The notes under the pieces are model-generated. The model worked only from the letters and a program-made list of their open reading frames with translations. It had not been told where the DNA came from and searched no databases. A stretch of 64,000 bases of DNA. Source: Sphingobium sp. Ant17. GTDB lineage: Bacteria; Pseudomonadota; Alphaproteobacteria; Sphingomonadales; Sphingomonadaceae. The DNA lies in NCBI RefSeq assembly GCF_000588875.1, contig NZ_JEMV01000010.1, forward strand, positions 1,062 to 65,061, read 5' to 3'. A program made the translations under genes and the position numbers. Each line of letters opens with the position of its first letter. Position 1 is the first letter of the stretch. Positions 1 through 64,000 of the stretch are shown here, piece after piece.

Positions 1-192
1 TCGCTGCCCAACATCATGAAGGCCAAGTCCAAGCCGCTCGCGCAGAAGACGCCAGCCGATTATGGCGTGGATATTGGCGCACGGCTGGAGACGTTGAAGG
101 TGGTTGAACCGCCCAAGCGCACCGCTGGCGTCAAAGTCGCCGATGTCGATGAACTGGTTGCCAAGCTCAAGGCCATGGGAGTTGCCGCATGA
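1..192 (+). CDS. etfB: Electron transfer flavoprotein beta subunit (3' end only)
   Basis: Only the last 63 codons are inside the window, read in frame from base 1 to a TGA at 190-192. The tail, with a lysine-rich MKAKSKPL segment followed by ADYGVD and KVVEPPKR, is typical of the ETF beta C-terminus, which contacts the alpha subunit and the AMP site. ETF carries electrons from acyl-CoA dehydrogenases to ETF:quinone oxidoreductase. The stop overlaps the etfA start (ATGA), so the two are translationally coupled. Two acyl-CoA dehydrogenases later in the window would use this carrier, although etfBA is normally a housekeeping locus. Confidence 0.93.
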
Positions 193-1117
193 AGACGCTT
201 GTATGGGTTGAACATGAGGTCGGCGCGGTCAAGGACGCGACGCTTTCGGCCATCACCGCCGCTGCGAAGCTGGGCGAAGTGCATCTGCTGGTTGCTGGCG
301 AAGGCGTCGATGGCGTTGCCGCCGAAGCGCCAAGATCTCCGGCGTGGGCAAGGTGCATGTCGCTGACGATGCCGCCTATGGCCATGCGCTCGCCGAGAAT
401 ATCGCGCCGCTGGTTGTCGAACTGATGGGGCATCATGACGCCTTCATCGCGCCCGCCACAAGCAACGGCAAGAATATCGCGCCGCGCGTCGCGGCCCTGC
501 TCGACGTGATGCAGATCAGCGATATCCTGTCGGTTGAAAGTGAAGACACGTTCACGCGGCCAATCTATGCGGGCAATGCGATTGCCACGGTCAAGAGCAA
601 GGACGCCAAGAAGGTCATCACCGTCCGCGGTACGGCGTTCGAGAAGGCGGCTCGCGAAGGTGGTTCGGGGACGGTGGAAGCGGTGGCTTCGACCGGGGAC
701 AAGGCGCTGTCGTCCTTTGTCGGTGCCGAGATCGTCAAGCTGGGGCGGCCGGAACTGACCAGTGCGAAGATCATCGTGTCGGGTGGCCGGGCGCTCAAGG
801 ATGGGCCGACGTTCGAGGAAGTCATCTATCCGCTCGCCGACAAGCTGGGCGCTGCGGTCGGGGCCAGCCGGGCGGCGGTCGATGCGGGCTATGTCCCCAA
901 CGACTATCAGGTCGGGCAGACTGGCAAGATCGTTGCACCGGAAGTCTATGTCGCCGTGGGTATTTCCGGGGCGATCCAGCATTTGGCGGGGATGAAGGAC
1001 AGCAAGACCATTATCGCCATCAACAAGGATGAGGATGCGCCGATCTTCCAGGTGGCGGATATCGGCCTGGTGGGCGATCTGTTCAAGATCGTGCCGGAGC
1101 TGACAGCCAAGCTCTAA
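189..1117 (+). CDS. etfA: Electron transfer flavoprotein alpha subunit, with a probable 1-base sequencing deletion
   Basis: FAD-binding partner of EtfB. The N-terminal domain starts [16 protein letters not shown] and the C-terminal FAD domain carries [11 protein letters not shown], the [19 protein letters not shown] segment and [11 protein letters not shown]. The frame breaks near base 333: the first frame runs through GVDGVAAEA and the second continues as [20 protein letters not shown]. Adding one G (gaagcgcc to gaagcggcc) restores about 309 residues, the normal family length. The coding span of 929 nt is one short of a multiple of three. A sequencing error is more likely than a real mutation in this usually conserved gene. 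The start ATG overlaps the etfB stop. Confidence 0.92.
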
Positions 1118-1133
1118 GGACTGGGCAAGACAC

Positions 1134-1164
1134 AAAAAAGGGCGCGAACCATGTGGTTCGCGCC
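1134..1164 (-). terminator. Rho-independent terminator for the cof operon
   Basis: A perfect 11-bp stem (ggcgcgaacca / tggttcgcgcc, loop tg) lies between the convergent etfA and cofC genes. On the minus strand the stem is followed by a run of six T (the aaaaaa at 1134-1139), so it terminates transcription leaving cofC. It may also stop etfA transcripts, though less efficiently, because the plus-strand side is followed only by ataata. Confidence 0.85.
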
Positions 1165-1202
1165 ATAATATGGCGACCATACTCCCTCTGGCCGTCATAT
1201 GC

Positions 1203-1787
1203 CTATTGAAGGGCCAAAACCTGTTCGCAAGCCGAGTTTTGAGCCATCGCCTCTTGTAGGTCGGTCGGCAAGTCAATGTCGAACCCGAGACCTCTGTTTT
1301 CGACCACAACAGCACCGATCCGCTGCCCCCGATGCCGGATAAAACTATCCTGTCCGAACACAAACTCGAACGGGTCACTGTCCGCTAACGCCAGCGCGTT
1401 GGTTCCGCGACCATGGCGATCAGGCGCAAAAGCCGCGCCCGCTTTTTCTGCAGCTGCCAAGAGACATTCGACATCCCCTTTGGCAAGCATGGGCAGATCG
1501 GCATGGACTATGACGAAACGTTGCATCCCCAGCCGATGACGCGCTGTGGCGATGCCGTGGTTCAGTCCGCGTCTATCGTCCCGCAGCCATTGACAGGGCC
1601 AACCGGCAGCGGCTGTGGGTGCCAGAAGATATACCGATCCTATGGCATCGACTTCTGCCAAGCGATGGATGACATGCCGGGCCATCGCTGCTGCCAGTGC
1701 CATGCGTTGCGTCAGGTCCAGCACCCCCCGCAATCGCGACTTGGTATCGGGGCCTTGCTTCCATGGCACGATGGCTGTCCATTTCAT
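1203..1787 (-). CDS. cofC: Phospholactate/3-phosphoglycerate guanylyltransferase, CofC
   Basis: 194-residue nucleotidyltransferase of the CofC/FbiD family. It condenses GTP with a three-carbon phospho-acid (2-phospholactate, PEP or 3-phosphoglycerate, depending on lineage) to give the activated side-chain precursor of F420. The N-terminus WTAIVPWKQGPDTKSRL is the family nucleotide-binding motif; RFVIVHADLPML holds the metal-binding region and GFDIDLPTDL the C-terminal signature. The start is the ATG at 1787 inside the cofD stop (TGATG overlap); a GTG one codon upstream is the alternative. It is the last gene of cofE-cofD-cofC. The sequence alone does not say which phospho-acid is used. Confidence 0.9.
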   Translation of the reverse strand: MKWTAIVPWKQGPDTKSRLRGVLDLTQRMALAAAMARHVIHRLAEVDAIGSVYLLAPTAAAGWPCQWLRDDRRGLNHGIATARHRLGMQRFVIVHADLPMLAKGDVECLLAAAEKAGAAFAPDRHGRGTNALALADSDPFEFVFGQDSFIRHRGQRIGAVVVENRGLGFDIDLPTDLQEAMAQNSACEQVLALQ

Positions 1788-2713
1788 CACGACCGCATCC
1801 TCGCCGCCAGATCAAGTGCCGCCTGGGCGACGCGCCGCTTATCCGCCAGTGTCGTCATTAGTGTCGGGCATTTGATAACGACGATGTCGGGCATGTCGCA
1901 CTGGTCATCACTGTCGATGACCATGCCGTCGATCAATCCAGCATAATGGCGCGCGATGCTTTCATTGCTGACCACCATGCCAAGGTCGGTCATCAGCCGC
2001 ACGGTTGGTCCTTTGACCGCCTTACCGCCGATCAACGGCGAAACCGCCACGATGGGCGCGCTCGTCTGCGTCAGAGCCGACCGCAGGCCAGGTATGGCCA
2101 GCAGTGGATCAATGCTGAGAAAGGGATTTGACGGGGCAAGGATCACTGCGTCAGCAGAAAGGATCGCATCGGTGACGCCCGGCGCAGGCACCGCTGCTTC
2201 CGCACCGTCGAACAGGATGGATTGTACCCTTGGGTCGCATCGCCGCTCGACAAAATATCGCTGAAATTCGAGCCGACCGCTATCCGTGTCCAAAAGAGTG
2301 GCGACAGGATCATCGCTCATGGGCAGGATGCGGGTTGCAATATCCCATCGGGCAGCGACATTAGCTGTCACCTGGCTTAGGGTTTCTCCCCGTGTCAGGC
2401 TGTAGCTCCGCAAGACGTGCAGCGCCAGGTCACCATCGCCAAGCGCAAACCAGTTCGCTCCGCCCAATTCCCGCAGCGCAGCCATAAAGGCCCAGCTTTC
2501 TCCTTCCCGTCCCCATCCCTGCGCGGCGTTGGCCTTGCCCGCCAGCGTATAGAGCAACGTATCGATGTCCGGCGAGATATGCAGGCCCAAATGGCGAAAA
2601 TCGTCCCCCGTATTTACGATCGCTGTTAATGCCTCCTCGGGCAGTATCCTGGCTAGGCCAAGGACCAGCTTGGCACCGCCCACCCCGCCGGTCAGGACTA
2701 CGATATTCTTCAT
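1787..2713 (-). CDS. cofD: 2-phospho-L-lactate transferase, CofD/FbiA
   Basis: 308 residues, normal for CofD. It transfers the phospho-acid from the CofC product to the deazaflavin FO, giving F420-0 or a variant. The hallmark N-terminus VVLTGGVGGAKLVLGLAR and the NTGDDFRHLGLHISPDIDT block (FO and metal binding) are intact, as is the VAVSPLIGGKAVKGP segment near residue 220. The start ATG at 2713 overlaps the cofE stop by 4 bases, and the stop overlaps cofC, so the three genes form a coupled operon. F420 genes are well known in actinobacteria and archaea and are sporadic in proteobacteria. Confidence 0.94.
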   Translation of the reverse strand: MKNIVVLTGGVGGAKLVLGLARILPEEALTAIVNTGDDFRHLGLHISPDIDTLLYTLAGKANAAQGWGREGESWAFMAALRELGGANWFALGDGDLALHVLRSYSLTRGETLSQVTANVAARWDIATRILPMSDDPVATLLDTDSGRLEFQRYFVERRCDPRVQSILFDGAEAAVPAPGVTDAILSADAVILAPSNPFLSIDPLLAIPGLRSALTQTSAPIVAVSPLIGGKAVKGPTVRLMTDLGMVVSNESIARHYAGLIDGMVIDSDDQCDMPDIVVIKCPTLMTTLADKRRVAQAALDLAARMRS

Positions 2714-3447
2714 GCAAAAAGATCTTCGTGGGCTGGTCGGACCAAATTGGCAGCGGGCCGGGCCACACCCGTCTGGGCATAGCCGCGTATTACAGCAGCA
2801 GGTATGCCCTCTGCTCCTTCCCCTGTCGCCAGGCATGCCGCTGTTGCAATGATATCGCCAAGAGCGATCTGCGTGACTTCCAACGTGCGCCCATCGCGAT
2901 CTACCTCGCCTCTGCGGTCATCGAGCGCGGGCAATCCCGCCACGCCGATGGCAACGGCGACCACACCCATGCGCCATGGTCGGCCAAAACTGTCTGATAT
3001 CACCACCGGCATATCCAGTTGCCGCTGCAACAAGGCGGCCGTGCCATCCGGGTCGACCGGCAGAAGCAACGCGCGATCACCTGCGCCGGCGCCGATATTG
3101 GACCGGTCGATGCCCGCATTGGCCATGACGTGGCCCAGCCGGTGCCGGGCGATCAGGACATGGGGTACCGCGCGCAGGATGGCGCTCGATTCGTCGAGCA
3201 CCAGTTGCACCAGCCGGGCATCCTTGCGGGTGATACCCGCCAGCCTGATCGCTTCATCGCACGGCGCGACATCGTCCAAGGCGACGAAGCGCCCCTGCGC
3301 CTTCGACACGATCTTTTGCGTCACGACCAATATGTCGTCGGGGCGGGGTTCGATGCCGCACCGATGCAGCGCCGCACGGAGAATGTCCGCCAGCTCGTCG
3401 CCCGGCTGGACCTCCCCGATCCCCGTCAGGGGCACGATTTCTATCAT
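2710..3447 (-). CDS. cofE: F420-0:gamma-glutamyl ligase, CofE (single-domain)
   Basis: 245 residues matching CofE, the GTP-dependent enzyme that adds the gamma-linked glutamate tail to F420-0. Recognisable blocks are DDILVVTQKIVSKAQGR, ITRKDARLVQLVLDES and ISDSFGRPWRMGVVAVAIG, the last being the characteristic SDxFGRPWR motif. The ATG at 3447 is preceded by gggagaag, so it is preferred over upstream in-frame codons. Unlike actinobacterial FbiB (about 450 residues) there is no C-terminal FMN domain, which in that group reduces dehydro-F420-0. It lies 93 bases downstream of the P450 gene on the same strand, with no clear promoter or terminator between them, so P450 and cof genes are probably co-transcribed. 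Confidence 0.92.
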   Translation of the reverse strand: MIEIVPLTGIGEVQPGDELADILRAALHRCGIEPRPDDILVVTQKIVSKAQGRFVALDDVAPCDEAIRLAGITRKDARLVQLVLDESSAILRAVPHVLIARHRLGHVMANAGIDRSNIGAGAGDRALLLPVDPDGTAALLQRQLDMPVVISDSFGRPWRMGVVAVAIGVAGLPALDDRRGEVDRDGRTLEVTQIALGDIIATAACLATGEGAEGIPAAVIRGYAQTGVARPAANLVRPAHEDLFA

Positions 3448-3540
3448 TGCGTTACGTCTTCTCCCGGCGGTATCCTCCTCCTGCGATGCCGCCGCCCCTC
3501 GCGTCAACCCTGCCGTTCTGGACGGACGCTTTGGCCGCGC

Positions 3541-4761
3541 TCAGCCCCATTGCAGGTGCAGGTCGGGGACGTGGAGGATGTTGCCGACGAAATAGGGGAT
3601 CTGGAACCCGTCCTTGACCCGAAATTCGGGCAAGGTTGTGACAAATTCCTCCACCGCGATCTGCAATTCCAGCCGCGCCAGATGCATCCCCAGGCATTTG
3701 TGGATACCACTGCCCAGCGACATATGGGGCGCCTTGCGGTCGAAACGGATCGCTTGTGGGTCTTCGTAGAAGGCAGGGTCACGGCCGATGACGGGCGTGC
3801 TGAACGCAACATAGTCACCCGGCATGATCGTCTGCCCTTGAATCTCGATCACCTTGGTCGCGATGCGGAAGGCGGTGACGGGGGCGAAGGCGCGCAGAAA
3901 TTCCTCCACCGCCAGCACGATCAGCGAAGGATTAGCGCGGAGTTCATTCTGCTTGTCGGGGTGGGTGGCGAGATAGGCGAAGATGTTGCCCAGCAGCGAC
4001 GTCACCGTATCCAGCCCGCCTATATAGAGGTTGAAACAATGGCCGAGCACTTCGTCGTCATTCCACAGGCGACCATCGACCTCGAACGTCAGAATCTTGC
4101 TGATATAATCGTCGCGCGACGCAACCCGGCGGGCCTCGATCTCCTCCAGCAGATAGTTTTTGACGCAGCGCACGGCATTGCCGCGCACCTCCCAGTCATT
4201 GCTGTGGAGCAGTTCCTTTTCCCATTTCAGAAATTCGGCCATTCGCTCCTGCGGCAGGCCCAGCAGGTCGAGCACGATGAAGATCGGGAATTTTTCGGAG
4301 AAGTCGGCGATGAAATCGCACGCGCCTTGTCCTTGAACTGGTCGATCAGGGTGCGGGCGCGCTCGCGCACCTGGTCCTTCATCGCGAACATTTTTTTGCG
4401 GGGCGAAATGGCTGTTGAGCGCCTTGCGGTAGGCGGTGTGGACCGGCGGATCGGCCTCTGTCGGGATCACCAGCCAGTTTTCACCGATATTCTGGGCCCA
4501 TTTGCCCATGCCGTTTTTCGTGAAATTGTCGGCGTCGCGCAGCATCGCCTGCACGTCTTCGGCATTTTTGAGCAGCCAGCCGGGCTGGTCGCCGGGAAAG
4601 ATGTTGGTGACATAGGTGACCGCCGGCAGGTCCGCGTGCATTTGCGGGATCAGCACTTCGTGCGGATTGTCATAGGTCACCTTGCGCGCGAACAGCGGCA
4701 GGGCCATCGCCAGTTCGGCAGGGACATGAGCTGGCAGGGGCTTTTGAGCGAGTGCGGTCAT
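3541..4761 (-). CDS. Cytochrome P450 (CYP101-like), with two compensating frameshifts
   Basis: Soluble bacterial P450 of about 406 residues. The I-helix oxygen-binding motif reads GGLDTVTSLL (as in P450cam-type enzymes), the K-helix ExxR is EEFLR, and the haem loop is SLGSGIHKCLGMHLAR with Cys as the axial ligand. The start ATG at 4761 has ggagat upstream. Although the reading frame is open throughout, residues around QKNVRDEGPGARARPH...QGQGACDF are out of frame. Removing one A from the A7 run near 4390 and adding one G near 4318 restores MFAMKDQVRERARTLIDQ. It needs a ferredoxin; the [2Fe-2S] gene at 22924 is a candidate. The substrate is unknown. Confidence 0.92.
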   Translation of the reverse strand: MTALAQKPLPAHVPAELAMALPLFARKVTYDNPHEVLIPQMHADLPAVTYVTNIFPGDQPGWLLKNAEDVQAMLRDADNFTKNGMGKWAQNIGENWLVIPTEADPPVHTAYRKALNSHFAPQKNVRDEGPGARARPHPDRPVQGQGACDFIADFSEKFPIFIVLDLLGLPQERMAEFLKWEKELLHSNDWEVRGNAVRCVKNYLLEEIEARRVASRDDYISKILTFEVDGRLWNDDEVLGHCFNLYIGGLDTVTSLLGNIFAYLATHPDKQNELRANPSLIVLAVEEFLRAFAPVTAFRIATKVIEIQGQTIMPGDYVAFSTPVIGRDPAFYEDPQAIRFDRKAPHMSLGSGIHKCLGMHLARLELQIAVEEFVTTLPEFRVKDGFQIPYFVGNILHVPDLHLQWG

Positions 4762-4783
4762 GGAAATCTCCGAGGGGTGAAAG

Positions 4784-4810
4784 GGCAAGGGTTCCCCTTG
4801 CCAAAGACAG
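4784..4810. promoter_or_regulatory. Inverted repeat overlapping a candidate regulon operator
   Basis: In the 119-base gap between the divergent P450 and SnoaL-like genes there is a perfect palindrome GGCAAGG-gttcc-CCTTGCC (4784-4802). Its right arm begins the 15-mer CCTTGCCAAAGACAG (4796-4810), which matches the element found in front of other transcription units of this window, differing at 2 of 15 bases from the copy at 21487. It lies 70 bases before the SnoaL start and 34 bases before the P450 start. Confidence 0.5.
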
Positions 4811-4880
4811 GTGCGGCCGTGGCCGCCCGCCACATGATGGCGGCGACGCGGATCAACCGCGAGACAAGGAGGCGATGGAT

Positions 4881-5246
4881 ATGAACGAGGCAGCTACGCT
4901 GGATCTGGAACAGGCGATCCGCGACAATTACCGGTTGTGGAACGAGGGCAAGCGCGAGGAGCTGGACCGGCTGTTCGCAGCGATGGGGCCGGACGGCTTC
5001 ACCATCGAATATGTGGGCGCACCGTCGATCGACGGTCCGACCGCGATGGCCGACATGTGGACGAAGTATGGCGGCCAGTGCATCACCGAACCGGTCGAGG
5101 TGATCGTCAACGGCAGCGAAGGCGCGGCCTATGTCGCCAATCGGCTCCAGACCCCTGATGGCGTCGTTACGCTGCCAAGCCTGGAAACCTACAAAGTCGA
5201 GGACGGACGGCTTACCATCCGCTATTTTCACCGGACTGCGGATTAA
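4881..5246 (+). CDS. SnoaL-like (NTF2-fold) protein
   Basis: A 121-residue single-domain protein of the NTF2/SnoaL fold, with the usual helix NYRLWNEGKREELDRLFA followed by strands ending in ETYKVEDGRLTIRYFH. Members include ketosteroid isomerases, epoxide hydrolases and polyketide cyclases, and many are unassigned. Two ATGs compete: the one at 4875 is only two bases from the aaggagg, while the one at 4881 has ideal spacing of eight bases, so 4881 is chosen. It is transcribed away from the P450 gene. It is one of five SnoaL-like genes in the window, and the reaction cannot be assigned. Confidence 0.8.
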   Translation: MNEAATLDLEQAIRDNYRLWNEGKREELDRLFAAMGPDGFTIEYVGAPSIDGPTAMADMWTKYGGQCITEPVEVIVNGSEGAAYVANRLQTPDGVVTLPSLETYKVEDGRLTIRYFHRTAD

Positions 5247-5268
5247 GGATCGGCAGGCGGCGGGCATG

Positions 5269-6069
5269 TCAGTTCGCTGCCTGCATGAAGGCCAGGAGGT
5301 CGGCATAATGGGGCTGGTGGATCAGCCCGCCGCCAGAGATGGAGATATTCTCGCCGGTGATGTAGCGCGATTCGTCGGACGCGAGGAAGGCGACCAGCGC
5401 AGCGATATCGTCGGGCGTCCCAAACTCAGGCGTCAATATGTGACGCTGGATGATTTCCTTCAAGCCTGGCACCGTCTTTTCCAGCGCCTCGGTCAGCACC
5501 ACGCCGGGCGCGATGCTGTTGCAGCGGATATTCTGCCGCCCATGCTGGGTGGCGACATATTTGGTGAGGCCGATGATCGCGGCCTTCGACGATCCATAGG
5601 CGATGCGGGCCAGGTCGCCCGCACTGCCCGAATTGGACGCAGTGTTGATGATCGACCCGCCACCGCCCGCGACCATGTGGGGAATCGCATATTTGCACCC
5701 CAGCAAATAGCCGGTCAGGTTGACGTCCAATATCTCGCGCCAGATGGCGATGGGGATGTCGACGGCGGTGGTGTCCTGCGGGCTTTTGGTCGGGTCGGTC
5801 ATGGCTGCATTGTTGTGCAAGATGTGCAGGCCGCCGAAATGATCGACGCAGCGGTCCACCAGCGCCTTGACCGAGGCGGGATCGGCCGCGTCGAACTGGA
5901 CCGCCAGCGCCTTGTCGCCCCAGGGCTGCGCCGCGCGGACGGCCGCATCCTCGAACAGGTCGGCGATCACAACGCACGCGCCTTCGGCCACGAAGCGCTG
6001 GGCGACGGCGGACCCGATGCCCCCCCCGCCGCCGGTGATGATCGCAACCCTGTTTTCCAACCGCATCAT
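5269..6069 (-). CDS. Short-chain dehydrogenase/reductase
   Basis: 266-residue classical SDR: the Rossmann motif TGGGGGIGSAVA near residue 12, the NNAA motif after LHILHN, the catalytic Ser in NTASNSGSAGD, and YGSSK for the Tyr-Lys pair. It should oxidise an alcohol or reduce a ketone with NAD(P). The C-terminal tail (HYADLLAFMQAAN) resembles that of the SDR at 30497, as does FGGLHILH, so the two look like paralogues. It lies 69 bases downstream of the TonB receptor gene on the same strand and is probably co-transcribed with it. Confidence 0.92.
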   Translation of the reverse strand: MMRLENRVAIITGGGGGIGSAVAQRFVAEGACVVIADLFEDAAVRAAQPWGDKALAVQFDAADPASVKALVDRCVDHFGGLHILHNNAAMTDPTKSPQDTTAVDIPIAIWREILDVNLTGYLLGCKYAIPHMVAGGGGSIINTASNSGSAGDLARIAYGSSKAAIIGLTKYVATQHGRQNIRCNSIAPGVVLTEALEKTVPGLKEIIQRHILTPEFGTPDDIAALVAFLASDESRYITGENISISGGGLIHQPHYADLLAFMQAAN

Positions 6070-6137
6070 GCCAGTCTATTCTCCATGTTCAGCTTTGGGG
6101 AGAAAGCAGGTCGGCCCTCCCCCCATGTCCCGTTCGG

Positions 6138-8528
6138 TCAGAATTTGAACGTCGTTTCCACGCCATAGGTGGCGGGCTGACCGACATAAGCCACCGCGAT
6201 CCCCAGCGTCCGGTAGAGGTCGGGGAAGCGGCGCAGCAGGTATTTCTTGTTGGTGATGTTGCGGCCGTACAGCGCGATTTCGATGTTGGGATTGTCGAGT
6301 TTGAAGGCGATGCGGCCGTTGAAGATGCCGTAGCCGGGTACCTTGCCCAGCGCGTTTTCGACATCATAGGCGGCCTTGGTCGCCGCCGAAGCCTGATCCG
6401 CCGCCTTGACCGCGTCGAAATGCTGCGACCCGACATAGGCATAGGCGCCTGTAACGGCCAGCGTGCCGCCACCCACATCCAGCTTCTGCGTGGCGCTGAT
6501 GTTGAGCTGCCTCTTGGGCAATTGCAGCAGCGGGAGGCCGCTTAAATCGACGACGCAGCCATTGACGACGCCGGCGGGGTTGGTGCAGCCGCTGCCCGCG
6601 ACAACCTGCGTCTCGCTGAAGCTGCCCTTGACATATTTGCCGTTCTGCAAGCTGCCATTGGCGCTGAACGTCATCCCTTCCCACGGGATTACGGTGATTT
6701 CATTTTCGATGCCCCAGATGCGGACCTTGCCGTTATTCTGGATATATTGGGTGACGCCGATGCCGGGGACGAAGCTGTTGACGATCGCCTGATTATCATC
6801 CTTCCAGGTGTGGAAGATCGCGGTGTTGAAGCGCACGCGCCGGTCGAACAGGTCGACCTTCAGGCCCGCCTCAACATCCTTGACCTTTTCCGGCGAGAAG
6901 GCGGGAAGACCGCCGGCGCGCAGGTTCCAGCCGCCAGCCTTGGCGGCGCCGCGGGTGGCGAGATAGAGGAAGATATTGTCGGCCGCCTGCCAGTCGATGC
7001 CCAGGTTCCAGGCGGGATAATTGAACTTGGCGTTCTGGACCTGGTTGCAGGTCGTGGGGGTCACCGGTTCCGACGGGGTGACCGTGCAGTTGATGCCGGT
7101 GGGCGTGCCAGCGACGGCGACATCATAGGGGCGGCCCAGAACCTGCGCATTGTGCAGCACGCTGTTGCGCGTGTCCCAGGTGTAGCGGAAGCCACCGACC
7201 GCGCGGATCGTAGGCGTGATCTCATAATAGGCCTGGGCGAACAGGCCGAACGTCTTGTTGGTGACATCCGCGTTGGAGTCGCGGATCAGCCCGCCAAAAA
7301 TCTGCGAACGGCTAAATTCATAGCCGCTTTCCTTGCCCGCATAAGCGCCGGTAATGAAGCTCAAACTATCGGTGATGTCGCCTGATAGCTGGAGTTCCTG
7401 CGAGACATAATAGGAGCCAGACCCGGCGAAAGTGCCCAGCAGCGGGACGGCGGTGCCGTCCGTATCGCTGAGGCCATAGTTCATCGAGTGGCGATAGCCG
7501 GTAATCGATTTGAGGTTCAGGCCGCCCAGTTCGACATTGAGCGTGCCGGAAAAGCCATAGACTTCGAGCGTGTTGAACGGCTGCACGCCGTACAGCGCCT
7601 GCGCTTCGGGCGTCAGCGTACCGATGCCCGCCGCGAGCGACGTGCCGGTGGCTGTATTATCCCACCAGTCGGCCTTCCTGAGCAGCCCCGCGGTCAGGCC
7701 GGGCTGGAAGGGGGCGGGAACGATGGCGGGGTTGAAGGCCCAGAGTGCGGTCTGCTGGCCATGATTGGACTGGCGGTTCCAGTCGCCCGACAGGGTGAAA
7801 TCCCAGCCTTCGCCATCATATTTCAGCTTGCCGCGCAGGAATTTCGACCTGTTGTCGGCGAAATCGCGATTGTTGAGCGGGTTGGTGCCATAGCCTTCAC
7901 GTTCGTTGATCGCGCCGCTGACCCGTATGGCCAGACCCTGCGCCAGCGGCACGTTGACGCTCGCCGACACGCCCAGATTGTCGTAATTGCCATATTCGGC
8001 CCTGAACGTGCCGCTCAACTGATCGTCGGGATCGCTGGTGATGATGTTGATCGCCCCGCCGGTGGTGTTGCGGCCGAACAGCGTGCCTTGCGGCCCGCGC
8101 AGCACTTCCAGGCGCTGAATGTCCTGCAGATCGGTCATGCCGGTGGAGGGACGGGGAATATAGATGCCGTCGATATAGGTGGCGACGGCGGGATCATTGG
8201 CCAGGATCGGCTGGAGATTGCCCTGGCCGCGAATGGCGACGAAGACGATGCCGTCGCCGCCGGCCGAGCCGCGGCCGATGACCAGGCCCGGTGCGGTGCG
8301 TTGCAGATCGACGACATTTTCGACCTTGGCCGTGGTCAGCGCTTCCGGGCTGAGCGCGGTGACGGCGATCGGCGTCGTCTGAAGGCTTTCTTCAGTACGG
8401 CGGGCGGTGACGACGATGTCCTGAATGCCTTCCGCGCCGGACTGCGGCTGTTGAGCATAAGCAGGCTGGGCTATGGCGGCGATGAACGCGCCTGTGGCGA
8501 TGGTTCCCAGAGTGACGGCCTTGGTCAT
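6138..8528 (-). CDS. TonB-dependent outer-membrane receptor
   Basis: 796 residues. A signal peptide (MTKAVTLGTIATGAFIAAIA, cleavage near AYAQ) is followed by a TonB box region DIVVTARRTEESLQ, the plug domain with RGPQGTLFGRNTTGGAINI, and a long beta-barrel ending in an aromatic residue (TTFKF). Such receptors import large or poorly soluble substrates energised by TonB-ExbBD. The start ATG at 8528 is preceded by agggaggat. The next gene upstream on the same strand is an AraC regulator with a candidate operator between them, suggesting substrate-induced uptake. Confidence 0.94.
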   Translation of the reverse strand: MTKAVTLGTIATGAFIAAIAQPAYAQQPQSGAEGIQDIVVTARRTEESLQTTPIAVTALSPEALTTAKVENVVDLQRTAPGLVIGRGSAGGDGIVFVAIRGQGNLQPILANDPAVATYIDGIYIPRPSTGMTDLQDIQRLEVLRGPQGTLFGRNTTGGAINIITSDPDDQLSGTFRAEYGNYDNLGVSASVNVPLAQGLAIRVSGAINEREGYGTNPLNNRDFADNRSKFLRGKLKYDGEGWDFTLSGDWNRQSNHGQQTALWAFNPAIVPAPFQPGLTAGLLRKADWWDNTATGTSLAAGIGTLTPEAQALYGVQPFNTLEVYGFSGTLNVELGGLNLKSITGYRHSMNYGLSDTDGTAVPLLGTFAGSGSYYVSQELQLSGDITDSLSFITGAYAGKESGYEFSRSQIFGGLIRDSNADVTNKTFGLFAQAYYEITPTIRAVGGFRYTWDTRNSVLHNAQVLGRPYDVAVAGTPTGINCTVTPSEPVTPTTCNQVQNAKFNYPAWNLGIDWQAADNIFLYLATRGAAKAGGWNLRAGGLPAFSPEKVKDVEAGLKVDLFDRRVRFNTAIFHTWKDDNQAIVNSFVPGIGVTQYIQNNGKVRIWGIENEITVIPWEGMTFSANGSLQNGKYVKGSFSETQVVAGSGCTNPAGVVNGCVVDLSGLPLLQLPKRQLNISATQKLDVGGGTLAVTGAYAYVGSQHFDAVKAADQASAATKAAYDVENALGKVPGYGIFNGRIAFKLDNPNIEIALYGRNITNKKYLLRRFPDLYRTLGIAVAYVGQPATYGVETTFKF

Positions 8529-8640
8529 AAATCCTCCCTGTTTATTTTTATGTTGGTGCCTAGTCGGGCACGTCATTGCGGGATGATGCTAACGGAGCGG
8601 CGGTGGACCCTAAAGGGAGCGCGCCCTGATTGACTGTATC

Positions 8641-8673
8641 CCGACAGGTTTTGGCCGCTGTCCGACAGTTTGC
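8641..8673. promoter_or_regulatory. Candidate AraC operator: direct repeats 21 bp apart
   Basis: Between the araC-type gene (stop at 8677) and the TonB receptor start (8528) are two direct copies of CCGACAGnTTnnG, starting at 8641 and 8662. This is exactly two helical turns apart, the usual arrangement for dimeric AraC-family activators. The left copy, CGACAGGTTTTGGCCG, recurs with one mismatch at 9654-9669, in front of the MFS gene on the other side of the regulator. Confidence 0.5.
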
Positions 8674-8676
8674 GCG

Positions 8677-9555
8677 TCAATGCAGCTGGATCGGCAGGCA
8701 GCGATATTCCCTGGGCGTCTGGCCGGTTGCCGCGCGAAAGGCGGCAGAAAAGGCGGATGTGCTGCTGAAACCGCAGCGCCAGCTGACTTCCTTGATCCGG
8801 GCGGTGTCGCCGCGTAGTAATTCCTTGGCCAAAGCGATGCGGCTGGTCGCGACAAATTCGCCCAGGCTGACGCCGGTGCCATCTTTGAACACGCGCGCGA
8901 CATGCCGCACGCTCATATTGCAGCCGCGGGCGATGTCCGCGACGCCCAGTGGGCCCGACAGATTGTCCATCACATAATCGACGATATGGCGCATCTGCCG
9001 CCCGCAGCGCGACATCCCCCCGCTCAGATCCTGCGGCCCCAGATGGCGAACGAGTTCGACCGCCAGGCCCATCAGCATGGACTGGATCAGCGTCTGGCTG
9101 GCGAAACCGGGGTTACGCAGTTCGGCCGCGAGCCCTTCAAACATGCGGCGCATAGCGATATTCTGGACGTCGGCGCACGGCTCCATCCCCTGGAGCGGGC
9201 GTTCGCCATCGAACAATTCGTCCAGAAAGCTGTCGCCCAACACGACGCAGACCAGATGGCGTTCCTGCAAAGCGGGTTCGCCGACATATTGGCGGTGCGG
9301 CGGCATGTAGAGGATGTCGCCTGCCGCTGCACGCCGGTTCGGCCCGCCCATGCTGACGATGCTGCGGCGTGGCTGGCTGTCCAGCGAATAGTCGAGATAA
9401 TGTTTTTCCGGGCTGAAGACGCCGCTGCAAGGCAAGACCCAGTCGAAGTGGCGTACATCGACCCGTGCATCGCACATGGTCGCATGCGCCTCTATATAGA
9501 AGTTTTTAACTCCGAACCTTTCCTGGCCGGTCCAATCGCTCTCCGGTCGAAACAT
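8677..9555 (-). CDS. AraC-family transcriptional regulator
   Basis: 292 residues. The N-terminal sensor half has a cupin-like look (RAAAGDILYMPPHRQYVGEP). The C-terminal AraC domain has two helix-turn-helix motifs: GPLGVADIARGCNMSVRHVARVF and IKEVSWRCGFSSTSAFSAAF, ending in the typical GQTPREYR. It probably responds to the pathway substrate and controls the receptor gene downstream and the divergent MFS gene, since similar direct-repeat elements flank it on both sides. A 15-mer of the putative regulon operator also lies 64 bases upstream of its start (9620-9634). Confidence 0.92.
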   Translation of the reverse strand: MFRPESDWTGQERFGVKNFYIEAHATMCDARVDVRHFDWVLPCSGVFSPEKHYLDYSLDSQPRRSIVSMGGPNRRAAAGDILYMPPHRQYVGEPALQERHLVCVVLGDSFLDELFDGERPLQGMEPCADVQNIAMRRMFEGLAAELRNPGFASQTLIQSMLMGLAVELVRHLGPQDLSGGMSRCGRQMRHIVDYVMDNLSGPLGVADIARGCNMSVRHVARVFKDGTGVSLGEFVATSRIALAKELLRGDTARIKEVSWRCGFSSTSAFSAAFRAATGQTPREYRCLPIQLH

Positions 9556-9619
9556 CCTGTCCTCCGCCCGTTTCTATTCTGTCTTTGCGCCTGCATAGCC
9601 GGACTCGTGCCGCCTGGCA

Positions 9620-9634
9620 CTATCTTCGGGTAGG
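9620..9634 (-). promoter_or_regulatory. Candidate regulon operator CCTACCCGAAGATAG
   Basis: On the minus strand, 64 bases upstream of the AraC gene start. It differs at only 2 of 15 positions from the copy in front of the BKACE gene (38368-38382). It sits in the 228-base divergent gap between the AraC and MFS genes. Confidence 0.5.
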
Positions 9635-9653
9635 TATTCGTGTGGCTCTATTG

Positions 9654-9686
9654 CGACAGGTTCTGGCCGAGTGGCGGCATAGCCCG
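9654..9686. promoter_or_regulatory. Second copy of the AraC-site sequence, upstream of the MFS gene
   Basis: CGACAGGTTCTGGCCG at 9654-9669 matches the element at 8642-8657 in 15 of 16 bases. A weaker second half (cggcatag) follows at about +21. It lies about 115 bases before the MFS start, consistent with the same AraC protein controlling receptor and transporter. Confidence 0.4.
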
Positions 9687-9783
9687 ACGATGGTGCGCGC
9701 GCGCCCGACGGCTAGGCTGCGCCATCCTGATAATCGGAGAGGCCCAGCATGTATCATCCCCAAGCGCCAAGAAGGCCCGCCCC

Positions 9784-11087
9784 ATGAGAGCGCCCGGCGA
9801 TGCTCGCCCCGACGCCCGCCCAGATATGGGTCGCTACCCCTGGTATGTGCTGGGGATATTGACGCTGGCGCAGACCTGCCACGGCATCGATCGCGCCGTC
9901 ATCGGCCTGGTGCTGGCGCCGGTCGGGCGGGAATTCGCGTTGTCGGACGGGCAGCTGGGGGTATTGGCAGGCTTTGCCTATGGCATCTTCTTCGCGCTGG
10001 CCGCCCTGCCCTTCGGCATTGCGGTCGATAGCTGGAACCGGCGCAACCTGATGGCCGCCGCGCTGACGTTGTGGAGCGGGGCGACCGCTCTATGCGGGCT
10101 GGCCACCGGCTTCTGGACGCTGGTGATCGGCCGCGCGGCGGTGGGCACGGCGGAAGCGGGTGGTTCCCCCACCGGCATGTCGCTGCTGAGCGATTATTTC
10201 GGCGAGGATCGGCGTGCGACCGCGATCGGCATCTGGTATCTAAGTTCGGGCATTGGCCTGGCCATCGCCTTCCTGGTGGGCGGCGCGATCGTTCAGAGCG
10301 CGGGCTGGCGCTGGGCATTCGTCGCGGCAGGCGTGCCGGGGCTCCTGCTGGCGCCGATCCTGCTGCTGACGGTGCGCGAGCCGCGGCGCGGCGGGCTGGA
10401 CGGCCCCGCCAAGCCCCAGCATAGCGAGCGCGGGGGCCTGATCCAGCGTATCGGCCTGCTCGCGGCGCGACCGGGGCTGCTTTACTGCATCGGTGCGATC
10501 GTGCTGATCGCGGCGGGGATTTACGGGATGAGCACTTGGCTCACCACCTTCCTGATCCGCGTCCATGTCATGCCGATCGGGCGGGCGGGCATGATTATCG
10601 CCATCGCCTATGGCGGACTGGGGTCGCTGGGCGGTTTCCTGGCGGGCTGGGTGATCGATGCGATCAATCGGCGACGCGGCGGGTTCGATCCGGCCCGGAC
10701 CGCCTTGTTCGGGGCGATCATCCCACTGCTGACCGCCATCACCGGGATCGGCACGATGTTGGTCCACGACCTGCAACCGATGCTGGTGCTGCTGATGGCG
10801 TGCGGTTTTCTGAGCGCATCCTATAACGGGCCGATCTATGCTGTGATCGTCACGATCGCGGGGCCGCGCCTGCGCGGTCTGGCTGTATCGATGGTGCAAC
10901 TGGGCGCGAACCTGATCGGCGTTGGGGCGGGCACCTATCTGATCGGCGCGGTCAGCGATTATGTGGGTGGGAATGAGGCATCGCCTGGGGCATCGGCATC
11001 GCGATGCTGTTCACCTTTGCCGGTGGGTTGATGTTGCTGATGGCGTCGAGCGCGATCCGGCGGGCGGCGGTGCAGGACGTGGCATGA
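9784..11087 (+). CDS. MFS transporter, with a probable 1-base deletion near its 3' end
   Basis: About 434 residues with twelve hydrophobic segments. The loop between helices 2 and 3 has the MFS-type GIAVDSWNRRN sequence, helix 1 contains HGIDRAVIGL, and PTGMSLLSDYF follows helix 4. It resembles the spinster-like aromatic-acid/H+ symporter branch of the superfamily. The frame breaks near 10979 (after DYVGGNEA); adding one base restores IAWGIGIAMLFTFAGGLMLL and a final helix ending at the TGA at 11085-11087. The start ATG at 9784 precedes RAPGDARPD. It probably imports or exports the substrate or an intermediate. Confidence 0.88.
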
Positions 11088-11130
11088 AAAAAGGGGCGGG
11101 CCGGTCGATTATGACCGGGCCGCCCCTTTT
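11087..11130. terminator. Bidirectional terminator
   Basis: Between the convergent MFS and CMD genes, a 14-bp stem with one mismatch (ggggcgggccggtc / gaccgggccgcccc) is flanked by A-run on the left and TTTT on the right, so it can terminate transcripts from both directions. Confidence 0.8.
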
Positions 11131-11147
11131 GCTTCAGGATCGTTCGT

Positions 11148-11543
11148 TCATTCCGCAGCGGCGGCGCGTTCCTTGCGGCGGGCCTTGGCCGCTTCTATCC
11201 CACGGAACACGGCCGTCGTATTGCCAGCACCGGCGTAGAAGAGGAGGAACAGGGGCAGGAAATCCAGTTCCTCATCCGTGAATTCATCGTTGGTCAGGGC
11301 GCCGTTCATCTGGATTTCGACCAGGTCGGGCCGCCCCAGCATTGCCGTGGCTCCCAACACCAGCAGGCGCTTTTCGCGCATCGAGAAGATGTCGCTACCC
11401 CACAGATTAGCAAATTGATTGCCGACGATTTCCTGGTTGAAGGACGAGTCGCGGAACGGCAGCGTCATCGCAGACGTGCCCGGCCCATAGACCTTGTCGA
11501 AAACTTCCAGACCCTTTTGCCACTGGGCTTCGTCGATGCTCAT
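11148..11543 (-). CDS. Carboxymuconolactone decarboxylase/AhpD-family protein
   Basis: 131 residues, all-alpha. The core FSMREKRLLVLGATAMLGR followed by QMNGALTNDEFTDEELDFL matches the CMD fold. There is no CxxC, so it is not a peroxidase-type AhpD. Members act as decarboxylases or remain unassigned. The start overlaps the stop of the HIBADH-like gene upstream (4 bases), so it is translationally coupled and probably acts in the same step or on the next intermediate. The function is otherwise open. Confidence 0.82.
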   Translation of the reverse strand: MSIDEAQWQKGLEVFDKVYGPGTSAMTLPFRDSSFNQEIVGNQFANLWGSDIFSMREKRLLVLGATAMLGRPDLVEIQMNGALTNDEFTDEELDFLPLFLLFYAGAGNTTAVFRGIEAAKARRKERAAAAE

Positions 11544-12388
11544 GCTTTCTCTCCCATCACATCAGCTAGGCCAACGACGGCCTGGTCCGTCCGGCGCGCC
11601 AATTCGACCAGCGGCAGCGTAATGCCGTAGCTGCGCGCCAGATCGATCGCGGCGTCCAGATCCTTTATCATCAGCGCGCGGGTATATTCGCGGATCGCCG
11701 CCTCCTGATCGCTCGATGCCGGATCGTCGCGTATGGCCAGCATCAACGGGCCGCCCACGCTGTCGGAGCTGGCCTCGATCACGTCGCTCAGCTGGCGGAC
11801 GTCGACACCGGCGTTGCGGCAAAGGATCGCCGCCTCATAGCCTGCGCGCAGGCCGCCGAAGACGATGACGTTGCGCGCGATCTTCGCCGCCATGCCAGCG
11901 CCGGGACCGCCCATATGCGCGACCAGCTTGGCAAAGCCTTCCAGCACCGGGCGCACCCTTGCGACACCCTCGTCCGAGCCGCCGACCAAGCAGACCAAGC
12001 CGTTTTCGCGCGACTTGGGACCGCCGGTCACGCCGCTGTCGATCAGGTCGACGCCGGCCGCGTCGGTCAGCGCCCGGATTTCGTTCAGATCCTCGATCGA
12101 TACGGTGGCGACCAGCACGATGCTCATGCCCGGTCGCGCCTGCGACAGCACGCCGTCCGGGCCGGACAGGACGTCGATCGTCTGCCTGGCATTCACCACC
12201 GCGATGATGACCACATCGGCCTGCCGCGCCAGTTCGGCCGGGCTGGCGACCACTGGCGGCACGCCGTCCAGCGTATCGGCCGCGTCCGCGCGAACGTCAT
12301 AGACCGCCGCCAACTGGCTGCTGCGCGCCAGGCAGATGGCCACCCCCGCCCCGATCTGCCCCAGTCCAATTACGCCTGCGTTTCCCAT
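11540..12388 (-). CDS. NAD(P)-dependent beta-hydroxyacid dehydrogenase (HIBADH-like)
   Basis: 282 residues: N-terminal Rossmann motif GVIGLGQIGAGVA, the substrate-binding stretch LIDSGVTGGPKSRENG and the catalytic lysine in GMAAKIARN, the layout of 3-hydroxyisobutyrate/6-phosphogluconate-type dehydrogenases. It should oxidise a beta-hydroxy acid or reduce a semialdehyde. The ATG at 12388 is chosen because it begins the Rossmann strand directly; an in-frame ATG at 12397 is also possible. It sits downstream of the MFS gene at 12516 and upstream of the coupled CMD gene. Confidence 0.88.
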   Translation of the reverse strand: MGNAGVIGLGQIGAGVAICLARSSQLAAVYDVRADAADTLDGVPPVVASPAELARQADVVIIAVVNARQTIDVLSGPDGVLSQARPGMSIVLVATVSIEDLNEIRALTDAAGVDLIDSGVTGGPKSRENGLVCLVGGSDEGVARVRPVLEGFAKLVAHMGGPGAGMAAKIARNVIVFGGLRAGYEAAILCRNAGVDVRQLSDVIEASSDSVGGPLMLAIRDDPASSDQEAAIREYTRALMIKDLDAAIDLARSYGITLPLVELARRTDQAVVGLADVMGEKA

Positions 12389-12515
12389 CCTCAACATCCT
12401 TTCCGCCGCCTGTTCGCGGTCCTGTGGTCACAATGGCGGCAGCGTGGCATAGCCATGGCCCCCACGTCATCCCGATCATCGCGGCGTGGCCGAACATCGA
12501 CAGCTTTGCGGCCCG

Positions 12516-13841
12516 TCACGACGCATTTGCCTCCCCCGGCAGGTCTTTGGTGGCGAGCATATAGTGGATCACCGCCAGCACCAGGACGGAGGCGGCGACC
12601 TGCATACTCAGTTGCAGGCCGTCCGCCGAGGCGGCAAGACAGGCGGGTGTGGGCCGCGCGGAGGCCGAGGCCAGGCAGTCGGCGGCATAATCGCCTGCAT
12701 AGAGGAAAGCGGCGAGTCGGTCGCTGAGATAGCCCAGCACCACCGACCCCAGGCCTAGACCCGCGACCGTCTGGCCAAAGCTGTGCAGCGCGGCGGCCGA
12801 GGCGCGCATCCGCGGTTCGACCAGCGACTGGGTGATGGTCATGATCGCGGGAATGAAGGCGTAGAGCAATGTGGTGGCCAGGAACAGGAAGCCCACTAGC
12901 CAGCGCCAGTCGCTCTGGTGGATGGCCAGCAGATAGAGCGGCAGCGCAAGGCCCACTGCGATGGCGGGAGCCCAGCCGCCCCAGCGCATGTCGCGCCGGA
13001 TCAGGCCGCCGATCAGATAACCTCCGCTGACCTGCCCTACCATCGTAGCCAGGCTGAAGGAAAGCGCGAAGACCATGCCCGCCTGCGCCAGGGGCAGGTC
13101 GTAGCGGCGCACCAGCAGGGGAATGAGGAACAGGTTGGTGCCGAACCCGACCATGCCGACAAAGCCGCTGCCGAAGGTCAGGTGCAGGAAGGCGGGGGAG
13201 CGCCCCAGCCGCCGCAGCACCGCGCCGAAAGGGGGAGTATCCGCCCGGTCGCCCGCATCGGTGCGGACGGGTTCGGGGATAGTCAGGAACAGCAAGAGCG
13301 CCAGCAGCAACCCCGGCGCGCCGACCGCCAGCAAGGCCAGCCGCCAGCCGAAATGCTGGGCAATGGCGCCGCCGCCGATCGCGGCGATGGCGCCGCCCAA
13401 GGGCACGCCAAGCGCGATCAGGGAAAAGACGACAGCGCGGCGCGCCGGATCGAAACGGTCGGAGATCATCGACACTAGCGCGGGGGTGAAGCCGGCCTCT
13501 CCCACGCCCACACCCATGCGGCAGAGCAGCAGCTGAAGATAGCTGCCCGCCGCGCCCGACAGCGCGGTCATGAAGGACCAGAGCACGGTCACGGCGGCGA
13601 TGATGCGCACCCGGCTATAGCGTTCGGCCAGCCGCGCTAGCGGGATGCCGAGCGCGGCGTAGAAGAGCGAGAAGGCGAGGCCGCCGAGCATCCCCAATTG
13701 CAGGTCGCTGAGTTGCAGGTCGTGGCGAATCGCTTCGCCCACCACCGCGATGATCGTGCGATCGATGAAGTTGAACATGTAGATCGCGCCCAGCAGCAGC
13801 AGGAACCAGCGGTCGCGCGCGCCAAAACCGGTCTTCCCCAT
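12516..13841 (-). CDS. MFS transporter
   Basis: 441 residues with about twelve membrane helices. The N-terminus FLLLLGAIYMFNFIDRTIIAVV, the loop LARLAERYSRVR and the VGVGEAGFTPALVSMISD region are typical of the same spinster-like MFS branch as the transporter at 9784, to which it appears distantly related. A hydrophilic stretch with two cysteines (AADCLASASARPTPACLA) replaces part of the last periplasmic loop. It is probably the first gene of a three-gene unit with the HIBADH-like and CMD genes. Confidence 0.9.
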   Translation of the reverse strand: MGKTGFGARDRWFLLLLGAIYMFNFIDRTIIAVVGEAIRHDLQLSDLQLGMLGGLAFSLFYAALGIPLARLAERYSRVRIIAAVTVLWSFMTALSGAAGSYLQLLLCRMGVGVGEAGFTPALVSMISDRFDPARRAVVFSLIALGVPLGGAIAAIGGGAIAQHFGWRLALLAVGAPGLLLALLLFLTIPEPVRTDAGDRADTPPFGAVLRRLGRSPAFLHLTFGSGFVGMVGFGTNLFLIPLLVRRYDLPLAQAGMVFALSFSLATMVGQVSGGYLIGGLIRRDMRWGGWAPAIAVGLALPLYLLAIHQSDWRWLVGFLFLATTLLYAFIPAIMTITQSLVEPRMRASAAALHSFGQTVAGLGLGSVVLGYLSDRLAAFLYAGDYAADCLASASARPTPACLAASADGLQLSMQVAASVLVLAVIHYMLATKDLPGEANAS

Positions 13842-13990
13842 CCGCAGCCCCTTTTAGCCTCTTCTTCGGCTTTGCACCGGTAGCACGATACAGATAGAAC
13901 AGATTCTTTTCTATGTGTATCAGTTTGCTCTTGAAACTAACCCGTCGCTGCGGCAACAGATCGGCATTATCGACAGAAGGATTTTTGCAT

Positions 13991-14263
13991 ATGAAGACGA
14001 TCATCATCGCGATCGCGGCGCTGGGTTTGGCGACGCCTGCACTGGCCCAGGCCCCCGCGATCGACCGTAACGAAGCAATCTTTTCCGCCGAGGGCACCAA
14101 GATAGGCAAGGTCGAAAAAGTGGTGACAGGCGATGACGGCGCGGTAGCCGCCGTGCGCATCATCTATCGCGGCAAGTTCATCACTATTCCCGCCGCCACG
14201 CTGACCGCGACCGACAAGGGCGTCACCACCAGCCTTTCGAACGCCGACCTCAAGAAGCTCTGA
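13991..14263 (+). CDS. Small secreted protein, PRC-barrel-like
   Basis: A 90-residue protein with a clear signal peptide (MKTIIIAIAALGLATPALAQ). The mature part, GTKIGKVEKVVTGDDGAVAAVRIIYRGKFITIPA, has the alternating strand pattern seen in small PRC-barrel-like periplasmic proteins of sphingomonads. The ATG at 13991 follows agaagga. It is transcribed alone and divergently from the MFS gene at 12516. It is probably unrelated to the catabolic genes, and no specific function can be given. Confidence 0.75.
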   Translation: MKTIIIAIAALGLATPALAQAPAIDRNEAIFSAEGTKIGKVEKVVTGDDGAVAAVRIIYRGKFITIPAATLTATDKGVTTSLSNADLKKL

Positions 14264-14270
14264 ACCTTTG

Positions 14271-14310
14271 TGGCGGGGGGGGGGCAGGCCATGGCCCCCG
14301 TCCCCCCGCT
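14271..14310. terminator. G-run and hairpin between convergent genes
   Basis: A run of ten G (14275-14284), a GGCCATGGCC palindrome and a run of six C form a possible hairpin between the convergent small secreted protein gene and the APH-like gene. There is no T-tract. The homopolymer lengths should be treated as uncertain given the indels elsewhere. Confidence 0.35.
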
Positions 14311-14344
14311 TATGGGCAGGCATGGGGGCCCCACGGAACCCGCG

Positions 14345-15475
14345 TCAGGCCGCCTTGTCTTCGAGCGGGACGAGATTTTGCATGAACGCGGCGAAGTCCG
14401 GGCCAAGCTCTGGAATGGGCAGGCCCAGCTTTTCGGCCAGATAGAGCGTCATGAAATTATCCTGCAGCGACCGGTTGGTGACAGGAATATTGCCGATGCC
14501 GACTTGCCGGTCGAACGCGCCGACCGCGACCAGCGCCATGCGCAGCGCGGCGACGATGTCGTAATAATCGAGATGCTGGGCCTTTTGCCCGGACGCGGCT
14601 TCCCAGATGGCGATCGTCTCGTCGCGGCTCGGCAGCCCCTCTAACCGGGTGACGCCGAAGCGGCGGCCGAACAGGTCGTCGAAATAGAGCCACCAAGCCA
14701 GATCCAGCTCCGCCGGTCCCAAAGCGGCGAGTTCCCAGTCGATCAGCGCGTTGACGCTGCCGTCGGACGCGAACATGACGTTGGACGGCGTTGGGTCGCC
14801 CCACAGCACATTGACGCCCGCGTCCGCAGGCATGTTCGCGCGGACATAGGCCATGGCGGCGTCGACGATCGGCATCGGCCGGCCGCGACCCGCCGCCCGG
14901 TGCCAGGCTTCGAGCGCTCCGACATATTGGTCGAGGCCGGGCGCGCCATTTTCGGGCTGGGCGAGAAATTCAAAGCCATCGCGCCAGTCGATCGTCGCCA
15001 GGGTGGCAAAGGCGGCGATGGCGTTGGTGAAGCTGGCGCGGCGCTGGTCGGGGGTCATGTCGACCAGCCAGCCGTCAAGATTATAATTGGGTTTCTGCTT
15101 TGCGCATTCGCCCTCCACCTTGCCCATGACCAGGAAGGGCAAGCCCAATATGTCGGGATCGAGATGCATACCGATCCATGGCGGCACGGGCACGTCGCCG
15201 CGCGCGTAGAGCGCCGCCATCATCTTGCCCTGTAGCGCCAGGCTGCTGCCGAACACGACTTCCAGGTCCATCGGCTGGCGACGCACCACCAAAGTCTGGT
15301 TCTGAGGCCCCGCCGGATCGACATAATCGACATCGACGAAGAAGATGTCGGCCGAAAAGCCCGCGCCCAGCGTCACGTCGAGCGGGCGGACGACGATGTC
15401 GCGCCAGTCGGGCTTTTCGCTGGCCAGCCAAAGTTGCAACTGGGTGGTGATGCGGTCGGGCGTCAGATAGTCCAT
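14345..15475 (-). CDS. Aminoglycoside-phosphotransferase-like kinase (APH/ACAD10-type)
   Basis: 376 residues with the protein-kinase-like APH fold. The nucleotide loop region is near VTLGAGFSADIFFV, the catalytic loop is VLWGDPTPSNVMF (Asp as base, Asn for Mg) and the metal-binding motif is IDWELAALGPAELDLAWW. This subfamily resembles the phosphotransferase domain found next to acyl-CoA dehydrogenases (as in ACAD10/11), which phosphorylates hydroxy-acyl substrates. It is the last gene of the operon starting at 19568, four bases after the LLM gene. A tyrosine-phosphatase-like gene in the same operon suggests that a small molecule rather than an antibiotic is the target; that is inference. Confidence 0.85.
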   Translation of the reverse strand: MDYLTPDRITTQLQLWLASEKPDWRDIVVRPLDVTLGAGFSADIFFVDVDYVDPAGPQNQTLVVRRQPMDLEVVFGSSLALQGKMMAALYARGDVPVPPWIGMHLDPDILGLPFLVMGKVEGECAKQKPNYNLDGWLVDMTPDQRRASFTNAIAAFATLATIDWRDGFEFLAQPENGAPGLDQYVGALEAWHRAAGRGRPMPIVDAAMAYVRANMPADAGVNVLWGDPTPSNVMFASDGSVNALIDWELAALGPAELDLAWWLYFDDLFGRRFGVTRLEGLPSRDETIAIWEAASGQKAQHLDYYDIVAALRMALVAVGAFDRQVGIGNIPVTNRSLQDNFMTLYLAEKLGLPIPELGPDFAAFMQNLVPLEDKAA

Positions 15476-15478
15476 CGC

Positions 15479-16560
15479 TTACAGCCCCTTTGCCGCCAGC
15501 GCGCGTTTCAGTTCGGTGGTGAGCGGCCCCATATCCTTGGGCGAGGCACCGTGGAGCAGGATTTCGTCCGCCCCTGCATCCAGAAAGTCCATCAACTGAT
15601 CGGCGCATTGCGCCGCGGTGCCGACGGCGGCGCCCTCGTCCAGCCAATGTTGCGGGATCAGCTTGCTGACATCGACCAGTTCCTGGCGGGTATAGGCCTG
15701 GTCGGCGGGCTTGCCGTTCAGGCTGGCGATCTTGGGATGGGCGCGGATCTGGTCCAGCACGCCCTTGTCCCAGCCGTTGATATCGACGATCAGGTCGCCG
15801 AAACCGGGCAGTTCGAAATAGGTGATGGCGCGGCCGCCGACGACGGCCTCCTCCTCATCCTTGGGCAGGTCGGGAGCGACGATGATATTGTGATAGATGC
15901 GCACCGCCATGGGATCACGCCCCGCCTTTTCGGCGGCATCGCGCACGATCTTCGTGCTGTTCTTCACCCCCTGCGCCGACACGAAGGGATGCAGCAGCAC
16001 GCCGTCGCAATGTTCGCCGGCAAATTCCAGGCTCTTGGGACCGATGGCGGTGAAGATGATCGGCGGCGGGGTGCCGCCATGGCGATCGGTCAGGCTGATC
16101 GCGGGGAATTTGCCCAGCACGCCTTCATAATCGACCTTCTCCCCTGCCCACAGGCGGCGGCAGATGGAAATGAGGTCGGCCAGCCGTTCCATCGTGATCG
16201 GCGGCGATCCCAGCATCTTCATATAGGCCGGGACGCGCGCGCAAACATCAGGCGGAACCGGTCGCCGCTCAACGCCTGCATCAGGTCGGCGACGCTGGCG
16301 GTGACGAGCGGGTGCCGCATCGTCGCGTACATGGTGCCGGTAATGCGGATCTTCGACGTCGCCTGCGACACCGCACCCGCAAGGACGGCGGGTTCCTTGA
16401 GCGCATAGCGTTCGGAAATCCACACGCAGCCCAGGCCGATACGTTCGGCCTCCTGCGCTTCCTCGATACCCCGGCGCGGATCGCTGACCCGTCCAGGCAG
16501 GATATAGGTGCCGAACTTGTCGAACAGCGCCTGCGCGCCGGGTTCCATTGCTGCCGTCAT
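15479..16560 (-). CDS. LLM-class (luciferase-like) F420-dependent oxidoreductase, with a 1-base deletion
   Basis: About 360 residues after repair, a TIM-barrel luciferase-like enzyme. Recognisable parts are EAERIGLGCVWISERY near the start, ATSKIRITGTMYATMRHPL, PPPIIFTAIGPKSLEFAGEHCDGVLLH, and a C-terminal AQCADQLMDFLDAGADEILLH. The frame breaks near 16233 (MFARA then VPAYMKML): one G is missing in gcgcgcg(g)tcccg, and the 1082-nt span is one short of a multiple of three. The family binds F420 or FMN; F420 is favoured because the window encodes the cofactor. The ATG at 16560 with gagaggacag upstream is preferred over the TTG at 16575. Confidence 0.88.
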
Positions 16561-16567
16561 ATCCTGT

Positions 16568-16590
16568 CCTCTCAAATCTATAGGGAGAGG
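16568..16590 (-). promoter_or_regulatory. Possible RBS-sequestering hairpin before the LLM gene
   Basis: CCTCTC and GAGAGG (6-bp arms, 11-base loop) flank an AT-rich loop in the 60-base gap between the SnoaL-like gene and the LLM gene. On the mRNA the right arm GAGAGG is the LLM ribosome-binding site, so pairing could reduce its translation. Confidence 0.3.
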
Positions 16591-16620
16591 ATTGCCCGGC
16601 GGTCGACGCTGCGCAACCTG

Positions 16621-17076
16621 TCAAAGGACAGGCGCGGGATGCACTTCGACAGTGAGGCGGGTGAGTTTGAGGAAGGCGATCTTCCATGCGCCGTCCACCC
16701 GCACATAGCGTTCGGTATAATGGCCAAAGCCGGTGATCGACTGCCCGCCGGGGATCGGGCACTTGCCCGGCGCCCAGACCACCCGGTCCTGCATGGCGGT
16801 GACGACATCGGCGCTGTCGCCTTGCAGGGTGATTTCGGACGAATGGACCTGATGCGCGGTTTGCGCGTCGATGACGGCGGATCGGACCTGCTCAAGGATC
16901 GCGGCATGGCTAGTGATTGACGGGTTTCCGGTATCTTCATGCACGTCCATCACCGCGTCGGGCGTGAACAGGGCGATGAAGCCGTCCCAATCCTTGGTAT
17001 CGAGCAGGCGGCAATAGCGCGCCTTCACCTGGCGGATTGCCTCATAGTCCAGCAACATGGCCAGTGCGTCGCTCAT
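16621..17076 (-). CDS. SnoaL-like (NTF2-fold) protein
   Basis: 151 residues with the hallmarks of the SnoaL_4-type NTF2 fold: the helix IRQVKARYCRLLDTKDWDGF, FTPDAVMDVHED, and the C-terminal strand pair HYTERYVRVDGAWKIAFLK. Members of this type sit in ring-degradation clusters and are thought to act as dehydratases, isomerases or scaffold proteins. It is in the middle of the 14.3-19.6 kb operon, 12 bases after the DUF1214-like gene. No specific reaction can be assigned. Confidence 0.83.
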   Translation of the reverse strand: MSDALAMLLDYEAIRQVKARYCRLLDTKDWDGFIALFTPDAVMDVHEDTGNPSITSHAAILEQVRSAVIDAQTAHQVHSSEITLQGDSADVVTAMQDRVVWAPGKCPIPGGQSITGFGHYTERYVRVDGAWKIAFLKLTRLTVEVHPAPVL

Positions 17077-17087
17077 GATCGTTCCCC

Positions 17088-18281
17088 CTACCAGATGACG
17101 CGCATATGGGCGCGCAATGTGCGTTCGCGGATGGCGGCGTCGCGTGCTTCCGGCGTCACCAGCAGCGTGTCGGCGGGCAGATGGCTGCGCACCTCGGCCA
17201 GCTTGACCTTGCGCATCGTCGGCGTGGGTCGGGCGTCGCTGTTGAACCAGCGGCCCTGGATCGCGCCGCTGGCATAGCCGGCCGTATCGAGCCAGTTGTG
17301 GACGCCGGGATCGCGCGCGGCAATGACCGCGCGGAACACGCCGTCGCCATCGACCACCGCCTGGGCGTCGTTCAGGCTGGACTGGTTATGATACCAGTCG
17401 GTCGTTTCATAGAGGTCATTGGTCAGGATCAGCGACCAATAGGCGACATCGGCCGGGATCGGCACTTCGGTAATCAGCGCTTCATCTTCGGCCAGATCAT
17501 AGGCGCCCTCATAATAGGATTGGCGGGCCAAGCCGGTCATCTGCGAGAAGTCCACGACTTTCAGCGTGTTGATGAGGCCTTCGTCGCGCAGCTTCTGCAC
17601 CTTGTCGGGGAAGGCCAGCGCGCAGACCGCCGCCGTTTTCGGTATCTCGGCAAAGCGATGCGCCAGTTGCGCCAGCTTCGGGCGGCCCTTGGCCGCTTTG
17701 TCCGCGTCCAGCCGGACGATGCCCAGGCGCGGTTCGCGCTCAACGCCCCAGTCGCAACCTACGATGCGGATCATCAGCTTTTCGGTGTCGGGTCTCAGTT
17801 CCCACCAGTCGCCACTGTGCCCGGCGGGGCAGGTCGGCGCGAGGATGACGTCGAACGCGCCGTCCGGGCCGATCGTCAGATCGTCGAAATCATTGGCGTC
17901 CTGCGCGGGGTGATGCTGGCCGGTGCGGAGCGTGTCGGGGCCAAGTTGCGCCAGGATCAGCATCCGCACGGTGCCGCGATCGCCCCGGATGCGGTAGGTG
18001 CCGCCCTTCTCGATCAACGCCGCCTTGTAGATGGTGTCGGCATTGGGCTGAAAGATATTCTGGCAGATGTTGAGTTCGGGCACGAAGATCGGATGGCTGC
18101 GATCGTGCAGGATCGCGTCGTTGGTGGTGCGCAAAACGCCCGACAGCAGCAGGCGCATCGCTTCCTGCATCACCTGCGGGTCATCATGCAGCCGCGCCGG
18201 GATGCGATTGCGCATCTGCTGGCCCAGCGGGCGCAGCTGGTCGAGCAACTGTTCCCATTCATAAATGGCTCTGTCCGTCAT
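17088..18281 (-). CDS. DUF1214-like protein of unknown function
   Basis: 397 residues, soluble, without signal peptide or membrane segments. The C-terminal half (VAYWSLILTNDLYETTDWY, HNWLDTAGYASGAIQGRWF) matches the DUF1214 type of beta-sandwich domain. The N-terminal part contains NADTIYKAALIEKGGTYRIRG, common in DUF1254/DUF1214 relatives. The start ATG at 18281 lies one base after the phosphatase stop with ggagaatgag as RBS, so it is translationally coupled. Such proteins recur in sphingomonad and mycobacterial steroid or aromatic clusters without a proven role. Confidence 0.75.
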   Translation of the reverse strand: MTDRAIYEWEQLLDQLRPLGQQMRNRIPARLHDDPQVMQEAMRLLLSGVLRTTNDAILHDRSHPIFVPELNICQNIFQPNADTIYKAALIEKGGTYRIRGDRGTVRMLILAQLGPDTLRTGQHHPAQDANDFDDLTIGPDGAFDVILAPTCPAGHSGDWWELRPDTEKLMIRIVGCDWGVEREPRLGIVRLDADKAAKGRPKLAQLAHRFAEIPKTAAVCALAFPDKVQKLRDEGLINTLKVVDFSQMTGLARQSYYEGAYDLAEDEALITEVPIPADVAYWSLILTNDLYETTDWYHNQSSLNDAQAVVDGDGVFRAVIAARDPGVHNWLDTAGYASGAIQGRWFNSDARPTPTMRKVKLAEVRSHLPADTLLVTPEARDAAIRERTLRAHMRVIW

Positions 18282-18282
18282 C

Positions 18283-19053
18283 TCATTCTCCGCCAGTAAC
18301 GAGAGTCTGCCGTAGCGCGTCGCGTCGGGCGGCATCGACGCCTGCCGCGTGAAAATAGCCTTCGATGTCGCCCCATTGCGACGCCACGACGTCCAGCGCG
18401 CGGCTCAGGAAATCGGCGTGGACGCCGATCAGCACCGCGACCATGTCGTCAGGAGGCACGAAGCCGAACGTCTTTTCCAGATCGCCCTTCAAATGGCCTG
18501 ACATCACCAGATTCTGGCCGAAGACGTCGGACTTACGATAGTCCGCCGCGATCACGTCGCGCGGGACGCCGAGCAGATCAAGGATCAGGGCGATGACGAC
18601 GCCCGTGCGGTCCTTGCCCGCGGTGCAATGAACCAGCATCGGCGTTTCGCCGGCTAGCAACGCGTCGACCATCGGCGCGACGTGGGGCAGGAACGCCTGG
18701 GGCATCAGGCCGTAATTGTGGGTCATCACCGCGATGGCGCGCGCCTCCGTTGGGTCGCGCGCCAACGTCATCCACATATCCTCCCCCTGCGCGCGCAGGT
18801 CGGTGTTCATGTCGAGATCAAGGATGCGGCAATCGGCCCCGCACCAGTCATGGGGCGCCTTTTCGCGTTCCATGTCGGAGCGCAGGTCGGCGACGGTGCG
18901 AATGCCCAGGTCGGCCAGTTCGGCATGATGGTCGGTAAGGAAACTGGCCGGGCCTTCGGACCGGTACAAGATGCCGGATCGCACCTGCCCGCCATCGCGG
19001 GTCGGCAGTCCGCCGATGTCGCGGAAGTTGAGGCGGGACAGGGCAAGGGTCAT
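18283..19053 (-). CDS. Tyrosine-phosphatase-family (Y_phosphatase3) protein
   Basis: 256 residues. The cysteine phosphatase loop is intact: LVHCTAGKDRTGVVIALIL (HCxxGxxR with Cys as nucleophile and Arg for phosphate). The N-terminus NFRDIGGLPTRDGG and GIRTVADLRSDMEREKAP are the standard signature of this bacterial family, whose members hydrolyse phospho-amino acids or small phosphate esters. The gene overlaps the VOC gene upstream by 4 bases and nearly abuts the DUF1214-like gene. Its presence beside an APH-type kinase in a catabolic operon suggests a small-molecule phosphate ester rather than protein signalling (inference). Confidence 0.87.
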   Translation of the reverse strand: MTLALSRLNFRDIGGLPTRDGGQVRSGILYRSEGPASFLTDHHAELADLGIRTVADLRSDMEREKAPHDWCGADCRILDLDMNTDLRAQGEDMWMTLARDPTEARAIAVMTHNYGLMPQAFLPHVAPMVDALLAGETPMLVHCTAGKDRTGVVIALILDLLGVPRDVIAADYRKSDVFGQNLVMSGHLKGDLEKTFGFVPPDDMVAVLIGVHADFLSRALDVVASQWGDIEGYFHAAGVDAARRDALRQTLVTGGE

Positions 19054-19568
19054 GACGGGCTTTCCAATGGAGGGTAGGCGGGAACGATGCCGCGCATCTG
19101 GGCCAGCAGGTCCGGCGACATCCAGACATGTTCGACATAATGGCCCAGCGTCGCGCGCTCGTCAGTATAGATGTAGCGCAGCATGTCGCCGATCGCGCCT
19201 TCGAACATGACGGGATGCGCCGCCAGGTCGAGCGAGGCGACATGCGCGTCCCAGTTGGCGATCGGCCCATCAATCCGGCTGGCGATATGGTGGAAGCGGA
19301 TGGCCAGATCGTCGCCGCCGGGCAGGACGTCGCTGAACAGCGGCGCGGTGTCGCCGACCGGTTCGATCAACTCCACCTCCACGCCGCCGACCAGCGCCAG
19401 CGCGATCTTTAGCACCGGCTTGCCCGCCGGGTCTTCGCCCGGCTGGATGTTGGACATTTCGAAAAAGCCCGGCGTGCCATATTCGGCGGTCAGCCGCGCC
19501 ATGGCGGCGGCCAGATCGTTGGTCACATAGGCGATCTGGCTATGATGGCTGTTGGGCCGGGCAAACAT
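19050..19568 (-). CDS. VOC/glyoxalase-like protein
   Basis: 172 residues with the vicinal-oxygen-chelate layout: HHSQIAYVTNDLAAAMARL at the N-terminus, a central GGVEVELIEPVGD strand, then LAIRFHHIASRID and YVEHVW with possible metal ligands (His, Glu). Members include epimerases, lyases and dioxygenases. The start at 19568 is supported by aggagaag. As first gene of the coupled 14.3-19.6 kb operon it likely acts on the same intermediate as the LLM enzyme; the reaction is not identifiable. Confidence 0.82.
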   Translation of the reverse strand: MFARPNSHHSQIAYVTNDLAAAMARLTAEYGTPGFFEMSNIQPGEDPAGKPVLKIALALVGGVEVELIEPVGDTAPLFSDVLPGGDDLAIRFHHIASRIDGPIANWDAHVASLDLAAHPVMFEGAIGDMLRYIYTDERATLGHYVEHVWMSPDLLAQMRGIVPAYPPLESPS

Positions 19569-19632
19569 GCGCTTCTCCTGTAGGATGTGCCCGATCAGCC
19601 GCATTGCGGCCGGCCCGGCACCTGCCGGACGA

Positions 19633-20418
19633 TCAGTTGGCGAACAGCTTGCCGCCGTCGATGACCAGCGTGTCGCCGGTGTGATAAGCGGCCATGTCGC
19701 TGGCGAGATAGACGACGGCGCCCTCCAGATCGGCGGGCTTGCCGGCGCGGCCGAGTGGTGCTTTGGCGGCTACCATATCCGAGAGCATTTGGCCGATAGC
19801 CGGGTCAGCGAACGTCATTTCGGTTTCGATGAAGCCCGGCGCGATGACGTTGCAGCGCACTCCGATCGGACCCAGTTCGGCGGCCAGCGCCTTCGCCAGA
19901 GAATTAAGGGCGCCCTTGGCGATACCGTAGTGGGCCATGGTAGGTACGCCCTGAAAGATAGACCCGCTGCCGCAGATGATGAGTGACCCGCCCGGATCAC
20001 CGGCCTCCGCCCTTACCTTCATATGCCGAGCGGTTTCCCGCAGCGCAAAGACTGCACCATCGAGATTGACGTCGATCAGTTTGCGATATGTTCCTACGTC
20101 CATGTCCGTGAAGGCAATCTGGGTGGCGATACCCGCATTGGCGACCAATGTATCGACCCGGCCCATTGCGTCGAGGGCGCGAGCAAAACCAGCCACGATT
20201 GCTGGTTCGCTGGCCACATCGACGCTGTCGGCAAACACTCGGACGCCATATTGACGCAGCGCATGCGTTGCTTCTTCATTTCGATCCGCGCGACGACCCC
20301 ACAGGATTATGTCGCTACCTGCACGGGCCAGCCCCCTGGCATAGCCGAACCCTAGTCCCGAATTGGCACCAGTGATCAGTGCCACTTTGCCGCTCAGGTC
20401 GAACAGATTTTCCGGCAT
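19633..20418 (-). CDS. Short-chain dehydrogenase/reductase
   Basis: 261-residue classical SDR: TGANSGLGFGYARGLA Rossmann motif, NAGIATQ, active-site Ser in ICGSGS and Tyr-Lys in HYGIAKGALN, ending with the usual TGDTLVIDGG. It should act as an alcohol dehydrogenase or ketoreductase. It lies 64 bases upstream of the VOC operon on the same strand and may lead it. Its G+C content appears a little lower than the neighbouring genes (about 58 % in a sampled line). Confidence 0.91.
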   Translation of the reverse strand: MPENLFDLSGKVALITGANSGLGFGYARGLARAGSDIILWGRRADRNEEATHALRQYGVRVFADSVDVASEPAIVAGFARALDAMGRVDTLVANAGIATQIAFTDMDVGTYRKLIDVNLDGAVFALRETARHMKVRAEAGDPGGSLIICGSGSIFQGVPTMAHYGIAKGALNSLAKALAAELGPIGVRCNVIAPGFIETEMTFADPAIGQMLSDMVAAKAPLGRAGKPADLEGAVVYLASDMAAYHTGDTLVIDGGKLFAN

Positions 20419-20545
20419 GGCGTGTCTCCTGATAGCCGCCCGTCATGAGGCAGCGCTTTAGCGTAACAGTGTTGTGGAAATCACTCGGCGACAAGCATGC
20501 GGACTTTCGCAGTCACGCCAAAGGCATCGTGAAAACGCCTTGCTC

Positions 20546-21409
20546 TCAATATAGCATCGCTTTCCGAAACTGCCGGGGGGTGATCCCGGTAGCTCTACGA
20601 AAAGCAGACGAAAAAGCTGCTGCGCTATCGAATCCACACTCCCAGGCAACAACCTTAATTGCTGGCCCCACTTGGCGCAGCAACTGTCTGGCCCGATTGA
20701 TCTTGCGATCGGTGACATAATGGGTGAGTGTCTGACCGGTGGCGGCGCGGAACTGGCGGAAGAAATGGCGGTTGGACAGGCCGCAGTCGGCCGCCAGTTC
20801 CGCCACCGACGGGGGCTTGCCCGGCTGTTCGATGCGATCGGCGATCCGCCGCAGTTGCACGCGGGACAGGCCGGTGCGCGAGCCGTCTTCCTTCACTGAC
20901 AGGCGCAGATAGCGTTGCAGATCGACCCAGGCCTGCACCCATATCGCCTGCGCCAGCATGTCGCTGCAAAAGCCGGGAGCCGCGATTTCGCACGCGATCC
21001 GTTGCAGCGCGTGGCGCACCAGCGGACTGCGTACGTCGAGCGACGCCTGCAACGCCGCGTCCGACAAGGGGAGGTCGTCGCCGTCGAATGCTGCGCCGTC
21101 GAAGCCGCAGCAGATCGACGTCTGTTCCCCCGCCCCCCAGGCGGTGTGCAGCGGGGTGCCCGCCGGGATGTAGAGGATGTCGCCCAGGGCGCTGCTGGGC
21201 GCTTCATAGCCGCCGCAGGGCTGGCCGGGACGCGGCGACAACGCCAGATCGAGAAAGCTGCGGGGCGAGGAGAAGACGCCCGCCTGCGCCCCGCGAAAGC
21301 GGTAATGATGCAGTTCCAGGACGACGCCAGGCAAGGCGATCCGTCCGTTGACCGTGCAATCCATGGCCGACGTGACGGGCAGGTCATAGACTTGGGAAGC
21401 AGCGTCCAT
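20546..21409 (-). CDS. AraC-family transcriptional regulator
   Basis: 287 residues, of the same domain plan as the AraC protein at 8677: a cupin-like sensor half (GDILYIPAGTPLHTAWGAG) and a C-terminal pair of helix-turn-helix motifs (SVAELAADCGLSNRHFFRQF and VVAWECGFDSAAAFSSAF), ending GITPRQFRK. It is divergent from the sulfotransferase gene, with a candidate operator in the 134-base gap (21487-21501). It probably controls the sulfotransferase-ferredoxin unit and/or the downstream SDR. Confidence 0.92.
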   Translation of the reverse strand: MDAASQVYDLPVTSAMDCTVNGRIALPGVVLELHHYRFRGAQAGVFSSPRSFLDLALSPRPGQPCGGYEAPSSALGDILYIPAGTPLHTAWGAGEQTSICCGFDGAAFDGDDLPLSDAALQASLDVRSPLVRHALQRIACEIAAPGFCSDMLAQAIWVQAWVDLQRYLRLSVKEDGSRTGLSRVQLRRIADRIEQPGKPPSVAELAADCGLSNRHFFRQFRAATGQTLTHYVTDRKINRARQLLRQVGPAIKVVAWECGFDSAAAFSSAFRRATGITPRQFRKAMLY

Positions 21410-21486
21410 CCATCATCTCCACTTGAGCCTGGCCCGACCCTTTGGCGCGATGGCGTAGCAATTGGCGCAGCGGCGATAGCCCCGCA

Positions 21487-21501
21487 CCTTGCCGACGACA
21501 G
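21487..21501 (+). promoter_or_regulatory. Candidate regulon operator CCTTGCCGACGACAG
   Basis: In the divergent gap between AraC and sulfotransferase genes, 42 bases before the sulfotransferase start. It matches the 4796 copy in 13 of 15 bases and keeps the CCT...AG frame and spacing of the other sites. Confidence 0.45.
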
Positions 21502-21543
21502 GGTCGGCACGATTAGATGCGCCAACAAAGACAGGAGAGCGAC

Positions 21544-22833
21544 ATGGGCAGTCCCGCGCACGAAGTGGCCGCGCGCCGCAACATCATCGACATCACCGAC
21601 CTGCATCATCCGGTCCTGACCGACATACAGAAGCAGGTGGTGGCGGGTGCCGAGGCGGCGGCGGACCAGATCGTCTTCCAGCCCGCGTTCATATTGGGCG
21701 CGGCGCAGGCGCAGACCGGGCTGGCGGATTTCGGCGCGGCGGATTTTCGCGAAAGGCTGGCGGTGTGGTGCCAGGCGATCGACGAGGATGCCAACGCGTC
21801 CGCCGTCACCCGCGCCAACCTGTTCCAGATGATGATCCGCTACGCCGCGACGCGGTTGCGGATCGAGGATATCGTCAAGCTGCACCCGGAGATAATGGAC
21901 ATCCCGATCGAGCGGCCGATCATCGTCGCGGGCCTGCCGCGATCGGGCACGACGCACCTGCTGGGGCTGTTGTCGGCCGATCGTCGCTTGCGATCACTGC
22001 CCTGGTGGGAGGCGATTGCACCGGTGCCTGCGCCTGAAGAGATGCCTACGACTGACGACGCCAATCCGCGTTGGACCAAGGCGGAACAGGGATGGCGCAT
22101 GATGGAGAGCATATTGCCGCACATGGCGATCATGCATGAATTTTCGCCCGACCATATCAGCGAGGATATCGAGCTGCAGGCGCCTAATTTCTCCTCCTAC
22201 CTGATCGAATGGCTGGCGATGGTGCCGCGCTGGCGCGACTATTATTTGAGCCATGACCAGTCGGGCACCTATGCCTATCTGAAGAAGGCGTTGCAGGTGC
22301 TGACATTCCTGAACGGCCCCAATCGCTGGGTCATCAAATGCCCGCAGCATATGGAGCAATTGCCCACGCTGTATAAGACCTTCCCTGACGCGACCTTCGT
22401 GATCACCCATCGCGATCCGGTGGGGTCGATCCGGTCGCAACTGACCATGTACAGCTATGCCGCGCGGATATTTCGCAAGTCCGTGGATATACAGGAGCCG
22501 CTCGGCTATTGGCCCGATCGTTATGAAAAGCTGCTGCGCGCCTGCGTGCGGGACCGCGACATATTGCCGCCGGAGCAGACGATCGACGTCTATTTCCACG
22601 ATTGGATAAAAAATCCCGATCCGATCCTGAAGGAAATTTACCGCATCGCCGACATCCCCCTGACCGATGAGGCGCTGGCCGACCTGCATCTCTATCTGGT
22701 CGAGCATGGCGAGCAGACGAGGGGCAAGATCGTCTATGACCTGGAACGCGATTTCCATGTCACCGCCGAAGAGTTGCGGCGGCCCTTCACCTTCTATTTC
22801 GATCGGTTTCCGGTTGCGATCGAAGTGAAATAG
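21544..22833 (+). CDS. PAPS-dependent sulfotransferase family protein
   Basis: 429 residues. The 5'-phosphosulfate loop is IIVAGLPRSGTTHLLGLL and the 3'-phosphate motif is VITHRDPVGSIRSQLTMYSY, both standard for Sulfotransfer_3 proteins. It should transfer sulfate from PAPS to a hydroxyl group. The start ATG at 21544 has caggag upstream. It is followed by the ferredoxin gene. Similar genes recur in sphingomonad catabolic clusters, where sulfonation might protect or activate a hydroxylated intermediate. No sulfatase gene was recognised in the window. Confidence 0.88.
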   Translation: MGSPAHEVAARRNIIDITDLHHPVLTDIQKQVVAGAEAAADQIVFQPAFILGAAQAQTGLADFGAADFRERLAVWCQAIDEDANASAVTRANLFQMMIRYAATRLRIEDIVKLHPEIMDIPIERPIIVAGLPRSGTTHLLGLLSADRRLRSLPWWEAIAPVPAPEEMPTTDDANPRWTKAEQGWRMMESILPHMAIMHEFSPDHISEDIELQAPNFSSYLIEWLAMVPRWRDYYLSHDQSGTYAYLKKALQVLTFLNGPNRWVIKCPQHMEQLPTLYKTFPDATFVITHRDPVGSIRSQLTMYSYAARIFRKSVDIQEPLGYWPDRYEKLLRACVRDRDILPPEQTIDVYFHDWIKNPDPILKEIYRIADIPLTDEALADLHLYLVEHGEQTRGKIVYDLERDFHVTAEELRRPFTFYFDRFPVAIEVK

Positions 22834-22845
22834 AGCGCGTCCCGC

Positions 22846-22860
22846 CCTGTCTTCCGGCAG
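22846..22860 (-). promoter_or_regulatory. Candidate regulon operator CCTGCCGGAAGACAG, within a hairpin
   Basis: In the 90-base gap before the ferredoxin gene, 63 bases from its start. Read on the minus strand it matches the copy before the second TonB receptor in 13 of 15 bases. It lies within a larger inverted repeat (CCGCCCTG at 22842 and CAGGGCGG at 22862), which could also form an RNA hairpin after the sulfotransferase gene. Confidence 0.4.
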
Positions 22861-22923
22861 GCAGGGCGGCGTGTCCGTGTGCATAAAGCTGGTCGACCAT
22901 TCCGATTCCAGACGAGGAATATC

Positions 22924-23241
22924 ATGCCCGAACTGAACGTCATCACCCGCGACGGCACCTGCAAGACGATCGATGCGCCCGCCGACATTTCTGTGATGGA
23001 AGCCATCCGCGATGCCGGCTTCGACGAATTGCTGGCGCTGTGTGGCGGCTGCTGTTCGTGCGCGACCTGCCATGTCTATGTCGACCCCGCGGTCGCCGCG
23101 AGCCTGCCGCCGGTCACGGACGATGAAAGCGACCTGCTCGACGGATCGTCGCATCGCAACGACCTTTCGCGCCTGTCGTGCCAGATCATGTTGACGCAGG
23201 CCCTGTCGGGCATGACCGTCACGATCGCGCCCGAAGATTGA
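22924..23241 (+). CDS. [2Fe-2S] ferredoxin
   Basis: 105 residues of the adrenodoxin/putidaredoxin type: [16 protein letters not shown] contains the C-x5-C-x2-C ligands and the fourth cysteine is in RLSCQIML. This class feeds electrons to class I bacterial P450s and some Rieske oxygenases. The start ATG at 22924 has gaggaa upstream. Both the P450 at 3541 and the Rieske pair at 23986-26012 are possible partners. No ferredoxin reductase gene was recognised in the window, so that component must come from elsewhere. Confidence 0.93.
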
Positions 23242-23253
23242 CGGCAGCGCGGG

Positions 23254-23919
23254 TCAGGCGACGGGCGGCAGCAGCGCGGCGAGCAGGAAACCGGCCAGCC
23301 GGTCGGCCTGCGCGGCGGCATGGGCGTCATCGACTTCGCCCCCTGCCCCCAGCCGCTGTTGCATCGGCACGGCGGAGAAGTAGAAGCCCACCCCCTGTAC
23401 CAGCAATGCCATCAGCGCGGGGGTGGACAGATCGTGCACCGGCCGTTGCCGCCGCACCGCGTCCAGCAGATCGTCCAGTCGCCGCTGGAACGGCAGCACG
23501 AAATGTTCGACGATATGGTCGAGCCGCCAGGTCGAGCGGCATCCTTCGACATTGGTGAGCGAGACGATGTCGCCATTGCGGGTCGCCCAGAGGCAGAAGC
23601 GCTGGATCAGGTGGCGCAGGCGGACTTCGGCGTCTGCGGGTTCGTCGAACGCGGCTTCGACGAAGGGCGATGCCTGCGCCATGCGCCAATCGACTGCGCG
23701 GACCCACAAATCCTCCTTCCGCCCGAAGCGGACGTTGAGCAGATTATGGCTGACGCCCAGCCGCTTGGACAGGTCGCGCAGCGTCGTCCCTTCATAGCCG
23801 CGTTCGGCGAAGGTCGCGAAGGCAAGCCCAAGCAACTGGTCCTCATCCAAGGCCTGGACGGCATTGAGGGCGGGGCGGCCACGGGCGCGCTGGGGTCGAT
23901 CGAGCATCTGCTGATCCAT
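23254..23919 (-). CDS. TetR-family transcriptional regulator
   Basis: 221 residues with the N-terminal TetR helix-turn-helix: GLAFATFAERGYEGTTLRDL followed by SKRLGVSHNLLNVRFGRKEDL. The ligand domain is of generic TetR type. It is divergent from the Rieske gene, with 66 bases between the starts, and an inverted repeat overlaps the presumed promoter. It most likely represses the Rieske operon until a pathway metabolite binds. Confidence 0.9.
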   Translation of the reverse strand: MDQQMLDRPQRARGRPALNAVQALDEDQLLGLAFATFAERGYEGTTLRDLSKRLGVSHNLLNVRFGRKEDLWVRAVDWRMAQASPFVEAAFDEPADAEVRLRHLIQRFCLWATRNGDIVSLTNVEGCRSTWRLDHIVEHFVLPFQRRLDDLLDAVRRQRPVHDLSTPALMALLVQGVGFYFSAVPMQQRLGAGGEVDDAHAAAQADRLAGFLLAALLPPVA

Positions 23920-23927
23920 AGTGAAAA

Positions 23928-23955
23928 GACGTTGACATATAAATTGTCATACGTC
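23928..23955. promoter_or_regulatory. Candidate TetR operator over the Rieske promoter
   Basis: In the 66-base divergent gap, GACGTTGACA-tataaat-TGTCATACGTC forms an imperfect inverted repeat (one extra base in the right arm). It contains TTGACA (23932-23937), a consensus -35 box for the Rieske gene, so a bound repressor would block RNA polymerase. The surrounding sequence is AT-rich compared with the rest of the window. Confidence 0.6.
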
Positions 23956-23985
23956 AATTTAATCGCAGGAGTAAGGATAACCGCT

Positions 23986-24924
23986 ATGAGTCTCGATACC
24001 GATCTTTGGTGGGCCGTCGCCCGGTCTGAGGAAGTCACGTCCAAAAAGCCGCTGTCGGTGGACATTGGCGACCAGCCGGTGGTGCTGTGGCGCGACCATC
24101 AGGGCATTGCCCGCGCGCTGGAGGATCGCTGTCCCCACCGCCGCGCGCCGCTGTCGCTGGGCTGTATCCGCGACAACGGGCTGATCCAGTGCGGCTATCA
24201 TGGCTGGAGCTATGATGGCGAGACGGGGCGGCTGAAAGAGATCCCAAACATGAAGGATCAACAGAAATTTCCGCCGCTTTACAAGGCCAATGCCTTCGGC
24301 GTCAGCGAACAGGCCGGCTTCGTGCGCGTCTGCCTGAACCCCAAGGCAGAGGCGCCACTGAGCGCTGACCCTAAATATGGCTATATCGGCACGGTCAACG
24401 TCAGTTGCGGCCATCAGGAATATCTCGATGCCCTGTATGACGATCCCGCGCTGATCCTGGCGATCCGGGGCGTGCGGTTCAGCCCCTATATCATGTCCGA
24501 ACTGCATGAAGAGGGCGAAATGCTGGTGATGGAGCGCAGTTGCCAATGGCACCCGCTGCATTGGCCATCGCATTTCGTCGCCGAATTTCCGCTGACGCTG
24601 CTGACCCGCACCCATCCGCTGACCGGCGAGACGCGTCTGACGCTGCGCGACGACGCCTTCAACGACCTGCTCCATGCCGTGCTGTCCCCCGTCCCTGCAG
24701 CGCGCGGCGTGACCGCCGTGCGCTGGCGCGCGGAACTGGGCGTGCGTCGGCCGGGGCTGCGTGGCGCGATGCTGCGCGGGATCAATCCGCTGACCGTCCT
24801 GTCGTCCATCGACGGATCGAAGCTGCGGACCACCAAGCCGACCGTATCGCTGCATGGCGAGGATTTGCGCAACGCCCTGCTCGACGCGCCGCAGGACACC
24901 CACGACCAGACCGTAGCGGCCTGA
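23986..24924 (+). CDS. Rieske [2Fe-2S] protein without a recognisable oxygenase iron site
   Basis: 312 residues. The N-terminal Rieske domain is complete: EDRCPHRRAPLSLG (CxH) and QCGYHGWSYDG (CxxH) at about residues 45-75, after the WWAVARSEEV start typical of oxygenase alpha subunits. The C-terminal two-thirds lacks the mononuclear-iron motif (N..D..H....H); the corresponding region reads TVNVSCGHQEYLDALYDDP. It therefore appears able to carry electrons but not to activate oxygen. It is 14 bases upstream of a second gene with the opposite defect. The ATG at 23986 is chosen because homology starts there. Confidence 0.88.
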   Translation: MSLDTDLWWAVARSEEVTSKKPLSVDIGDQPVVLWRDHQGIARALEDRCPHRRAPLSLGCIRDNGLIQCGYHGWSYDGETGRLKEIPNMKDQQKFPPLYKANAFGVSEQAGFVRVCLNPKAEAPLSADPKYGYIGTVNVSCGHQEYLDALYDDPALILAIRGVRFSPYIMSELHEEGEMLVMERSCQWHPLHWPSHFVAEFPLTLLTRTHPLTGETRLTLRDDAFNDLLHAVLSPVPAARGVTAVRWRAELGVRRPGLRGAMLRGINPLTVLSSIDGSKLRTTKPTVSLHGEDLRNALLDAPQDTHDQTVAA

Positions 24925-24938
24925 AGGAGGATTTGACC

Positions 24939-26012
24939 ATGTTAGACATCGCCGATCACCCCGCATCCCATGACGACAATAGCGCGCCGCCATCCGGTGG
25001 CAGCCCGATCGCCATGAATGTCGTCAACCGCTGGGTTCCGCACAATATCGTGATGCGCGACAGCTGGTTCCCGGTCGCCCACGACTATTCGGTGACGGGC
25101 AAGCCGGTGCGCCGTGCCGTCTATTCCAACCCGATTTTCCTGTGGCGCGACAATGGCGTGGTCGTGGCCAGCGAGTTCCACCCCAATGAGCGCGTGGTGC
25201 GTGACAAGAGCGACTATACCGACGCACGTGGCCACTATCCGGTGATGGAACATTATGGGGTGGTCTGGATCTGGCTGGGCAATCCGCTGGCGGCCGATCC
25301 GCGCCATTTGCCCAGCCTGCCCTTCCTGCCGCCCAAGGGTGGCCTGCCCCGGCACATGACGGCGACGGTGCGCTTCGAAAGCGCCGCGCCGATCAGCCTC
25401 GAGAATCTGATCGACCTGACCCATGCCGATTTCCTGCACGCCGACGTCGTGGGCGACGAACGGTCGGACAGCGAGACGATCGAGACCTATTATGACAGCG
25501 AGACCGTCACCATGGTCCGCACCTGCGTCAATAAATCGGTCGCGCCCGTGATGAAATTCTTCAGCGGCATCAAGCAGCCGACCCAGAATGTGCGGCAGGT
25601 GATCCGCATCTATCTGCGGTCGCATTGCGCGATCGCCTATGGCCGGTTCAGCCCCGGCGACGACGTGCCGCTGTTCCACCCCTGCACCCCTGAAACGCGG
25701 GATCGTACGCGGATGGAAATGGTCATGAACACCAGCAATGCCGGGCGCATGTTCAGCTATGTCATGCCCAAGGCGGGCTACAAGGTGTCGCGGCAGGACA
25801 GCTATATGACCTCCCCGCAAAGCCCGCGTTACATGCGCCATACCGACCGCAAGGATTTGCACAGCAAGTTCGACCAGGCCGGGCAGCGTTATCGCATGGC
25901 GATGATGGAACTGGCCGATCGCCAGGCAAAGGGCGACTTCGCCTATCGCGATAATGTGAGCGCCGATTGCAGCGACATCATCGGCCTGCGCAAGGAACTG
26001 TTCCAGTTCTGA
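24939..26012 (+). CDS. Rieske-oxygenase catalytic subunit lacking the Rieske cluster
   Basis: 357 residues of the ring-hydroxylating oxygenase alpha-subunit type. The start of the usual fold is present (RDSWFPVAHDYSVTGKPVRR, NPIFLWRDNGVVVA) and it resumes at HYPVMEHYGVVWIWLGNP. The cluster-binding subdomain that normally lies between is replaced by about 20 residues without Cys, so no CxH or CxxH pair exists. The catalytic iron motif is intact in SLENLIDLTHADFLHADVVG (Asn, Asp, His, His). The frame is open throughout and the RBS aaggaggat is strong, so this is not a sequencing artefact of the frameshift kind. It probably pairs with the Rieske protein encoded just upstream. Confidence 0.87.
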   Translation: MLDIADHPASHDDNSAPPSGGSPIAMNVVNRWVPHNIVMRDSWFPVAHDYSVTGKPVRRAVYSNPIFLWRDNGVVVASEFHPNERVVRDKSDYTDARGHYPVMEHYGVVWIWLGNPLAADPRHLPSLPFLPPKGGLPRHMTATVRFESAAPISLENLIDLTHADFLHADVVGDERSDSETIETYYDSETVTMVRTCVNKSVAPVMKFFSGIKQPTQNVRQVIRIYLRSHCAIAYGRFSPGDDVPLFHPCTPETRDRTRMEMVMNTSNAGRMFSYVMPKAGYKVSRQDSYMTSPQSPRYMRHTDRKDLHSKFDQAGQRYRMAMMELADRQAKGDFAYRDNVSADCSDIIGLRKELFQF

Positions 26013-26030
26013 TCTCCCCCTCCCCCTGAA

Positions 26031-26057
26031 GGGCGGACCACTATGGTCCGCCCGGTT
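26031..26057 (+). terminator. Strong rho-independent terminator or attenuator
   Basis: A perfect 10-bp stem GGGCGGACCA/TGGTCCGCCC with a 3-base loop is followed by GG and six T. It ends the Rieske operon (stop at 26012) but lies only 16 bases before the ATG of the next gene on the same strand, so it could also limit read-through into the LLM gene. Confidence 0.85.
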
Positions 26058-26072
26058 TTTTCGGGATGCTTC

Positions 26073-27146
26073 ATGCCAAAGCTCGTCAACGCCGTCGGCG
26101 GCGAACGCCGCTGGTGGGGGGTCATGCCGACCCTGCCCGCCCCCATGATGGGCGGGATCGGCCAGAAGATGGAGCAGGTCGGCTTCGAGGGTTGCTTTTC
26201 GCTCCAGATTTACGGCCCGCCCTTCGTGCCGATGGCGGCGACGGCTGCGCTGACCAGCAGCCTGAAGGTGGGCACCGGCGTCGCGATCGCGGGCACGCGC
26301 AGCCCGGTCGAAACCGCCTATGCGGCGATGGACGTGGACCGGATTTCGGGCGGGCGCTTCGTGCTGGGGCTGGGGTCCAGCATCAAGAGTTGTGTCACCG
26401 GCATGTATGGCGAACCGGAACGCAAATTGCTGACCCATTTGCGCGAGAGCGTGAAGGTGATCCGCTATGTCATTGCCAACGCGCATACCGGGCTGGACCC
26501 GATCGAGGGCGAGTACTTCACCGCCGATTTTGGCGAGATGATGCTGACGGCGCCGCCAGTTCGTGTGGAAATCCCGATCTGGATCGCTGCGTTGCAGGAC
26601 AAGATGACCGCGCTGGCGCTGGAGGTTGGCGACGGGCTGATGGTCCATGCGCTCTGGTCGGCGGCCTATGCGCGCAGCAAGCTGCCCTTCATCGAAGCGA
26701 CGCTGGCCAAATATGGCCGCGCGCGCAGCGACATAGAGATTAACGCCTGGCCTTGGATCGCGGTCAACGACGACAAGCAGAAGGCGATCGACGACAGCCG
26801 CGCGACGGTGGCCGCCTATTCGGGCTATAAGGAATATGAGCCGTTCTTCGAAGCGATCGGCTTTGGCGACCAGGCGCGGGCCTGCCAACTGAGCCTGGGC
26901 GAACATGGCGACATCGCCAAGGTGATCGGCAATGTGTCCGATGATATGGTAGAGGCGTTCGTGACCTGCGGCCCGGTGGACGAGGTGCTGGAGAAGATCG
27001 AGCCCTTCTGGGACGTGGTGGATTCGCTCTGCCCGATGACGCCCTATCGCCACCTGACGATGGCGCAGATGACCGACTATAATGCGGGTCTGTACGCACT
27101 GGTCGCCACCGCGAAGGCGCGGGCCGGGGTCAGCGAACCCGCCTGA
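26073..27146 (+). CDS. LLM-class F420-dependent oxidoreductase
   Basis: 357 residues with the luciferase-like TIM barrel: MEQVGFEGCFSLQIYGPPF, SLKVGTGVAIAGTRSPVETA, DRISGGRFVLGLGSSIK and a C-terminal KVIGNVSDDMVEAFVTCGPVDEV. This branch resembles F420-dependent methylene-tetrahydromethanopterin-reductase-like enzymes of actinobacteria. It should use F420 for hydride transfer to or from a carbon substrate. It follows the Rieske pair on the same strand but behind a terminator. The ATG at 26073 is assumed, although the RBS (cgggatg) is weak. It is convergent with the KstD-like gene, four bases apart. Confidence 0.88.
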   Translation: MPKLVNAVGGERRWWGVMPTLPAPMMGGIGQKMEQVGFEGCFSLQIYGPPFVPMAATAALTSSLKVGTGVAIAGTRSPVETAYAAMDVDRISGGRFVLGLGSSIKSCVTGMYGEPERKLLTHLRESVKVIRYVIANAHTGLDPIEGEYFTADFGEMMLTAPPVRVEIPIWIAALQDKMTALALEVGDGLMVHALWSAAYARSKLPFIEATLAKYGRARSDIEINAWPWIAVNDDKQKAIDDSRATVAAYSGYKEYEPFFEAIGFGDQARACQLSLGEHGDIAKVIGNVSDDMVEAFVTCGPVDEVLEKIEPFWDVVDSLCPMTPYRHLTMAQMTDYNAGLYALVATAKARAGVSEPA

Positions 27147-27150
27147 ACGG

Positions 27151-28805
27151 TCAGACGGGCACCAGCGCTTCCGCCATCGCCTGCCCCGCAATATAGCCCG
27201 TCACCATCGCCGGACCAACATTGCAGCCATGGGCGGGCGACTTGCCGCGCCAGATGGAATTGGCGTCCAGCCCCGCGGCATAGAGGCCCGCGACCGGCGC
27301 ACCACCGGTGCCGATGACCCGACAATGCGCGTCGATCTTCAAGCCCACCGTGGTCGATCCGTCGCCCGGATGGATCTTGATCGCGTAGAAAGGCGCCTTT
27401 TCGACGCGGCCGAGGCAGGGGTTGGGTTTGTGCTTCGGGTCGCCGATCTCGATGTCGATCTGGGTATCGCCCTTGCCGAAATCGGGGTCTCTGCCGGTTT
27501 CGGCGTAACGATTCATCTTGGCCACGGTCGCGAGCAGGCCGTCGCCATCGACGCCGATCTTGTCGGCGAGTGCCCGCAGAGTCGGCGCTTCGATCACATA
27601 GCCAGCCGCGATCAGCTTTTTCAGCCCGCCGCCGCCGGGCAGCACCATGCCCATGCCGTAGGTCTTGACGCAATGGGCGTCGCCGATGATATGGGCGGGC
27701 ACCGTACCGGTGGCGTGCATCGCCTCAACGAAATGCACCGACGCTTCGTTGCCGAACCGCTCGCCCTTCCCGTTGACGGCGATGCAGCCGGGTTTCGACA
27801 TGTCGATCAGATGCGCGTAGCGGGCGACATAGCCGTCGGGCCGGGTCATGGTGGATACCACGGCCCAAACGGCGTTGACCAGATTGTCGCCGTCCAGCGA
27901 TGCGCCAGCCTCCAGACCCATATTCATGCCGTCGCCGGTATTTTCGTAGGGGAGGATAGAGACATGGTCCTCCGCATAAGGGATATAGGCTTTGCGCAAT
28001 TGCTCGCTGGCGGAAAAGCCGCCCGCCGCCAGCAGCACGCCGACGTTGGCGGCGATATCCTCGCCACCCACGCGCACGCCGGTCACGCGGCCGTCGGCGA
28101 CCAGCAGGCGATCGACCGCCGCGTACTTGCGCAGGGTTATGCCCGCGTCGAGCGCGGACCGCAGCAGCCGCGCGACAAGGGCGTTGCCCATCGTCAGACG
28201 GGTGCCACGCGGGTAGCGGCGCAGCTTGTCCGCGCCGAATTTCGCGGCAAGCTTGCCGAAGTGGAACAGGGATTTGGGCGAAGGCATCTCCGCCAAATAG
28301 GGCAGATCGAACAGGTCGATCATGAAGCCGCCGGGTGCGTTGAATTCCTCGCGCGCGGGGCGCAGGTCGGCGAAATGCGCGCCGAGCTTCTTGCCGTCAT
28401 ATTCCTGGGGCGACAGCAGGCGGCCATGGTCGGCGGACCCGGCGATGTCGGGATACCAGTCGCTGCTGGGCGGCGAGAGGAGGAAGCGGACGGCGCTGTT
28501 GTTTTCCAGCCAGGCGACCATGGCGGCGCGGCGTCAAGATAGGCGTCGATCAGCGCCGGGTCGGCGCTTGGCCCGATGACGTCCAGCACATATTGGCGCG
28601 CGACCGCGGCGCTGTCATCGACCCCGGCGGCCTGCGCCTGCGGACTGCCCGGCACCCAGATGCCGCCCCCCGATATAGCGGTGGTGCCGCCGAAATGCGC
28701 GGCCTTTTCCAGCACCAGCACCGACAGGCCTGCCGCAGCGGCCCGCAGCGCCGCCGTCAAGCCCGCCGCGCCCGATCCGACGACGACCACATCATATTGG
28801 GTCAT
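27151..28805 (-). CDS. KstD-like FAD-dependent dehydrogenase, with a 1-base deletion
   Basis: 551 residues after repair, a flavoprotein of the fumarate reductase/3-ketosteroid delta-1-dehydrogenase superfamily. The ADP-binding motif VVVVGSGAAGLTAALRAAAA, EKAAHFGGTTAISGGGIWVP and the C-terminal GLYAAGLDANS with GYIAGQAM are the family marks. It would introduce or reduce a C=C bond next to a carbonyl. The C-terminal YPG-type motif of true KstD is replaced by SPAHGCNVG, so it is not a standard KstD. The frame breaks near 28528 (LIDAYLDAA then MVAWLENNS); the 1655-nt span needs one added base. It is the last gene of the fbiC operon. Confidence 0.86.
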
Positions 28806-28840
28806 GATCTACTCCGATTCACTATGCGGGTGGGCAATGC

Positions 28841-29760
28841 TCACACCCTGGGCATGATTTCTTCGGCTACCCAGTGCAGGCGCTCAATATATTCGGTCAG
28901 GCCCGTCATGCCCGGTGGCAGCGGCACGATCGTTTCGTTGACGCCCAAATCCTTCAGCCAGCCGATCTGGTCGATGATTTTCTGCGCATTGCGGGTGCCG
29001 GGCGCGCGGGGATCATCCATAATTTCGTGATGGGCGCCGACATTTAGCATTTCCAGCGCGAAGAACAGGTCGATCGGGCGACCGTCATAGGTCGCTGCGC
29101 GCGGATAAGGTCGAGACATGCGGGGAATTTTTCGGGCGGGGTGCGGAAGGGCGACCAGCCGTCGCCGAATTTCGCGACGCGCTTGAGCACCGGTTCCGCG
29201 TCACCGCCGAACCAGATCGGCAGGCGCGGCTGCTGCACCGGCTTGGGCGCGAAGCCGACATTCTTGAAGGAGACAAATTCCCCTTCGAACGTCGGCGTGT
29301 CGGACGTCCATAGTTCGATGATTGCGGCGACATATTCGTCCGCCATGCGCCCGCGATTGTGGAAATCGACGCCCAGCATGTCGAATTCCTCCTTCAGCCA
29401 GCCGACGCCGAACAGCGCGGTCGCGCGGCCGCCGCTCAGCCAGTCGAGCGTGGACCAGGCCTTGGCCTGTACGATCGGGCTTTGCAGCGGCAGGATGGAG
29501 ACGGACGAGCTGACCCGCATTTTCGATGTCCGCCCGGCGAGGAAAGCGAGCGCCACCGTGCCATGGACATAATGGTCGCCAGACAGGGCGATATGTTCCT
29601 GCGGGATGATGAAATGTTCGCCCAACATGCATTTGTTGAAGCCCAGATCGTCAGCGACCTTAAGCGCGCGACCGATATCGTCGCCGGTCAGCGCATGTTC
29701 CCATGGCTGGGTCATCGCCGCCACATGCATCGAATTGGGCACGCCGATGTTGAGCTTCAT
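28841..29760 (-). CDS. LLM-class F420-dependent oxidoreductase (TIGR03619-like), with a 1-base deletion
   Basis: 306 residues after repair. Typical segments are RALKVADDLGFNKCMLGEHF, MRVSSSVSILPLQSPIVQAK, ALFGVGWLKEEFDMLGVDF and PRLPIWFGGDAEPVLKRVA, matching the LLM subfamily annotated as F420-dependent in actinobacteria. The frame breaks near 29097 (after LDLIRA, resuming ATYDGRPIDLFFALEML); one base is missing. It lies in the fbiC operon directly after the NADPH:F420 reductase gene, which strongly supports F420 as cofactor. A candidate operator (29822-29836) lies 61 bases before its start. Confidence 0.88.
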
Positions 29761-29821
29761 TCCTCTATCCCCTGTATCGTTTATGCCCGGCAGGATGGCG
29801 CGCCCGGTGGCCGGGTCGCAC

Positions 29822-29836
29822 CTTCCGCCCGGAAGG
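29822..29836 (-). promoter_or_regulatory. Candidate regulon operator CCTTCCGGGCGGAAG
   Basis: In the 84-base gap between the F420 reductase and LLM genes, a palindrome CCTTCCgcccGGAAGG. It is the weakest match of the set in its centre but keeps the arm positions. It could instead be an RNA hairpin after the reductase gene. Confidence 0.35.
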
Positions 29837-29844
29837 GGTTGCGC

Positions 29845-30500
29845 TCAATCCGTCGGCGGGATCAGGTCGCCGGTGATGCGGATGCCCGCGCCGTCAACCT
29901 TGTAGGTCTTGTTGAGGAAGATGAGGATCGAGGTCAGGGCTTCGGCCGCCGCCGAATTGCACAGCGCGCCACCGTGCAGGCCGCGCAGGCCCATCGCGTC
30001 GGCCAACGCGACGACCTGGCCCCGCGCCGCCTTGTCATCGCCGAACACCAGCACGTCGCAGCCGACATCGACATCCTTGGCCAGCTTGTGCGCGGCGACA
30101 TTGTGGAAGGCAGACACGACAGTCATCCCTTCGCCCAGCGCGGCCTGCGCGCGGAGCGCGGCCGATCCCTCGGCGGGGAGTTGCACGCGCATCACCTTGG
30201 GCGGGACCAGCGGGACGGTGGTGTCCACCACGATCTTGCCCGCGACATGGGGCGCGATGTCGCGCAGCGTCGCGTCCTGCGCCGCGAAGGGCACGGTGAC
30301 GATGACGATGTCCGCGCCGGCCGCCGCGTCGATATTGGTGGCGCCGGAGAGGCCGTGGCCGAGTTCCGCCGCGTCTTTTGCGCGCCGTCCGCGCTGCGCG
30401 ATCCGATAACGACGGGATAGCCCGCACGGGCGAGGCGCCAGGCGATCGCCGCGCCCAGATTGCCGGTGCCGCCGACGACGGCGATGGATGGAAAGTTCAT
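29845..30500 (-). CDS. fno: NADPH:F420 oxidoreductase, with a 1-base deletion
   Basis: 218 residues after repair. The N-terminus IAVVGGTGNLGAAIAWRLA and VVIGSRSADGA form the NADP-binding Rossmann fold of Fno/NpdG, followed by ADIVIVTVPFAAQDATL, KIVVDTTVPLVPP and SAFHNVAAHKLAKDVDVGCD, the known F420-contacting region. It exchanges hydride between NADPH and F420, providing F420H2 or recycling it. The frame breaks near 30383 (SADGA, then KDAAELGHG); one base is missing. It overlaps the SDR gene upstream (ATGA) in the fbiC operon. No F420-dependent glucose-6-phosphate dehydrogenase is seen, so this is the likely F420-reducing enzyme. Confidence 0.92.
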
Positions 30501-31327
30501 GCGCTGGTTCCTGATTGCATGGCAGCGAAGCGCATCATGTCCGCATAGACCGCCGAATGGGATGTAAAGCCGCCATCGGCGACGATCGATGCGCCCGTAA
30601 CATAACGGGCCTGGTCGGACGCGAGGAAGGCGACGACTTCGGCGATATCCTCCGGCCGGCCCAGATAATCGACCAGATTATGTTCGGTCATCAGCTTCTG
30701 GGCCTCTGGCGGCATATTGTCGTCCAGCGCCTCTGTCATCACCAGGCCGACCACGACCACGTTGGAGCGGATGCCCTGCTTGCCATATTGGGTGGCGATA
30801 TATTTGGAGAGGCCCAGCATCCCTGCCTTGGTCGTGCCATAGGCAGGATAGTCGACATCGCCCGCCAGCCCCTTGCCGGAACCTGTGAAGACGATCGACC
30901 CGCCGCCTGCCGACAGCAGATGGGGGATGGCGTGCTTGGCGCACAGCATCGACCCGCGCAGGTTGGTGGCAAAAGTGCGATCCCAGAAGGCGACGTCCAT
31001 GTCGGCGATCAGCGCGTCTTCGTGCATCAGGCCGGTCTGGGCGGCGTTGCTGTGGAGGATATGGAGGCCGCCGAAATGATCGACCACCTTGGTTATGCCC
31101 GCCGCGATCGAGGCTTCCTCCATCACGTCCATGGCGACGGCGAGCGCCTGCCCGCCCTGCGCCGTGATTTCGTCGACCACATGGGACAGGCGCGATTCGG
31201 TGCGGCCGGTGATCGCGACCTTCGCGCCGCGCTGCGCCATCATCAGCGCGGTGGCGCGGCCGATGCCGCTGCCGCCGCCGGTGATGATCGCGACCTTGTC
31301 CTTCAGAGGGTGCAAGAGATCGGTCAT
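30497..31327 (-). CDS. Short-chain dehydrogenase/reductase
   Basis: 276 residues: TGGGSGIGRATALMMA, LHILHSNAAQTG, catalytic Ser in VFTGSGKGLAGD and the YGTTK Tyr-Lys pair. It ends with GASIVADGGFTSHSAVYADMM. FGGLHILH and the extended tail resemble the SDR at 5269, suggesting duplication. It overlaps both fbiC and the F420 reductase gene, so it is translationally coupled to F420 genes. It probably supplies or consumes the ketone/alcohol used by the F420-dependent enzymes. Confidence 0.91.
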   Translation of the reverse strand: MTDLLHPLKDKVAIITGGGSGIGRATALMMAQRGAKVAITGRTESRLSHVVDEITAQGGQALAVAMDVMEEASIAAGITKVVDHFGGLHILHSNAAQTGLMHEDALIADMDVAFWDRTFATNLRGSMLCAKHAIPHLLSAGGGSIVFTGSGKGLAGDVDYPAYGTTKAGMLGLSKYIATQYGKQGIRSNVVVVGLVMTEALDDNMPPEAQKLMTEHNLVDYLGRPEDIAEVVAFLASDQARYVTGASIVADGGFTSHSAVYADMMRFAAMQSGTSA

Positions 31328-33661
31328 AGGGACTCCGTGATGTGGGTTTGCCGGGGCGATACCGGATCATAAAGGGTAGTGCGCTGGCGGACGGGACGTC
31401 CGACCGATGCGGCGAGCGCACGCATTTGCGTGGGGCCAAATTCCTGGCCGTTAACGCCACCCGCCGCGCGGGTGATCGATTCGTCCATGAGCGTGCCGCC
31501 CATGTCGTTGGCGCCCGCGTTCAGGATTGCCGCCGCCCCCTCCGGTCCCATCTTGACCCAGGACACCTGGATATTGGGGATCAGCGGATGCAGGACGATG
31601 CGGGCGATGGCGTGCATCAGCACCGCCTCGCGATAGCTTGGTCCCGACCGGGCCAGCCCCTTGCGCCAGATCGGCGCTTCCATATGGACGAAGGGCAAGG
31701 GGACAAATTCGGTGAAGCCGCCGGTCTGTTCCTGCAAGGCGCGGATGCGCAGCAGGTGGCGCGCCCAGTGGCGATAGCCTCGACATGGCCGAACATGATC
31801 GTCGCGGTGCTGCGCAGGCCGATGCCATGGGCCACGCGCATCACTTCGATCCATTCGTCTGCGCTGACCTTGTCCGGGCATATCAGCGCGCGGATTTCGG
31901 GGTCGAGTATCTCGGCCGCGGTGCCGGGCAAGGTGGAGAGGCCCGCCGCCTTCAACTGCGCCAGATAATCCTCCAGCGGCAGGCCCAGCGTATGCGCGCC
32001 ATGGGTAACTTCCAGCGGGGAGAAAGCGTGGATATGGATGTCCGGCGCGGCTTTGCGCACGGCCTTCAGAACGGAGAGATAGGTGTTGCCGTCATAGTCG
32101 GGATGGATGCCCCCTTGCAGGCAGACTTCGGTGGCGCCGCGATCCCATGCTTCGGCCGCGCGCCGTCCAACCTCGGCATAGTCGAGCCGGTAGGCGGGGC
32201 CGCGCATCGCCTTCGTACTGCCCTTCGAAAAGGCGCAGAAGCCGCATTTGTAGAGGCAGATATTGGTGTAGTTGATGTTGCGATTGACGGCATAGGTCAG
32301 CGTGTCGCCGATAGTCTCCTGCCGCAGCCGGTCGGCCTGGGCGACGATGGCAGCAAGGTCGTGGCCATCGGCATCGAACAGGGTGACGATGTCACGCTCG
32401 CTCAGGCGCGCACCAGCTTCGGCGTGGCGCAGGAGCGCCTGCACCGATGCCGATGCCTGGCCGACATCGCCGCCGATCAGCGCGGGCGCGTCGTCGCCAT
32501 GCCCGGCGGCCCAATCGTCGGGCTTGGGCAGGCCGCGTCCGTCGATCGCGCGCAGGATAAGGGTTGCGACCGCAGGCGCGGCCCAATCCTGCGCCGCCAG
32601 CGCGTAACGTGGCCCGATGGCAAGGCGTTGGGAAAGCGTGCGGCCAGCGGCGCGGGTGGCCTGCGCCAATGTCTCCAGATGGGGCCATGGGGCTTCGGGG
32701 TTCACATGGTCGGGCGTCACCGGCGACACCCCGCCCCAGTCGTTTACCCCGGCCCGGATCAGCGGAGCAAGATCGACTTGGTCGTGGAGGTTGGGCGGCG
32801 CCTGGATCGTCATGTCCGGTCCCAGGATCAGCCGCGCGGCGGCGATCGTCCAGAGATGATCGTCGAGCGCCGGTTCGGCATGTTCGGCCATCCGCGTGCC
32901 CGGCTTGGCCCGGAAATTCTGGATGATGACTTCCTGAATATGGCCATATTGGCGATGCAGGTCGCGGATGGCGACCAGCGCGTCGACCTGTTCGTCGCGG
33001 GTTTCGCCGATGCCGATCAGCAGCCCGGTGGTGAAAGGCACTTTGGTGCGGCCCGCCTCCGCGATCGTGGCCAGACGACGCGCAGGCTGCTTGTCGGGCG
33101 AGCCGAAATGCGGGCCGCCACGCGCGCACAGCCGATCTGCGCTGCTTTCCAGCATGATGCCCATCGACGCGGCATGGGGGCGCAGCAGGGCATAGTCGGC
33201 CGCGTCCATCAGGCCGGGGTTGAGGTGGGGCAACAGGCCGGTTTCGCGCAGGACCAGTTCCGCCATTTCGGCGAGGTAGGAAAGCGTGGAATCATGGCCC
33301 AGCCGGGCCAGCGCGTCGCGCGCCGCGGCATAGCGGTCCTCGGGCCGGTCGCCCAGGGTGAACAGCGCCTCCCGGCACCCGGCCTCAGCGCCCGCGCGCG
33401 CGATCGCCAGGACTTCTTCGCGGCTGAGATAGGCGTCGACCGCCGGCGCGGTGTGGTGGCAAAGGTGCAGTAATGGCAGACGTCGCGGCATAATTTGGTG
33501 AGCGGAATGAACACTTTGCGCGAATAGGTGACGCGGGCGCCATGCCCCTCCAGCGTCAGCGCTTCCGCCTGCGTCATCATCGCGGCCAGCGTGCTGGCGC
33601 GCAGCAGGGCCGCAATCTCGCCAGCGGCCGCGTCCATGCGATGCAGATCGTCCAAAGTCAC
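31324..33661 (-). CDS. fbiC: FO synthase FbiC (CofG-CofH fusion), with two 1-base deletions
   Basis: 779 residues once two bases are restored (2338-nt span). It makes the deazaflavin FO from tyrosine and the flavin precursor 5-amino-6-ribitylaminouracil using two radical-SAM domains. The CofG half comes first with [10 protein letters not shown] (CxxxCxxC), the CofH half later with [15 protein letters not shown]. Also visible are [16 protein letters not shown]-type (here [17 protein letters not shown]) and [14 protein letters not shown] motifs. Frames break near 33453 and 31777, each by one missing base. The GTG at 33661 has ggagtaggat as RBS. It heads the operon fbiC-SDR-fno-LLM-flavoprotein. 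Two separate cofG/cofH genes are not supported. Confidence 0.93.
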
Positions 33662-33693
33662 ATCCTACTCCGCAGTTATCCCGGCCCGAGGCG

Positions 33694-33724
33694 CAGGCGG
33701 GGCAGATGCTATCTGCCCCGCCTG
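33694..33724. terminator. Perfect 14-bp hairpin between the receptor gene and fbiC
   Basis: CAGGCGGGGCAGAT-gct-ATCTGCCCCGCCTG is a perfect 14-bp inverted repeat, nine bases after the TonB receptor stop and 33 bases before the fbiC start. There is no T-run on the minus strand, so it may terminate poorly or act as a 5' leader structure or protein site for fbiC. Confidence 0.55.
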
Positions 33725-33732
33725 CCTTCTCA

Positions 33733-36114
33733 TCAGAAGCTGTATTTCGCGCTGACGCCCCAGGTCCGTGGCTCCCCGGCATAGACCGAGCTGAGCGGGA
33801 AGGAGGACAGCAATACGCTGGACGCCGAGAAATATTCTTCCTTGAAGACATTCTTCACGAACACGCCCAGATCCAGGCCCGTGCCGCCAATGCCGCGCCA
33901 GTCGAGGCGGGCGTTGACCAGCTTGTAGCCGGGCAGCTTTTCGCCGTTCTGGCCACCGAAATCATCGGTCATGAACAGGTCCGAGTTGAAGGCGAGATCG
34001 CCGTCGGCCGGCTTGATCGGCAGGATCCAGCTCACGCTCGCCGTGCCGGAGAATTTGGGCGAGTAGGTGTTGATTTGCGCCTTGCCCAGCGTGACCGAGG
34101 CGGGCAGCCCGTTCGGTACGTTGACGCTTTCCACCTTCACGTCGGTATAGGCGGCGTTGAAGGACACGGTGAAGTTGCGGGTGGGGCTGATCGAGGCTTC
34201 CAGTTCCACGCCCCATATCCGCAGGTTGGCGACATTGGCCGCCAGCGATCCGTTGGTCGGCGAATCCGGCGTGCCATTGGGGATGATGGTCTGCGTGTTG
34301 AGGAATTGCAGCGCGTTTTTATACTTGCTGTAATAGGCCGCGATGTTCAATCGGCCGCGTGCCTCCCCCACATGATAGTCATATTTCGACCCCAGTTCGA
34401 CGTCGGTGATCCGCTCCTCGCCGGTCTTCTGGAAGGCGCGCAGGTCGGGGCAGACGCCGCCGGTTGCGACGCAGGACGGATCGACGCCGCCGGTGGTGAA
34501 GGGCGTTTCGAACAGCGGGGTGTTGATGTTCACGCCGCGATAGCCGCGCCGCGACGAAATGTAGAGCAGCCAGTCGGGCGTCGCCTTGTAATCCAGGCCG
34601 ATGGTCCAGCTCGGCTCCTCCCCCTTGTTGGAGACGGTGCCGACGCCATCGGCCAAGCCAAGCGCTGCCGTGGCCAGGCAGGTATCCTCATCGACGTAGC
34701 TGGTGCCGATCGTGCCGCCGCAGGCCGATACCTTGTCCCAGCTGTAACGCGCGCCGAGGTTCAGTTTCAGCTTATCCGTGATTTCATAACCGATCTGGCC
34801 ATAGACCGCGAAATTCTTGTTGCGGACATGCGCGCTAACCGCAGGCGCTGGCACTCCACCGACCGAGAAGGCCGTGAATTGCGATCCGGTGGGACCGGCG
34901 GACTTGTCGTTATTGTAGAAGACGCCGGTGATGAAGTTGAACGACCCGAAATCGCCCAGCAACTGGGTTTCGTTGGTCAGATACTGGCGATCCAGCACCG
35001 ACGCGGCGTGGAACAGGGTGAAGGGCACAGCAGCGGGGAGTGGCGCGGGCAGGCCGGTGGGGATCGACAGATTTTGCAGCGCGCCGGTGTTGATCAGCTG
35101 ATTGCTGAAATTCTTGCGGAAACCGAAGATGTTGCGCAGCGTCAGGTCGCCAAAGCTGAACGAGGTGTCGTTGGTGATCGACGTCATCTTGCGCGACGAA
35201 CGGCCGCCATTGATGCCGCCGTCGAACGAACCGCGCCGGTTGGCGCGCTGCGTTTCGAGCGCCTGCTGTGCCTGCGGGTCCAGCACGCCGAGGCCGAAGG
35301 CGGCGAGCGAGAAATTCTGGCGCAGCAGATAGAGGCCACCGGCCAGTTCGTCGCTCTTGAAATATTCGTAGATGGTGGTGCTTTTCAGACCCTCGACCGG
35401 CTCCAGCAGCAAGGACAGGCGAAAGGCATCCTGCTTTATATTGTCAAAGCCCGGCCCGCCGTCAAAGGCGATCGTGCGGGGATCCTGCCGCCGGACCTGG
35501 CCGGCCGCGCGGAACGCTACCTTGTCGGCAACGATGGGGACGTTGATCGCACCTTCCAGTTCGCGATAGTCGAAGCTGCCATATGTGCCCTCGACATAGC
35601 CTTCAAATTCATAGGAGGGGCGCTGGCTGCCGATGACCACGGCGCCGCCCAGCGTGTTGCGACCGAACAAGGTGCCCTGCGGCCCTTTGAGCACCTGGAT
35701 GCTGCCAATGTCGTAGGTCGGCACGTTCGAGCCGACGGCAGGCAGCGGGGTGTCGTTCAGGTAGATGACCACGCCTGGCGTGACTTCGCCCAACGGCAAC
35801 TGGCCGATGCCGCGCAGGGTGAGCGCGACATTGTCCTTGCCGCCTTCGGACGAGAAGGTGAAGCCCGGTGCGATCGTCTTGACGTCGCTGACCGTCTGGA
35901 CGGTGCTGCGCTCCAGCGAGGCGGCCGAGAAGGCGGAGATGGAGACGGACACGTCCTGCAACCGTTCTTCGCGACGGCGGGCGGTGACGACGATGTCGCC
36001 GCTGCTGGAACTTTCAGCCTGGGGCGCCACGCTGGTCGCGTCCTGCGCCCAGAGCGGGGTCGCCAAGGTCGCACCGGTCGACAGCAACGCCAGTTTCAAA
36101 ATGCCGAATTTCAT
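33733..36114 (-). CDS. TonB-dependent outer-membrane receptor
   Basis: 793 residues: signal peptide MKFGILKLALLSTGATLATP ending near LWAQ, TonB-box region DIVVTARRREERLQDVS, plug motif KGPQGTLFGRNTLGGAVVIG, and a C-terminal barrel closing with TWGVSAKYSF. It is the second receptor of the window; only the plug and signature motifs resemble the one at 6138. It should import the growth substrate or a related compound. It is followed by fbiC on the same strand. A candidate regulon operator lies 94 bases before its start. Confidence 0.94.
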   Translation of the reverse strand: MKFGILKLALLSTGATLATPLWAQDATSVAPQAESSSSGDIVVTARRREERLQDVSVSISAFSAASLERSTVQTVSDVKTIAPGFTFSSEGGKDNVALTLRGIGQLPLGEVTPGVVIYLNDTPLPAVGSNVPTYDIGSIQVLKGPQGTLFGRNTLGGAVVIGSQRPSYEFEGYVEGTYGSFDYRELEGAINVPIVADKVAFRAAGQVRRQDPRTIAFDGGPGFDNIKQDAFRLSLLLEPVEGLKSTTIYEYFKSDELAGGLYLLRQNFSLAAFGLGVLDPQAQQALETQRANRRGSFDGGINGGRSSRKMTSITNDTSFSFGDLTLRNIFGFRKNFSNQLINTGALQNLSIPTGLPAPLPAAVPFTLFHAASVLDRQYLTNETQLLGDFGSFNFITGVFYNNDKSAGPTGSQFTAFSVGGVPAPAVSAHVRNKNFAVYGQIGYEITDKLKLNLGARYSWDKVSACGGTIGTSYVDEDTCLATAALGLADGVGTVSNKGEEPSWTIGLDYKATPDWLLYISSRRGYRGVNINTPLFETPFTTGGVDPSCVATGGVCPDLRAFQKTGEERITDVELGSKYDYHVGEARGRLNIAAYYSKYKNALQFLNTQTIIPNGTPDSPTNGSLAANVANLRIWGVELEASISPTRNFTVSFNAAYTDVKVESVNVPNGLPASVTLGKAQINTYSPKFSGTASVSWILPIKPADGDLAFNSDLFMTDDFGGQNGEKLPGYKLVNARLDWRGIGGTGLDLGVFVKNVFKEEYFSASSVLLSSFPLSSVYAGEPRTWGVSAKYSF

Positions 36115-36208
36115 TCTCTCTCTCCCTTGGCCGATCTGGATCGCCTATTCTTTTCGCAGGCATCGTCCTTACCGGCGCATAGAGGCGGTCATAGCCGCCA
36201 TTCTCCAC

Positions 36209-36223
36209 CTACCTTCCGGCAGG
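36209..36223 (-). promoter_or_regulatory. Candidate regulon operator CCTGCCGGAAGGTAG
   Basis: In the 177-base gap upstream of the TonB receptor gene, 94 bases from its start. Read on the plus strand, CCTACCTTCCGGCAG matches the copy before the ferredoxin gene in 13 of 15 bases. Confidence 0.45.
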
Positions 36224-36291
36224 AATCGTTGCACAGATGGAAACTAATCTGTCTATCGTGGTAATTATGCCGCAGGCTTTTGGCGTGGCGA

Positions 36292-37386
36292 TCAGGACCA
36301 TTGGCGGATGATGTCCGCCACGTCCGCGCTGGCGGCTTCGGTGATGGCGCCTTCCGTGAGATCCAGCCTGGGCGCGGGCGCGGGGTGGGCGATGCCGTCC
36401 CGCTGGACAAAGGTTCCGCGCGCCTGATTATGCGGATGCCCCGGCGCTTCGGCCATCGCCAGAACCGGGGTGACGCACGCATCGGTATGCGCGAAATGAT
36501 CGGCCCATGCGTCGCGCGTCCTGGTCGCGAAGGCGGCGGTAAAATCGGCCTGCATCATGGGCCAGGCCGCGCGGTCGTTCTGGTCGTAGCGACGATCAGA
36601 CAGGCCCAGCCCATCGACCATCTGGGCAAAGAATTTGGGTTCCAGGCAGCCGACCGCGACGTGGCGACCATCCGCGCACATATAGCAGCGATAGAAAGGC
36701 GCGGCCCCGTCCAGCAGGTTGGAGGCGGGCGCATCGGTCCATAGCCCCTTGGGCTGCCAGGCGTAGAAAAGGCTCATCAGCGACGCGACGCCGTCGGTGA
36801 TGCAGGCGTCGACAACCTGCCCCCGTCCCGTTCGTTGCGCCGACAACAGGGCGCTCAATAGGCCGAAGATCAGGAACATGGCGCCGCCGCCATAATCGCC
36901 CACCAGATTGAGCGGCACTGAGGGGGGCTGCCCCGGTTCGCCCATCGCGTGCAGCGCGCCGGTGATCGAGAGATAGTTGATGTCATGCCCGGCGCGCATC
37001 GCCAGCGGACCGGATTGGCCCCACCCGGTCATGCGGCCGAACACCAGGCGCGGATTGCGCGCCAGACAGATGTCCGGGCCGATGCCCAGCCGCTCCATCA
37101 CACCAGGGCGATAGCCCTCTATCAGGCCGTCCGCCCGATCAATCAGGTCGAGCAGCTGGGCGCGGTCATCATCGCGCTTGAGGTCGAGATGGATCACCGT
37201 CCGGCTGCGGTGGAGAATGTCGCCGCCGACATCGTCCCAGTCGCCCGCGCCCGCCGATGGTGGTCGCGCGACGCGGATGATCTCCGCCCCCATATCCGCC
37301 AACAGCATCGCCGCCAGCGGCACCGGGCCGATAGCGTCGATCTCGACGATGCGGATACCGGCCAGCGGCCCCGATAGCTTGGTCAT
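36292..37386 (-). CDS. Alpha-methylacyl-CoA racemase (CoA-transferase family III)
   Basis: 364 residues. Family III features are GIRIVEIDAIGPVPLAAMLLADMGAEII-type residues at the N-terminus. The racemase subgroup is indicated by GHDINYLSITGALHAMG (catalytic His), LVGDYGGGAMFLIFG (catalytic Asp) and GCLEPKFFAQM (Glu), positions known from mycobacterial MCR. It would invert the (R)/(S)-2-methylacyl-CoA centre so that an acyl-CoA dehydrogenase can act. This implies a methyl-branched, isoprenoid-like chain in the pathway. The start overlaps the BKACE stop by one base. Confidence 0.88.
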   Translation of the reverse strand: MTKLSGPLAGIRIVEIDAIGPVPLAAMLLADMGAEIIRVARPPSAGAGDWDDVGGDILHRSRTVIHLDLKRDDDRAQLLDLIDRADGLIEGYRPGVMERLGIGPDICLARNPRLVFGRMTGWGQSGPLAMRAGHDINYLSITGALHAMGEPGQPPSVPLNLVGDYGGGAMFLIFGLLSALLSAQRTGRGQVVDACITDGVASLMSLFYAWQPKGLWTDAPASNLLDGAAPFYRCYMCADGRHVAVGCLEPKFFAQMVDGLGLSDRRYDQNDRAAWPMMQADFTAAFATRTRDAWADHFAHTDACVTPVLAMAEAPGHPHNQARGTFVQRDGIAHPAPAPRLDLTEGAITEAASADVADIIRQWS

Positions 37387-38315
37387 CAGATGTTGGTCCG
37401 GTCCGCGCCCTTGAGGTCCAGAATAGCGCGAGCCTCATCCGGCGTAGCCACTTCCAGCCCCATACCCTCGATGATCTGGCGCGCGGTCGCGACCTGTTCG
37501 GCGTTGGTCTGCGCCAGGCGGCCGGGGCCGCCCCAGAGCGAATCCTCCAGCCCCACCCGCACATTGCCGCCCATCGACGCGGCCATGGCGACGATACTCA
37601 TCTGACGCGCGCCTGCGCCTAGCACCGACCATTGATATTGATCGCCGAACAGTCGGTCGGCGGTGCGTTTCATATGCATGATGTCGTCGGGATGGCTGCC
37701 GATGCCGCCCAATATGCCAAAGCAGGTCTGGATGAACAAAGGCACCTTCACCAGCCCGCGATCGAGGAAATATTTTAGGTTATATAGGTGGCTGGTGTCG
37801 TAACATTCAAATTCGAAGCGGGTGCCGAGCGGCGACAGGGTGGCCAGCAGATATTCGATATCCGCATAGGTGTTCTTGAACACCAGGTCGCGCGATGCCT
37901 CCAGCGCGGCCGGTTCCCAGGCATGTTTGAAGTCCTTAAACCGGTCCAGCATCGGGAACAGGCCAAAGCCCATCGTCCCCATGTTCAGGCTGGCGACTTC
38001 GGGTGCGAAGGTCTGGGCCGGGCGCATCCGTTCCTGCACGGTCATGGAGGGATGACCGCCGGTGGTCAGGTTCAGCACCGCGTCGCTGCGCTGCCTGATG
38101 ACCTTCAGGAAGGGCATGAACAGATCGGGATTCTGGTCGGGTCGCCCGTCGACGGGATTGCGGGCGTGCAGGTGGATGATCGCCGCGCCCGCTTCCGCCG
38201 CGCCGATCGCCGACTCTGCGATCTCCTCTGCCGTGATCGGCAGATAGGGCGACATGGACGGGGTATGGATGGCGCCGGTGATGGCGCAGCTGATGATCAC
38301 TTTACGTTTGGCCAT
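37386..38315 (-). CDS. BKACE-family beta-keto acid cleavage enzyme
   Basis: 309 residues of the DUF849/BKACE family. The N-terminus KVIISCAITGAIHTPSMSPYLPI and the zinc-binding AAIIHLHARNP (His-x-His) are diagnostic, as are NLTTGG and the late GLEDSLW motif. Members condense a beta-keto acid with acetyl-CoA, releasing acetoacetate and a new CoA thioester. The ATG at 38315 follows aaagga. The pairing with a methylacyl-CoA racemase suggests processing of a keto acid formed by ring or chain cleavage. A candidate operator lies 52 bases upstream. Confidence 0.91.
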   Translation of the reverse strand: MAKRKVIISCAITGAIHTPSMSPYLPITAEEIAESAIGAAEAGAAIIHLHARNPVDGRPDQNPDLFMPFLKVIRQRSDAVLNLTTGGHPSMTVQERMRPAQTFAPEVASLNMGTMGFGLFPMLDRFKDFKHAWEPAALEASRDLVFKNTYADIEYLLATLSPLGTRFEFECYDTSHLYNLKYFLDRGLVKVPLFIQTCFGILGGIGSHPDDIMHMKRTADRLFGDQYQWSVLGAGARQMSIVAMAASMGGNVRVGLEDSLWGGPGRLAQTNAEQVATARQIIEGMGLEVATPDEARAILDLKGADRTNI

Positions 38316-38367
38316 GATGGTTCCTTTCGCCCGGCTGGGCGATGGCAGGCGCGTGAGGACGCGCAAT

Positions 38368-38382
38368 CTATCCTTGGGTAGG
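38368..38382 (-). promoter_or_regulatory. Candidate regulon operator CCTACCCAAGGATAG
   Basis: Close to the consensus, 52 bases before the BKACE start and 14 bases past the end of the LuxR-type regulator gene. It differs by 2 of 15 bases from the copies at 9620 and 63173. Confidence 0.55.
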
Positions 38383-38396
38383 CGGAAGCGGGAGCG

Positions 38397-41077
38397 TCAG
38401 GGCAGTATGCCAAGCTGGCGCGCGCGCAACACCGCCTGCGGCCGCCGCCGAACGCCCAGCTTGTCGTAGATCTGCTGCATATACCATTTGACCGTGCCTT
38501 CGGTCAGGCCAAGCCGGTCGCCGATTTCGCGGTTGCGCAGGCCCCCGCTCACCATCATCAAGATATCGACTTCCCGGTTGGCAAGGCGACCAGTCAGGCC
38601 GAAATCATCGTCATCCTCCTCGTCGCTTTCGATCTGCGGGCCGCTGCGCATCAGCGACACCAGCCGCACGGCGAAGCGGTCGGCCGGGGTTTCCAGTTCC
38701 GGCCCCTGTGCATAGGCTTCGGTCAGCAGCGAGGCGATGACTTCGCCTTCATCGACGAAGGTGCGGACCCAGCCCGCCGGTTCGGCCATTTCGACCGCGG
38801 TCCGCACGGCGCGACGAGCTTCGGACCGATTGCCCTGTAACACGGCGATTTCCGCCAGCAACAGTTCGAACGTCACGGCTGAGCGGACGGCCCCGGCGCG
38901 ACGGACGAATTCCAGCCAGCGATGCGCAACCTTGCGCGCGCGGCTGAGCCGATGGCGCTGCATCTCGATCCGTAGCCAAGCGATGGCGATGCTTTCGTTG
39001 CGGCGCGTGGGATGCAGCGTGGGGATCGGTTCGCCGTCCAGTTGCGAATCGCCCGCGGCAAAATGCCGTTCGGCTTCCTCGATCTGGCCGGCCTTGATGA
39101 GCAGGCGGACCTCTTCCGCCACGATGAAGGCGCGCATCCGGTCCAGCCCACATTCGATCGCGACCAGATGCGCGTCGTTGAGCGTCGACAGCGCGCCCGG
39201 CAGATCGCCGCGCGCGGCGCGCAGCCGGGCGTTGACGATGTAGCCCGACGCCATCTGGTCCGCGAATCCCCATTGCCGCACCACGGCAGGTGGCGTTCGA
39301 CCAGCGCCGCCGCGCCATCCAGATCGCCCGCGTCATAAAGGAGTTCCGCCAGTGGCAAGGCGGGCAGCGCCGCAAGGCCCGACCCCTCGCCATGAATGTC
39401 GCGGGCCAGGGTAAGGGCCTCGTCCAGGAAACGATGCGCCAGCTGCGTCTTGCCCTGCGCCATCAGCGTCGGCGCGACCGAGGCCTTGAGCGCGATCGAC
39501 GCGAAGTCCGATCCGGGGCGAGACAAAGCGCGCCGGGTTTCCGCCTCAAGCTTGAGCATGTCCTGGAAATGATAGAGTTCGCGCCGCGCCGACATCAATT
39601 GCGCGAGCAGGGTGCAGCTGAGATAGGCGTGGCTTTCGGCCATTTCCGCAAGCAGGGGTTCGGCTTCCGCCTCCACCTCCACCATATCGTCGCGCGCCGC
39701 CGCCAGCATGACGAGGCGATGGCGGATCATCAGATCCAGTTGTTCATTATCATGCGCCGACACGTCGTCGCTCTGGTTGCGCGCTTCGTGGATCGACCGC
39801 GCGGTGGCGATCAGCCTGTCGGCGGCGGCGAACGACAATTGCCGTATCCGCCGCCAAGCCAAAGCCAGCAGCAGATAGGGGTGTTGTGCCAATACGGCCC
39901 AGGGGAGTTCCGCGCCCAACTCGTCGATCCGATACAGATAACCCGAATAGGTGAGTTGTTCGGCCAGCCGATCCAACTGTCCGGCCAGGAAAGCCTGATC
40001 CCCGCTCAGTCGGGCATGTTCGACCGCCTTGAGGATGTCGCCCGTCGCGGCGAAATGATCGCTCGCGCGGCAATGCATCATGGCGGCGCGCGCGGGGGCC
40101 CGGTCCATCAGGCGGCCCAGCACCATGTCGCGGAACAGGCGGTGATAGGCGTAGCGGCCATGTTCCTGATCGATCGGATTGAGGAACAGCCCTTCGCGAA
40201 AGACGCGATCCAGCATGGCGCGCGCATCGTCATTGCCCGTCACCGCCGCACAGGCGGAAGGGGTGAGTTCATCCAGAATTGATGTGTCGACCAGGAAACG
40301 GCGCACGTCGTCGGGCTGCTGGCCAAGCACCTCTTCATGGAAATATTCAGCAAATTCCGGACGCAGGCCGGTCAGCCGCATCTGGCCCGCCCCCTGCGCG
40401 CCGCGCCGGTAGAGATCGCAAGCGATGACGACGCCCGATACCCAGCCCTGGGTATCGCGCACGATATCCTGCAAATTTTGCGCATCGATCGGCGCGCCCA
40501 CGCTCATCGTTACCAGTTGCGTGGCTTCAGCCAGCGTCAGAGAGAGGTCGGCATTACCCACCTCGACCAGGAAACCGAGCGCCCGCATCCGCGCCAGCGG
40601 CAGTCCTACCGAGCCGCGCGCCGCCACGATCATGGTCAGGCCGTCGCGCGCGCTGGACGACAGCTGGGCGATGAAGGCCAGGGTCGCTTCGTCCAGCAGT
40701 TGCGCGTCGTCGATGACGATGACCGGCTTGGGTTCGACCACCGTCGACAGCGCCTCGAGCCACACGGCATCACCCGCGTCGGCGTCGAGATCGGCCCAAT
40801 CCAGCCGGGCCGCGACGCCGGCAGCCTTGAGCGCGAGCAGGAAGGACGCCTTGTTGCCGATGCCCGCGCGCGCCGCCAGCCACAGCAGCGGTCGCCCCTC
40901 CGCCCGCAGACGTTCGGCCCAGAACAGCATGGCCGTGGTCTTGCCGCTGCCTGCCGGCGCGGACACCACCGTCATGCGGGATAGGGCAACCTTTGGGATC
41001 AGCGCCAGCAGCGCCGGACGCTCGATCAGCGTCGGAGTGATGCGGGGCGGCAGGACGATTGTCGGGACAACGGCCAT
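38397..41077 (-). CDS. Large ATP-binding LuxR-family (MalT-like) regulator, with a 1-base deletion
   Basis: About 893 residues after repair. An N-terminal STAND-type ATPase has Walker A VSAPAGSGKTTAM and Walker B PVIVIDDAQLLDE. A long helical-repeat sensor region follows, and a C-terminal LuxR helix-turn-helix reads LANREVDILMMVSGGLRNRE and GLTEGTVKWYMQQIYDKLGV. Such LAL regulators are ATP- and inducer-dependent activators. The frame breaks near 39285 (VERHLP then MVRQWGFADQ); one base is missing. A palindromic 15-mer in its own promoter gap recurs before many other genes here, so it is the best candidate for a regional master activator (inference). Confidence 0.9.
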
Positions 41078-41168
41078 TCAGTCTCTCCTGTTCGTGCTGC
41101 GTGGCACGATTCGTTTTATTGTTGCAAATATATTCTGACCGTTGAAATCTGAAATGCAATCCCCTTTT

Positions 41169-41184
41169 CCTATCCACAGATAGG
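41169..41184. promoter_or_regulatory. Candidate regulon operator CCTATCCACAGATAGG
   Basis: The most symmetrical copy (CCTATC/GATAGG arms), in the 223-base divergent gap between the LuxR-type gene (start 41077) and the MDR oxidoreductase gene (start 41301). It fits autoregulation of the LuxR-type protein. Confidence 0.55.
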
Positions 41185-41300
41185 TCATGAGCGCGCCAGA
41201 ACATTGTCCTGATGGCATGACAGGCTGCGTCGCGGGCGCGCCATCCAGAAAAAGGCAGGCGATCCCAACGGCCGCGCCGACGCATCAGGAAAGGTTCACC

Positions 41301-42302
41301 ATGAAGGCCCTGTATCTCGAAAAGATCGACGGACCCGATTCCGTTATCATGGCGGATGTCGAAACGCCCGTGCCCGGCCCCGGCGAAGTCCGGGTCGCTA
41401 TCAAAGCCGCGTCGATCAATCACCGCGAACTGTTCATCACCCATGGCCAATATCCCGGCATGACCGTGCCCACGACGCTGGGTTGCGACGGCGCGGGCGT
41501 GGTGGACATGATCGGCGAGGGCGTGAGCGGGGCCAGCGAAGGCGACGAGGTCGTCCTCTACCCCGCCCGCAACTGGGGGCCGAACCGTCATGCCCCCGCC
41601 GCCGATTTCGGCCTGCTGGGGATGCCCTTTGCCGGGACGATCGCCGAATATATCTGCGTGCCGGTCGAAAATCTGGCGCCCAAGCCTGCCTTCATGAGCT
41701 TCGAGGAAGCCGGCGCGATGCCGCTGACGGCGCTGACATCCTGGCGAGCGCTGATGTTCAAGGGGCGGTTGCAGGCGGGCGAGACGCTGCTGATCAGCGG
41801 CGTGGGCGGCGGTGTTGCCACCTTCGGCCTGGCCTTTGCCGTCGCCAAAGGCGCCGATGTCTATGTCACCGGCGAGAACCAGGAGGTGATCGACCGCGCG
41901 ATCGCCATGGGGGCCAAGGGCGGCCTGCTCTACACCGACCCCGACTGGCGCAAGCAGGTCGGCAAGCTGACCGGCGGCGTCGACGTCGTGTTGGACGGCG
42001 CGCCCGCGCCCAGCTTCGCCAATTATGTCCGCGCGATCAATCCGGGCGCGCGCATCGTCATCTACGGGTCGACCGCGGGCAACGAGATCAAGTTCAACGC
42101 GACCGACATCTTCCTGAAAAGCGCCAGCATCGTCGGCAGCCAAGTGGGCGATCCGCAGGATTTCCAAGAGATGCTGGCATTTGCGAGTGATCATCAAATC
42201 AGGCCGGTGATCGAAGCCACCTACCCGCTGGCGCAGGCGAAGGAAGCGCTGCTGCATCTGCGCGACAGTCACAAATTCGGCAAAGTCGTGGTGACGATGT
42301 GA
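41301..42302 (+). CDS. Zinc-independent MDR-family NAD(P)H oxidoreductase (quinone/enoyl reductase-like)
   Basis: 333 residues of the medium-chain dehydrogenase/reductase superfamily. The N-terminal GroES-like fold has PGPGEVRVAIKAASINHREL; the Rossmann motif is LLISGVGGGVATFGLAFAVA. The cysteines for structural zinc are absent, pointing to the quinone oxidoreductase or enoyl-CoA reductase subgroup. It should reduce an activated C=C bond with NAD(P)H. Its stop overlaps the start of the next SDR gene. It is divergent from the LuxR-type gene with a shared candidate operator. Confidence 0.9.
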   Translation: MKALYLEKIDGPDSVIMADVETPVPGPGEVRVAIKAASINHRELFITHGQYPGMTVPTTLGCDGAGVVDMIGEGVSGASEGDEVVLYPARNWGPNRHAPAADFGLLGMPFAGTIAEYICVPVENLAPKPAFMSFEEAGAMPLTALTSWRALMFKGRLQAGETLLISGVGGGVATFGLAFAVAKGADVYVTGENQEVIDRAIAMGAKGGLLYTDPDWRKQVGKLTGGVDVVLDGAPAPSFANYVRAINPGARIVIYGSTAGNEIKFNATDIFLKSASIVGSQVGDPQDFQEMLAFASDHQIRPVIEATYPLAQAKEALLHLRDSHKFGKVVVTM

Positions 42303-43075
42303 GCTACCTGTTCAGCCTAGCGGGCAAGAAGGCGATCGTCACCGGCGGCGCGCAGGGGCTGGGCCGGATGATCGCCGAAGGGCTGTTGCGCGCGGGCGCG
42401 ACGGTGGCGATCACGTCGCGCAAGGCCGATATCTGCGAGGCTGCGGCGAGCGAGATGGGGGCATTGGGTACTTGCATCCCCCTGCCCGCCGATCTTTCGA
42501 CGCCGGAGGCCGCAGTCGATCTGGTCGCGCGCTACCGCGATGCCGTGGGGGCGTGCCATATCCTGGTCAATAATGCGGGCAAGACCTGGGGCGGAGAGAT
42601 AGACAGTTTCCCCGACAAGGCGTGGCCCGGCGTGATGGCGGTGAATGTCCAGACTCCCTTCACCATGGTGCGCGAATTGCTGCCCGAACTGGGCGCGGCA
42701 GGAACCGACGACGATCCGGCGCGGATCATCAATATCGGCTCGGTCGCGGGCATGAAGACCGAGCGGCTGAGCGCATATAGCTATGCCGCCAGCAAGGCGG
42801 CGGTCCATATGATGACGCGCGACCTGGCGGGCGATCTGGCCGCGCGCAACATCACGGTGAATGCGGTCATCCCCGGCTTCTTCCCGACCAAGATGACCGC
42901 GCACATGCGCGACGAAGACAGTGTCGATGCGGGGCTGCTGGCTCATATTCCGCTGGGTCGCCTGGGCAAGCCGGACGACATCGCCGGGATTGTCGTATTT
43001 CTATGTTCGCGGGCGGGCGCTTATGTGACGGGCGCGCAAATTCCGGTCGATGGCGGCGTGGTCGGTTGCGGCTGA
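42299..43075 (+). CDS. Short-chain dehydrogenase/reductase
   Basis: 258 residues: TGGAQGLGRMIAEGLL, NNAGKTWGG, Ser in NIGSVAGMK, YAASK, and TGAQIPVDGG. It starts with a GTG inside the MDR stop (4-base overlap). It resembles the SDR at 55977 in length and in the GSVGALK/GSVAGMK region and may be a distant paralogue. It likely acts as a 3-hydroxyacyl-CoA or ring alcohol dehydrogenase in the same pathway as the MDR enzyme and the SnoaL-like protein downstream. Confidence 0.91.
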   Translation: MSYLFSLAGKKAIVTGGAQGLGRMIAEGLLRAGATVAITSRKADICEAAASEMGALGTCIPLPADLSTPEAAVDLVARYRDAVGACHILVNNAGKTWGGEIDSFPDKAWPGVMAVNVQTPFTMVRELLPELGAAGTDDDPARIINIGSVAGMKTERLSAYSYAASKAAVHMMTRDLAGDLAARNITVNAVIPGFFPTKMTAHMRDEDSVDAGLLAHIPLGRLGKPDDIAGIVVFLCSRAGAYVTGAQIPVDGGVVGCG

Positions 43076-43079
43076 TATC

Positions 43080-43586
43080 ATGACCCACAGTCTCCACATT
43101 CTGGCCGACCGGATCGCGATAGAGGCATGCCTGTATCGCTACGCCCATCTGATCGATGCAATGCAGTATCACCGGATTGCGGACGAGGTGTTCACGCCCG
43201 ACGGCATCATCGATTTTGGCGGGGCGAAGGCGGTGGGACGGGACGCCATCCATGCGCAATGCATGACCTATCAGGGGGCGCTACTGGGCTGCTGCCACAA
43301 TGTCACCAATGTCGTGATCGAGGTGGATGGCGACGAAGCGCGGGCGGCCAGCCGCATCCTGGCCTGGCATTGGTTCGCGATTCCCGATGCCGATCCGCTG
43401 CGTGCCACCGATCTGCTGGCGGTGGGCGGATATGAGGACCGGCTGCGGCGCACGCCTGACGGGTGGCGCATCCATGAACGGCGTGGTTTGAATTTCGGTA
43501 CGGGTGTCGGTGCCGGGCAAGTGCCCGAACCTATGCGGCCGATCTTTGCGGGGATGCAGGGGCGCGCGCCGACCTGGCCCGCTTGA
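43080..43586 (+). CDS. SnoaL-like (NTF2-fold) protein
   Basis: 168 residues: IAIEACLYRYAHLIDAMQYH, VFTPDGIIDFGGAKAVGR, and a C-terminal YEDRLRRTPDGWRIHERR, the standard outline of SnoaL_4-type NTF2 proteins. The start at 43080 is five bases after the SDR stop. It is the last gene of the three-gene unit 41301-43586. The function is not assignable; a dehydratase, isomerase or accessory role is plausible. Confidence 0.83.
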   Translation: MTHSLHILADRIAIEACLYRYAHLIDAMQYHRIADEVFTPDGIIDFGGAKAVGRDAIHAQCMTYQGALLGCCHNVTNVVIEVDGDEARAASRILAWHWFAIPDADPLRATDLLAVGGYEDRLRRTPDGWRIHERRGLNFGTGVGAGQVPEPMRPIFAGMQGRAPTWPA

Positions 43587-43592
43587 CTGGCA

Positions 43593-43620
43593 GGCGAGGC
43601 CGCGGCCCCGCCGCCTCGCC
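43593..43620. terminator. Hairpin between convergent genes
   Basis: GGCGAGGC and GCCTCGCC form an 8-bp stem around a GC-rich 12-base loop between the SnoaL-like and SDR genes, which converge here. There is no T-tract, so termination strength is uncertain. Confidence 0.45.
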
Positions 43621-44447
43621 TATAGCTGCCAGCCGCCGCCCGCGACGATGACCTGGCCGGTGATGTAGTCCGCTTCGGGCAAGCACAAAAGATAGACCGC
43701 GCCGGCGGCTTCCTCCGGCGTGCCCGCGCGGCCCAGCGGTATGCCCTTTTCCATCGCTTCCAAGATTTCGTCGCTGACACCGGCCTTGATGTCCTTGCCC
43801 TTCACATTGATGGTCGAACTGCCCGCCTCCCCCGCGGTCATCCGCGTCATGATCGCGCCGAAGGCGACAGCGTTGACGGTGACATTATAGCGGCCCCATT
43901 CCTTCATCACGGTCTTGGTCAGGCCCACGATCCCGGCCTTGCCAGCGGCATAGCCCGCCTGCCCAGGATTGCCGCCCAGCCCCGCGACCGAGGAGATGTT
44001 GACGACGGTGCGGCGTGTGGCGCGGCCATGTGCGGCGATCTCCGCCTTGGCCGCCGCCGCGATGACCGGTTGGGCGGCGCGCAGGATGCGGAACGGGGCG
44101 CTTAGATGCACGTCCAGCATCGCCATCCATTGTTCGTCGCTGGTCTTTTGTAGCACCGAATCCCAAGCATAGCCGGCATTGTTGACGATGATGTCGATCG
44201 TGCCGAAGGCGTCGGCCGCTGCGGCGATGAATTGCTCGCCGAAATCCAGCGCAGTTACGTCGCCCACGCATACCACTGCGCGGACACCCAGCGCCTCAAT
44301 CTCTGCGGCCGTTGCATGGGCGACGTCATCGTCCAGGTCGTTGACGACGATATGCGCGCCATTGCGCGCCAGTTTGAGCGCGATCGCCTTGCCAATGCCG
44401 CGACCCGACCCGGATACCAGGGCCACCTTACCATCCAATATCTTCAC
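43620..44447 (-). CDS. Short-chain dehydrogenase/reductase (3-hydroxyacyl-CoA dehydrogenase-like)
   Basis: 275 residues: SGSGRGIGKAIALKLA, VNNAGYAWDS, catalytic Ser in NISSVAGLGG and YAAGK. The insertion between the active site and the C-terminus (GEAGSSTINVKGKDIKAG) is unusual. The GTG at 44447 with gggaag is chosen because the protein then starts at KILDGKVALV, as usual for this group. It is the last gene of the acyl-CoA operon running from 49900 and follows the hot-dog hydratase, so it probably oxidises the 3-hydroxyacyl-CoA produced by that enzyme. Confidence 0.88.
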   Translation of the reverse strand: MKILDGKVALVSGSGRGIGKAIALKLARNGAHIVVNDLDDDVAHATAAEIEALGVRAVVCVGDVTALDFGEQFIAAAADAFGTIDIIVNNAGYAWDSVLQKTSDEQWMAMLDVHLSAPFRILRAAQPVIAAAAKAEIAAHGRATRRTVVNISSVAGLGGNPGQAGYAAGKAGIVGLTKTVMKEWGRYNVTVNAVAFGAIMTRMTAGEAGSSTINVKGKDIKAGVSDEILEAMEKGIPLGRAGTPEEAAGAVYLLCLPEADYITGQVIVAGGGWQL

Positions 44448-44464
44448 GTTACTTCCCGTTCCCT

Positions 44465-45319
44465 TCAAAATCCGGCGACGCAAGCCCGTCCACCATCCAT
44501 GACCACTATGCCCCGATCGGGGACGCTGGCGCGAAACAGCACATCAACGCCATCGCGCCAGATTTCCGTTCGCACCGTTTCACCCGGCCAGACCGGGGCG
44601 GTGAAACGCGAACTAATCGCCGTAAGAAGAGCGGGGTTGCCACCACAGCATGAATGAACCAGCGCCCGGCTGACCAGCCCCATCGTCGCCAGCCCATGCA
44701 GGATCGGTCGATCGAACCCGGCCGACGCGGCGGTTCCGGCATCCACATGCAGCGGGTTGCGATCCCCGGTCAGGCGATAGAGCAGCGCCTGGTTGATCGC
44801 GGTCGGCAGGTCGAGCAGGGCATGGGCCGGCTCATCGGGCATGGCGACGGCTGCCGCACCGGGCAGATCGCGCGGCCCGCCAAAGCCACCCGTGCCGCGC
44901 AACACCCAGGTCTCTTCCATCTCCGCGATCACCAGGTCGGTCGGCGTCATCAGGGTCCGCTTGGCACGCACCAGCGCAGGCTTGCCCGGTCCCTTATCGG
45001 CGATATCGCCAATCTCGATCCGGCCGTGCACCAGTTGGCCCAGCTCCAGCGGGCGGAACAGACGCAAACTCTGTTCGCCATGCAGGATGTTGGCCCAGTC
45101 CCAGCCCAGTTCCGCCGCCATCGGCCAGAAACCGGGCGTACCTAGCACCAGCGCCATGGTCGGCAGCACCGCCAAGTCACGCTCGAACACCAGATTCTGT
45201 TCATCGATCGGCGCGAGACCCGCGCCCACGCCCAGTGCGTAGAGGATGGCGCTGCGCGGATCGCACATATCCTCCGCCGCGGGAATGGAGTAGTCCCGCA
45301 AGCGATCCAGGTTCAACAT
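44465..45319 (-). CDS. MaoC-type double-hot-dog enoyl-CoA hydratase
   Basis: 284 residues with two hot-dog folds, as in the R-specific hydratase part of multifunctional enzyme 2 and in actinobacterial ChsH3-like proteins. The catalytic hydratase motif in the second half is LTGDRNPLHVDAGTA, followed by DRPILHGLATMGLVSRAL. It should hydrate a 2-enoyl-CoA with bulky or branched acyl group. The ATG at 45319 has gggagag seven bases upstream; a GTG at 45325 is an alternative. It sits between the acyl-CoA dehydrogenase and SDR genes. Confidence 0.89.
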   Translation of the reverse strand: MLNLDRLRDYSIPAAEDMCDPRSAILYALGVGAGLAPIDEQNLVFERDLAVLPTMALVLGTPGFWPMAAELGWDWANILHGEQSLRLFRPLELGQLVHGRIEIGDIADKGPGKPALVRAKRTLMTPTDLVIAEMEETWVLRGTGGFGGPRDLPGAAAVAMPDEPAHALLDLPTAINQALLYRLTGDRNPLHVDAGTAASAGFDRPILHGLATMGLVSRALVHSCCGGNPALLTAISSRFTAPVWPGETVRTEIWRDGVDVLFRASVPDRGIVVMDGGRACVAGF

Positions 45320-45340
45320 CGGCACTCTCCCGGCAGCAAC

Positions 45341-46498
45341 TTAGGACAGCTTGCGTTCGTCCAGCCCCAGCCCCCGCCCGATGATTTCGCGCATAATTTC
45401 GCTGGTGCCTGCAAAGATACGGCTGATCCGCGCGTCGGTATACATGCGGCTGATGCGATATTCTTCCATATAGCCTGCGCCGCCATGCAACTGGACACAT
45501 TCGTCCATGACCCGGCCCTCAAGTTCGCTGCTCAGCAGCTTGGCCGCCGATGCATCCTCCGCCGTCAATTCGCCCGCGTTCAGCAGCAGGACGCATTGGT
45601 CCACATAGGTCTGGAGCGCGTCCAATTCGGCGCGCATCGACGCCATCTTGAAGCGTGTATTCTGGAAAGCGCCGATCGGTTTGCCGAACGCCTTGCGCTC
45701 CTTCACATAATCCAGTGTGATGTCGAAGGCGGTCTGCGCCGTCGCCATGAAGCCGATCGCGGCTACCAGCCGCTCCTGCGCCAGGAAACGGGCGAGATAT
45801 TTGAAGCCCTGGGTCGGATCGCCCAGCACATTGGCCTTGGGCACCTTCACATCGTTAAAGAAGAGTTCGGCGGTGTCCTGCGCCTTCAGGCCCATCTTGG
45901 CGAGTTTGCGGCCGCGTTCGAACCCGTCCATGCCACGTTCAACCACGAACAGGCCAAGGCCATGGCGGCTGTTGGGATCGGTCCGCGCGGCAACCACGAT
46001 CAGGTCGCCCAATATGCCGTTGGAGATATAGGTTTTCGCGCCGTTCAAAAGCCAATGGCCGCCCTGATCGGTGGCGCTGGTTCGCATCCCGGCCAGGTCG
46101 CTGCCCGTCGAAGGTTCCGTCATCGCGACGGCCAGGATCTTTTCGCCGTTAACGATGCCGGGCATCCAGCGATCCTTCTGTTCATCATTGCCCAGTTTGG
46201 CGAAGTAGGGCGCGACGAGATCATTATGCAGGTTGATGTAGAAACCCACATCGCCATGGCGCATATTTTCTTCGATGATGATCTGTTCGAAGCGGAAATC
46301 GTCGATCCCCGCGCCGCCATATTTTTCGTCCGCCCAGGTGCAGAGCAGACCCTGCGCCCCGGCTTTGAGATACAGCTCGCGGTCGACAATGCCCTGTTCG
46401 CGAAACCGCTCGGCATGGGCGCCGACTTCGGTGCTCATGAATTTGACGACGCTGTCGCGAAACTGTTCATGTTCCGGTTCGAAGATGAGGCGTCTCAT
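45341..46498 (-). CDS. Acyl-CoA dehydrogenase
   Basis: 385 residues. ACAD signatures include AVAMTEPSTGSDLAGM, RKAFGKPIGAFQNTRFK, QLHGGAGYMEEYRISRMY and the terminal IFAGTSEIMREIIGR. It forms the 2,3-double bond of an acyl-CoA and passes electrons to ETF. The layout resembles long-chain or branched acyl-CoA dehydrogenases. Its start overlaps the fadJ-like stop by 4 bases, so the genes are translationally coupled. Confidence 0.93.
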   Translation of the reverse strand: MRRLIFEPEHEQFRDSVVKFMSTEVGAHAERFREQGIVDRELYLKAGAQGLLCTWADEKYGGAGIDDFRFEQIIIEENMRHGDVGFYINLHNDLVAPYFAKLGNDEQKDRWMPGIVNGEKILAVAMTEPSTGSDLAGMRTSATDQGGHWLLNGAKTYISNGILGDLIVVAARTDPNSRHGLGLFVVERGMDGFERGRKLAKMGLKAQDTAELFFNDVKVPKANVLGDPTQGFKYLARFLAQERLVAAIGFMATAQTAFDITLDYVKERKAFGKPIGAFQNTRFKMASMRAELDALQTYVDQCVLLLNAGELTAEDASAAKLLSSELEGRVMDECVQLHGGAGYMEEYRISRMYTDARISRIFAGTSEIMREIIGRGLGLDERKLS

Positions 46499-48663
46499 GC
46501 CGGGACCGGCTCCTTGACCGTGGTTTCGCTGGCGGGGGTGTAGAAATCTTCACCCCGCGCCGCCTTGTCGCGCAGCCAGGCGGACGGCAGGAAGCGCGGC
46601 CCGTAAAGCTGCGCCAGACGGTCAGATTCCTGTACGAATGTTTTGATGCCGATGGTGTCGATATAGCTGATCGTGCCGCCGGTCCACGCTGGGAATCCCC
46701 AGCCATAGATCGCGCCAAGATCGGCATCCTGCGGCGTTTCCAGGACATTTTCTTCCAGGCACCGGGCGGTTTCCATAGCCTGCGCATAGAGATAGCGCTG
46801 CTTGAGTTCCTCGATGTCCCAGTCCGCTTTGGTGGGGAAATGATCGGCCAGCCCTTTCCACAGATGCTTCTTGCCGCCTTCGGGATAGTCGTAGAAGGCC
46901 CCGCCTGCTTTGCGGCTGGAGCGGCCGATCTCGTCCTTCATACGGCGCATGACGGCAACGCCGGCGGGCGGCGTATAGGCGTCGCCTTCCTCGGCGATCG
47001 CCTGATCGACGATCTTGAGCGGCAGGTCGAGCGTCAGTTCGTCCAGCAGCGCCAACGGGCCAACGGGCATCCCTACCGCCTTGGCCGCATTCTCGATCAC
47101 CGCAGGCGGCACGCCTTCAGCCAGCATCGCCGCGCCTTCGTGGATCAGCATCTGGAACACGCGGCTGGTGTAGAAGCCGCGGCTGTCGTTGACGACGATC
47201 GGCGTTTTGCGCAGTTGGGCGATATAATCGAGGCCCTTGGCCAGCGTCGCCTTGCTGGTCTGCTTGCCCATGATGACTTCGACCAGGCCCATGCGCTCGA
47301 CCGGCGAGAAGAAGTGCAGGCCGATAAACTGGTCGGGGCGCTGTGATGCCTGCGCCAGTTGAGATATCGGCAGGGTCGAGGTGTTGGAGGCGAACACTGC
47401 ATGGTCGGGCAACACCGCTTCGGCTTTGCGCGTCGTTTCCGCCTTGATCCCGGTGTCCTCGAACACCGCCTCTACCACGAGGTCGCAGCCGTCGAGCAGG
47501 GCGAAATCGTCGGTAGGGGTTATGCGGGCGAGGACGGCGTCGGCCTTGTCCTGTTTCGTCTTGCCCTTTTCGATCAGCTTGCCCAGCACCCTGGCCGCAT
47601 AATCCTTGCCCTTTTGTGCGGTCGCGGTGTCGCGGTCGATCAGGATCACCTCGATCCCCGCATTAGCGGAGACATAGGCAATGCCCGCGCCCATCATGCC
47701 CGCGCCCAGCACGCCGACCTTCTTCGCCGCGAATTTCTCAAAGCCTTCGGGACGGCGCGCGCCCTTTTCAGCGGCCTGCTTGGAAATGAAGGTGGTGCGA
47801 ATGATGTTGCGCGCGACCGGATCGGTCAGCAGCTTGGCGAAATATTTGCCCTCGACGGTCAGCGCCTTGTCGAAGGGCAGTTGCAGACCCTGGAACACGC
47901 AATTGAGGATCGCCAGCGGAGCTGGCTGATTATAGCCCACTTTGGCGATGCCACCCGTCGCCATCATATAAGCCGTCGAGTCTTCAGGGACGGTCAGCCC
48001 TTTCTTCTGCGGTGGGGTCCAGCCCTTGACGTCCCATGGCTTGACCGGGTCGGGCGCGGTCGCAAGCCAGGCTTTGGCCGCGTCGATCAGCGTGTCGGCG
48101 GAAACCACCTCGTCCACGATCTTCAGCTTAAGGGCTTCGGCGGGGCCGACCGAACGGCCCGACAGCAGCAGGTCGAACGCGGTTTTCATCCCCGCGATCA
48201 GGCCCAGCCGCACCGTGCCGCCCGATCCAGGAAGCAGGCCGACATTGACTTCTGGCAGGCCAACCTGCACCTTTGCGTCGTCCACCAATATGCGCCGATG
48301 GCAGGCAAGCGTGAGTTCGAACCCACCGCCCAGCGCCAGCCCGTTGATCGCCGCGACCCAGGGCTTGCCCGACTGTTCGATCGCCCGGTGCATGTCGGTC
48401 GCGCGCTTGGAGAAAGCGTAGGCTTGGCTTGCCGTCAGCGTGCCGAAGCCGTTGACCAGTTGCTTAAGGTCGGCACCCGCCATGAAGCTGGCCTTGGCCG
48501 ATGTCAGGATGACACCCGTGATGCTGTCATCTTCCGCGATCTGCTTCGTCACCGCTTCCATATCGGCTAAAAAAGCGTCGTTGACGACGTTCATCGATTC
48601 TTCCGCGTCGAGGGTCAGGATCGCGAAGCCGTCATCGGCCTTTTGCAGTTGCATGGTCTTCAT
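46495..48663 (-). CDS. fadJ: Multifunctional enoyl-CoA hydratase/3-hydroxyacyl-CoA dehydrogenase
   Basis: 722 residues: N-terminal crotonase domain with KASFMAGADLKQL and NGLALGGGFELTLACH; then the NAD-binding domain KVGVLGAGMMGAGIAYVSA; then the C-terminal 3-hydroxyacyl-CoA dehydrogenase domain with FIGLHFFSPVERMGLVEVI and RGFYTSRVFQM. It carries out hydration and oxidation of ordinary acyl-CoA. It is placed between thiolase and acyl-CoA dehydrogenase genes, giving a complete beta-oxidation set. fadJ/fadB is used as the family symbol; the sequence does not separate the two. Confidence 0.93.
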   Translation of the reverse strand: MKTMQLQKADDGFAILTLDAEESMNVVNDAFLADMEAVTKQIAEDDSITGVILTSAKASFMAGADLKQLVNGFGTLTASQAYAFSKRATDMHRAIEQSGKPWVAAINGLALGGGFELTLACHRRILVDDAKVQVGLPEVNVGLLPGSGGTVRLGLIAGMKTAFDLLLSGRSVGPAEALKLKIVDEVVSADTLIDAAKAWLATAPDPVKPWDVKGWTPPQKKGLTVPEDSTAYMMATGGIAKVGYNQPAPLAILNCVFQGLQLPFDKALTVEGKYFAKLLTDPVARNIIRTTFISKQAAEKGARRPEGFEKFAAKKVGVLGAGMMGAGIAYVSANAGIEVILIDRDTATAQKGKDYAARVLGKLIEKGKTKQDKADAVLARITPTDDFALLDGCDLVVEAVFEDTGIKAETTRKAEAVLPDHAVFASNTSTLPISQLAQASQRPDQFIGLHFFSPVERMGLVEVIMGKQTSKATLAKGLDYIAQLRKTPIVVNDSRGFYTSRVFQMLIHEGAAMLAEGVPPAVIENAAKAVGMPVGPLALLDELTLDLPLKIVDQAIAEEGDAYTPPAGVAVMRRMKDEIGRSSRKAGGAFYDYPEGGKKHLWKGLADHFPTKADWDIEELKQRYLYAQAMETARCLEENVLETPQDADLGAIYGWGFPAWTGGTISYIDTIGIKTFVQESDRLAQLYGPRFLPSAWLRDKAARGEDFYTPASETTVKEPVPA

Positions 48664-48697
48664 GGAATGTCCCGCTCTATAGTTCGCAAGGGCGCGT

Positions 48698-49900
48698 TCA
48701 GACGCGCTCGATGATGGCGGCCGTGCCCAGGCCGTTGGCGGCGCACAGCGTGATGAGGCCAGTTGCTGCGTCGCGCCGTTCCAGTTCGTCCAGAACGGTG
48801 CCCAGGATCATCGCGCCGGTCGCGCCGAGCGGATGGCCCATAGCGATCGCACCGCCATTCACGTTGATCTGGTCATCGGGGATGTCGAGGTCACGCTGGA
48901 AGCGCATCACGACGCTGGCGAAGGCTTCGTTCAGTTCCCACAAGTCAATGTCCTTTTCGGTCATCCCGCCTGCCTTCAACGCCTTGCGCGACACGGCGGT
49001 GGGCGCGGTCAGCATGATCGTGGGTTCAGAGCCGATATTGGCATAGGAGCGGATACGCCCGCGCGGCTTCAATCCCGCTTTCTCGCCGAATGCCTTCGAT
49101 CCCACCAGCACCAATCCAGAACCATCGACGATGCCGGAGCTGTTGCCGCCGTGGTGGACATAGTTGATTTCTTCCAGCTCGGGATATTTCGCTTTGCCCA
49201 CTGCCTCGAACCCTGCCTTGCCATAGCCTTCGAACGCCGGCTTGAGCTTGGCGAGGCTTTCGACCGTGGTGCCGGGGCGCATATGTTCGTCGCGTTCGAG
49301 GATGACTTCACCCAGCACATCTGTCACCGGGACGATCGAGCGCTTGAAATAGCCCTGGTCCCAGGCATGGGCGGCCTTGCGCTGGCTTTCGACGGCGAAG
49401 CCGTCGACATCCTCGCGGGTATATCCGTCGAGCGTGGCGATAATGTCCGCGCCGATGCCTTGGGGGGCGTAATAATTGCTGAAAGCCACGGCGGGGTCTG
49501 ACGTCCAGGCGCCGGAGTCATAGCCCATCACCGTGCGACTCATCGACTCAACGCCGCCGCCGATACCCGCGTCGATCATCCCGGCATGAACCTGCGCAGC
49601 GATCAAGCTGACCGCGTCAAGGCCGGTGGCGCAGAAGCGATGAATCTGCTGCCCCGCGACGGTCTGGGCATAGCCTGCCTGCAACACCGCCGCGCGCGCC
49701 AATACTCCGCCCTGTTCGCCGACCGGCTGTGCCATGCCAATGATCACATCGTCGAGCAGCGCGGTATCGAGATTGTTGCGCGACTGAAGCGCCTTGAGCA
49801 ACTGCGTCGCCAATTCGACCGAGCTTATCTCATGCAGCGCGCCATCCGGGCGGCCCTTGCCGCGCGGCGTGCGAACATGATCGTAGATATAGGCTTCCAT
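48698..49900 (-). CDS. Acetyl-CoA C-acyltransferase (thiolase)
   Basis: 400 residues. The nucleophilic cysteine is in IHRFCATGLDAVSLIAAQV. The second active-site region is ELNEAFASVVMRF, with GGAIAMGHPLGATGAMI and the C-terminal TLCAANGLGTAAIIE (general-base Cys). It cleaves 3-ketoacyl-CoA with CoA. The ATG at 49900 begins MEAYIYDHVRTPRGKG, the usual thiolase start. It leads the minus-strand beta-oxidation operon and is divergent from the acyl-CoA ligase gene. Confidence 0.93.
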   Translation of the reverse strand: MEAYIYDHVRTPRGKGRPDGALHEISSVELATQLLKALQSRNNLDTALLDDVIIGMAQPVGEQGGVLARAAVLQAGYAQTVAGQQIHRFCATGLDAVSLIAAQVHAGMIDAGIGGGVESMSRTVMGYDSGAWTSDPAVAFSNYYAPQGIGADIIATLDGYTREDVDGFAVESQRKAAHAWDQGYFKRSIVPVTDVLGEVILERDEHMRPGTTVESLAKLKPAFEGYGKAGFEAVGKAKYPELEEINYVHHGGNSSGIVDGSGLVLVGSKAFGEKAGLKPRGRIRSYANIGSEPTIMLTAPTAVSRKALKAGGMTEKDIDLWELNEAFASVVMRFQRDLDIPDDQINVNGGAIAMGHPLGATGAMILGTVLDELERRDAATGLITLCAANGLGTAAIIERV

Positions 49901-49968
49901 CGTAAATTCCCGATCCGTGATCCGATATTTTGCTGTGTCCGCTCTTGGCGTGGGCGGCCCTGTCCGCA

Positions 49969-49983
49969 CCTATCCAACGAAAG
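49969..49983 (+). promoter_or_regulatory. Candidate regulon operator CCTATCCAACGAAAG
   Basis: Midway in the divergent gap between thiolase and acyl-CoA ligase genes, 69 bases from the ligase start and 68 from the thiolase start. The extended sequence CACCTAyCCAACGAAAGGCG is shared with the copy at 63171 at 19 of 20 positions. Confidence 0.6.
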
Positions 49984-50052
49984 GCGCATGGACGGACGCA
50001 CGCTGCAATCTGAAGGCCAATCGGGATCTACGGGTATTAGGAGCGGGCTTTC

Positions 50053-51723
50053 GTGGGCATCAAGGGCGAGAACAGCGCCGCAATTCGCATCTCTGCGACA
50101 ACCCTGGGCGACCTGCTGATGAAGGGGTGGGACAAGGGCGGCGGCAAGGAGGCGCTGGTATTTCCGGGCGAACGCAAAAGCTATGATGATGTGGTGGCTG
50201 GCGTAATTAACCGCGCGCGCGGACTGAAGGCGCTGGGCATCGGGCGCGGCGACCATGTCGGCATCTTGCTGCCGTCCAGCATAGAATTTGTCGAGGCGCT
50301 GTTCGCCAACGCGATGTGTGGCGCGGTGTCGGTGCTGATGAACGCGCGCTACAAGGCGCCGGAAATGGCCTATGTCGCGCAAAATGCCGATCTGCGCGCG
50401 ATCGTGACCAATGATTTGGTAACCGAGCATGTCGATTTCGGCGCGCGGCTGGTGGAGGCCTTTCCCGACCTACCGACAGCGGCCGATCCCGCTGCCCTGA
50501 CCCTTGCAGGCACGCCGCTGCTGACGCAGATCATCATGCTGGGCGGGCGTTCCGCGCCCGGCTTCGTCGACCAGGCCCGGTTCGATGCGGCGGTACAAAG
50601 CGTCAGCGAAAGCGACATCCACGACACGCGCCTGACCGTGCGGGTGCGCGATACCGCGATGATCCTCTACACTTCCGGCACATCGGCCAATCCCAAGGGG
50701 TGCCTGCTCAGCCATGAGGCAGTGACGCGCGAGGCGAACAATCTGGCGCGCTATCGCTGGGGCTTCCAGCCTGACGAGCGGGCCTGGTCGCCGCTGCCAC
50801 TGTTCCATATCGCGGCGATGCTGTGCATGTTGGGAGCGATGGATGTAGGCGGCACCTTTATCGGCCAGCCGCATTTCGACGCCGGGGAAAGCCTGCGCCA
50901 GATCGAGGCGGAGCAGGTGACGATGATGTTCCTGCCCTTCGTCACTTTCCATCAGGCGATGATTGCTCACCCCGATTGGGACAAGACGGATATGTCATCC
51001 GTCCGTCTGCAAAATAGCTGCTTTGCGTTCATGCCGGACCGGGTTGGGCAGGCCTATCGCGACAAGGCCCCAAATATGCTGCAAGTGGGCACCATGGGCA
51101 TGACCGAGGCGACCGGCATCGTCACCACTGGCGGCCCAGCTATGGACCCGGAAATGGGTTTCAGAAAACTGGGCTACCCGCTCGCCGGGATCGAGATGAA
51201 GATCGTCGACCCCGATACCGGCGCGGAACGGGGCGTGGACGAGCGGGGCGAGATTTTGATCCGGGGCTATAATCTGTTCGACGGCTACTATCGCGACGCG
51301 GAAAAGACCGCCGAAGCGATCGACGTGGACGGATGGTATCATAGCGCCGACATCGGATCGATCGATGCGGACGGCCATATGATGTTCCATGGCCGGTTCA
51401 AGGATATGCTGAAAGTCGGTGGCGAGAATGTCGCAGCGGCCGAGGTCGAGGCGGTGCTGGCCAGCCACCCAGCCGTGCGGCTGGCGCAGGTCATCGGCTT
51501 GCCCGACGATCGGCTGGCCGAGATTCCGGCGGCCTATATCGAGCGCGATGGCTACGTCGCGGTGGAGCCGGACGAACTGATCGCCTACACCAAATCGCGC
51601 CTGGCGTCGTTCAAGGTGCCGCGCCACATAAGATTTATCGACGAATGGCCGATGTCGGCGTCGAAGATCCAGAAGTTCAAACTGCGCGCGGCGCTGATGG
51701 CCGAACTAGGCCTGAGCGACTGA
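50053..51723 (+). CDS. Acyl-CoA synthetase (AMP-forming)
   Basis: 556 residues of the adenylate-forming family. The AMP-binding P-loop is ILYTSGTSANPKGCLLSHEA. Later motifs are GTMGMTEATGIVTTGG, GWYHSADIGSIDADGHM and FKDMLKVGGENVAAAEVE, with the catalytic lysine region MSASKIQKFKLR. It would activate a carboxylic acid substrate or intermediate to its CoA thioester for the divergent beta-oxidation operon. The GTG at 50053 is used because the protein then has normal length. The acyl group cannot be predicted. Confidence 0.91.
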   Translation: MGIKGENSAAIRISATTLGDLLMKGWDKGGGKEALVFPGERKSYDDVVAGVINRARGLKALGIGRGDHVGILLPSSIEFVEALFANAMCGAVSVLMNARYKAPEMAYVAQNADLRAIVTNDLVTEHVDFGARLVEAFPDLPTAADPAALTLAGTPLLTQIIMLGGRSAPGFVDQARFDAAVQSVSESDIHDTRLTVRVRDTAMILYTSGTSANPKGCLLSHEAVTREANNLARYRWGFQPDERAWSPLPLFHIAAMLCMLGAMDVGGTFIGQPHFDAGESLRQIEAEQVTMMFLPFVTFHQAMIAHPDWDKTDMSSVRLQNSCFAFMPDRVGQAYRDKAPNMLQVGTMGMTEATGIVTTGGPAMDPEMGFRKLGYPLAGIEMKIVDPDTGAERGVDERGEILIRGYNLFDGYYRDAEKTAEAIDVDGWYHSADIGSIDADGHMMFHGRFKDMLKVGGENVAAAEVEAVLASHPAVRLAQVIGLPDDRLAEIPAAYIERDGYVAVEPDELIAYTKSRLASFKVPRHIRFIDEWPMSASKIQKFKLRAALMAELGLSD

Positions 51724-51749
51724 CAAGGCAGAAAAATAGGAGAGGTTGA

Positions 51750-52531
51750 ATGCGGGTCATCATCACAGGCGCGGCGAGCGGCATCGGGCGGGCCTGCGCG
51801 CAATTGCTGGCCGCAGGCAGCGTAATCGCGGGCGAGCATCAGTTGCTGTTGGCCGATCGGGATGCCGCCAATCTTGAGAGCGTAGCCGATGCGATCGGAC
51901 CGGCGGCGGCGACCTGCGTGGTCGACCTAGCCGAGCTGGATTGCGGCGACCGGATCGTCGCGGCGGCAATGGCGCATATGGACGGGATCGACGCAGTCAT
52001 CAGCAATGCCGGAATCATCATGGGCGGGGCGCTGATTGATCTGCCCGCCAGCGACTTCGACCGTATATTCGCGATTAACACACGGTCCGCCTGGCTGCTG
52101 GCCAAGGCGGCGCATCCGCATCTCAAGGCCAGCGGCGGGGCGTTCGTGGCCACCGCATCCATGTCCGCCACCGCGCCGACGCCTGCGCTAGGTTTCTACT
52201 CGTGCAGCAAGGCCGCGTTACTGATGATGATCCGGCAGCTCAGCATCGAATGGGGACCGGACGCATTCGGTGCAACACCGTGTCCCCTGGCCCGACCTAT
52301 ACGCCGATGACGGCAGCAGGCTATGACGACCCGGCGAGGCGCGACCAGCGCGAGGCGACCATACCGCTGCGCAAGCTGGGCGTGGCGGAGGATGTTGCCA
52401 ACGCCATCCTATTCCTGATCGGGCCCCATGCGGGGCACATCAGCGGCATCGACATATTGGTCGATGGCGGGATGAGCAACATGCTGATGCCCGCCAGTGG
52501 TGGCGGCACCGGGCAGAAGCGGCAGAATTAG
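51750..52531 (+). CDS. Short-chain dehydrogenase/reductase, with a 1-base deletion
   Basis: 260 residues after repair: TGAASGIGRACAQLLAAG, ISNAGIIMGG, Ser in ATASMSATAPT and YSCSK, then CNTVSPGPTYTPMT and the C-terminal SGIDILVDGGMSN. The frame breaks near 52272 (IEWGPD then GIRCNTVSPG); a G is missing in gacg(g)catt. It follows the acyl-CoA ligase gene by 26 bases and probably forms a two-gene unit. It converges with the GntR gene eight bases further on. Confidence 0.88.
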
Positions 52532-52538
52532 GATGGGG

Positions 52539-53255
52539 TCAGGCCGCCCGCACCTGTGTTTTCTGGCCCGGCAGGCGCATCGCGCCGTCCTGTGCATCAA
52601 CCAGCAGGCGGGCGGTCGCCACCAAGTGATCGCCCAGCAGCGCGACCGCCCGATCGGCGTCGCGGCGCAACGTCGCGGTGACGATATCGCTATGTTCATG
52701 GACCAAGTCGCGCTCGCCGGTCGCCAGCGGGACGGTCAGGTAGCGATAGCGTTCCGATTGCGCGTAGAGCCAGTCGCGCATCCGCAGCAGCCAGGGGCTG
52801 TCGCAGGCGGCCACCAAAGCATGGTGGAATGCGCCATGGGCGTCGGCATAATCCTCGTTCAGGCGGGCAGGATCAGTGGGATCGCGGGTCGGCGTCTTGC
52901 TGAGGCGATGGGCGGCGCTGACGATCGCGGATTCCCAGTCCAGCCCGCCGCGTGCGATGGCGCGTCGCAGGCATTGCCCCTCTATATCGCTGCGCACTGT
53001 CACCAGATCCATCAGGTCGCCGATCGAAATCGGCGTCGCGCGAAAGCCCCGCGCATCGTCTTGCGTCACGAAACCTTCGGACGTCAGGCGCGACAGGGCT
53101 TCGCGCACAGCGCCCAGGCTGAAGCCGCGATTGTCGGACACGTCTTTGATATTGATCCGATCGCCCGGCACCAGCCGGCACGTCAGGAGATCGTCCCGCA
53201 ACTGGCGATAGGCCCGCTCGGTCAGGCTCAGCTTCTTCATCATCGCCAAAGCCAT
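52539..53255 (-). CDS. GntR-family (FadR/FCD) transcriptional regulator
   Basis: 238 residues. The N-terminal winged helix-turn-helix shows TERAYRQLRDDLLTCRLVPGDRI and GFSLGAVREALSRLTSEGFV. The C-terminal FCD ligand domain contains ADAHGAFHHALVAACDSPWLLR. It is divergent from the long plus-strand operon (53373 onward) and probably represses it, binding the AT-rich repeats in the gap. The inducer is likely a CoA thioester or organic acid of this branch. Confidence 0.92.
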   Translation of the reverse strand: MALAMMKKLSLTERAYRQLRDDLLTCRLVPGDRINIKDVSDNRGFSLGAVREALSRLTSEGFVTQDDARGFRATPISIGDLMDLVTVRSDIEGQCLRRAIARGGLDWESAIVSAAHRLSKTPTRDPTDPARLNEDYADAHGAFHHALVAACDSPWLLRMRDWLYAQSERYRYLTVPLATGERDLVHEHSDIVTATLRRDADRAVALLGDHLVATARLLVDAQDGAMRLPGQKTQVRAA

Positions 53256-53282
53256 AGCAGTTTTGAAGCCAGAGGCAAATAC

Positions 53283-53315
53283 GAATAGTATATTTCAGTT
53301 ATCGGAATATATTTC
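53283..53315. promoter_or_regulatory. Candidate GntR operator
   Basis: Two AT-rich near-palindromic repeats, GAATAGTATATTTC (53283-53296) and GGAATATATTTC (53304-53315), start 21 bases apart in the 117-base divergent gap between GntR and FAH genes. They stand out from the GC-rich background and probably overlap the promoter. Confidence 0.5.
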
Positions 53316-53372
53316 ATGTTGACCCGGAGGGCGGCGCCCCTCACGGTGGCAGGGTATCAGGAGGATAGAATC

Positions 53373-54224
53373 ATGCGTTTGGCTAAAGTTGCGAAAAATG
53401 GGCAGACCGGTTTGGCAGTCGATACCGGCGCGGGCGTCAAGGCGCTGTTCGGCGATGCCGGGCTCTATGATCTCGACGCGCTGATCGCGCAGGGCGGCGA
53501 CGCGCTGACGCAGGCGGGCGACGCGGTCGTGGCAGGCGGCGAGGATGTCGCGATTGACGATCTGACGTTCCTGCCGCCGCTGATCAAGGCGCCCAAGATC
53601 CTGTGCCTGGGCCTGAACTATAAGGACCATGCGGCGGAGGGCGGTTTCCAGGTGCCGGAATTCCCGACCGTGTTTGGCCGGTTCAACTCTAGCCTAATCG
53701 GCCATGGCGCGCCCATCATCAAGCCGCCCTGCTCCGACCAGCTCGACTATGAGGCGGAAATGGTCGCAGTCGTGGGCAAGGGCGGCAAGGACATCGCCAA
53801 GGATGACGCGTTGTCGCACATCGCCGCCTATTCAGTGTTCAACGACGGGTCGATCCGCGATTATCAGCTAAAGACCCCACAATGGACCGTCGGCAAGAAT
53901 TTCGACGATACCGGCGCATTCGGACCATGGCTGGTGACGGCGGACGAACTGCCCGCAGGCGGCGCGGGCCTGAAGATCGAGACGCGCCTGAACGGCCAGA
54001 CCGTACAGAGTGCCAACACGTCCGACATGGTGTTCGATGTGGTCGATACCGTCGCCCTACTGTCGACCTGCTTCACGCTGGAGGCGGGCGACGTGCTGGT
54101 GATGGGGACGCCGTCGGGCATCGGCCTGGCGCGCAATCCCCCGCTGTTCATGAAGGATGGCGATGTGTGCGAAGTGGAGATCGAGAAAATCGGCCTGCTG
54201 GTCAACCCGATTAAGGCGGCCTGA
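53373..54224 (+). CDS. Fumarylacetoacetate-hydrolase-family protein
   Basis: 283 residues. The FAH fold shows ILCLGLNYKDHAAEGG, the metal ligands in LDYEAEMVAVVGKGGKDI (Glu, Glu) and RDYQLKTPQWTVGKNFDDTG-type loop (here with Asp and Lys), and DVLVMGTPSGIGLAR near the C-terminus. Members act as C-C hydrolases, hydratases or decarboxylases of ring-cleavage products. The start ATG at 53373 has aggaggat. It is first in a 12-gene plus-strand run and is followed by an extradiol-type VOC gene, which fits a meta-cleavage branch. Confidence 0.92.
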   Translation: MRLAKVAKNGQTGLAVDTGAGVKALFGDAGLYDLDALIAQGGDALTQAGDAVVAGGEDVAIDDLTFLPPLIKAPKILCLGLNYKDHAAEGGFQVPEFPTVFGRFNSSLIGHGAPIIKPPCSDQLDYEAEMVAVVGKGGKDIAKDDALSHIAAYSVFNDGSIRDYQLKTPQWTVGKNFDDTGAFGPWLVTADELPAGGAGLKIETRLNGQTVQSANTSDMVFDVVDTVALLSTCFTLEAGDVLVMGTPSGIGLARNPPLFMKDGDVCEVEIEKIGLLVNPIKAA

Positions 54225-54277
54225 GCAGCGAAAGGGCGGCGGCACGATCCGCCGCCCGACATGCCAAGGAGGACAGG

Positions 54278-55243
54278 ATGAACGACAAGAGCATCGCCGG
54301 GCGGCGCGCCAATGTACTGGGCGTCCATTCGATTGACCATTTCGCGCTGGCCGTCCCGGATCTGGAGGACGCGCGCCGCTTCTACAGCCTCTTTGGTCTG
54401 GACGTGCGCGAGAGCGACGGCGGGCTGCATCTTTTCACACAGGGCAATCTTCATCGCTGGGGCGTCATCACGCAGGGCGCGGGCGCCAAGCAACTGCGCT
54501 ATCTGAGCTTTGGCGTCTATGCCGACGAGATGGATGCGTTTGCCGCGCATCTCGATGCCTGTGGCGTCACCTATATCGACGCGCCTACGAGTGCGGACAC
54601 GCAGGGCATCTGGTTCAGCGGCTTTGATGGCCTGCCGATCAATATCCGCCCGGCGGACAAGGCGACGCCGGCGGAAAAAAGCCATTTCTCCTTTGCTAGC
54701 GCCCCGCCCGGTCAGTCCGGCGCGATCCTCAACAGCCAGGCACCCAAGGTCCATCCGCGTCGCCTGTCGCACTTCGCGATCTTCACGACCGATGTGAACG
54801 CGGCCATCACTTATTATGAAAAGACGCTGGGCCTGCGCCTGTCTGACAAGAGCGAGCCGGGCGTCGCCTTTCTGCACGGCGTGCATGGCAGCGACCATCA
54901 TCTGCTCGCACTCGTCCTGTCGGACCGACGCGGGATGCATCATAATAGCTGGGACGTAGGCTCCGTTATGGAAGTGGGCCTTGGCGGATCGACTATGGCG
55001 CGGGCGGGCTATGGTCCCAACTGGGGCGTGGGCCAGCATGTGCTGGGGGCCAATTATTTCTATTATGTCCGCGACCCATGGGGCAGTTTCAGCGAATATT
55101 CGGCCGACATCGACTTCATTCCCCATGACGTCGAATGGCCATCAGCCAATCATGCGCCCGAAGACAGCATGTTCCTGTGGGGGCCAGACCCCTTCCCCGA
55201 ATTCATCCAGAACACAGAACCTACGGAGGCTGACCTGCCATGA
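54278..55243 (+). CDS. Extradiol-type VOC dioxygenase (BphC-like)
   Basis: 321 residues with two tandem VOC modules: SIDHFALAVPDLEDARRFY at the start and RRLSHFAIFTTDVNAAITYY in the second half. The iron-binding triad of type I extradiol dioxygenases can be placed in the second half: His in LSHFAIF, His in GMHHNSWDVG and Glu in FSEYSADID. It would open a catechol-like ring next to the diol. The start is 53 bases after the FAH gene, and its stop overlaps the hydrolase gene. Other substrates are possible because this family is broad. Confidence 0.85.
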   Translation: MNDKSIAGRRANVLGVHSIDHFALAVPDLEDARRFYSLFGLDVRESDGGLHLFTQGNLHRWGVITQGAGAKQLRYLSFGVYADEMDAFAAHLDACGVTYIDAPTSADTQGIWFSGFDGLPINIRPADKATPAEKSHFSFASAPPGQSGAILNSQAPKVHPRRLSHFAIFTTDVNAAITYYEKTLGLRLSDKSEPGVAFLHGVHGSDHHLLALVLSDRRGMHHNSWDVGSVMEVGLGGSTMARAGYGPNWGVGQHVLGANYFYYVRDPWGSFSEYSADIDFIPHDVEWPSANHAPEDSMFLWGPDPFPEFIQNTEPTEADLP

Positions 55244-55980
55244 CCACATTTGTTTTACTCCACGGCGGCGGCATGGGCGGCTGGACCTGGAAATATGTCC
55301 GCGAGCTGCTCGAAGCGCGGGGGCACAGGGTTTATACGCCGACCTTCACCGGCTTTGGCGAGCGCGCGCACCTGACCGGCCGGCATGTCGGCAACACGGT
55401 CCATGTGCAGGATATCGTCAACGTCCTGCATTATGAGGATCTGCATGATGTCGTGCTGGTCGCGCACAGCTATGCCGGGACGGTGGCGCCGGGCGTGATC
55501 GCGCAAGCGGGCGACCGCATCGCCAGCGTCATTTATCTGGACGCCATCGTGCCCCATTCAGGCGAGCGCATAGCGTCGCTGATGGGCTATGTACCCGAAG
55601 ACCAACTCGCTGGCCTGGACGCGATGCTGGAGGCAGGCGAAGGGCCGATAGGCTCTGGCGTAGATGTGATGCAGCGGGACGCGGCCAAGACGCACCCGCA
55701 TCTGATGGACGCTGACCGGCAGCAATGGCTGCTCGATAATCTGACCGACCAGCCGATGCGGGCGACATCCTGTGTCATTCCTATAGGGGCTGAAACGATC
55801 ACCAAGCCTGTCGATTATATTGCGGCGGCCATCACCGTCATGACCGCGATGCATCATCGCGCGCGGGCGCTGGGCTGGACCATCCACGACCATCCGGGCG
55901 ATCATGCGCTGCTGGTGGGCGATCCCGAAGGGACGGTCGACCTGATCCTGAAGATCGCAGCCTCTAAGGGCGCGTCATGA
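55240..55980 (+). CDS. Alpha/beta hydrolase
   Basis: 246 residues. FVLLHGGGMGGWTWKYV forms the oxyanion region, the nucleophile elbow is VAHSYAG (Ser), and the catalytic His is in HPGDHALLVGDP. It resembles the plant-type esterase/hydroxynitrile-lyase subgroup rather than the BphD type. It overlaps the extradiol and SDR genes by 4 bases on either side, so it is tightly coupled to them and probably hydrolyses the ring-cleavage product or an ester. Confidence 0.89.
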   Translation: MTTFVLLHGGGMGGWTWKYVRELLEARGHRVYTPTFTGFGERAHLTGRHVGNTVHVQDIVNVLHYEDLHDVVLVAHSYAGTVAPGVIAQAGDRIASVIYLDAIVPHSGERIASLMGYVPEDQLAGLDAMLEAGEGPIGSGVDVMQRDAAKTHPHLMDADRQQWLLDNLTDQPMRATSCVIPIGAETITKPVDYIAAAITVMTAMHHRARALGWTIHDHPGDHALLVGDPEGTVDLILKIAASKGAS

Positions 55981-56753
55981 ATATCGACGCGCTTTTTTCC
56001 GTGCAGGGCCGCGTTGCGCTCGTCACGGGCGGGTCGAGCGGCATCGGCCGCCATATTGCCACCGGCTACGCCGCGGCCGGGGCGAAGGTCTATATCTGCG
56101 CCCGAACCGAGGCCAAGGTGTTGGCGGCAGCGCAGGCGATCAGCGAGGTAACCGGTGGCACCTGCATCGGCCTGACCGCCGACCTGTCGACCCTTGCTGG
56201 GATCGACGCTCTGGTGGCGCAGGTGGCTGCGCGCGAAGACGCGATGCACATGCTAGTCAATAATGCCGGGACGATGGCCGATGCGCCGATTGACGATTAT
56301 AGCGAGGACGACTGGGACCAGGTGATCGACCTGAACCTGAAGGCGCCCTTCTTCATCCTCCAGAAATTCCTGCCATTGTTGCGCGCGGGCGGCACGGCGG
56401 AGCGGCCAGCTTCGCTCATCAATATCGGCTCGGTGGGCGCGCTGAAGGTCGGGCCGAAAGAAAATTACGCCTATCAAGCGTCAAAGGGCGCAATCCACTG
56501 GCTGGCCAAGGGGCTGGCCAAGCGACTGGGCCGCGACAACATCATCGCCAATGTGATCGCACCGGGATTTTTCGAATCCGAGATGACGGTGATCGCGTCG
56601 GACGAGATGCGCAAAATGGTGGAGGGCATGGTGCCGCGCGGGCGCGTGGGGACGCCGGAAGATTTGGCCGGAACGGCCATCTATCTGGCGTCGCGCGCGG
56701 GTGCCTATGTCACCGGTTCGGTCATTCCGGTCGAAGGAGGATTGTCGATCTAA
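55977..56753 (+). CDS. Short-chain dehydrogenase/reductase
   Basis: 258 residues: TGGSSGIGRHIATGYA, VNNAGTMADAP, Ser in NIGSVGALK, and YQASK, ending VTGSVIPVEGG. The start overlaps the hydrolase stop (ATGA). It is similar in size and motifs to the SDR at 42299. It is likely a 3-hydroxyacyl or ring alcohol dehydrogenase. The next gene starts two bases after its stop. Confidence 0.91.
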   Translation: MNIDALFSVQGRVALVTGGSSGIGRHIATGYAAAGAKVYICARTEAKVLAAAQAISEVTGGTCIGLTADLSTLAGIDALVAQVAAREDAMHMLVNNAGTMADAPIDDYSEDDWDQVIDLNLKAPFFILQKFLPLLRAGGTAERPASLINIGSVGALKVGPKENYAYQASKGAIHWLAKGLAKRLGRDNIIANVIAPGFFESEMTVIASDEMRKMVEGMVPRGRVGTPEDLAGTAIYLASRAGAYVTGSVIPVEGGLSI

Positions 56754-56754
56754 T

Positions 56755-57309
56755 ATGGGTCAACTTCATTTTGTGGCTATTGGCGGCACCTTGCGCGCCT
56801 TCTCTTCAACAGAGCGCGCGCTTCGCAAAGCACTAGCCCTTGCCGAGACACGAGGTGCGCGAACGACATTGTTATCTGGCGATGCCATCAACTTTCCGCT
56901 TTATTCGCCGGAAAATGCAGTTCGATCTGAGCTTGCCAGCGCCTATGTCGAAACGCTGCGGTCCGCTGACGCAGTCATCTTAGGATCGCCCGGTTATCAC
57001 GGTGCGATTTCCGGCTTTGTGAAAAATGCGCTGGATTATGTTGAAGATATGAATCGGGATGATCGTTGCTATTTTGACGGCCTGCCGGTAGGCTGCATTG
57101 CCACGGCGGCGGGGTGGCAAGCCGCAGTCGCCACACTCCAACAGTTGCGTGTCATAACTCATGCCTTGCGCGGCTGGCCGACACCATTGGGTATTGCCAT
57201 CAATACCATCGGTGAGACTGGAGACCCAGTCGAACAAAATCCCATTCCCGCCCATTTGGGTATGATGGTGGATCAACTGTTTCAATTTTACAATCGCTCG
57301 ACCCTATAA
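56755..57309 (+). CDS. NAD(P)H-dependent FMN reductase
   Basis: 184 residues with a flavodoxin-like fold of the SsuE/ArsH group: FVAIGGTLRAFSSTERALRK at the N-terminus and the FMN-binding GSPGYHGAISGFVKNALDYV. It would supply reduced FMN to a two-component monooxygenase, or act as a quinone reductase. Codon usage is clearly more AT-rich than the neighbours (sampled lines 43-57 % G+C against about 64 %), suggesting separate acquisition. It starts one base after the SDR stop; its own stop lies within a candidate operator for the next gene. Confidence 0.88.
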   Translation: MGQLHFVAIGGTLRAFSSTERALRKALALAETRGARTTLLSGDAINFPLYSPENAVRSELASAYVETLRSADAVILGSPGYHGAISGFVKNALDYVEDMNRDDRCYFDGLPVGCIATAAGWQAAVATLQQLRVITHALRGWPTPLGIAINTIGETGDPVEQNPIPAHLGMMVDQLFQFYNRSTL

Positions 57310-57318
57310 GAGGATAGG
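57303..57318 (+). promoter_or_regulatory. Candidate regulon operator CCTATAAGAGGATAGG
   Basis: A 16-base palindrome with CCTAT/ATAGG arms overlapping the FMN reductase stop codon, 56 bases before the acyl-CoA dehydrogenase start. It implies an internal promoter within the long operon. Confidence 0.5.
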
Positions 57319-57373
57319 TTCTCAAAGACCCTGACAAGTGCCTAATAGTTGGGCAAAGAGAACAGGAAAGATA

Positions 57374-58537
57374 ATGGATTTTTCGCTCACCGAGGAACAG
57401 CAGGCCTTTCGCGATATCGTGCGCCGCTGGGTCGATGCTGAGGCGCCCAAGGACTGGATGCGCGCGCTGGAGGCCGACGAGGAAAATTACCCCTACGCGC
57501 TATGGGACAAGATCGCCGAGCAGGGCTTCTTCGGCATCGGCATACCAGAGGAATATGACGGCCTGGGCGGCGACGTCATGATGCAGATGATCTTCGCGCG
57601 CGAATTTGCACGGACCGCGGGCGGGCTGCTGTGGGTCTGGGGCCTGACATCCTTTGGCGGGGCCAAGACGATCAGCGCGGTCGGCACCGAAGAACAGAAG
57701 AACCGCTGGTTGCGGCCGATGGCGCAAGGCAAGCTGCGCGTGTCGCTCTCCATGACCGAACCCGATGGCGGGACCGACGTGCTGGGCGCGATGAAGACCC
57801 ACGCGGAAAAGGTCGATGGCGGCTGGAAGCTGAACGGCGCGAAGATGTGGACGACCGGCGCGAAGGCGGCCGACCGCCTGCTCGTCCTGGCCCGCACCGA
57901 CAGACAAGTCGAAAAGAAGCATCATGGCCTGACCATGTTCTTCGTCGATGCCAAGACGCCGGGCATCACCGCGTCGCTGTTACCAAAGCTGGGGATGCGC
58001 GCGATGGGGTCGTGCGAGGTTCATTATGAGGATGTGTTCGTCCCCGACGAAGATGTTCTGGGGGAACCGGGCCAGGCGTGGTACGCGATGCTGCCGACGC
58101 TGAACAATGAGCGGATCATGGTGGGCGCGCAGTGCCTGGGCGCAATCGACGGGGTGCTGGAAGATGCGCTGGCCTATATGCTCCAGCGCAAAGCGTTTGG
58201 CGGCATCATCGGGCGGTTCCAGGTGTTGCAGCATTATGTAGCGGATATCGCGACCTGGCAGAAGAGCACCGAATTGCTGCTGAACAATGTCGCCTGGATG
58301 CAGTCCAACGGCATGAATTGCGGTGTTGAGGCCAACATGCTCAAGATGGTCGCGACCGAAAATGCGGTGAAGGCCGCCGACCTTGGCATCCAGATATTGG
58401 GCGGCATGGGCTATTCGGCGGAAACCGACATGCAGCGTTACTGGCGCGATCACCGGATTTTGCGGATGACCCCGATCAGCAACGAAATGGTCCGCAACTC
58501 GATCGCCGAAAGCCTCGGCCTGCCGCGCTCTTATTAG
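57374..58537 (+). CDS. Acyl-CoA dehydrogenase
   Basis: 387 residues: N-terminal helical domain starting MDFSLTEEQQAFRDIVRRWV, then SLSMTEPDGGTDVLGAMKT and KLNGAKMWTTGAKAADRLL, and the C-terminal QRKAFGGIIGRFQVLQHYV, GIQILGGMGYSAETDMQRY and PISNEMVRNSIAESLG. The TSE motif of standard ACADs reads ISNEM here, so the catalytic base may lie elsewhere, as in some ring-type acyl-CoA dehydrogenases. It donates electrons to ETF. The ATG at 57374 is used. It leads the second half of the operon, followed by two hot-dog genes. Confidence 0.91.
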   Translation: MDFSLTEEQQAFRDIVRRWVDAEAPKDWMRALEADEENYPYALWDKIAEQGFFGIGIPEEYDGLGGDVMMQMIFAREFARTAGGLLWVWGLTSFGGAKTISAVGTEEQKNRWLRPMAQGKLRVSLSMTEPDGGTDVLGAMKTHAEKVDGGWKLNGAKMWTTGAKAADRLLVLARTDRQVEKKHHGLTMFFVDAKTPGITASLLPKLGMRAMGSCEVHYEDVFVPDEDVLGEPGQAWYAMLPTLNNERIMVGAQCLGAIDGVLEDALAYMLQRKAFGGIIGRFQVLQHYVADIATWQKSTELLLNNVAWMQSNGMNCGVEANMLKMVATENAVKAADLGIQILGGMGYSAETDMQRYWRDHRILRMTPISNEMVRNSIAESLGLPRSY

Positions 58538-58546
58538 GGACCAGCC

Positions 58547-59005
58547 ATGAGCGATCTCGACACTTTGCCCCCCGCTCCCGACGCTGCCGGCATATCGCTG
58601 GACGGCACGACGGTCTTCACGATCAGCGCGGAGGAGAATGCCGCGCTGTGCCGGTCCACCGGGATCGAACCGGCCAGCGACGGCACTGCCCACCCGATCT
58701 ATTATTATGTCGCCACGCAGGTTGCGATGGGCAAGACCGTCGCGGGCGTGTGCGAAGCCTGCCAGTTCGACGTCGATGACGGTCCGATGATGGGCAGCAG
58801 CGGCGTCAAGTTCGACGCGCCGCTGATGGTTGGGACAAGCTACAAGGTCACGGGCGAAATATTGAGCCTGATCCGCAAGCGCAGCCGCAAGCTGGGCGTG
58901 ATGGACGTGCTGACCTATCGCCTGCGCCTGCATCTGTTGGACGGAATGCAGGTTCTAGAAACCGATAACGTCTGGGTGCTGCCGCGCAAGGAGTTCGCCG
59001 CATGA
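58547..59005 (+). CDS. FAS1-like hot-dog dehydratase subunit
   Basis: 152 residues. It has the FAS1_DH-type N-terminal hot-dog pattern: TISAEENAALCRSTG, AHPIYYYVATQVAMG and VKFDAPLMVGTSYKVTGEIL. The hydratase motif is not present in this chain, so it is likely the non-catalytic partner of the MaoC protein encoded next, with which it overlaps by 4 bases. Heterodimeric hot-dog hydratases of this kind (as ChsH1-ChsH2 in actinobacteria) act on bulky enoyl-CoA substrates. Confidence 0.85.
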   Translation: MSDLDTLPPAPDAAGISLDGTTVFTISAEENAALCRSTGIEPASDGTAHPIYYYVATQVAMGKTVAGVCEACQFDVDDGPMMGSSGVKFDAPLMVGTSYKVTGEILSLIRKRSRKLGVMDVLTYRLRLHLLDGMQVLETDNVWVLPRKEFAA

Positions 59006-59391
59006 GCTATGCCGTCGGAGACGCCTTGCCGCCCTTCACGATCGAGAGCGTCAGCCCCGAAGCGATGCAGCAATGGGCGGTTTTCTTGGCCGACCCCAAT
59101 CCCATCCATCTGGATGTCGAGGTGGTGAAGGCCAAGGGACTGGGCGACCGGGTCATCAACCAGGGACCGGCCAATGTCGCCTATATGATGAACATGCTGA
59201 TGCGCGCCTTCCCAGGCGGGCGGATCAAGGCGATGGATTCGCGGTTTCTGGACAATGTCTATGGCGGCGACCGTGCGACCGTAACCGGCACGGTCGCAGC
59301 GATCGACGGCAACAGCATCGCGTGCACATTCACACTCGATGTCGAGGGACGGGGCACCGTCAATTCCGGCACGACGACGATAGAAATCTAA
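59002..59391 (+). CDS. MaoC-type enoyl-CoA hydratase subunit
   Basis: 129 residues, a single hot-dog domain with the hydratase motif FLADPNPIHLDVEV (Asp, Asn, His) followed by GLGDRVINQGPANVAYMMNM. Together with the FAS1-like subunit upstream it would form a complete (R)-type enoyl-CoA hydratase. It is the second hot-dog hydratase of the window, the first being the two-in-one protein at 44465. Confidence 0.9.
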   Translation: MSYAVGDALPPFTIESVSPEAMQQWAVFLADPNPIHLDVEVVKAKGLGDRVINQGPANVAYMMNMLMRAFPGGRIKAMDSRFLDNVYGGDRATVTGTVAAIDGNSIACTFTLDVEGRGTVNSGTTTIEI

Positions 59392-59412
59392 AAAATCCAA
59401 GGAGATAAGATT

Positions 59413-59967
59413 ATGCCAAGCGGACCTTTTGCCCATGTGTGCATGGTCGTGCGCGATCTGGACACCGCGATCGTGGATTGGACCAAGATATTGCGCGTGC
59501 TGGACCCCGCCAGCCTAGAAAAGCGTCTGGTCAAATATGACGAATTTTCCAGCGGTGCGGACGCCGGCATGAAATGGGCGACCTTCGTCAATGATGGCGG
59601 CACGGAAATCCAGTTCATCCAGCCCGCCCCCGGCACGCCGATGGGCGACCGGTTGGACAAGGTGGGCGAGCATGTCCATCACCTGTGCTATTCGACCGAC
59701 GATGTGCCGGGTGCGATGGAGAAGCTGCGGGCCGAAGGGCTGCACCTGCCGGGCGGCGGCCAGACTCATAACGACCCCGACATGACCTGGCAGAAGTGGA
59801 GCTGGATCGGCCACAAGAGTACGCATGGCGCGATGATCGAAGTGGCGTCGCCCTACGAAAGCCGCAACGACGGCAAATGGCATCATGCGCCGGGCAAGTT
59901 CGCCTATGCCGGTCCCGGCGAACATGAGTGCTTCGCCGAAATCGCGCCGCCGATCGCCGCCGAATAA
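59413..59967 (+). CDS. VOC-family protein (methylmalonyl-CoA epimerase-like)
   Basis: 184 residues: FAHVCMVVRDLDTAIVDWTKIL at the N-terminus, a middle KWATFVNDGGTEIQFIQPA strand with Glu, then GEHVHHLCYSTDDVPGAME and a final GAMIEVASPY. The positions of His, Glu, His and Glu resemble metal ligands of epimerases and glyoxalases. The reaction could be epimerisation, isomerisation or ring cleavage. It is located between the hot-dog hydratase and hydrolase genes and is preceded by aaggagat. Confidence 0.86.
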   Translation: MPSGPFAHVCMVVRDLDTAIVDWTKILRVLDPASLEKRLVKYDEFSSGADAGMKWATFVNDGGTEIQFIQPAPGTPMGDRLDKVGEHVHHLCYSTDDVPGAMEKLRAEGLHLPGGGQTHNDPDMTWQKWSWIGHKSTHGAMIEVASPYESRNDGKWHHAPGKFAYAGPGEHECFAEIAPPIAAE

Positions 59968-59983
59968 GCACGGAGTGCCCGGC

Positions 59984-60823
59984 ATGATGTCCGCGACCCG
60001 GATCAGCCTGCCGGGCGACGGCGTGGCGATGGTGGCGGACGCCTATGGCGACCCGGCCGCGCCGCCCGTCTGCTTCTTCCATGGCGGCGGACAAAGTCGC
60101 CGGTCCTGGGCCGGGTCGGCGCGGCGGGTAGCGCAGGCGGGCTATTACGGCCTGACCTTCGACCTGCGCGGCCATGGTGAGAGCGGCTGGGCCAGCGATG
60201 GCGATTATCTGCTGGAAGCCTATGGCCGCGATGTCGAGGCGATCCTGGCGGCGCTCGGCCGTCCGATGGCGCTGGTAGGTGCCTCACGGGGCGGGCAGTC
60301 GGCGCTGGTCGGTGGATCGCGGCATCCCGATCGCGTGCGCCTCATCATGCTGGCCGATGTTGCGCCGCATATCGACGACGCCGGAGTGGAGGAGATACGC
60401 GGTTTCTTCCGCGCCAGTGAAGCGGGCTTCGTGTCGCTGGACGAGGCCGCCGATGCGCTGCACCGCCATCTGGGCCAACCACGTGTGGCCGATGTGTCGG
60501 GCCTGGCCAAGGCGATGCGAACAGATGGCGAGCGGCTGTTCTGGCACTGGGATCCGCGCACGACTTCGCAGCAATTTCTGCATCCGCCATCCGAAGGCGA
60601 AGCGCTGGTGGCGGCCGCGATGCGCGTCACCACGCCGGTCGTTCTGGTGAAGGCGGAACTGAGCGAGATCGTGTCGGACGAGAGCGTCCGCCAGTTTCAG
60701 GCGCTGACCCCGCATCTGGAGGTCGAGGTCGCGCATGGTGTGGGCCATATGTTCACCGGCGACCATAATGATGCCTTTGCCGAACGGCTGCTCCGACATT
60801 TGACCACGTATCTGCCGCTATGA
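59984..60823 (+). CDS. Alpha/beta hydrolase
   Basis: 279 residues: VCFFHGGGQSRRSWAGSARRV, LTFDLRGHGESGWAS, nucleophile Ser in LVGASRGGQSAL and the catalytic His in VAHGVGHMFTGDH. It is of the epoxide hydrolase/haloalkane dehalogenase/esterase type. The ATG at 59984 has ggag eight bases upstream and is preferred to codons further up. It overlaps the next SDR gene by 4 bases. It could hydrolyse an ester, lactone or 1,3-diketone. Confidence 0.89.
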   Translation: MMSATRISLPGDGVAMVADAYGDPAAPPVCFFHGGGQSRRSWAGSARRVAQAGYYGLTFDLRGHGESGWASDGDYLLEAYGRDVEAILAALGRPMALVGASRGGQSALVGGSRHPDRVRLIMLADVAPHIDDAGVEEIRGFFRASEAGFVSLDEAADALHRHLGQPRVADVSGLAKAMRTDGERLFWHWDPRTTSQQFLHPPSEGEALVAAAMRVTTPVVLVKAELSEIVSDESVRQFQALTPHLEVEVAHGVGHMFTGDHNDAFAERLLRHLTTYLPL

Positions 60824-61575
60824 ACCGGGGTGCGGCCTTTGTCGTCGGCGGTACGGGCGGGCTAGGCGGCATCATTTGTCGTCGACTCGCGGACGAATGG
60901 GATGGCGTGGCGATCGGCTACCGCTCTAGCGCGGACAAGGCGCGGGCGGTGATCGACACGCTGCGCGGAGGTCAGGACCGAGCGATCGCCGTCCATTGCG
61001 ACCTGTCCGACATGGCCAGCATCCAGAGCGGCTTTGCTGAGGCCAAGGCGCGGTTCGGTGCGATAGGAACGGTGATTTTCGCCAGCGGTGTGGACATTGC
61101 CCAACCCTTCGTCAGTCAGATCGGCGAGGATCAATGGCGGCAGGTGATCGAGGTCGAATTGATCGGCTTTACCCGCATCGTCGCCGCCGCCCTGCCCCAC
61201 TTCCGCGCGCAGACTTTCGGCAATTTCGTATCGGTTGTGTCGGTCGCCAATTATTGCTTTCCGCCGGGCGATGCCCTGTCCTCGGTGCCCAAGGCGGGGA
61301 TCGAGGCGCTGGGCCGCGCCATTGCGAAAGAGGAAGGCCGTTATGGCATCCGCGCGAACATGGTTGCGCCCGGCATCATCAACGCGGGACTGGGGGCCGA
61401 ATTTCTCACCACCCTCTACACGCCCGCCATCTGGGAAGCGCAGCGCAAGCGGATCGCGCTCCAGCGCTTTGGCGATGGCGAGGATATTGCGCAGGCCGTC
61501 GCCTTCCTGGCGTCGGAGCGTGCGCGCTACATTACTGGCCAGACATTGATCGTCGATGGCGGCTTCAGCCTTTGA
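60820..61575 (+). CDS. SDR-family protein with a degenerate active site
   Basis: 251 residues with the SDR Rossmann motif GGTGGLGGIICRRLA, an active-site-like Ser in SVVSVANY and the ending ITGQTLIVDGGFSL. In the usual Tyr-x3-Lys position the sequence reads DALSSVPKAGIEAL: Lys is present but Tyr is replaced by Ser, and NNAG is ASGV. It may be an enoyl reductase-like or non-catalytic SDR, or use another Tyr (ANYCF). It overlaps the preceding hydrolase gene (ATGA). Confidence 0.87.
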   Translation: MNRGAAFVVGGTGGLGGIICRRLADEWDGVAIGYRSSADKARAVIDTLRGGQDRAIAVHCDLSDMASIQSGFAEAKARFGAIGTVIFASGVDIAQPFVSQIGEDQWRQVIEVELIGFTRIVAAALPHFRAQTFGNFVSVVSVANYCFPPGDALSSVPKAGIEALGRAIAKEEGRYGIRANMVAPGIINAGLGAEFLTTLYTPAIWEAQRKRIALQRFGDGEDIAQAVAFLASERARYITGQTLIVDGGFSL

Positions 61576-61591
61576 ACGGATAGAGCGATCC

Positions 61592-62509
61592 ATGCCGAAG
61601 TTCACACTGTCCCTGCACGTCGAAACTGCGGTCGATTTCGGCGAAGCGATCCAGATCGCGGCAACACTGGCGATACCCGACAGACTGCCCGATGGCCCGA
61701 TCGACCTGCTCGTCTGCCTGCACGGCGGCACCTATAGCCGCTGGTATTGGGATGCGCAGATTGATGGCTGGCCGGGCTATAGTTTCGTCGATCATTGCTT
61801 GGCACAGGGCAAGGCGGTGCTGGCGCTGGACGCGCTGGGTATGGGCGAGAGCAGCCAGCCGGGCCGGGAAGATGTGTTGACACCCCATGTCGGCGCACAA
61901 GCGCATCATCTGGCGCTGGCGGCGGTTCTGGAACGGATGGAGGTCGGGGAATGGGGCGCGCATATCGAGGGGCGCACGCGGCGGATAACCGGCATCGGCC
62001 ATTCGATGGGCGGGATGCTGACGATCGTGCAACAGGCGCAATGGGCCAGTTTCGATCAGGTCGCGGTACTTGGCTTTACCAATATCGGTCTGGCCATGTC
62101 GGACGAGGTGCGATCCGCCATCGGGGCACAGGTGGCAGGGCCAGGCTATGGCGCGGCCAATCGCGCGGCGATGCACGGCTATTTCCATGCAGCAGACGTG
62201 CCCGAAACGGTGATCGCAGCCGACGATGCGCGGGCGTCGCTGACGCCCAACAGCTATGGGCGGCTGGCCATCATGCCCGGCGGCGTTGCGGCGGAGGCTG
62301 CCGCGATCGCCGCGCCGGTCTATCTGCATTTTGCCGACATCGACGTCAGCCCCGATCCCCATGCCGAACCGGTGGGGTATCGCGGGTCGCGCCATGTCAC
62401 GCTGACGACGCTGGCGGAGGCGGCCCATTGTCATAATTTCGCATCGACCCGGCTGAAAGGCTGGACGATGCTGCACCAGTGGATCGACCATATCGGCGCC
62501 ATCGGCTGA
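61592..62509 (+). CDS. Alpha/beta hydrolase
   Basis: 305 residues: DLLVCLHGGTYSRWYWDAQ for the oxyanion region, LALDALGMGESSQPG, nucleophile Ser in GIGHSMGGMLTIV and a His in EAAHCHNFAST. It resembles the CHNF-type bacterial esterase/lactonase group. It ends the plus-strand run begun at 53373. Three alpha/beta hydrolases in one operon imply several ester, lactone or diketone cleavages. Confidence 0.88.
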   Translation: MPKFTLSLHVETAVDFGEAIQIAATLAIPDRLPDGPIDLLVCLHGGTYSRWYWDAQIDGWPGYSFVDHCLAQGKAVLALDALGMGESSQPGREDVLTPHVGAQAHHLALAAVLERMEVGEWGAHIEGRTRRITGIGHSMGGMLTIVQQAQWASFDQVAVLGFTNIGLAMSDEVRSAIGAQVAGPGYGAANRAAMHGYFHAADVPETVIAADDARASLTPNSYGRLAIMPGGVAAEAAAIAAPVYLHFADIDVSPDPHAEPVGYRGSRHVTLTTLAEAAHCHNFASTRLKGWTMLHQWIDHIGAIG

Positions 62510-62519
62510 TGAAGATATG

Positions 62520-62548
62520 GCCCCGGCCACTCAGAAGGCGGCCGGGGC
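62520..62548. terminator. Hairpin terminator between convergent genes
   Basis: A 9-bp stem GCCCCGGCC/GGCCGGGGC with an 11-base loop lies between the convergent hydrolase and SnoaL-like genes. The T-rich part is short, so it is a moderate terminator at best. Confidence 0.6.
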
Positions 62549-62557
62549 AAGGCTTAC

Positions 62558-63081
62558 TTACTTATAGGGATCGACGGGCTGGGGCACCTTGATGACTTCC
62601 AGATCCTTGAGCATCGTCAGCACGTCCGAGATCGAATAGATATGGTCGATCTTGCCGTCGCGGAAGCGCAGCCAGGAGAACCACAGGACGTTGAGTTCGT
62701 TGCCAGTCGCTGGACGCCCATATAGGGACCGCCGGTATGCTTGCCATGGTGATGGCACAGCACGCAGATTTCATCGTCGCCCCGGCCCCACGCCTTGAGC
62801 GTGCGATAGATGCTGGGCGGGAAAGTGGTGTACAGGCCCTGCGGCGAGCTTTTCCAGACATGATAAGTACCCAGGTCCGGCCGGTTTGGATTGTCATAGG
62901 TCATGGTGTCGGTATTGAAGAAGGCATCCATTCCGTCCCAGTCACCGCGATTGATGACTTCGTGCAGGTCCATCCAGTGATTGACCATGTATGCCTGGCT
63001 GTCGGTCAGCCCGGCAGTGATTTCAGCCCGTGTCTCTGCGGACAGGACGAAATCGGCTTCGGTGAACGGGGCTAGACCCAT
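62558..63081 (-). CDS. SnoaL-like (NTF2-fold) protein, with a 1-base deletion
   Basis: 174 residues after repair: MVNHWMDLHEVINRGDWDGMDAF-type helix, NTDTMTYDNPNRPD, IYRTLKAWGRGDDEICVLCHH and the terminal WLRFRDGKIDHIYSISDV. The frame breaks near 62716 (GGPYMG then RPATGNELNVLWF); one base is missing in the 524-nt span. It resembles proteins annotated as nuclear transport factor 2 family or ester cyclases. The start is ATG at 63081, with a nearby operator (63173-63187). Confidence 0.83.
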
Positions 63082-63172
63082 TTATACTCTCCTAGATAAA
63101 CGCTTGAGGCAAATTGGCCCGCTGACATGTGCCTGCGGTAACGCCTCATCCCCTGTCGCCATCCCTTCGACA

Positions 63173-63187
63173 CCTACCCAACGAAAG
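63173..63187 (+). promoter_or_regulatory. Candidate regulon operator CCTACCCAACGAAAG
   Basis: In the divergent gap between two SnoaL-like genes, 58 bases before the start at 63246 and 91 bases from the start at 63081. The 20-base extension is shared with the copy at 49969. Confidence 0.6.
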
Positions 63188-63245
63188 GCGGCCGGCCAAC
63201 CGGCCTGTGCGATCGATCATTCTATAGAATGAGGGAGAGTGGGTG

Positions 63246-63698
63246 ATGCTGACTGTGCAGGAGATGTCGGACCGGTTCGAAATACAGGATTTGATCGTGG
63301 GCTATTGCTACGCGGTCGACGGCCGCGACTGGGATGCGCTGGACCAGTATTTCACAACCGACGCGGTGATCGACTATTCCGAAATGGTCGGCGTTTCGGG
63401 CAGCCTGGCCGAGATCAAACAGTTTCTGGCGAGCAGCCTGACGCCGATCCTGGCGTTCCAGCACGGGGTATCGACCACCCGCTACAACATCGATGGCGAC
63501 CGCGCGCAGACCAAGACCGTCTGCATCAATCCCATGACCGTCAGCGATGGCACGAACGCCGACACGCTGGTTTTCGGCCTGTGGTATATCCATGATTATG
63601 TCCGCACGCCTGCGGGATGGCGGATCAGCCGCCTGTACGAACAGAAATGCTATCGCATGAACGTGCCCGACTGGCTGGCCGCGCAACTGCCTGCCTGA
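63246..63698 (+). CDS. SnoaL-like (NTF2-fold) protein
   Basis: 150 residues: EIQDLIVGYCYAVDGRDWDAL, FTTDAVIDYSEMVGVSGS and the C-terminal WYIHDYVRTPAGWRISRLYE, the standard SnoaL_4 pattern. The ATG at 63246 has gggagag upstream; a GTG at 63243 is too close. It is the fifth such protein of the window and the last gene that seems to belong to the catabolic region. Confidence 0.84.
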   Translation: MLTVQEMSDRFEIQDLIVGYCYAVDGRDWDALDQYFTTDAVIDYSEMVGVSGSLAEIKQFLASSLTPILAFQHGVSTTRYNIDGDRAQTKTVCINPMTVSDGTNADTLVFGLWYIHDYVRTPAGWRISRLYEQKCYRMNVPDWLAAQLPA

Positions 63699-63745
63699 TC
63701 GCATCCGTCGCCCTCTTCCCTGCCCCCGTGCGCCAAGGTGCCTTC

Positions 63746-64000
63746 ATGCAACGCTTCCTCAATGCCGCCTTCCTGATCCTGCTTGCCGTGGCCGGGCTTT
63801 GCCTTGTCTGGCTTGGCGGGCGGCTGCTGTTGCTGGGCGGATCGCCTTGGTATCTTGCGTCCGGACTGGTCATGGTCACCGTCGCGCTGCTGGGCTGGCG
63901 CAGGGCTCCGCTGTCGATCGCTTTGTTCTGGGCTTTTCTGGCGACGAACCTCGCCTGGGCCTTGTGGGAGGTAGGGCTGGACGGATGGGCGCTGGCCCCG
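63746..64000 (+). CDS. gcd: Membrane-bound PQQ glucose dehydrogenase, N-terminal part
   Basis: 85 codons to the window edge, hydrophobic throughout: about three membrane helices (FLNAAFLILLAVAGLCLVWL, then LASGLVMVTVALLGW, then SIALFWAFLATNLAWALW). The segment LGGSPWYLASG and the ending WALWEVGLDGWALAP match the N-terminal membrane anchor of Gcd-type glucose/quinate/shikimate dehydrogenases (GGSWYY... and WEVGFDFWAL in E. coli). The catalytic PQQ domain lies outside the window. It is not obviously part of the catabolic cluster. Confidence 0.82.
   Translation, partial: MQRFLNAAFLILLAVAGLCLVWLGGRLLLLGGSPWYLASGLVMVTVALLGWRRAPLSIALFWAFLATNLAWALWEVGLDGWALAP

Follow-up and report, generated by a model that had tools for sequence, protein, structure and literature searches.

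How might a Rieske non-heme iron oxygenase operate when its two metal sites reside on two different proteins? The question is raised by two genes that lie 14 bases apart in the 64,000-nucleotide stretch of Sphingobium sp. Ant17 DNA analysed here (the window; Table 1). Neither of the two polypeptides carries both sites.

Table 1. Position of the gene pair, its metal-site residues and its surroundings in the window
Feature	Position	Strand	Remarks
Ferredoxin, [2Fe-2S]	22924..23241	+	Fer2 (PF00111); ferredoxin motif; candidate electron donor
TetR-family regulator	23254..23919	-	divergent; neighbour of the pair in 6 of 7 compared loci, counting the window
Gene 1	23986..24924	+	312 aa; Rieske-bearing, iron-less alpha-type subunit; frame intact
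Rieske [2Fe-2S] ligands C49, H51, C69, H72 of gene 1	24130..24201	+	
Dead iron helix of gene 1	24439..24465	+	D152 retained; iron-histidine positions 155 and 160 are A and I
Gene 2	24939..26012	+	357 aa; iron-bearing, Rieske-less alpha-type subunit; frame intact
Short loop of gene 2, residues 82-99	25182..25235	+	replaces the cluster-binding subdomain
D159, H162, H167 of gene 2	25413..25439	+	iron motif
D287 of gene 2	25797..25799	+	candidate third iron ligand, assigned by position
Terminator-like hairpin	26031..26053	+	10 pairs and a T run; immediately follows gene 2
Coenzyme F420 genes	26043..33851		CofH-like FO synthase, npdG, LLM oxidoreductases
Ketosteroid-dehydrogenase-like FAD enzyme	27151..28805	-	appears broken into two frames
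LLM oxidoreductase	28841..29760	-	appears broken into two frames
F420-NADP reductase	29845..30500	-	appears broken into two frames
FO synthase	31324..33851		spans two frames

Division of the metal sites

Searched against Pfam with E values up to 1, gene 1 matches Rieske families only (PF00355, E 3e-25, and weakly PF13806) and gene 2 matches VanA_C only (PF19112, E 8e-32). The Rieske ligand pattern CxH...CxxH is present in gene 1 and absent from gene 2; the iron motif DxxH(4)H with its carboxylate is found in gene 2 and not in gene 1. The original prediction had given gene 1 the full Rieske motifs (CPH, CGYH) and no iron motif, and the alignments agree. C49, H51, C69 and H72 are invariant in all seven pairs chosen by whole-protein similarity (their presence in 80 of 80 rows of a larger alignment is by construction, the rows having been selected with the motif). 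Position 155 is histidine in 4 of 80 rows and position 160 in none of the 80, while D152, which no search pattern includes, is kept in all 80. In a profile alignment D152 falls on a residue of DdmC, the oxygenase of dicamba O-demethylase, that we take to be the bridging aspartate, a residue with a role in electron transfer from cluster to iron. A cryptic iron site in gene 1, named with the prediction as a finding that would speak against it, is ruled out by residue conservation: because H143 (66/80) is the only non-cluster histidine present in at least 60% of rows, there is no conserved three-ligand site. Sequence similarity of gene 1 to oxygenases ends at D152, and its C-terminal half shows no homology to catalytic domains by sequence alone. 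The AlphaFold model of the window's gene 1 is a whole Rieske-oxygenase alpha-subunit fold with a dead iron site, and DdmC is its top match, by fold as well as by sequence.

For gene 2 it had been claimed that about 20 residues replace the cluster subdomain, with every Rieske ligand lost and the mononuclear-iron motif retained, and this also stands. The replacing loop measures 17-20 residues across 81 gene-2 rows. When profiles of 26 + 26 proteins were aligned with hhalign, residues 5-124 of gene 1 paired with residues 40-120 of gene 2 (probability 93%), with gaps and mismatches where the cluster-binding part lies; the subdomain is absent from gene 2. Its presence there was the other finding set against the prediction in advance, and none of the 80 relatives examined has a Rieske motif in this protein. 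No cysteine of gene 2 reaches 60% of rows, and 6 of 81 rows have one within residues 80-100; H48 (72/81) and H81 (64/81) are conserved in what remains of the Rieske domain. On the catalytic side D159, H162, H167 and D287 are invariant in the same seven similarity-chosen pairs. The first three occur in 81 of 81 rows by construction, the rows having been selected with the motif; D287 lies outside all search patterns and occurs in 80 of 81, the exception (L096) being out of frame there. We take D159 to be the bridging aspartate and H162 and H167 to be iron ligands, and D287, judged from its position, is likely the third ligand, a role that we assume. The AlphaFold model of one gene-2 homologue (that of locus L066) is a whole alpha-subunit fold minus the cluster subdomain; DdmC is its top fold match and is among the top three sequence matches of gene 2.

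Distribution and neighbourhood of the pair

A search for the same pair in other genomes, proposed with the prediction, was made by scanning a single genome for each species (nominally 84,980 species) for gene 2, using the pattern ENL[IM]DLTH, which holds part of the iron motif, or ET[IV]TMVRT, which holds none of it. It found 134 gene-2 relatives, and our counts rest on the best 80 of these; pairing and ligand counts are partly built in, since one scan pattern contains iron-motif residues and rows were selected by Rieske and iron motifs. Gene 1 lies directly upstream, on the same strand, in 79 of these best 80 of 134. The sole unpaired relative (L086) begins at a contig end, and every locus whose contig reaches far enough has a gene 1 with the full cluster motif (79/79). 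The 80 come from Alphaproteobacteria (39), Gammaproteobacteria (26) and Betaproteobacteria (14), with one unplaced; among the carriers is the soil bacterium Pseudomonas umsongensis DSM 16611 (L105). With starts chosen by script, the two genes overlap in 11 cases and are separated by 0-20 bases in 46, 21-50 in 19, 51-100 in two and more than 100 in one. Of 249 genomes drawn from the window's family, that of the window among them, five contain full-length copies of the two genes, seven of each, and every copy of one adjoins a copy of the other. This is a rare family: among 398 genomes of the phylum, at cut-offs of 1e-30 and 1e-40, it was found in the window's own genome only.

Purifying selection acts on both genes. 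For the eight nearest of ten relatives dN/dS is 0.06-0.11 for gene 1 and 0.03-0.11 for gene 2; the two more distant ones give values of 0.33-0.34 and 0.16-0.17, with dS close to 1. The C-terminal half of gene 1 is constrained, but in five comparisons it changes faster than the Rieske half.

Several observations on copies of the pair may be recorded here. At least five genomes hold two (L073/L099, L090/L093, L112/L113, L097/L134, L074/L101), with gene-1 identity between copies of a genome ranging from 34 to 100%, which suggests paralogous split oxygenases; for L112/L113, which are identical, assembly may account for the second copy. Large plasmids of Novosphingobium, Croceicoccus and Massilia (L140, L141, hits H2 and H3) carry the pair or its gene 2, and one of them, pSA2, is typed as conjugative. 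A metagenome-assembled genome labelled Paraburkholderia (L096:10001-11077) contains a pair that resembles those of sphingomonads and whose gene 2 changes frame late; it is perhaps mis-binned or recently transferred, and was left out of the distance correlation. The two genes share a reading frame in 18 of 68 non-overlapping pairs (L115, L107, L109, L114, L126, L131 and others), which is about chance level. In 15 of these 18 the genes lie 0-33 bases apart with just one TGA, and read-through fusion is conceivable.

The sequence AAGGAGG precedes gene 2, and a weaker AAGGA stands before gene 1, upstream of which neither an inverted repeat of 8 or more nor a promoter-like site was found. The hairpin after gene 2 is consistent with a two-gene transcript, a sign that is weak alone (one terminator-like hairpin found against 1.1 expected in shuffled sequence). 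The ferredoxin is a likely electron donor; a gene with the ferredoxin motif occurs in the examined flanks of 36 of 80 loci and is missing from the other 44. A regular-expression scan of the flanks for one type of reductase gave no candidate.

In sphingomonads the neighbours comprise F420 genes, LLM oxidoreductases, SDR, VOC and sulfotransferase genes and a ketosteroid-dehydrogenase-like FAD enzyme. One Pseudomonas locus has genes resembling SDRs, a CoA transferase, an acyl-CoA dehydrogenase and an efflux pump, mostly below curated cut-offs; an enoyl-CoA hydratase accompanies the pair in Aromatoleum, and both the Massilia plasmid and Sphingobium TCM1 have it near standard oxygenase beta subunits. 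This company suggests the catabolism of hydrophobic ring compounds. The accessible part of a paper on bile salts offers no match. The F420 genes adjoin the pair in the window and in some sphingomonads, and an F420 block with cofC is also annotated on pSA2. Three of the window's genes there, on the minus strand, appear broken, whereas in L060 and L072, loci nearly identical to this one, each of the three is a single frame; the breaks appear to be recent lesions or sequence errors in a draft of 199 contigs. The window's genome as a whole has 23 Rieske-domain matches, a rich oxygenase repertoire.

Origin, assembly and alternative readings

In a quick tree built from 19 gene-1, 19 gene-2 and 52 full-length proteins, the sequences of each gene group into a single clade (SH-aLRT 100), and three inner clades recur in both: one mostly of Alphaproteobacteria, one of Pseudomonas with Betaproteobacteria and one small and mixed. 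Two of the six inner-clade branches fall below 95 (87 and 92). Given single clades with matching inner structure, one ancient origin of the split is probable, with joint inheritance of both genes thereafter; such congruence is expected for any two adjacent genes inherited together. Two gene-1 proteins caught by a loose full-length pattern (L071, L133) were left out of the tree. Gene 1 and gene 2 lie near different full-length relatives, on long stems and, in the case of gene 1, with a long-branch warning, and the similarities of 54 full-length proteins to the two are weakly rank-correlated (0.25, p 0.07). One common full-length ancestor for both genes is likely. Simple gene fission at the domain boundary is ruled out, as hhalign and AlphaFold find both domain scaffolds retained in each protein. 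Because in the models each appears to retain a complete alpha-subunit fold in which one site is dead, the history seems to have been one of duplication and complementary loss, not of a cut at a domain boundary: a full-length VanA/DdmC-like oxygenase would have been duplicated, one copy (gene 1) losing the iron histidines and the other (gene 2) the cluster subdomain.

We consider it very probable that the two proteins are subunits of a single hetero-oligomeric Rieske non-heme iron oxygenase, arisen in this way. The best reading is an obligate hetero-oligomer in which the cluster of gene 1 would serve the iron of gene 2; we infer both the heteromer and the electron transfer between its two kinds of subunit. 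The proteins would assemble head to tail. Electrons would pass from NAD(P)H through a reductase and the ferredoxin to the cluster of gene 1, then by way of D159 to the iron of gene 2, which would activate O2 on a substrate that is probably hydrophobic or aromatic, and catabolic. When one homologous pair was modelled by AlphaFold as a single joined, read-through chain, the pTM was 0.83, which suggests a defined contact between the two parts.

Could gene 1 instead be a separate Rieske electron carrier that docks transiently, in the manner of a Rieske ferredoxin, on homotrimers of gene 2? Of the two proteins it alone is of Rieske type, gene 2 might conceivably trimerise by itself, and the similarity of gene 1 to oxygenases ends at D152. 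Against this, the gene-1 model is no small ferredoxin but a whole oxygenase subunit, its dead catalytic half is under selection, D152 is invariant, and the pTM of the joined chain points to a defined interface. We hold such a carrier to be improbable. Still less credit goes to a gene 2 that needs no Rieske cluster, drawing for example on another reductant, with gene 1 as a regulatory or assembly partner: the iron site of gene 2 is indeed complete, but the protein retains the aspartate to which the bridging role is ascribed, and gene 1 stands beside it with its full cluster motif in 79 of 79 loci where the contig allows. That at least three other genes nearby in the window are split into two frames might bring to mind a single oxygenase gene broken by frameshift, assembly error or decay. 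This we regard as having practically no chance of being correct, and the paired relatives refute it (79 of 80): the frames of the pair are intact, dN/dS is low and each protein covers the length of an oxygenase.

The arrangement of a permanent hetero-oligomer is constrained by geometry. In characterised Rieske oxygenases, as given in the available text of a 2025 review, electrons cross about 12 Å between subunits, against about 45 Å within one, and structurally characterised members have C3 symmetry (PMC12445004). If this geometry is kept, the iron of gene 2 can be served only by the cluster of a neighbouring gene 1, via D159. A ring of three cannot alternate, so that there would be one working site per trimer, or an even ring, or gene 2 decorating a gene-1 core. 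Indeed, any ring of three built of two types has exactly one step from gene 1 to gene 2 and therefore one working cluster-to-iron interface. We give about even chances to a new kind of Rieske oxygenase, with cluster and iron lying obligately on different products within either an even ring, such as an alternating six, or a ring of three with one working interface. If true, a mixed ring of three would break C3 symmetry, and an alternating ring would require a changed angle between subunits.

Known systems and the meaning of the split

Kunugi is said to have reported in 2013 that, in the chlorophyllide a oxygenase of Micromonas pusilla (MpCAO), the cluster is on one chain and the iron on the other. 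What MpCAO and our pair have in common is one Rieske oxygenase carried by two chains, with complementary sites in MpCAO too if that report holds; unlike the pair, MpCAO is eukaryotic and belongs to pigment biosynthesis. The C-terminal domain of CAO is described as belonging to a family other than VanA_C, the only Pfam match of gene 2 (E up to 1). The two splits are probably independent. In its available text, PMC9615114 describes MpCAO as a Rieske oxygenase on two polypeptide chains whose purified form, given a non-native reductase, produced chlorophyllide b in vitro; the authors view a trimer of dimers as likely.

The original prediction had offered a partial analogy with NdmC/NdmD, which survives in part. 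As far as the available text of PMC4408171 goes, NdmC, of the NdmCDE 7-methylxanthine N7-demethylase of Pseudomonas putida CBB5, is a non-heme iron oxygenase without a Rieske cluster, thought to use the one on NdmD, where the Rieske domain is fused to a reductase; a glutathione-S-transferase-like protein, NdmE, is also required. Gene 2 resembles NdmC as an iron oxygenase without a cluster of its own, that of NdmC sitting on another protein. The fused reductase does not carry over: the cluster of the pair is on a whole alpha-type subunit, and membership in NdmCDE is ruled out by the Pfam matches of gene 1 (E up to 1), which are to Rieske families only. No NdmE-like GST is annotated around the pair on pSA2 of N. 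resinovorum or on the Massilia plasmid. By analogy, two-chain MpCAO is the closer precedent.

Solved relatives of both proteins include DdmC, the saxitoxin oxygenases SxtT/GxtA and guaiacol demethylase. DdmC, the top fold match of both, is a homotrimer (alpha-3) and, in contrast to the pair, has both sites on one chain, while NdmA/NdmB (alpha-3 alpha-prime-3) resembles the pair in joining two different alpha-type chains in one assembly (PMC12445004, available text).

Among the matches listed in the open-licence PMC literature, to which our search was confined, we found no account of this bacterial split family. The pair suggests a second, bacterial instance of the two-chain design seen in algal chlorophyllide a oxygenase. 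In annotation one half appears as 'Rieske (2Fe-2S) protein' and the other as 'aromatic ring-hydroxylating dioxygenase subunit alpha', and we must warn that such labels miss that each may need the other. In ordinary Rieske oxygenases both sites are on every alpha subunit, and transfer between subunits is hard to separate genetically from the counting of sites. The bacterial pair, present in three proteobacterial classes, seems to have parted the two naturally, and cluster and iron mutants could be made separately, then mixed and compared.
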